Shown piece by piece: positions 1 through 10,968 of a DNA stretch of 10,968 bases. The stretch's first letter is position 1, and the number at the start of each line of letters is the position of its first letter. The stretch is from Bacteroidota bacterium (GTDB lineage Bacteria; Bacteroidota; Bacteroidia; Chitinophagales; Chitinophagaceae). A program made the position numbers and the translations under genes. The notes beneath the pieces were generated by a model. That model made no database searches. It saw only the letters and a program-made list of their open reading frames with translations, and was not told the DNA's origin. Location: contig CANHIR010000051.1 of assembly GCA_947461015.1 (NCBI GenBank), positions 1 to 10,968 of the forward strand, read 5' to 3'.

Positions 1-60
1 TATCGCTTTTATCTTTTCTTAATACTTTATTAAAAGAATTCAATTTCGTTTACTATTTAA

Positions 61-1473
61 TTAGTCGTGAATTTTTTCTGCTAAAACCATCGCTTTTTTC
101 AAAGCATTCAATTTATTATTCACTTCCTGTAATTCGTTTTCTGGAATACTTGCAGCAACCACTCCAGCACCTGCTTGATAAGTAAGTGTGTTTTGTTGAC
201 TTAAAAAAGTACGAATCATAATGGCTTGGTTACAAGACCCGTTAAATCCTACAAATCCTATACAACCTCCATAATAAGAACGCTTAGTGGGTTCAATAGC
301 ATCTATTAATTGCATGGCTTTGAACTTAGGCGCACCACTTAAGGTACCCGCTGGAAATGTTTTTGCAATTAAATGAAAAGGATTAGCACCTGCTGCCACT
401 TTCCCTTCTACTTCACTTACCAAATGAATTACATGACTATAATAATGTACTTGTCGGTATTGCTTCACGCGCACTTCGGTACAAACCCTGCTTAAATCGT
501 TACGGGCTAAGTCTACCAGCATTACATGCTCTGCGTTCTCTTTTGGATCATCTAATAATTTTTGGGTCATTTCTGCATCTAAAGCCGCATCTCCCGATCT
601 TTTAAAGGTCCCCGCAATTGGATGCACAACTGCCTTGCCATTGTTAATGATAATTTGAGCCTCTGGCGAAGAGCCCATTAATTTATAATCACCATAATCA
701 AAGAAGAATAAATAAGGCGAAGGATTAATATTTCTTAAAGTGCGATATACATTAAACTCATCTCCTTGGAAAGCTTGTTGAAAACGACGACTTAACACTA
801 TTTGAAAAACATCCCCACGCATACAATGCTGGATTCCTTTTTTAACTGCTTCACGATATGCATCGTCGGTAAAATTGGATGATTCCTCGCCTTGCATACT
901 AAATGGATATTGAGGCACATCTTTGCTTTTAATATTTGACAACAATGCATCGTATTCCGATTCAATTCCTGCCATTTTATTTTCACAAATAAATATTTCA
1001 TCTTTAAAGTGATTAAATGCAATCACATATTGATACAATCGGTAACGCATTAGAGGTATAACGGGCGCCCCTGCTTTAAATTGAATGGTATCAAAAAACG
1101 GGATGGCATCATAAGCAGTATAACCATATAATCCTTGTGCAAAGGCAGCTTCCTTTACCTCCTGTCCTTTCATTTCGTATTGTTGCATGTATGCCCAAAT
1201 ACGATCGGGTGCAGCATGTACATTTTGAATGGTTTCTTTCTCAGGATCCTGATTCGGATACTTATATTCAATTTCATTTAAGGAAGAAATTTCAATTCCT
1301 CCAATGGCATTTACACCAATAAATGAATAACTATTTTCAGCAGCATGCGAATCGGTACTTTCTAGTAAAATAGTATCCCTGAATCTATCTCTTAAACGCA
1401 GATAGATACCAACAGGCGTGAATGTATCCGCTAGCATACTTATAACGGTGGTTGTAATTAGTTTCTTTTGCAT
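61..1473 (-). CDS. trpE: Anthranilate synthase component I (TrpE)
   Basis: Catalyses the first step of tryptophan synthesis, chorismate to anthranilate, with a glutamine amidotransferase partner (TrpG) expected just beyond the left edge. The 470-residue protein has the normal family length. An LLES motif at residues 36-39 matches the Trp-binding feedback site known in enteric TrpE, and NPSPY (250-254) is also typical. The chorismate-binding core is clear: HPIAGTF (284-290), ENAEHVMLVDLARND (312-326), FPAGTLSGAPK (373-383) and AGAGVVA (434-440). The ATG is the first in this frame after the attenuator terminator, 55 bases from the hairpin, with no Shine-Dalgarno sequence. The gene lies behind a Trp leader peptide and attenuator, so both feedback inhibition and attenuation are likely. 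Positions 1-60 downstream hold no terminator and no convincing start of the next gene. Confidence 0.97.
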   Translation of the reverse strand: MQKKLITTTVISMLADTFTPVGIYLRLRDRFRDTILLESTDSHAAENSYSFIGVNAIGGIEISSLNEIEYKYPNQDPEKETIQNVHAAPDRIWAYMQQYEMKGQEVKEAAFAQGLYGYTAYDAIPFFDTIQFKAGAPVIPLMRYRLYQYVIAFNHFKDEIFICENKMAGIESEYDALLSNIKSKDVPQYPFSMQGEESSNFTDDAYREAVKKGIQHCMRGDVFQIVLSRRFQQAFQGDEFNVYRTLRNINPSPYLFFFDYGDYKLMGSSPEAQIIINNGKAVVHPIAGTFKRSGDAALDAEMTQKLLDDPKENAEHVMLVDLARNDLSRVCTEVRVKQYRQVHYYSHVIHLVSEVEGKVAAGANPFHLIAKTFPAGTLSGAPKFKAMQLIDAIEPTKRSYYGGCIGFVGFNGSCNQAIMIRTFLSQQNTLTYQAGAGVVAASIPENELQEVNNKLNALKKAMVLAEKIHD

Positions 1474-1474
1474 A

Positions 1475-1495
1475 TTCTATTCTAAGTTCTATTCT
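1475..1495 (-). repeat. Two direct copies of AGAATAGAA ahead of trpE
   Basis: On the minus strand the 9-mer AGAATAGAA occurs at 1495-1487 and again at 1483-1475, with a 12-base period, ending one base before the trpE ATG. It lies in the untranslated stretch after the attenuator terminator. It could help ribosome access through an unstructured, A-rich leader, or be chance; the function is unknown. Confidence 0.5.
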
Positions 1496-1520
1496 TTTAA
1501 TTTTCCTTATTGACTTGATT

Positions 1521-1555
1521 AAAAAATAAAACCCCGACAATCAATGCCGGGGTTT
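1521..1555 (-). terminator. trp attenuator terminator (3:4 hairpin)
   Basis: Read leftward, AAACCCCGGC (1555-1546) pairs with GTCGGGGTTT (1538-1529) in a 10-bp stem (one G-U pair) around a 7-base loop, followed by a T-rich tract (1528-1521). This is a good intrinsic terminator placed between a Trp-rich leader peptide and trpE. Its left arm is also the target of the antiterminator, so it is conditional rather than a plain end-of-operon terminator. Confidence 0.88.
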
Positions 1556-1608
1556 ATGTATATTTTGACAATAATAGTTATGTCACTACAATACCCCAAC
1601 GGAGTTTG
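1546..1608 (-). promoter_or_regulatory. trp attenuator: 1:2 hairpin and 2:3 antiterminator
   Basis: Segment 1 (1608-1601, CAAACTCC) can pair with segment 2 (1597-1589, GGGGTATTG) around a GTT loop with one bulged A. Segment 2 read as GTTGGGGT (1600-1593) can instead pair over 8 bp with ACCCCGGC (1553-1546), the left arm of the terminator, using two G-U pairs. A 5-bp hairpin TGACA/TGTCA (1585-1581 with 1570-1566) lies between and may bring segments 2 and 3 together. A ribosome stalled on the Trp codons (1621-1613) would cover segment 1 and favour 2:3, allowing read-through. A ribosome reaching the TAG at 1588-1586 would mask segment 2 and allow termination. Pairing was worked out by eye. Confidence 0.82.
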
Positions 1609-1642
1609 TATGCCACCACCACATATTGTTTAATTTAATCAT
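1586..1642 (-). CDS. trpL: trp operon leader peptide (TrpL)
   Basis: A short reading frame encodes MIKLNNMWWWHTNSVGVL (18 residues) and ends in TAG. Three consecutive TGG codons (1621-1613) in such a small peptide are highly unlikely by chance and mark a ribosome-stalling leader that senses charged tRNA-Trp. It starts about 20 bases after a Bacteroidota-type -7 element and is followed by a mutually exclusive antiterminator/terminator pair before trpE. The internal ATG at 1624-1622, directly before the Trp codons, is an alternative start that would give the same sensing codons. The peptide itself probably has no function beyond being translated. Confidence 0.88.
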   Translation of the reverse strand: MIKLNNMWWWHTNSVGVL

Positions 1643-1661
1643 AATAATCTCTTTGCAGATA

Positions 1662-1693
1662 CAAAATTAAGGCTTTGCCTAGTTCGTGCCAAA
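1662..1693 (-). promoter_or_regulatory. trp promoter, Bacteroidota type (TTTG-N20-TAATTTTG)
   Basis: On the minus strand a -33 element TTTG (1693-1690) and a -7 element TAATTTTG (1669-1662) are separated by 20 bases, an exact match to the TTTG / TAnnTTTG consensus of the primary sigma factor in this phylum. Transcription would start near 1658, giving an untranslated lead of roughly 15 bases before trpL. The -33 element begins 5 bases after the hisB stop codon. Confidence 0.75.
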
Positions 1694-1698
1694 AAAAT

Positions 1699-2829
1699 TT
1701 ATAAAACTCCTTTGGTACTAGGTAGGGCGTCGCTATCCGGATTTCGTCTCACTGCCATTTTAATGGATTTGGCAAAGGCCTTAAAAATAGCTTCTATTTT
1801 ATGGTGCTCATTTTCCCCGCTGCAGCTAATATGTAAATTGGCTTTGGCCGCGTCACTAAAGGATTTGAAAAAATGAAAGAACATTTCGGTTGGCATTTCT
1901 CCAATTTTTTCGCGTTTAAACGCCGCGTCCCAAACAATCCAATTTCTTCCGCCAAAATCAATTAACACTTTGGCTTCTGCTTCATCCATTGGCAATGCAT
2001 AGCCATAGCGCTCCATACCTCTTTTATCCATTAGCCCTAAAGCAAAAGCTTCCCCCAAAGCAATACCCACATCCTCAATGGTATGGTGCTCGTCAATTTG
2101 CAAATCACCATCACATTTAATATTTAAATCTAGGGCACCATGACGTGCGATTTGCTCTAACATATGATCAAAGAATCCTAAGCCAGTTTCAATTTTTGCA
2201 TCCCCTTTCCCATCTAAATTTAATTCCACCCTAATTTTAGTTTCCTTGGTATTACGTATATGTGAAACCTTCCTTAAACCTAATTTTAAATAACTATAAA
2301 TTTCGGACCAGCTTGCAGCTTCAAAAGCGATAGTGGGTCTTAAAGCCAATTCCTGCTCCGGCGTTAAACTATGTAAAGGGGATTTTAAATAAATGGCTTT
2401 ACATCCCATGTTTTTAGCCAATGCAATGTCACTCCACCTATCCCCAATCACATAAGAATTTGCTATGTCAAATTGATCATTGTTTAATAAATGAGTGAGC
2501 ATTTCAGTTCCAGGCTTGCGGGTTAATTTATTTTCTGCCGCAAATGTATGATCAATAAAAATTTCATCAAATACAAAACCCTCACCTGCTAAAGTGCGTA
2601 ACATGAGTGCCTGATAAGGTTCAAATTTTTCAAGGGGATAGCTGGATGTCCCTAGGCCATCCTGATTAGTAACCATTACTTTATGAAAACCAAATTCAGC
2701 AGCTATTTTACCCAAATAACTTATGGCACCAGGAATAAAACTAGTTTTTGATACAGCATCTATCTGAAAGTCGTCAGCAGGCTCCTGTAAAATAACACCG
2801 TCTCTGTCTATGAATACAATTGGTTTCAT
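1699..2829 (-). CDS. hisB: Bifunctional histidinol-phosphatase / imidazoleglycerol-phosphate dehydratase (HisB)
   Basis: Carries steps 6 and 8 of histidine synthesis on one 376-residue chain. Residues 1-165 are a HAD phosphatase: motif I DRDG (8-11), motif II TNQDG (54-58), the lysine of TRKPG (105), and motif IV GDRWSD (129-134). Residues 190-376 are the dehydratase, with metal-ligand motifs HHTIE (248-252) and HHKIE (342-346), FFDHMLEQIARH (219-230) and the usual C-terminal RRNPDSDALPSTKG. The cysteine-rich zinc loop known in the E. coli phosphatase domain is replaced by a cysteine-free stretch (about 92-104). The gene is separated from hisC by two redox genes and is the last his gene here. 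Only 34 bases separate it from the cytochrome gene upstream, with no promoter visible, so co-transcription is likely. Confidence 0.96.
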   Translation of the reverse strand: MKPIVFIDRDGVILQEPADDFQIDAVSKTSFIPGAISYLGKIAAEFGFHKVMVTNQDGLGTSSYPLEKFEPYQALMLRTLAGEGFVFDEIFIDHTFAAENKLTRKPGTEMLTHLLNNDQFDIANSYVIGDRWSDIALAKNMGCKAIYLKSPLHSLTPEQELALRPTIAFEAASWSEIYSYLKLGLRKVSHIRNTKETKIRVELNLDGKGDAKIETGLGFFDHMLEQIARHGALDLNIKCDGDLQIDEHHTIEDVGIALGEAFALGLMDKRGMERYGYALPMDEAEAKVLIDFGGRNWIVWDAAFKREKIGEMPTEMFFHFFKSFSDAAKANLHISCSGENEHHKIEAIFKAFAKSIKMAVRRNPDSDALPSTKGVL

Positions 2830-2863
2830 GATAATTTATTAAATACTTTTATACTACAATGTT

Positions 2864-3265
2864 TTAATGACTTTTGCTTTTTGCCGCTTTCACTTGCGCT
2901 AAAGACACTTTTCCCGCTTTATTACTCCAACTTCCTCTTATGTAAGTTAATACATTGGCAATATCTTCATCTGACAAATCGGGATTCGCTGTCATTGCAT
3001 TGCTATAATAAAAGCCATCTAACGCAACTTTTTCATTATATCCTTTTTTAATGATGCGCACCATTCTAGCAATATCTTTGCCTACCACATTACTTGCACC
3101 ATCTAAGGGAGCATTCATATTGGGCACTCCGCCACCGTCTGCCTGATGACAAACCAAACACCTGGTTTCATATATTTTTTTGCCTTTTAATAAATCCTGT
3201 GCAGATAGATTTGTTTTAATTCCTACTATTAAAAAAAAGACAGCCAAAAATTTAATATAATGCAT
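2864..3265 (-). CDS. Small exported class I cytochrome c
   Basis: A 133-residue monohaem electron carrier for the periplasm. Residues 1-22 are a Sec signal peptide (hydrophobic stretch ending LSA|QD). The haem-attachment motif CLVCH (36-40) follows, and the likely axial methionine is Met91 in SNAMT, followed by the usual C-terminal helix (LSDEDIANVLTYIR, 97-110). The C-terminal tail is lysine-rich. It starts 23 bases after the dehydrogenase gene with no promoter between, so it is probably the electron acceptor of that enzyme or a carrier to the respiratory chain (inference). It ends 34 bases before hisB, placing it inside the his transcription unit. Confidence 0.92.
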   Translation of the reverse strand: MHYIKFLAVFFLIVGIKTNLSAQDLLKGKKIYETRCLVCHQADGGGVPNMNAPLDGASNVVGKDIARMVRIIKKGYNEKVALDGFYYSNAMTANPDLSDEDIANVLTYIRGSWSNKAGKVSLAQVKAAKSKSH

Positions 3266-3288
3266 ACCTACTAGTTTTTAAACATCCT

Positions 3289-4545
3289 TTATTTTGAATA
3301 ACTAATTTTAAAGATTGACCCATTGCTGTCATCACTTACATACAATGAACCATCAGGGCCTTGCGCTAAACCACATGGTCTTGCTTTTGCCTTGCGTGGA
3401 TTGGTTACTTTATCCTCACCAGTTAAACCAGAAAACCCATTGGCAAAAATTTCCCAGGCACCACTTGGTTTGCCATTTTTAAAAGGTACAAAAGCAACAA
3501 AATATCCTTCCTGAGGAAGTGGTGCTCTATTCCATGAACCGTGAAAGGCAATAAATGCTCCGTTTTTATATTTCTCTGGGAATTGATTGCCCGTGTAAAA
3601 CAATAAAGCGTTGGGTGCCATGTGTGCAGGGAAAAACACTGTTGGATCTATTGCGTTTTCGCCACCTTCTTTTTTACCATCTCCACCATATTCTGGTGAC
3701 AATATTTTTTTCTTTTGATAAGGATCGTAATAAATATATGGCCATCCTGCATTGTCTCCCTCATGCATTTCATACATGGTTTCTGCTGGTAATTCTGCAT
3801 TTTGAGCGTCATTGTACAAAGTTGGATAGAAACTGTTTAATTGATCACGTCCATGTTGCATAACAAATAGTGAATTGGTTTGTTTATTCCAATCCAATCC
3901 AACCACATTACGAAGTCCTGTTGCGTATCTTTTTCCATCCCCATACACTTGATTTTCTTTTTGTCCATCAAATTTCCAAATACCCCCTGCCGAATCTAAA
4001 ATGGGGCAAGGCATCATTCCTTTTGATCCTGGCATTCTATCTTTTTCTTGACATGCATTTGAATAGGCGCCTATGTTCACATAAATATTTCCTTGGCCGT
4101 CTAAAGTTATTGATTTAGAAGCATGCTGATTTCTTGCAATCAAGCCTTTTACAATGGTTTTAGGACTTGCTGTATTTTCAACCTCATCCTTATCATTTAA
4201 TTGATACATAAAAACATCATTGTCCGAAGTGGCATATAAATTTTTACCCTTAATAAAAATTCCTGTGCCGCCATATTTACCCCAGCCAGAAACTTCATCG
4301 GCTATGCCATCATTGTTTTTATCTTCCATTCGAATAATGCTATTGCCCCCTTTGTTTGGGTACATTAATTTGGCAAATAAAACACCATTAGGTGTAATGG
4401 CAATATGCCTTGCGCTACCAATGCCATTTGCAAACAAAGTTGCTTTAAATCCATTGGGTAATTTTAAACCTGCGTTATCTTGCGCATTTACTGCAAATGA
4501 AACTGCGATAAAAGCAAATCCTAAAACGATTTTTAAGTTTTTCAT
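3289..4545 (-). CDS. Exported sorbosone/glucose dehydrogenase-family beta-propeller (PQQ type)
   Basis: A 418-residue secreted oxidoreductase of the glucose/sorbosone dehydrogenase superfamily, which uses PQQ to oxidise aldoses to lactones or aldehydes to acids. A Sec signal peptide covers residues 1-21 (VNA|QD). Family landmarks include NQHASKSITLD (139-149), whose His141 fits the catalytic base position of soluble glucose dehydrogenase. Others are TGLRNVVGLDW (209-219), HEGDNAGWPY (261-270), FHGSWNR (334-340) and ARPCGLAQGPDGSLYVSD (388-405). A DKNNDGIADE loop (75-84) looks like a calcium-binding loop. The true substrate and PQQ use cannot be read from sequence. A cytochrome c gene follows directly. 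The 45-base gap after hisC has no TAnnTTTG promoter, so expression probably comes from the his promoter. Confidence 0.88.
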   Translation of the reverse strand: MKNLKIVLGFAFIAVSFAVNAQDNAGLKLPNGFKATLFANGIGSARHIAITPNGVLFAKLMYPNKGGNSIIRMEDKNNDGIADEVSGWGKYGGTGIFIKGKNLYATSDNDVFMYQLNDKDEVENTASPKTIVKGLIARNQHASKSITLDGQGNIYVNIGAYSNACQEKDRMPGSKGMMPCPILDSAGGIWKFDGQKENQVYGDGKRYATGLRNVVGLDWNKQTNSLFVMQHGRDQLNSFYPTLYNDAQNAELPAETMYEMHEGDNAGWPYIYYDPYQKKKILSPEYGGDGKKEGGENAIDPTVFFPAHMAPNALLFYTGNQFPEKYKNGAFIAFHGSWNRAPLPQEGYFVAFVPFKNGKPSGAWEIFANGFSGLTGEDKVTNPRKAKARPCGLAQGPDGSLYVSDDSNGSIFKISYSK

Positions 4546-4590
4546 GGGTTTGTTTAAGTGTTTTAATTTTTTAATTGATTATCTTTTATA

Positions 4591-5652
4591 CTAAAATGTT
4601 TTTTCAATCCATGCAGCCATAGCGTCCACTAATTCTGTATTCTCTTTTTCATTGCCTACGGTTACTCTAACCGTGTCCTCACAATTTGGCAAACTTGATC
4701 TGTCCCTAACAATAATACCTTTTGTACATAAGAAACGATACATTTCCGATGCCCTTGGTATTTTAACCAACAAAAAGTTAGTATCCGACGGATACACTTT
4801 TTCAACATGTGGCATGGATGCTATGACTTCCGCTAATGCAATTCGCATTGCTACTAAATGCTGAATCATATCATTCACCTGTCCCACTTCCTCCAACGCT
4901 TTTAAAACCAATTCTTGTGCAACCAAGCTAATATTATAAGGCGCTTTTACTTTATTTAAATAACCCACTATTTCTTTACTAGCAAAACACATACCCACTC
5001 TCAAACCAGCTAATCCCCAAGCCTTACTCAAGGTTTGTAAAACCACTAGGTTAGGATAATCCTCCAAGGATTGAACAAAGGATTTTTGCTTTGAAAAATT
5101 AATATATGCCTCATCAACAACAACCAAACCATTAAAATGGTTTAATACGGTTTCAATGTCTATTCTATCTAATGAATTACCTGTTGGATTATTAGGAGAA
5201 CAAATCCAAATAATTTTGGTATTGTCATCCACCAACTGTTCAATATGTGCCAGATTCAACTGAAAATCCGGCAGTAAAGGAGCGGACTTAATCCCAATAT
5301 TATTAATGTTCGCATTTACCTCATACATGGGATAAGTGGGGGGACAAATAATAATGTTGTCCTTGCCTGGCTCACAAAATGCACGAAATAATAAATCAAT
5401 AATCTCGTCACTTCCGTTGCCTAAAAAAATTTGAGCAGCAGCCACTTTTTTAATAAAAGCAAGCTTCTCCTTTATTGCTTTTTGATAAGGATCGGGATAA
5501 CGATTGTACCATTTTGTTAACGGAGAGCCTAAACTATTCTCATTGGCATCTAGTAATATCCGCGCTTCGCCACTAAACTCATCCTTTGCTGATGAATAAG
5601 GTTTTAATTTTTCAATATTGGGTCTTACTACTTTCTTAATATCAAATTGCAT
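4591..5652 (-). CDS. hisC: Histidinol-phosphate aminotransferase (HisC)
   Basis: A PLP enzyme of fold type I that transaminates imidazole-acetol phosphate to histidinol phosphate, using glutamate. The 353 residues match the family. Visible landmarks are DANENS (35-40), LGNGSDE (77-83), SPNNPTG (152-158), DEAYINF (180-186), the Schiff-base lysine in TLSKAWGLAGLR (Lys210), substrate-contact Arg218 and Arg329 in VRVTVG. The ATG lies 3 bases after the hisD stop, indicating translational coupling. The next gene downstream is the dehydrogenase instead of the expected hisB. Confidence 0.96.
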   Translation of the reverse strand: MQFDIKKVVRPNIEKLKPYSSAKDEFSGEARILLDANENSLGSPLTKWYNRYPDPYQKAIKEKLAFIKKVAAAQIFLGNGSDEIIDLLFRAFCEPGKDNIIICPPTYPMYEVNANINNIGIKSAPLLPDFQLNLAHIEQLVDDNTKIIWICSPNNPTGNSLDRIDIETVLNHFNGLVVVDEAYINFSKQKSFVQSLEDYPNLVVLQTLSKAWGLAGLRVGMCFASKEIVGYLNKVKAPYNISLVAQELVLKALEEVGQVNDMIQHLVAMRIALAEVIASMPHVEKVYPSDTNFLLVKIPRASEMYRFLCTKGIIVRDRSSLPNCEDTVRVTVGNEKENTELVDAMAAWIEKTF

Positions 5653-5655
5653 ATA

Positions 5656-6954
5656 CTACATTTTTGATTCTATATCTTTTAATCTAATCTCAATTGCTTT
5701 AGCGTGCGCATCCAAATTTTCTGCGTTGGCCATTTCCATGACCGCTTTCCCAATATTAATTAATCCTCGCTCGGTTAAATGCTGAAAGGTGATTTTTTTT
5801 ACAAAACTATCCACACTTACGCCACTATAAGCACTTGCATATCCATTGGTGGGCAAAGTATGATTGGTACCACTTGCATAATCCCCTACCGATTCTGGGG
5901 AATAATTGCCTATAAAAACCGACCCAGCATTCATTACTTTTTCAGCAATTATTTCGGCATTTTCAATAGATAAAATTAAATGCTCGGGTGCATACTGATT
6001 AATCAAGTCCAATGCTTCCGTTGTATGTTCAATTATAATTGCTTTGGAATTTTTCAACGCATTAATAGCCAAATCTTTTCTAGATAAGGTGCCTAGCTGT
6101 TCATCCAAAGCGGCTTGCACATTGGCCACCACTGTTTCATTACTAGCTACAAGTAATACCTGACTATCAACGCCATGTTCCGCCTGTGACAATAAATCTG
6201 AAGCTACAAAAGAAGGAATCGCAGTATCGTCTGCCCAAACACAAACCTCACTGGGGCCTGCTGGCATATCAATGGCAACACCTCCTTGCTGCACCAATTG
6301 TTTGGCAGCAGTCACATATTGATTCCCTGGTCCAAATATTTTATTCACTTTTGGTATGGTTTCAGTGCCATATGCCATAGCAGCAATGGCTTGAACACCC
6401 CCAATGGTATAAATATGTGTTACGCCTACTAAAGCAGCTGCGTATATAATTGCAGGATGAATCTCGCCTTTATCATTTTTAGGAGGTGTACACAAAATGA
6501 TATTTTTACAACCCGCAATTTTTGCTGGAATTCCTAACATTAAAACAGTAGAAAATAACGGGGCAGTTCCTCCAGGAATATAAATACCCACATTTTCAAT
6601 ACCCACTGTCTTTCTCCAACACCAAACCCCTGGCATGGTTTCAATGCGATCCATTTTTTGCAATTGGGGAAGATGAAATTTTTCAATATTCCCTTTTGCA
6701 AGTTGAATAGCTGCTTTTAATGCATTGGATAACTCGGCTTCGGCACTAACTTTTATATTTTCGTTTAATGCAATACTTTGCAACTGAACATTGTCAAACT
6801 CATTTGTAAATTTCAATACCGCACTGTCCCCATTCAAACGAACATCATCCATAATGGATTGCACTTTAGGCAAAAGCGTATTTGCTTCAAAACTAGGTCT
6901 TGCTAGCAATGAATTCCATTCCGACCTCGCGGGATTGTTAAAAACTTGAATCAT
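5656..6954 (-). CDS. hisD: Histidinol dehydrogenase (HisD)
   Basis: Performs the last two oxidations of histidine synthesis, histidinol to histidinal to histidine, with NAD and a zinc ion. The 432-residue length is typical. The zinc ligands match the E. coli enzyme: Gln257 and His260 (SQAEHG), Asp358 (GDYASG) and His417 near the C terminus. The catalytic bases are in APEH (Glu324, His325). YIPGGTAPLFSTVLM (125-139), FGPGNQYV (207-214) and DMPAGPSE (229-236) are also conserved. Its ATG shares one base with the hisG stop (TAATG), so the two are translationally coupled. It would be controlled by the his attenuator upstream of hisG. Confidence 0.97.
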   Translation of the reverse strand: MIQVFNNPARSEWNSLLARPSFEANTLLPKVQSIMDDVRLNGDSAVLKFTNEFDNVQLQSIALNENIKVSAEAELSNALKAAIQLAKGNIEKFHLPQLQKMDRIETMPGVWCWRKTVGIENVGIYIPGGTAPLFSTVLMLGIPAKIAGCKNIILCTPPKNDKGEIHPAIIYAAALVGVTHIYTIGGVQAIAAMAYGTETIPKVNKIFGPGNQYVTAAKQLVQQGGVAIDMPAGPSEVCVWADDTAIPSFVASDLLSQAEHGVDSQVLLVASNETVVANVQAALDEQLGTLSRKDLAINALKNSKAIIIEHTTEALDLINQYAPEHLILSIENAEIIAEKVMNAGSVFIGNYSPESVGDYASGTNHTLPTNGYASAYSGVSVDSFVKKITFQHLTERGLINIGKAVMEMANAENLDAHAKAIEIRLKDIESKM

Positions 6955-7808
6955 TATAAAATCATTTTTTCAATTGGGATTACTAAAATTCCTTCTGCAC
7001 CTGCATTTTTTAATTGCTCAATTCTATCCCAAAAATCACTTTCTGCAATCACACTATGCACACTGCTCCAACCTGGAGAAGCCAATGGTAATACCGTAGG
7101 ACTTTTCATGCCGGGTAATAAAGAAATAATTTTTTCTAATTGATTATTAGGTGCATTCAATAAAACATATTTATTTTTCTTGGCTTTCTTTACCGATTCC
7201 ATACGGAAAAGTAAACGCTCCAAAATTTGTTGCTGTTCCGCTTTGAAATTTTTATGCTTAATTAAAACAGCTTGAGAGTTTAAAATGGTTTCCGCCTCTA
7301 CCAATCCATTCATAAATAAGGTAGAGCCACTACTCACTAAATCACAAACCACATCGGCTAGTCCAATACCTGGTGCAATTTCTACACTTCCACTAATTTC
7401 ATGAATCTCTGCAATAATGTTATGTTCCGTTAAATATTTTTGTACTAAGATTGGATAGCTAGTTGCAATTTTTTTACCCGCTAAAAATGCAGGGCCAGTA
7501 AATGACTCGTTTTTACGCACTGCAAAACTTAATCGACACTTGCCAAAACCCAAAGCATACCCAACTTCCACTTTTTTGGCTTTTTCATAAACTACATTTT
7601 CTCCTACAAAACCAATATCAGCAACCCCATCTTCTACATATTGAGGAATATCATCATCTCTTAAAAAGAAAAGCTCCAATGGAAAATTGGTAGCTTCTGC
7701 TTTTAATTTGTTTACCCCATTGCCAATATCTATACCACATTCCTTCAACAAGCGCATAGAATCCTCGTTTAATCGGCCTGATTTTTGAATGGCTAGTTTT
7801 AATTTCAT
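6954..7808 (-). CDS. hisG: ATP phosphoribosyltransferase, long form (HisG)
   Basis: Catalyses the first, committed step of histidine synthesis, joining ATP and PRPP. The 284-residue size indicates the long form, with a C-terminal ACT-like regulatory domain (about 205-284) that binds histidine for feedback inhibition, so no HisZ partner is needed. The N terminus (KLAIQKSGRL, 4-13) and the PRPP loop (GLADVVCDLVSSGSTL, 149-164) are clear. The C-terminal domain is recognisable from SPTVLPLA (236-243) and a closing IPIEKM. The ATG lies 21 bases after the his attenuator hairpin. It is the first structural gene of the his unit and overlaps hisD by one base. Confidence 0.97.
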   Translation of the reverse strand: MKLKLAIQKSGRLNEDSMRLLKECGIDIGNGVNKLKAEATNFPLELFFLRDDDIPQYVEDGVADIGFVGENVVYEKAKKVEVGYALGFGKCRLSFAVRKNESFTGPAFLAGKKIATSYPILVQKYLTEHNIIAEIHEISGSVEIAPGIGLADVVCDLVSSGSTLFMNGLVEAETILNSQAVLIKHKNFKAEQQQILERLLFRMESVKKAKKNKYVLLNAPNNQLEKIISLLPGMKSPTVLPLASPGWSSVHSVIAESDFWDRIEQLKNAGAEGILVIPIEKMIL

Positions 7809-7828
7809 AGTCGTTATTATTATAAATT

Positions 7829-7857
7829 AAAAGGGCTTACTGTTGAGTAAGCCCTTT
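7829..7857 (-). terminator. his attenuator terminator (3:4 hairpin)
   Basis: Read leftward, AAAGGGCTTACT (7857-7846) and AGTAAGCCCTTT (7841-7830) form a perfect 12-bp stem with a CAAC loop. A short, interrupted T-rich tract follows. It lies between the His-codon leader peptide and hisG, and its left arm is shared with the antiterminator. The T tract is weaker than in the trp leader. Confidence 0.87.
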
Positions 7858-7908
7858 GGTTTAATATAGTTATATACCTACACACCCATAGCTTACCCTT
7901 TGGATAGC
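7845..7908 (-). promoter_or_regulatory. his attenuator: 1:2 hairpin and 2:3 antiterminator
   Basis: Segment 1 GCTATCC (7908-7902) can pair with segment 2 GGGTAAGC (7898-7891) over 7 bp with an AAA loop and one bulged A. Segment 2 can instead pair over 8 bp (one G-U) with GCTTACTC (7852-7845), which is inside the left arm of the terminator. Segment 1 begins two bases after the last His codon, so a ribosome stalled there would cover it and free segment 2 to form the antiterminator. The hisL stop codon (7895-7893) lies inside segment 2, so a ribosome finishing the peptide would block 2:3 and allow termination. Pairing was worked out by eye. Confidence 0.82.
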
Positions 7909-7940
7909 AAATGATGATGTATGTGGTTGTTTAAATTCAT
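7893..7940 (-). CDS. hisL: his operon leader peptide (HisL)
   Basis: A short frame encodes MNLNNHIHHHLLSKG (15 residues) and ends in TAA. Four of five consecutive codons are His (CAC at 7925-7923, then CAT three times at 7919-7911), directly upstream of a switchable terminator and hisG. This fits a leader that senses charged tRNA-His. The start is followed by TTA AAC AA, the same octamer found in trpL. The only plausible promoter ends 4 bases before the ATG, so the mRNA may be nearly leaderless. Confidence 0.87.
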   Translation of the reverse strand: MNLNNHIHHHLLSKG

Positions 7941-7968
7941 TTTGCAAATTTACGTTGCTTTTGCAAAA
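7941..7968. promoter_or_regulatory. Pair of TTTGCAAA palindromes in the his promoter
   Basis: TTTTGCAAAA (7959-7968) and TTTGCAAA (7941-7948) are perfect palindromes sharing an 8-base core, with centres 19 bp apart, about two helical turns. One lies in the spacer between the promoter elements and the other overlaps the end of the -7 box. They could be an operator for a dimeric regulator acting on the his unit or on the divergent GH16 gene. AT-rich DNA makes such palindromes fairly common, so this is tentative. Confidence 0.3.
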
Positions 7969-7975
7969 TCCCCAA
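7945..7975 (-). promoter_or_regulatory. Candidate his promoter (TTG-N20-TAAATTTG)
   Basis: On the minus strand TAAATTTG (7952-7945) fits the TAnnTTTG -7 consensus. TTG at 7975-7973 is 20 bases upstream, and a full TTTG at 7979-7976 is 23 bases upstream. Transcription would begin at about 7941-7938, at or next to the hisL ATG (7940). No better -7 match was found between hisL and the GH16 start. Confidence 0.5.
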
Positions 7976-8043
7976 CAAAAAAGGAATAAATTGCCTAAAT
8001 TGCTACAATAAAGTTTCAATAATTCAACAAACAATTGTTTTTT

Positions 8044-8901
8044 ATGCGCTTGATTACCCTATCTGCTATATTATCTATTATGTCTTTGTCTTTTTGTTCA
8101 ACAAAAGAAGCTCCAAGTCCTGCACCTACTCCAACTAATCCAACTACACCCACAACGCCTACAACACCTCCTGTTACGGACACGGCAAAAAAATTAGTGT
8201 GGTCTGATGAATTTGATAAAGGTACAAGACCGGACACTACAAAATGGGCATATAATATAGGTACAGGTAGTAATGGATGGGGAAACAATGAAGCCCAATA
8301 TTACACATCTGATTCTACTAATGCCAGAATTGAAAATGGAAGTTTAATAATTGAAGCAAGAAAAGAAAGTAAAGGAGGGAAAAATTATACTTCTGCAAGA
8401 TTACTTACACAAGGAAAAGCCTCTTGGACTTACGGGAGAATTGAAGTGCGTGCAAAACTTCCAAAAGGAGTAGGAACTTGGCCAGCTATTTGGATGTTAG
8501 GTGATAATATTAATACTGTAAATTGGCCTGCATGTGGTGAAATAGATATCATGGAACATGTAGGAAAAGAACAGGATATGGTGCTTTGGTCTACACATTC
8601 AAAATTAAATAACTGGTCACTAGGAACACAAAAAACAAACAAGGCAACCATTGATGGAGTATCTACCGCCTTCCATGTTTATAAAATTGAATGGTCCAAG
8701 GATTACATACAATTCTTTGTAGATGACAAGTTATACTACACATCTCCGAATGAAGGAAAGGGAACTGATTACTATCCATTTAACGCACCTCAATTTTTAT
8801 TACTCAACTTAGCCATTGGTGGAAACCTGGGAGGCCCAACAATTAATGATGCTATTTTCCCTTGTAGAATGGAAGTGGATTATGTAAGAATTTATCAATA
8901 A
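8044..8901 (+). CDS. GH16 family beta-glucanase, lipoprotein
   Basis: A 285-residue glycoside hydrolase of family 16, most like laminarinases (endo-beta-1,3-glucanases). The signal peptide ends in a lipobox LSFC with the lipidated cysteine at residue 18. A Thr/Pro-rich flexible linker (about 24-43, repeating PTT) tethers the catalytic domain. The domain opens with LVWSDEF and carries the GH16 signature EIDIME (166-171): Glu166 nucleophile, Asp168 helper, Glu171 acid/base. It closes with the typical MEVDYVRIYQ. ATG at 8044 is preferred over the upstream TTG at 8035 because it gives a compact lipoprotein signal. No clear -7 box was found upstream. The lactonase gene follows after 37 bases. Exact substrate (laminarin, lichenan or other) cannot be told; it acts at the cell envelope or surface. 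Confidence 0.92.
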   Translation: MRLITLSAILSIMSLSFCSTKEAPSPAPTPTNPTTPTTPTTPPVTDTAKKLVWSDEFDKGTRPDTTKWAYNIGTGSNGWGNNEAQYYTSDSTNARIENGSLIIEARKESKGGKNYTSARLLTQGKASWTYGRIEVRAKLPKGVGTWPAIWMLGDNINTVNWPACGEIDIMEHVGKEQDMVLWSTHSKLNNWSLGTQKTNKATIDGVSTAFHVYKIEWSKDYIQFFVDDKLYYTSPNEGKGTDYYPFNAPQFLLLNLAIGGNLGGPTINDAIFPCRMEVDYVRIYQ

Positions 8902-8938
8902 TCAATAACTTGAAAAAAGATAAAACTTCGCTACTTCT

Positions 8939-10048
8939 ATGAAATATATTTTAGGAGGCATCATTACAATTTTGTTTGGGATTCGTGTTCATGCACAAAC
9001 ACCCATTGCAAATTTATTGGTGGGTACGTATACTCAAAAAGGAAGTAAGGGAATTTATGTTTTTAATTTTGATACGGCAACTGGCAAAGCAATTGAACTA
9101 AGTCATACAGATAGCTGCACCAACCCTTCATTCCTTACCATTACTAAGGATAAAAAATATGTGTATGCCGTTAATGAAACTGGCAATGGTATGTTGTCTG
9201 CATTTTCATTCAATGACAATCATTTAAAACTTTTACAACAAAAAATTACCAAGGGTGCCGATCCTTGTTATATTTCACTAAGTCCCGATGAACATAACTT
9301 ATTTGTTGCCAATTATTCGGGAGGAAGTATTACACAGTTTCATAGATTCGCAGATGGGCTTATTTCCAACCCACAACAATTTATTCAACACACAGGCAGC
9401 AGTAAAAACATAAGTAGGCAAGAAAAAGCGCATGTACATGGCACTTTTTTTTCTCCAAATGGTGCTTATTTATTAACCCCCGATTTAGGGATGGATCAAA
9501 TTGCCATTTATCCATATTCTTATAAGACAAGTTTGCCTTTGAACTTAGAAAAAGTGGATACCATTATTTCCAAAGCCGGCGCAGGACCTAGGCATATTGT
9601 ATTCTCAAGCAATGGTCGCTATTTGTATGTGCTAGAAGAATTAACAGGAAGTATTAGCGCTTATGTTTTTGCAAAAGGGAAAGCAACTTTCATACAAACC
9701 GTTTATACCCACCCCCCTTCATTTACTGGAGCTCCAGGATCTGCGGATATACATATTTCACCAGACGGTTTATTTTTATATGCAAGCAATAGAGGTGAAG
9801 AAAATAATATTGCTAAATTTCCTATTTTATCAAACGGAAAATTAGACGATAAGAAAAAAACGTTTACAGCAAGTGGTGGTAAAAAGCCAAGAAATTTTAC
9901 AATAAGTAAGGATGGAAATTGGGTACTTGTCGCCAATCAAGATACTGACAATATCGTGATTTTTAAAAGAGATAAAATTACAGGTGAACTTACCAACACA
10001 GGAAATATTATAAAAATTTCAATGCCAGTTTGCTTAGTCCTGTTTTAA
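8939..10048 (+). CDS. Exported lactonase-family seven-bladed beta-propeller (6-phosphogluconolactonase-like)
   Basis: A 369-residue member of the YbhE/Pgl-type lactonase family, whose known members hydrolyse sugar lactones such as 6-phosphogluconolactone. The start ANLLVGTYT (24-32) and the repeated blade motifs fit well: PCYISLSPDEHNLFVANYSGG, HVHGTFFSPNGAYL, AGPRHIVFSSNGRYLYV, ADIHISPDGLFLYASNRG and RNFTISKDGNWVLVANQ. Unlike the cytoplasmic E. coli enzyme (about 331 residues), it has a Sec signal peptide (1-19, HA|QT) and so is probably periplasmic. That argues for an unphosphorylated lactone substrate (inference). It follows the GH16 gene with no terminator between. Its TAA stop overlaps the stop of the convergent SET-domain gene. 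Confidence 0.88.
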   Translation: MKYILGGIITILFGIRVHAQTPIANLLVGTYTQKGSKGIYVFNFDTATGKAIELSHTDSCTNPSFLTITKDKKYVYAVNETGNGMLSAFSFNDNHLKLLQQKITKGADPCYISLSPDEHNLFVANYSGGSITQFHRFADGLISNPQQFIQHTGSSKNISRQEKAHVHGTFFSPNGAYLLTPDLGMDQIAIYPYSYKTSLPLNLEKVDTIISKAGAGPRHIVFSSNGRYLYVLEELTGSISAYVFAKGKATFIQTVYTHPPSFTGAPGSADIHISPDGLFLYASNRGEENNIAKFPILSNGKLDDKKKTFTASGGKKPRNFTISKDGNWVLVANQDTDNIVIFKRDKITGELTNTGNIIKISMPVCLVLF

Positions 10049-10431
10049 TGTTGCTCAAACCAAACAGGCTCGCTTGACGGACCTTCCGGGCACATATAAT
10101 TGATAAACAACTCCTCACCTGTTTTAATTGCATGTAAAGTTTTTATGGAAATGGTCTCATTTTCAAAATCCATTTCATATGCGCAATTGGGGTTATTTGA
10201 ATGATTGTACATGGAGATATAACCAAGGGCTACTGCTGCCATCTTGCTATCTGCTCCCCATTCAAAAATATAGTCATATAATAAAGTTTGCTCTAATTTT
10301 TCTCTGCCACTTGCATCCACCACAATTACTGGTGCAATTTCGATAGTAATATGGGCTTCAATGGTTTCAGTTGTGAAGACACCCCTGCCTCTTTTATTAG
10401 ATGAAGCAATTGTTAAGAATGGAAGAATCAT
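10045..10431 (-). CDS. Small SET-domain protein (putative protein lysine methyltransferase)
   Basis: A 128-residue protein that is almost entirely a SET domain, the fold of S-adenosylmethionine-dependent lysine methyltransferases best known from eukaryotes. Landmarks in order are the N-terminal KRGRGVF (13-19), the knot motif YNHSNNPNC (75-83), and KTGEELFINY (103-112), whose final Tyr is the usual active-site position. It lacks the large pre-SET region of histone enzymes. The short C-terminal tail has a single Cys (114), so no zinc-binding post-SET is evident. The target is unknown. Its start is 46 bases from the divergent mgtE start, with no clear promoter (TATATTTA at about 10446-10439 on its strand is one base off the -7 consensus). 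Confidence 0.87.
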   Translation of the reverse strand: MILPFLTIASSNKRGRGVFTTETIEAHITIEIAPVIVVDASGREKLEQTLLYDYIFEWGADSKMAAVALGYISMYNHSNNPNCAYEMDFENETISIKTLHAIKTGEELFINYMCPEGPSSEPVWFEQH

Positions 10432-10477
10432 GACCTAAATATAGGGCATCCTTAGGATTTTTATTAACTTGCACCCG

Positions 10478-10968
10478 ATGTCAGAAGATTTAAAAATAGA
10501 AGAGGTTAATTTATCAGAAATTTTCTTAGAAGTTTTGTCAAATAATGACGAAGCCCTTTTAAATGAATTTTTAGATGAACAAAATATCAGCGACGTAGTC
10601 GAACTGGTGAATGAATTCCCGGAACAGGAGGCGAATATCATTGATCATATGACCGTTCACCGTGCGGTGAGTGTATTTAAGATACTGGATATTAATCAAC
10701 AAAAAGACATTATTAAGGAATTGCCCGCTCGTAAAACAGCTAAAATTCTGAATGAACTGCCTCCAGATGACCGTACCGACTTTTTAGAAGAATTACCCAA
10801 AGCCGCCATTAGAGATTTAATAAAATTATTGGATCCTGAAGAACGCAAAATTACCCTTTCGTTATTAGGCTATCCTGAGGACAGTGTGGGTCGTTTGATG
10901 ACACCAGATTATGTTTATGTGTATCCACAATATACAGTGGCTCAAGTATTGGATACAATACGCAAATA
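10478..10968 (+). CDS. mgtE: Magnesium transporter MgtE, N-terminal part (cut by window end)
   Basis: The first 163 codons of a gene running off the right edge. The product fits MgtE, a Mg2+ channel gated by cytoplasmic Mg2+. Residues 1-135 form the acidic helical N domain with its repeats ([63 protein letters not shown]). The first CBS domain begins at [22 protein letters not shown] (141-162). The rest of the CBS domains and the membrane helices lie beyond the window. ATG at 10478 gives the natural length of the N domain. The gene is divergent from the SET-domain gene. Confidence 0.93.

Follow-up and report, generated by a model that had tools for sequence, protein, structure and literature searches.

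A probable ribosome-mediated attenuator with a predicted leaderless leader peptide upstream of hisG in Chitinophagaceae

The DNA upstream of hisG in a 10,968-nucleotide stretch from a Bacteroidota bacterium (contig CANHIR010000051.1; the whole stretch is called the window below) raises the question of whether a short histidine-rich open reading frame (ORF) and the hairpins that follow it constitute a complete his attenuator, as had been proposed in a sequence-only reading. Ribosomes of this group have been reported to fail to recognise Shine-Dalgarno sequences (PMC9976891). The analysis described here indicates that the element very probably controls transcription of the his operon by ribosome-mediated attenuation, with an anatomy that departs from the earlier proposal in the weight given to the position of the stop codon and in the first hairpin.

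The histidine leader and its setting

The window belongs to an assembly of 1.7 Mb that is 71% complete. As listed in Table 1, the leader precedes hisG, hisD and hisC, with a bifunctional hisB and then a TrpE-like anthranilate synthase gene farther downstream, the TrpE match reaching 411.6 bits, under the curated cut-off of 517.7. The closest entries in the named collection are metagenome-assembled genomes that bear the label Bacteroidetes bacterium or Chitinophagaceae, and the genus-level label Sediminibacterium recurs among named relatives, at 84-88% HisG identity. For the family set, 147 genomes were searched, 113 of which had a HisG match; 90 upstream regions were taken and one (L060) could not be mapped, leaving 89. 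The named set retains 65 of 68 loci, with L155, L157 and L158 lacking a hisG start, while L145, L146, L151 and L152 correspond to contigs that the family set already contains as L040, L055, L086 and L082. A search across the phylum covered 198 genomes, 171 with a match, from which 44 loci of other families were read, distant HisG forms (E of about 1e-39 or weaker) being left out.

Table 1. Features of the window, with positions counted from its first letter
Feature	Position	Strand	Remarks
trp terminator	1529-1555	minus	
Trp leader	1586-1642	minus	MIKLNNMWWWHTNSVGVL, then stop; upstream of trpE-like gene
trp box	1662-1669	minus	TAATTTTG
Two genes between hisC and hisB	2864-4545	minus	sub-cut-off matches, heme-binding and cytochrome families
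hisC	4591-5652	minus	NCBIfam TIGR01141 above cut-off
hisD	5656-6954	minus	NCBIfam TIGR00069 above cut-off
hisG, first controlled gene	6954-7808	minus	NCBIfam TIGR00070 above cut-off
Intrinsic-terminator-type hairpin 3:4	7830-7857	minus	12 bp, AAAGGGCUUACU/AGUAAGCCCUUU
Segment 3	7845-7853	minus	GGCUUACU = 7853-7846; 3' half of antiterminator and part of terminator 5' arm
Inner antiterminator helix 2b:3b	7858-7886	minus	GGU:ACC and GUGUAG:CUAUAU; fold without arm 4, -20.8 kcal/mol
Long 1:2 hairpin	7876-7927	minus	5' arm in first His codons, 3' arm past stop; fold of 5' part, -15.6 kcal/mol
Segment 2	7890-7897	minus	GGUAAGCU; 5' half of antiterminator, 13 nt past last His codon
hisL leader ORF	7893-7940	minus	reads MNLNNHIHHHLLSKG, then stop; upstream of hisG
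Segment 1 of the sequence-only reading	7902-7908	minus	GCUAUCC; starts two bases past last His codon
Predicted transcription start	7940	minus	A of leader ATG; from the 4-nt box-to-ATG gap
Predicted -7 box	7945-7952	minus	TAAATTTG; Bacteroidota sigmaA consensus TAnnTTTG
Predicted -33 element	7973-7975	minus	TTG, 20 nt upstream of -7 box
Divergent gene upstream of leader	8035-8901		sub-cut-off matches to glycanases

The minus-strand leader ORF claimed earlier is present (7940-7893), with four His codons at 7925-7923 and 7919-7911, the last of them being 7913-7911, and a TAA stop (7895-7893) that lies within segment 2. With a rule demanding three or more His codons in a stretch of six, a start in frame and an ORF of at most 150 nt, a His leader was found in 86 of the 89 scanned Chitinophagaceae upstream regions, against a mean of 4.55 (maximum 8) in 20 rounds of dinucleotide shuffling and 1/89 on the reverse strand. 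All 65 named-collection loci carry one (shuffles 1.95, reverse strand 4), as do 35 of the 44 loci from other Bacteroidota families (shuffles 1.45, reverse strand 4). The same rule, a loose one, gave 11 matches when applied to a further 280 large ORFs from 400 kb of the relative G087, and one of these matches was the his leader of G087 itself. The pattern greatly exceeds chance expectation. By the His rule no leader was detected in L033, L037 (only 120 nt upstream DNA) and L058 of the family, nor in nine other-family loci.

The number of His codons per leader ranges from three to seven in the family and from three to five in the named set, with CAT (346) and CAC (68) both occurring across the family. 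Single His codons have been swapped in several close relatives, giving cores such as HIHHFH, HIHHLH and NPIHHH, which means that individual codons are not fixed while the cluster is kept. All 66 rows formed by the named set and the window retain at least three, so that the loss of His codons in close relatives, which would have spoken against the earlier proposal, was not encountered. A contig labelled Comamonas sp. (L108) was also found to encode a HisG 88% identical to that of the window, together with a similar leader, MLLNNHIHHLHLLSKG; it is probably mislabelled or part of a mixed bin.

Pairings between the leader and hisG

The 12-bp terminator was recovered as claimed (7857-7830), and this hairpin of the intrinsic-terminator type lies between the leader ORF and the first gene. 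Conservation was followed in an alignment of 77 of the 86 family leaders (A1), from which near-duplicates (L006, L043, L049), leaders misplaced by the last-His rule (L016, L034, L088) and an odd one (L080) were among those left out. In A1, 98% of 3:4 cells are paired and 66 are double-changed, values found in 0/500 shuffles, and changes on both sides occur in seven of the ten aligned pairs; RNAalifold on the same alignment gave the terminator alone. Over the 86 family leaders the terminator score has a median of 31.3, compared to 12.8 for shuffled sequences, with 81 scoring at least 25. As a point of caution, the longest U run at the end of the stem is four in the window, against at least six in 67 of the 86. 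In other families the terminators have a median score of 30.4 against 11.9 when shuffled, 20 of 35 scoring at least 25, and in 34 of these 35 leaders no GGTAAGC-type motif was found between -24 and +40 relative to the leader stop. A different shared his terminator, AACCCGTTTGAG...AACGGGTT or close variants of it, has been observed in L172, L175-L177, L180, L182-L184, L189 and L190, preceded by leaders such as MTFIQLHHHHHHICTQAN; these loci are perhaps a second sequence family of his attenuators.

The 8-bp antiterminator is likewise found where it had been placed (7897-7890 with 7853-7846), two of its pairs being G.U, and its formation and that of the terminator are mutually exclusive. With L070 and L077 left out of A1 as having no recognisable segment 2, omissions that both favour this pairing, it is held in 97.2% of A1 cells, and neither percentage nor score was matched in any of 500 shuffles. 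Double changes are few, amounting to three pairs, a count reached by 52/500 shuffles. A coordinated change has been detected in L031 and L038, where GGTGAGCC pairs with GGTTCGCC. Taken one locus at a time, the best 2:3 helix outperforms shuffled versions of itself (p 0.05) in 131 of 154 and fails to do so in the remaining 23; the four double contigs are among the 154, as are L159-L161, whose genomes already appear in the family set. The inner helix 2b:3b gave z 3.5 in a partner-swap test of the family (2/5000) and z 7.4 in a looser test of the named set. The covariance analysis that had been suggested for related hisG upstream regions was strong for 3:4 and, for 2:3, returned a pairing retained almost throughout with few double changes, and the antiterminator has not been lost in close relatives. 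The best 2:3 pairing begins 13-14 nt past the last His codon in 58/86 family leaders and 62/66 named-set rows, some of the outliers arising from the rule choosing a later His codon. The conserved element of the geometry is a distance of about 13 nt from the last His codon to segment 2.

The variation of segment 2 coincides with the stop codon forms TAA, TAG and TGA, and the overlap with the stop codon could by itself explain the A/G changes observed there. In 21 of the 86 family leaders, nonetheless, the stop is located outside segment 2, in six before it and in 15 beyond it, with the segment read through in another frame, and in 20 of these 21 a helix of 6 bp or longer still forms between segment 2 and the 5' arm of the terminator. 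This persistence answers the confounding by the stop codon. In L027, L034, L041-L043, L046 and L089 a GGTAAGC-type segment lies inside the coding sequence in a different frame, most of these leaders ending in DGIM before the stop; L074 has the motif and no pairing, the motif of L086 may be a chance match, and in L070, L077 and L088 no GGTAAGC-type motif was present in the stretch searched. The read-through leaders provide a natural experiment in which the constraint on the RNA is separated from that on the stop codon. Placing the stop inside segment 2, which the earlier reading took as part of the geometry, therefore holds for the window and is not conserved in the family, and the stop codon within segment 2 is dispensable.

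The first hairpin also differs from what had been described. A 7-bp 1:2 helix does exist in the window and starts two bases past the last His codon as stated, but it carries a one-base bulge, closes on a 3-nt loop and is weakly supported, with 77% of A1 cells paired; shuffles reach this percentage in 10/500 and the score in 14/500, and they reach its double changes in 366/500 and 115/500. For a longer 1:2 hairpin, the stretch around the first His codon was compared with a partner looked for 12-28 nt downstream of a GTAAGC-type motif, in 78 of the 86 family leaders (79 have the motif and one duplicate was removed). Swapping partners between genomes gave z 6.7 for these 78 sequences, the observed mean being reached in 0/5000 permutations, with arms as diverse in sequence as TTGCACATA:TATGTGCAA, CGTACATA:TATGTACG and CACATGTAC:GTACATGTG. 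A looser partner-swap test on 65 named sequences was negative (z -1.5), perhaps as a result of sequences that are too alike. From these comparisons the long hairpin appears better supported than the short helix. In the his leader of E. coli the pause hairpin takes in the His-codon region, an arrangement which the long 1:2 hairpin recalls.

Promoter-like boxes and the predicted leaderless start

The 5' limit of the interval marked out in the sequence-only reading (7975) coincides with the predicted -33 TTG. Perfect TAnnTTTG boxes have been detected upstream of 81/86 family leaders, compared to 2.8 in shuffles of the 45 upstream bases, and in 61 of the 66 rows of named set and window, the other five having a near match in the same place. 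The gap from box to ATG is exactly 4 nt in 57 of the 61 perfect-box rows, through 28 different 4-nt spacers, and a TTG stands 20 nt above the box in 55/61 perfect-box named-set rows, with a second TTG at 23 nt in 28. Across the family, TTG-to-box spacers of 18-20 dominate and the box-to-ATG gap ranges from 4 to 20 nt, with one at 27 and none below 4 in the 81 leaders. A scan for E. coli-type promoters was uninformative (42 found, 42.4 in shuffles). In Flavobacterium psychrophilum the TAnnTTTG box has been reported to occupy -12 to -5 (PMC9723704), which together with the 4-nt gap would place the start on the A of the ATG. The hisL peptide is accordingly predicted to be leaderless, with transcription starting on the AUG or no more than two bases from it, a prediction that leans on the promoter consensus of other Bacteroidota.

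Short gaps of this kind are not rare as such. Among 130 large ORFs of G087 with 100 nt of free upstream DNA, 35 have a perfect box within 112 nt, the gap being no more than 10 nt in seven of them and no more than 20 nt in 13. When the intergenic filter is lifted, a box occurs within 52 nt of 51/285 ORFs, at 10 nt or less in 15 of the 51, at exactly 4 nt in three and below 4 nt in four; the median gap is 18 for G087 ORFs versus 9 for his leaders (p 1.4e-5). A short box gap alone is unexceptional, and it is the constancy of the gap that is exceptional. In leaders of other families, perfect boxes were found in 18/35, at gaps of 7-48 nt, and an exactly leaderless start would for that reason be a feature of the lineage and not of the whole phylum.

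It is fairly unlikely, if worth keeping in view, that the attenuator is fed instead by a promoter farther upstream, giving the leader message an ordinary 5' untranslated region, and that the box near the ATG does not mark the start. The wide gaps of the other families are compatible with this, as is the rarity of leaderless messages in the phylum in which one is predicted here: they account for 5.5% of messages in F. psychrophilum (PMC9723704), 87% of Flavobacterium johnsoniae messages are described as having a 5' leader of more than 10 nt, and about 3.7% of Bacteroides thetaiotaomicron messages are given as under 10 nt. An unused box, however, would hardly keep its distance from the ATG, and from a TTG 20 nt above it, while the letters of the spacer are free to vary.

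A second attenuator, with a Trp leader, lies upstream of the trpE-like gene. Trp leaders occur in 29/30 family trpE loci, the window included, most of them reading WWWHTNS..., and the last Trp codon lies 15-16 nt from a GGGG segment in 24/29. Under a relaxed rule, a box stands 4-11 nt before the first in-frame start in 21/29 Trp leaders (shuffles 1.9, maximum 6); the gap between trp box and start in the window is 19 nt. A match to the Rfam model rnk_pseudo (1521-1623, minus strand) overlaps the trp leader and terminator, but at 36.2 bits it is below the gathering threshold of 55 and is likely a chance match. It is put forward tentatively, as a proposal somewhat short of an even chance, that amino acid attenuators in Chitinophagaceae, and perhaps in Bacteroidota more widely, systematically begin transcription on the leader AUG or a few bases away from it, his and trp sharing this design. 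If true, the first ribosome would load at the earliest moment, near enough to RNA polymerase for attenuation and without Shine-Dalgarno pairing.

Proposed mechanism and relation to known attenuators

From the ORF, the His codons, the promoter-like boxes, the alternative pairings and their conservation, which have been established from the sequence, a course of events may be inferred that involves the start site, translation, stalling and termination in vivo. The first ribosome would load on a leaderless message as its 5' end emerges. With ample charged tRNA-His it would reach the stop and cover segment 2, allowing 3:4 to pair and transcription to terminate before hisG. When His-tRNA is scarce the ribosome would stall at the His codons with its leading edge short of segment 2, disrupting the long 1:2 hairpin, so that segments 2 and 2b could pair with 3b and 3 and transcription would continue into hisG, hisD and hisC. 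On an untranslated leader, segment 2 would be held by the long 1:2 hairpin and termination would follow by default.

A ribosome with a codon in its A site covers roughly the next ten bases. One positioned at the last His codon would, on this footing, leave segment 2 free and occupy the 5' arm of the long hairpin. If the RNA is masked as far as 10 nt beyond the last (or first) His codon and arm 4 has yet to be made, the antiterminator folds at -20.8 kcal/mol, while a stop codon in the A site prevents it from forming and just a -3.5 kcal/mol structure is present before arm 4. Once arm 4 is included, the minimum-energy fold keeps the terminator in all three stalling cases, and the switch must therefore be kinetic, decided during RNA synthesis as in other attenuators. 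A ribosome-mediated his attenuator remains the best reading of the locus, given the conserved His cluster, the 2:3 pairing and the spacing; of the geometry said to fit stalling control, the stop position is not conserved and the short 1:2 helix has little support.

Control of hisG at the level of translation, by the hairpin or through a leader ORF that raises it by reinitiation, is highly improbable. Leader genes near structural genes have been proposed to aid reinitiation, with a peak at 11-14 bp in Bacteroidetes (PMC4833913), but the leader stop of the window is 84 nt from hisG, the hisG ATG lies 21 nt past the stem and outside the hairpins described, and the hairpin present is of the terminator type and covaries. 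That the His-rich peptide is itself functional, for instance in metal binding, with the hairpin merely terminating its small gene, has a precedent for a leader peptide acting in trans in peTrpL of Sinorhizobium meliloti (PMC7298713) and can nevertheless be set aside almost entirely, considering that by the rule applied to it the peptide varies from 9 to 35 aa and is variable outside the His core, that its frequent C-terminal LPxG is read off the RNA segments, and that the alternative antiterminator would be left without a role.

The attenuator has also been compared with database models. The Rfam His leader (RF00514) was not matched at E values up to 1, either in the window or in 16 related loci, and the T-box model gave nothing up to E = 1 in the window, where Rfam as a whole returned at most sub-threshold, implausible matches, the best being the rnk_pseudo hit mentioned above. 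Thr_leader matches in L164 and L024 were sub-threshold and have not been taken as membership. Considering that the window and the 16 related loci are without an Rfam match, the element could become an Rfam family.

The hisL system of E. coli and Salmonella, as described in PMC3896937, shares with it a short ORF, rich in clustered His codons and placed ahead of the first his gene, an intrinsic terminator and an alternative antiterminator; seven consecutive His codons are present there, compared to three to seven here, and the element described here is from another phylum, with other sequences and a predicted leaderless start. The his attenuators reported from some Firmicutes (PMC9413887) have three to five His codons in a row and a terminator and antiterminator upstream of his operons; they belong to a different phylum, and the word "Bacteroidetes" is absent from the main text of that study. 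Closest in lineage is a 5' element of hisG in Flavobacteriaceae (PMC9723704), which is structured, conserved and from the same phylum; that study reports conserved hisG and pheA 5' elements without Rfam hits and strong indications that operons for amino acid biosynthesis are preceded by leader-peptide attenuators, while in the portions of it available here a leader peptide, pairing scheme and start geometry are not given for hisG. Leaderless leader peptides have been described in Streptomyces lividans, with the AUG at the 5' end of the message and hairpins downstream (PMC8079986), and in trpL of S. meliloti, where attenuator hairpins follow in the same way (PMC10117765); these come from other phyla and, in the accounts drawn on, concern Leu, Trp, Ilv, Thr and others, not His. 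In the literature searched on attenuation and leader peptides in Bacteroidota and Chitinophaga, as far as its texts were available, no Bacteroidota his leader peptide or pairing scheme was found, and the 2010 comparative study of Lopatovskaya may cover the phylum. As the Flavobacteriaceae element and leaderless leader peptides are already known, the claim to novelty is modest: the mechanism is ordinary and well supported, with two corrections of anatomy and, as the one new prediction, a leaderless start.

His attenuation is nearly constant in one Bacteroidota family and frequent in the others sampled. Since attenuation needs the first ribosome to be close behind RNA polymerase, these leaders offer a natural test of transcription-translation coupling in Bacteroidota, for which the predicted leaderless start provides a concrete hypothesis of how such coupling may arise.
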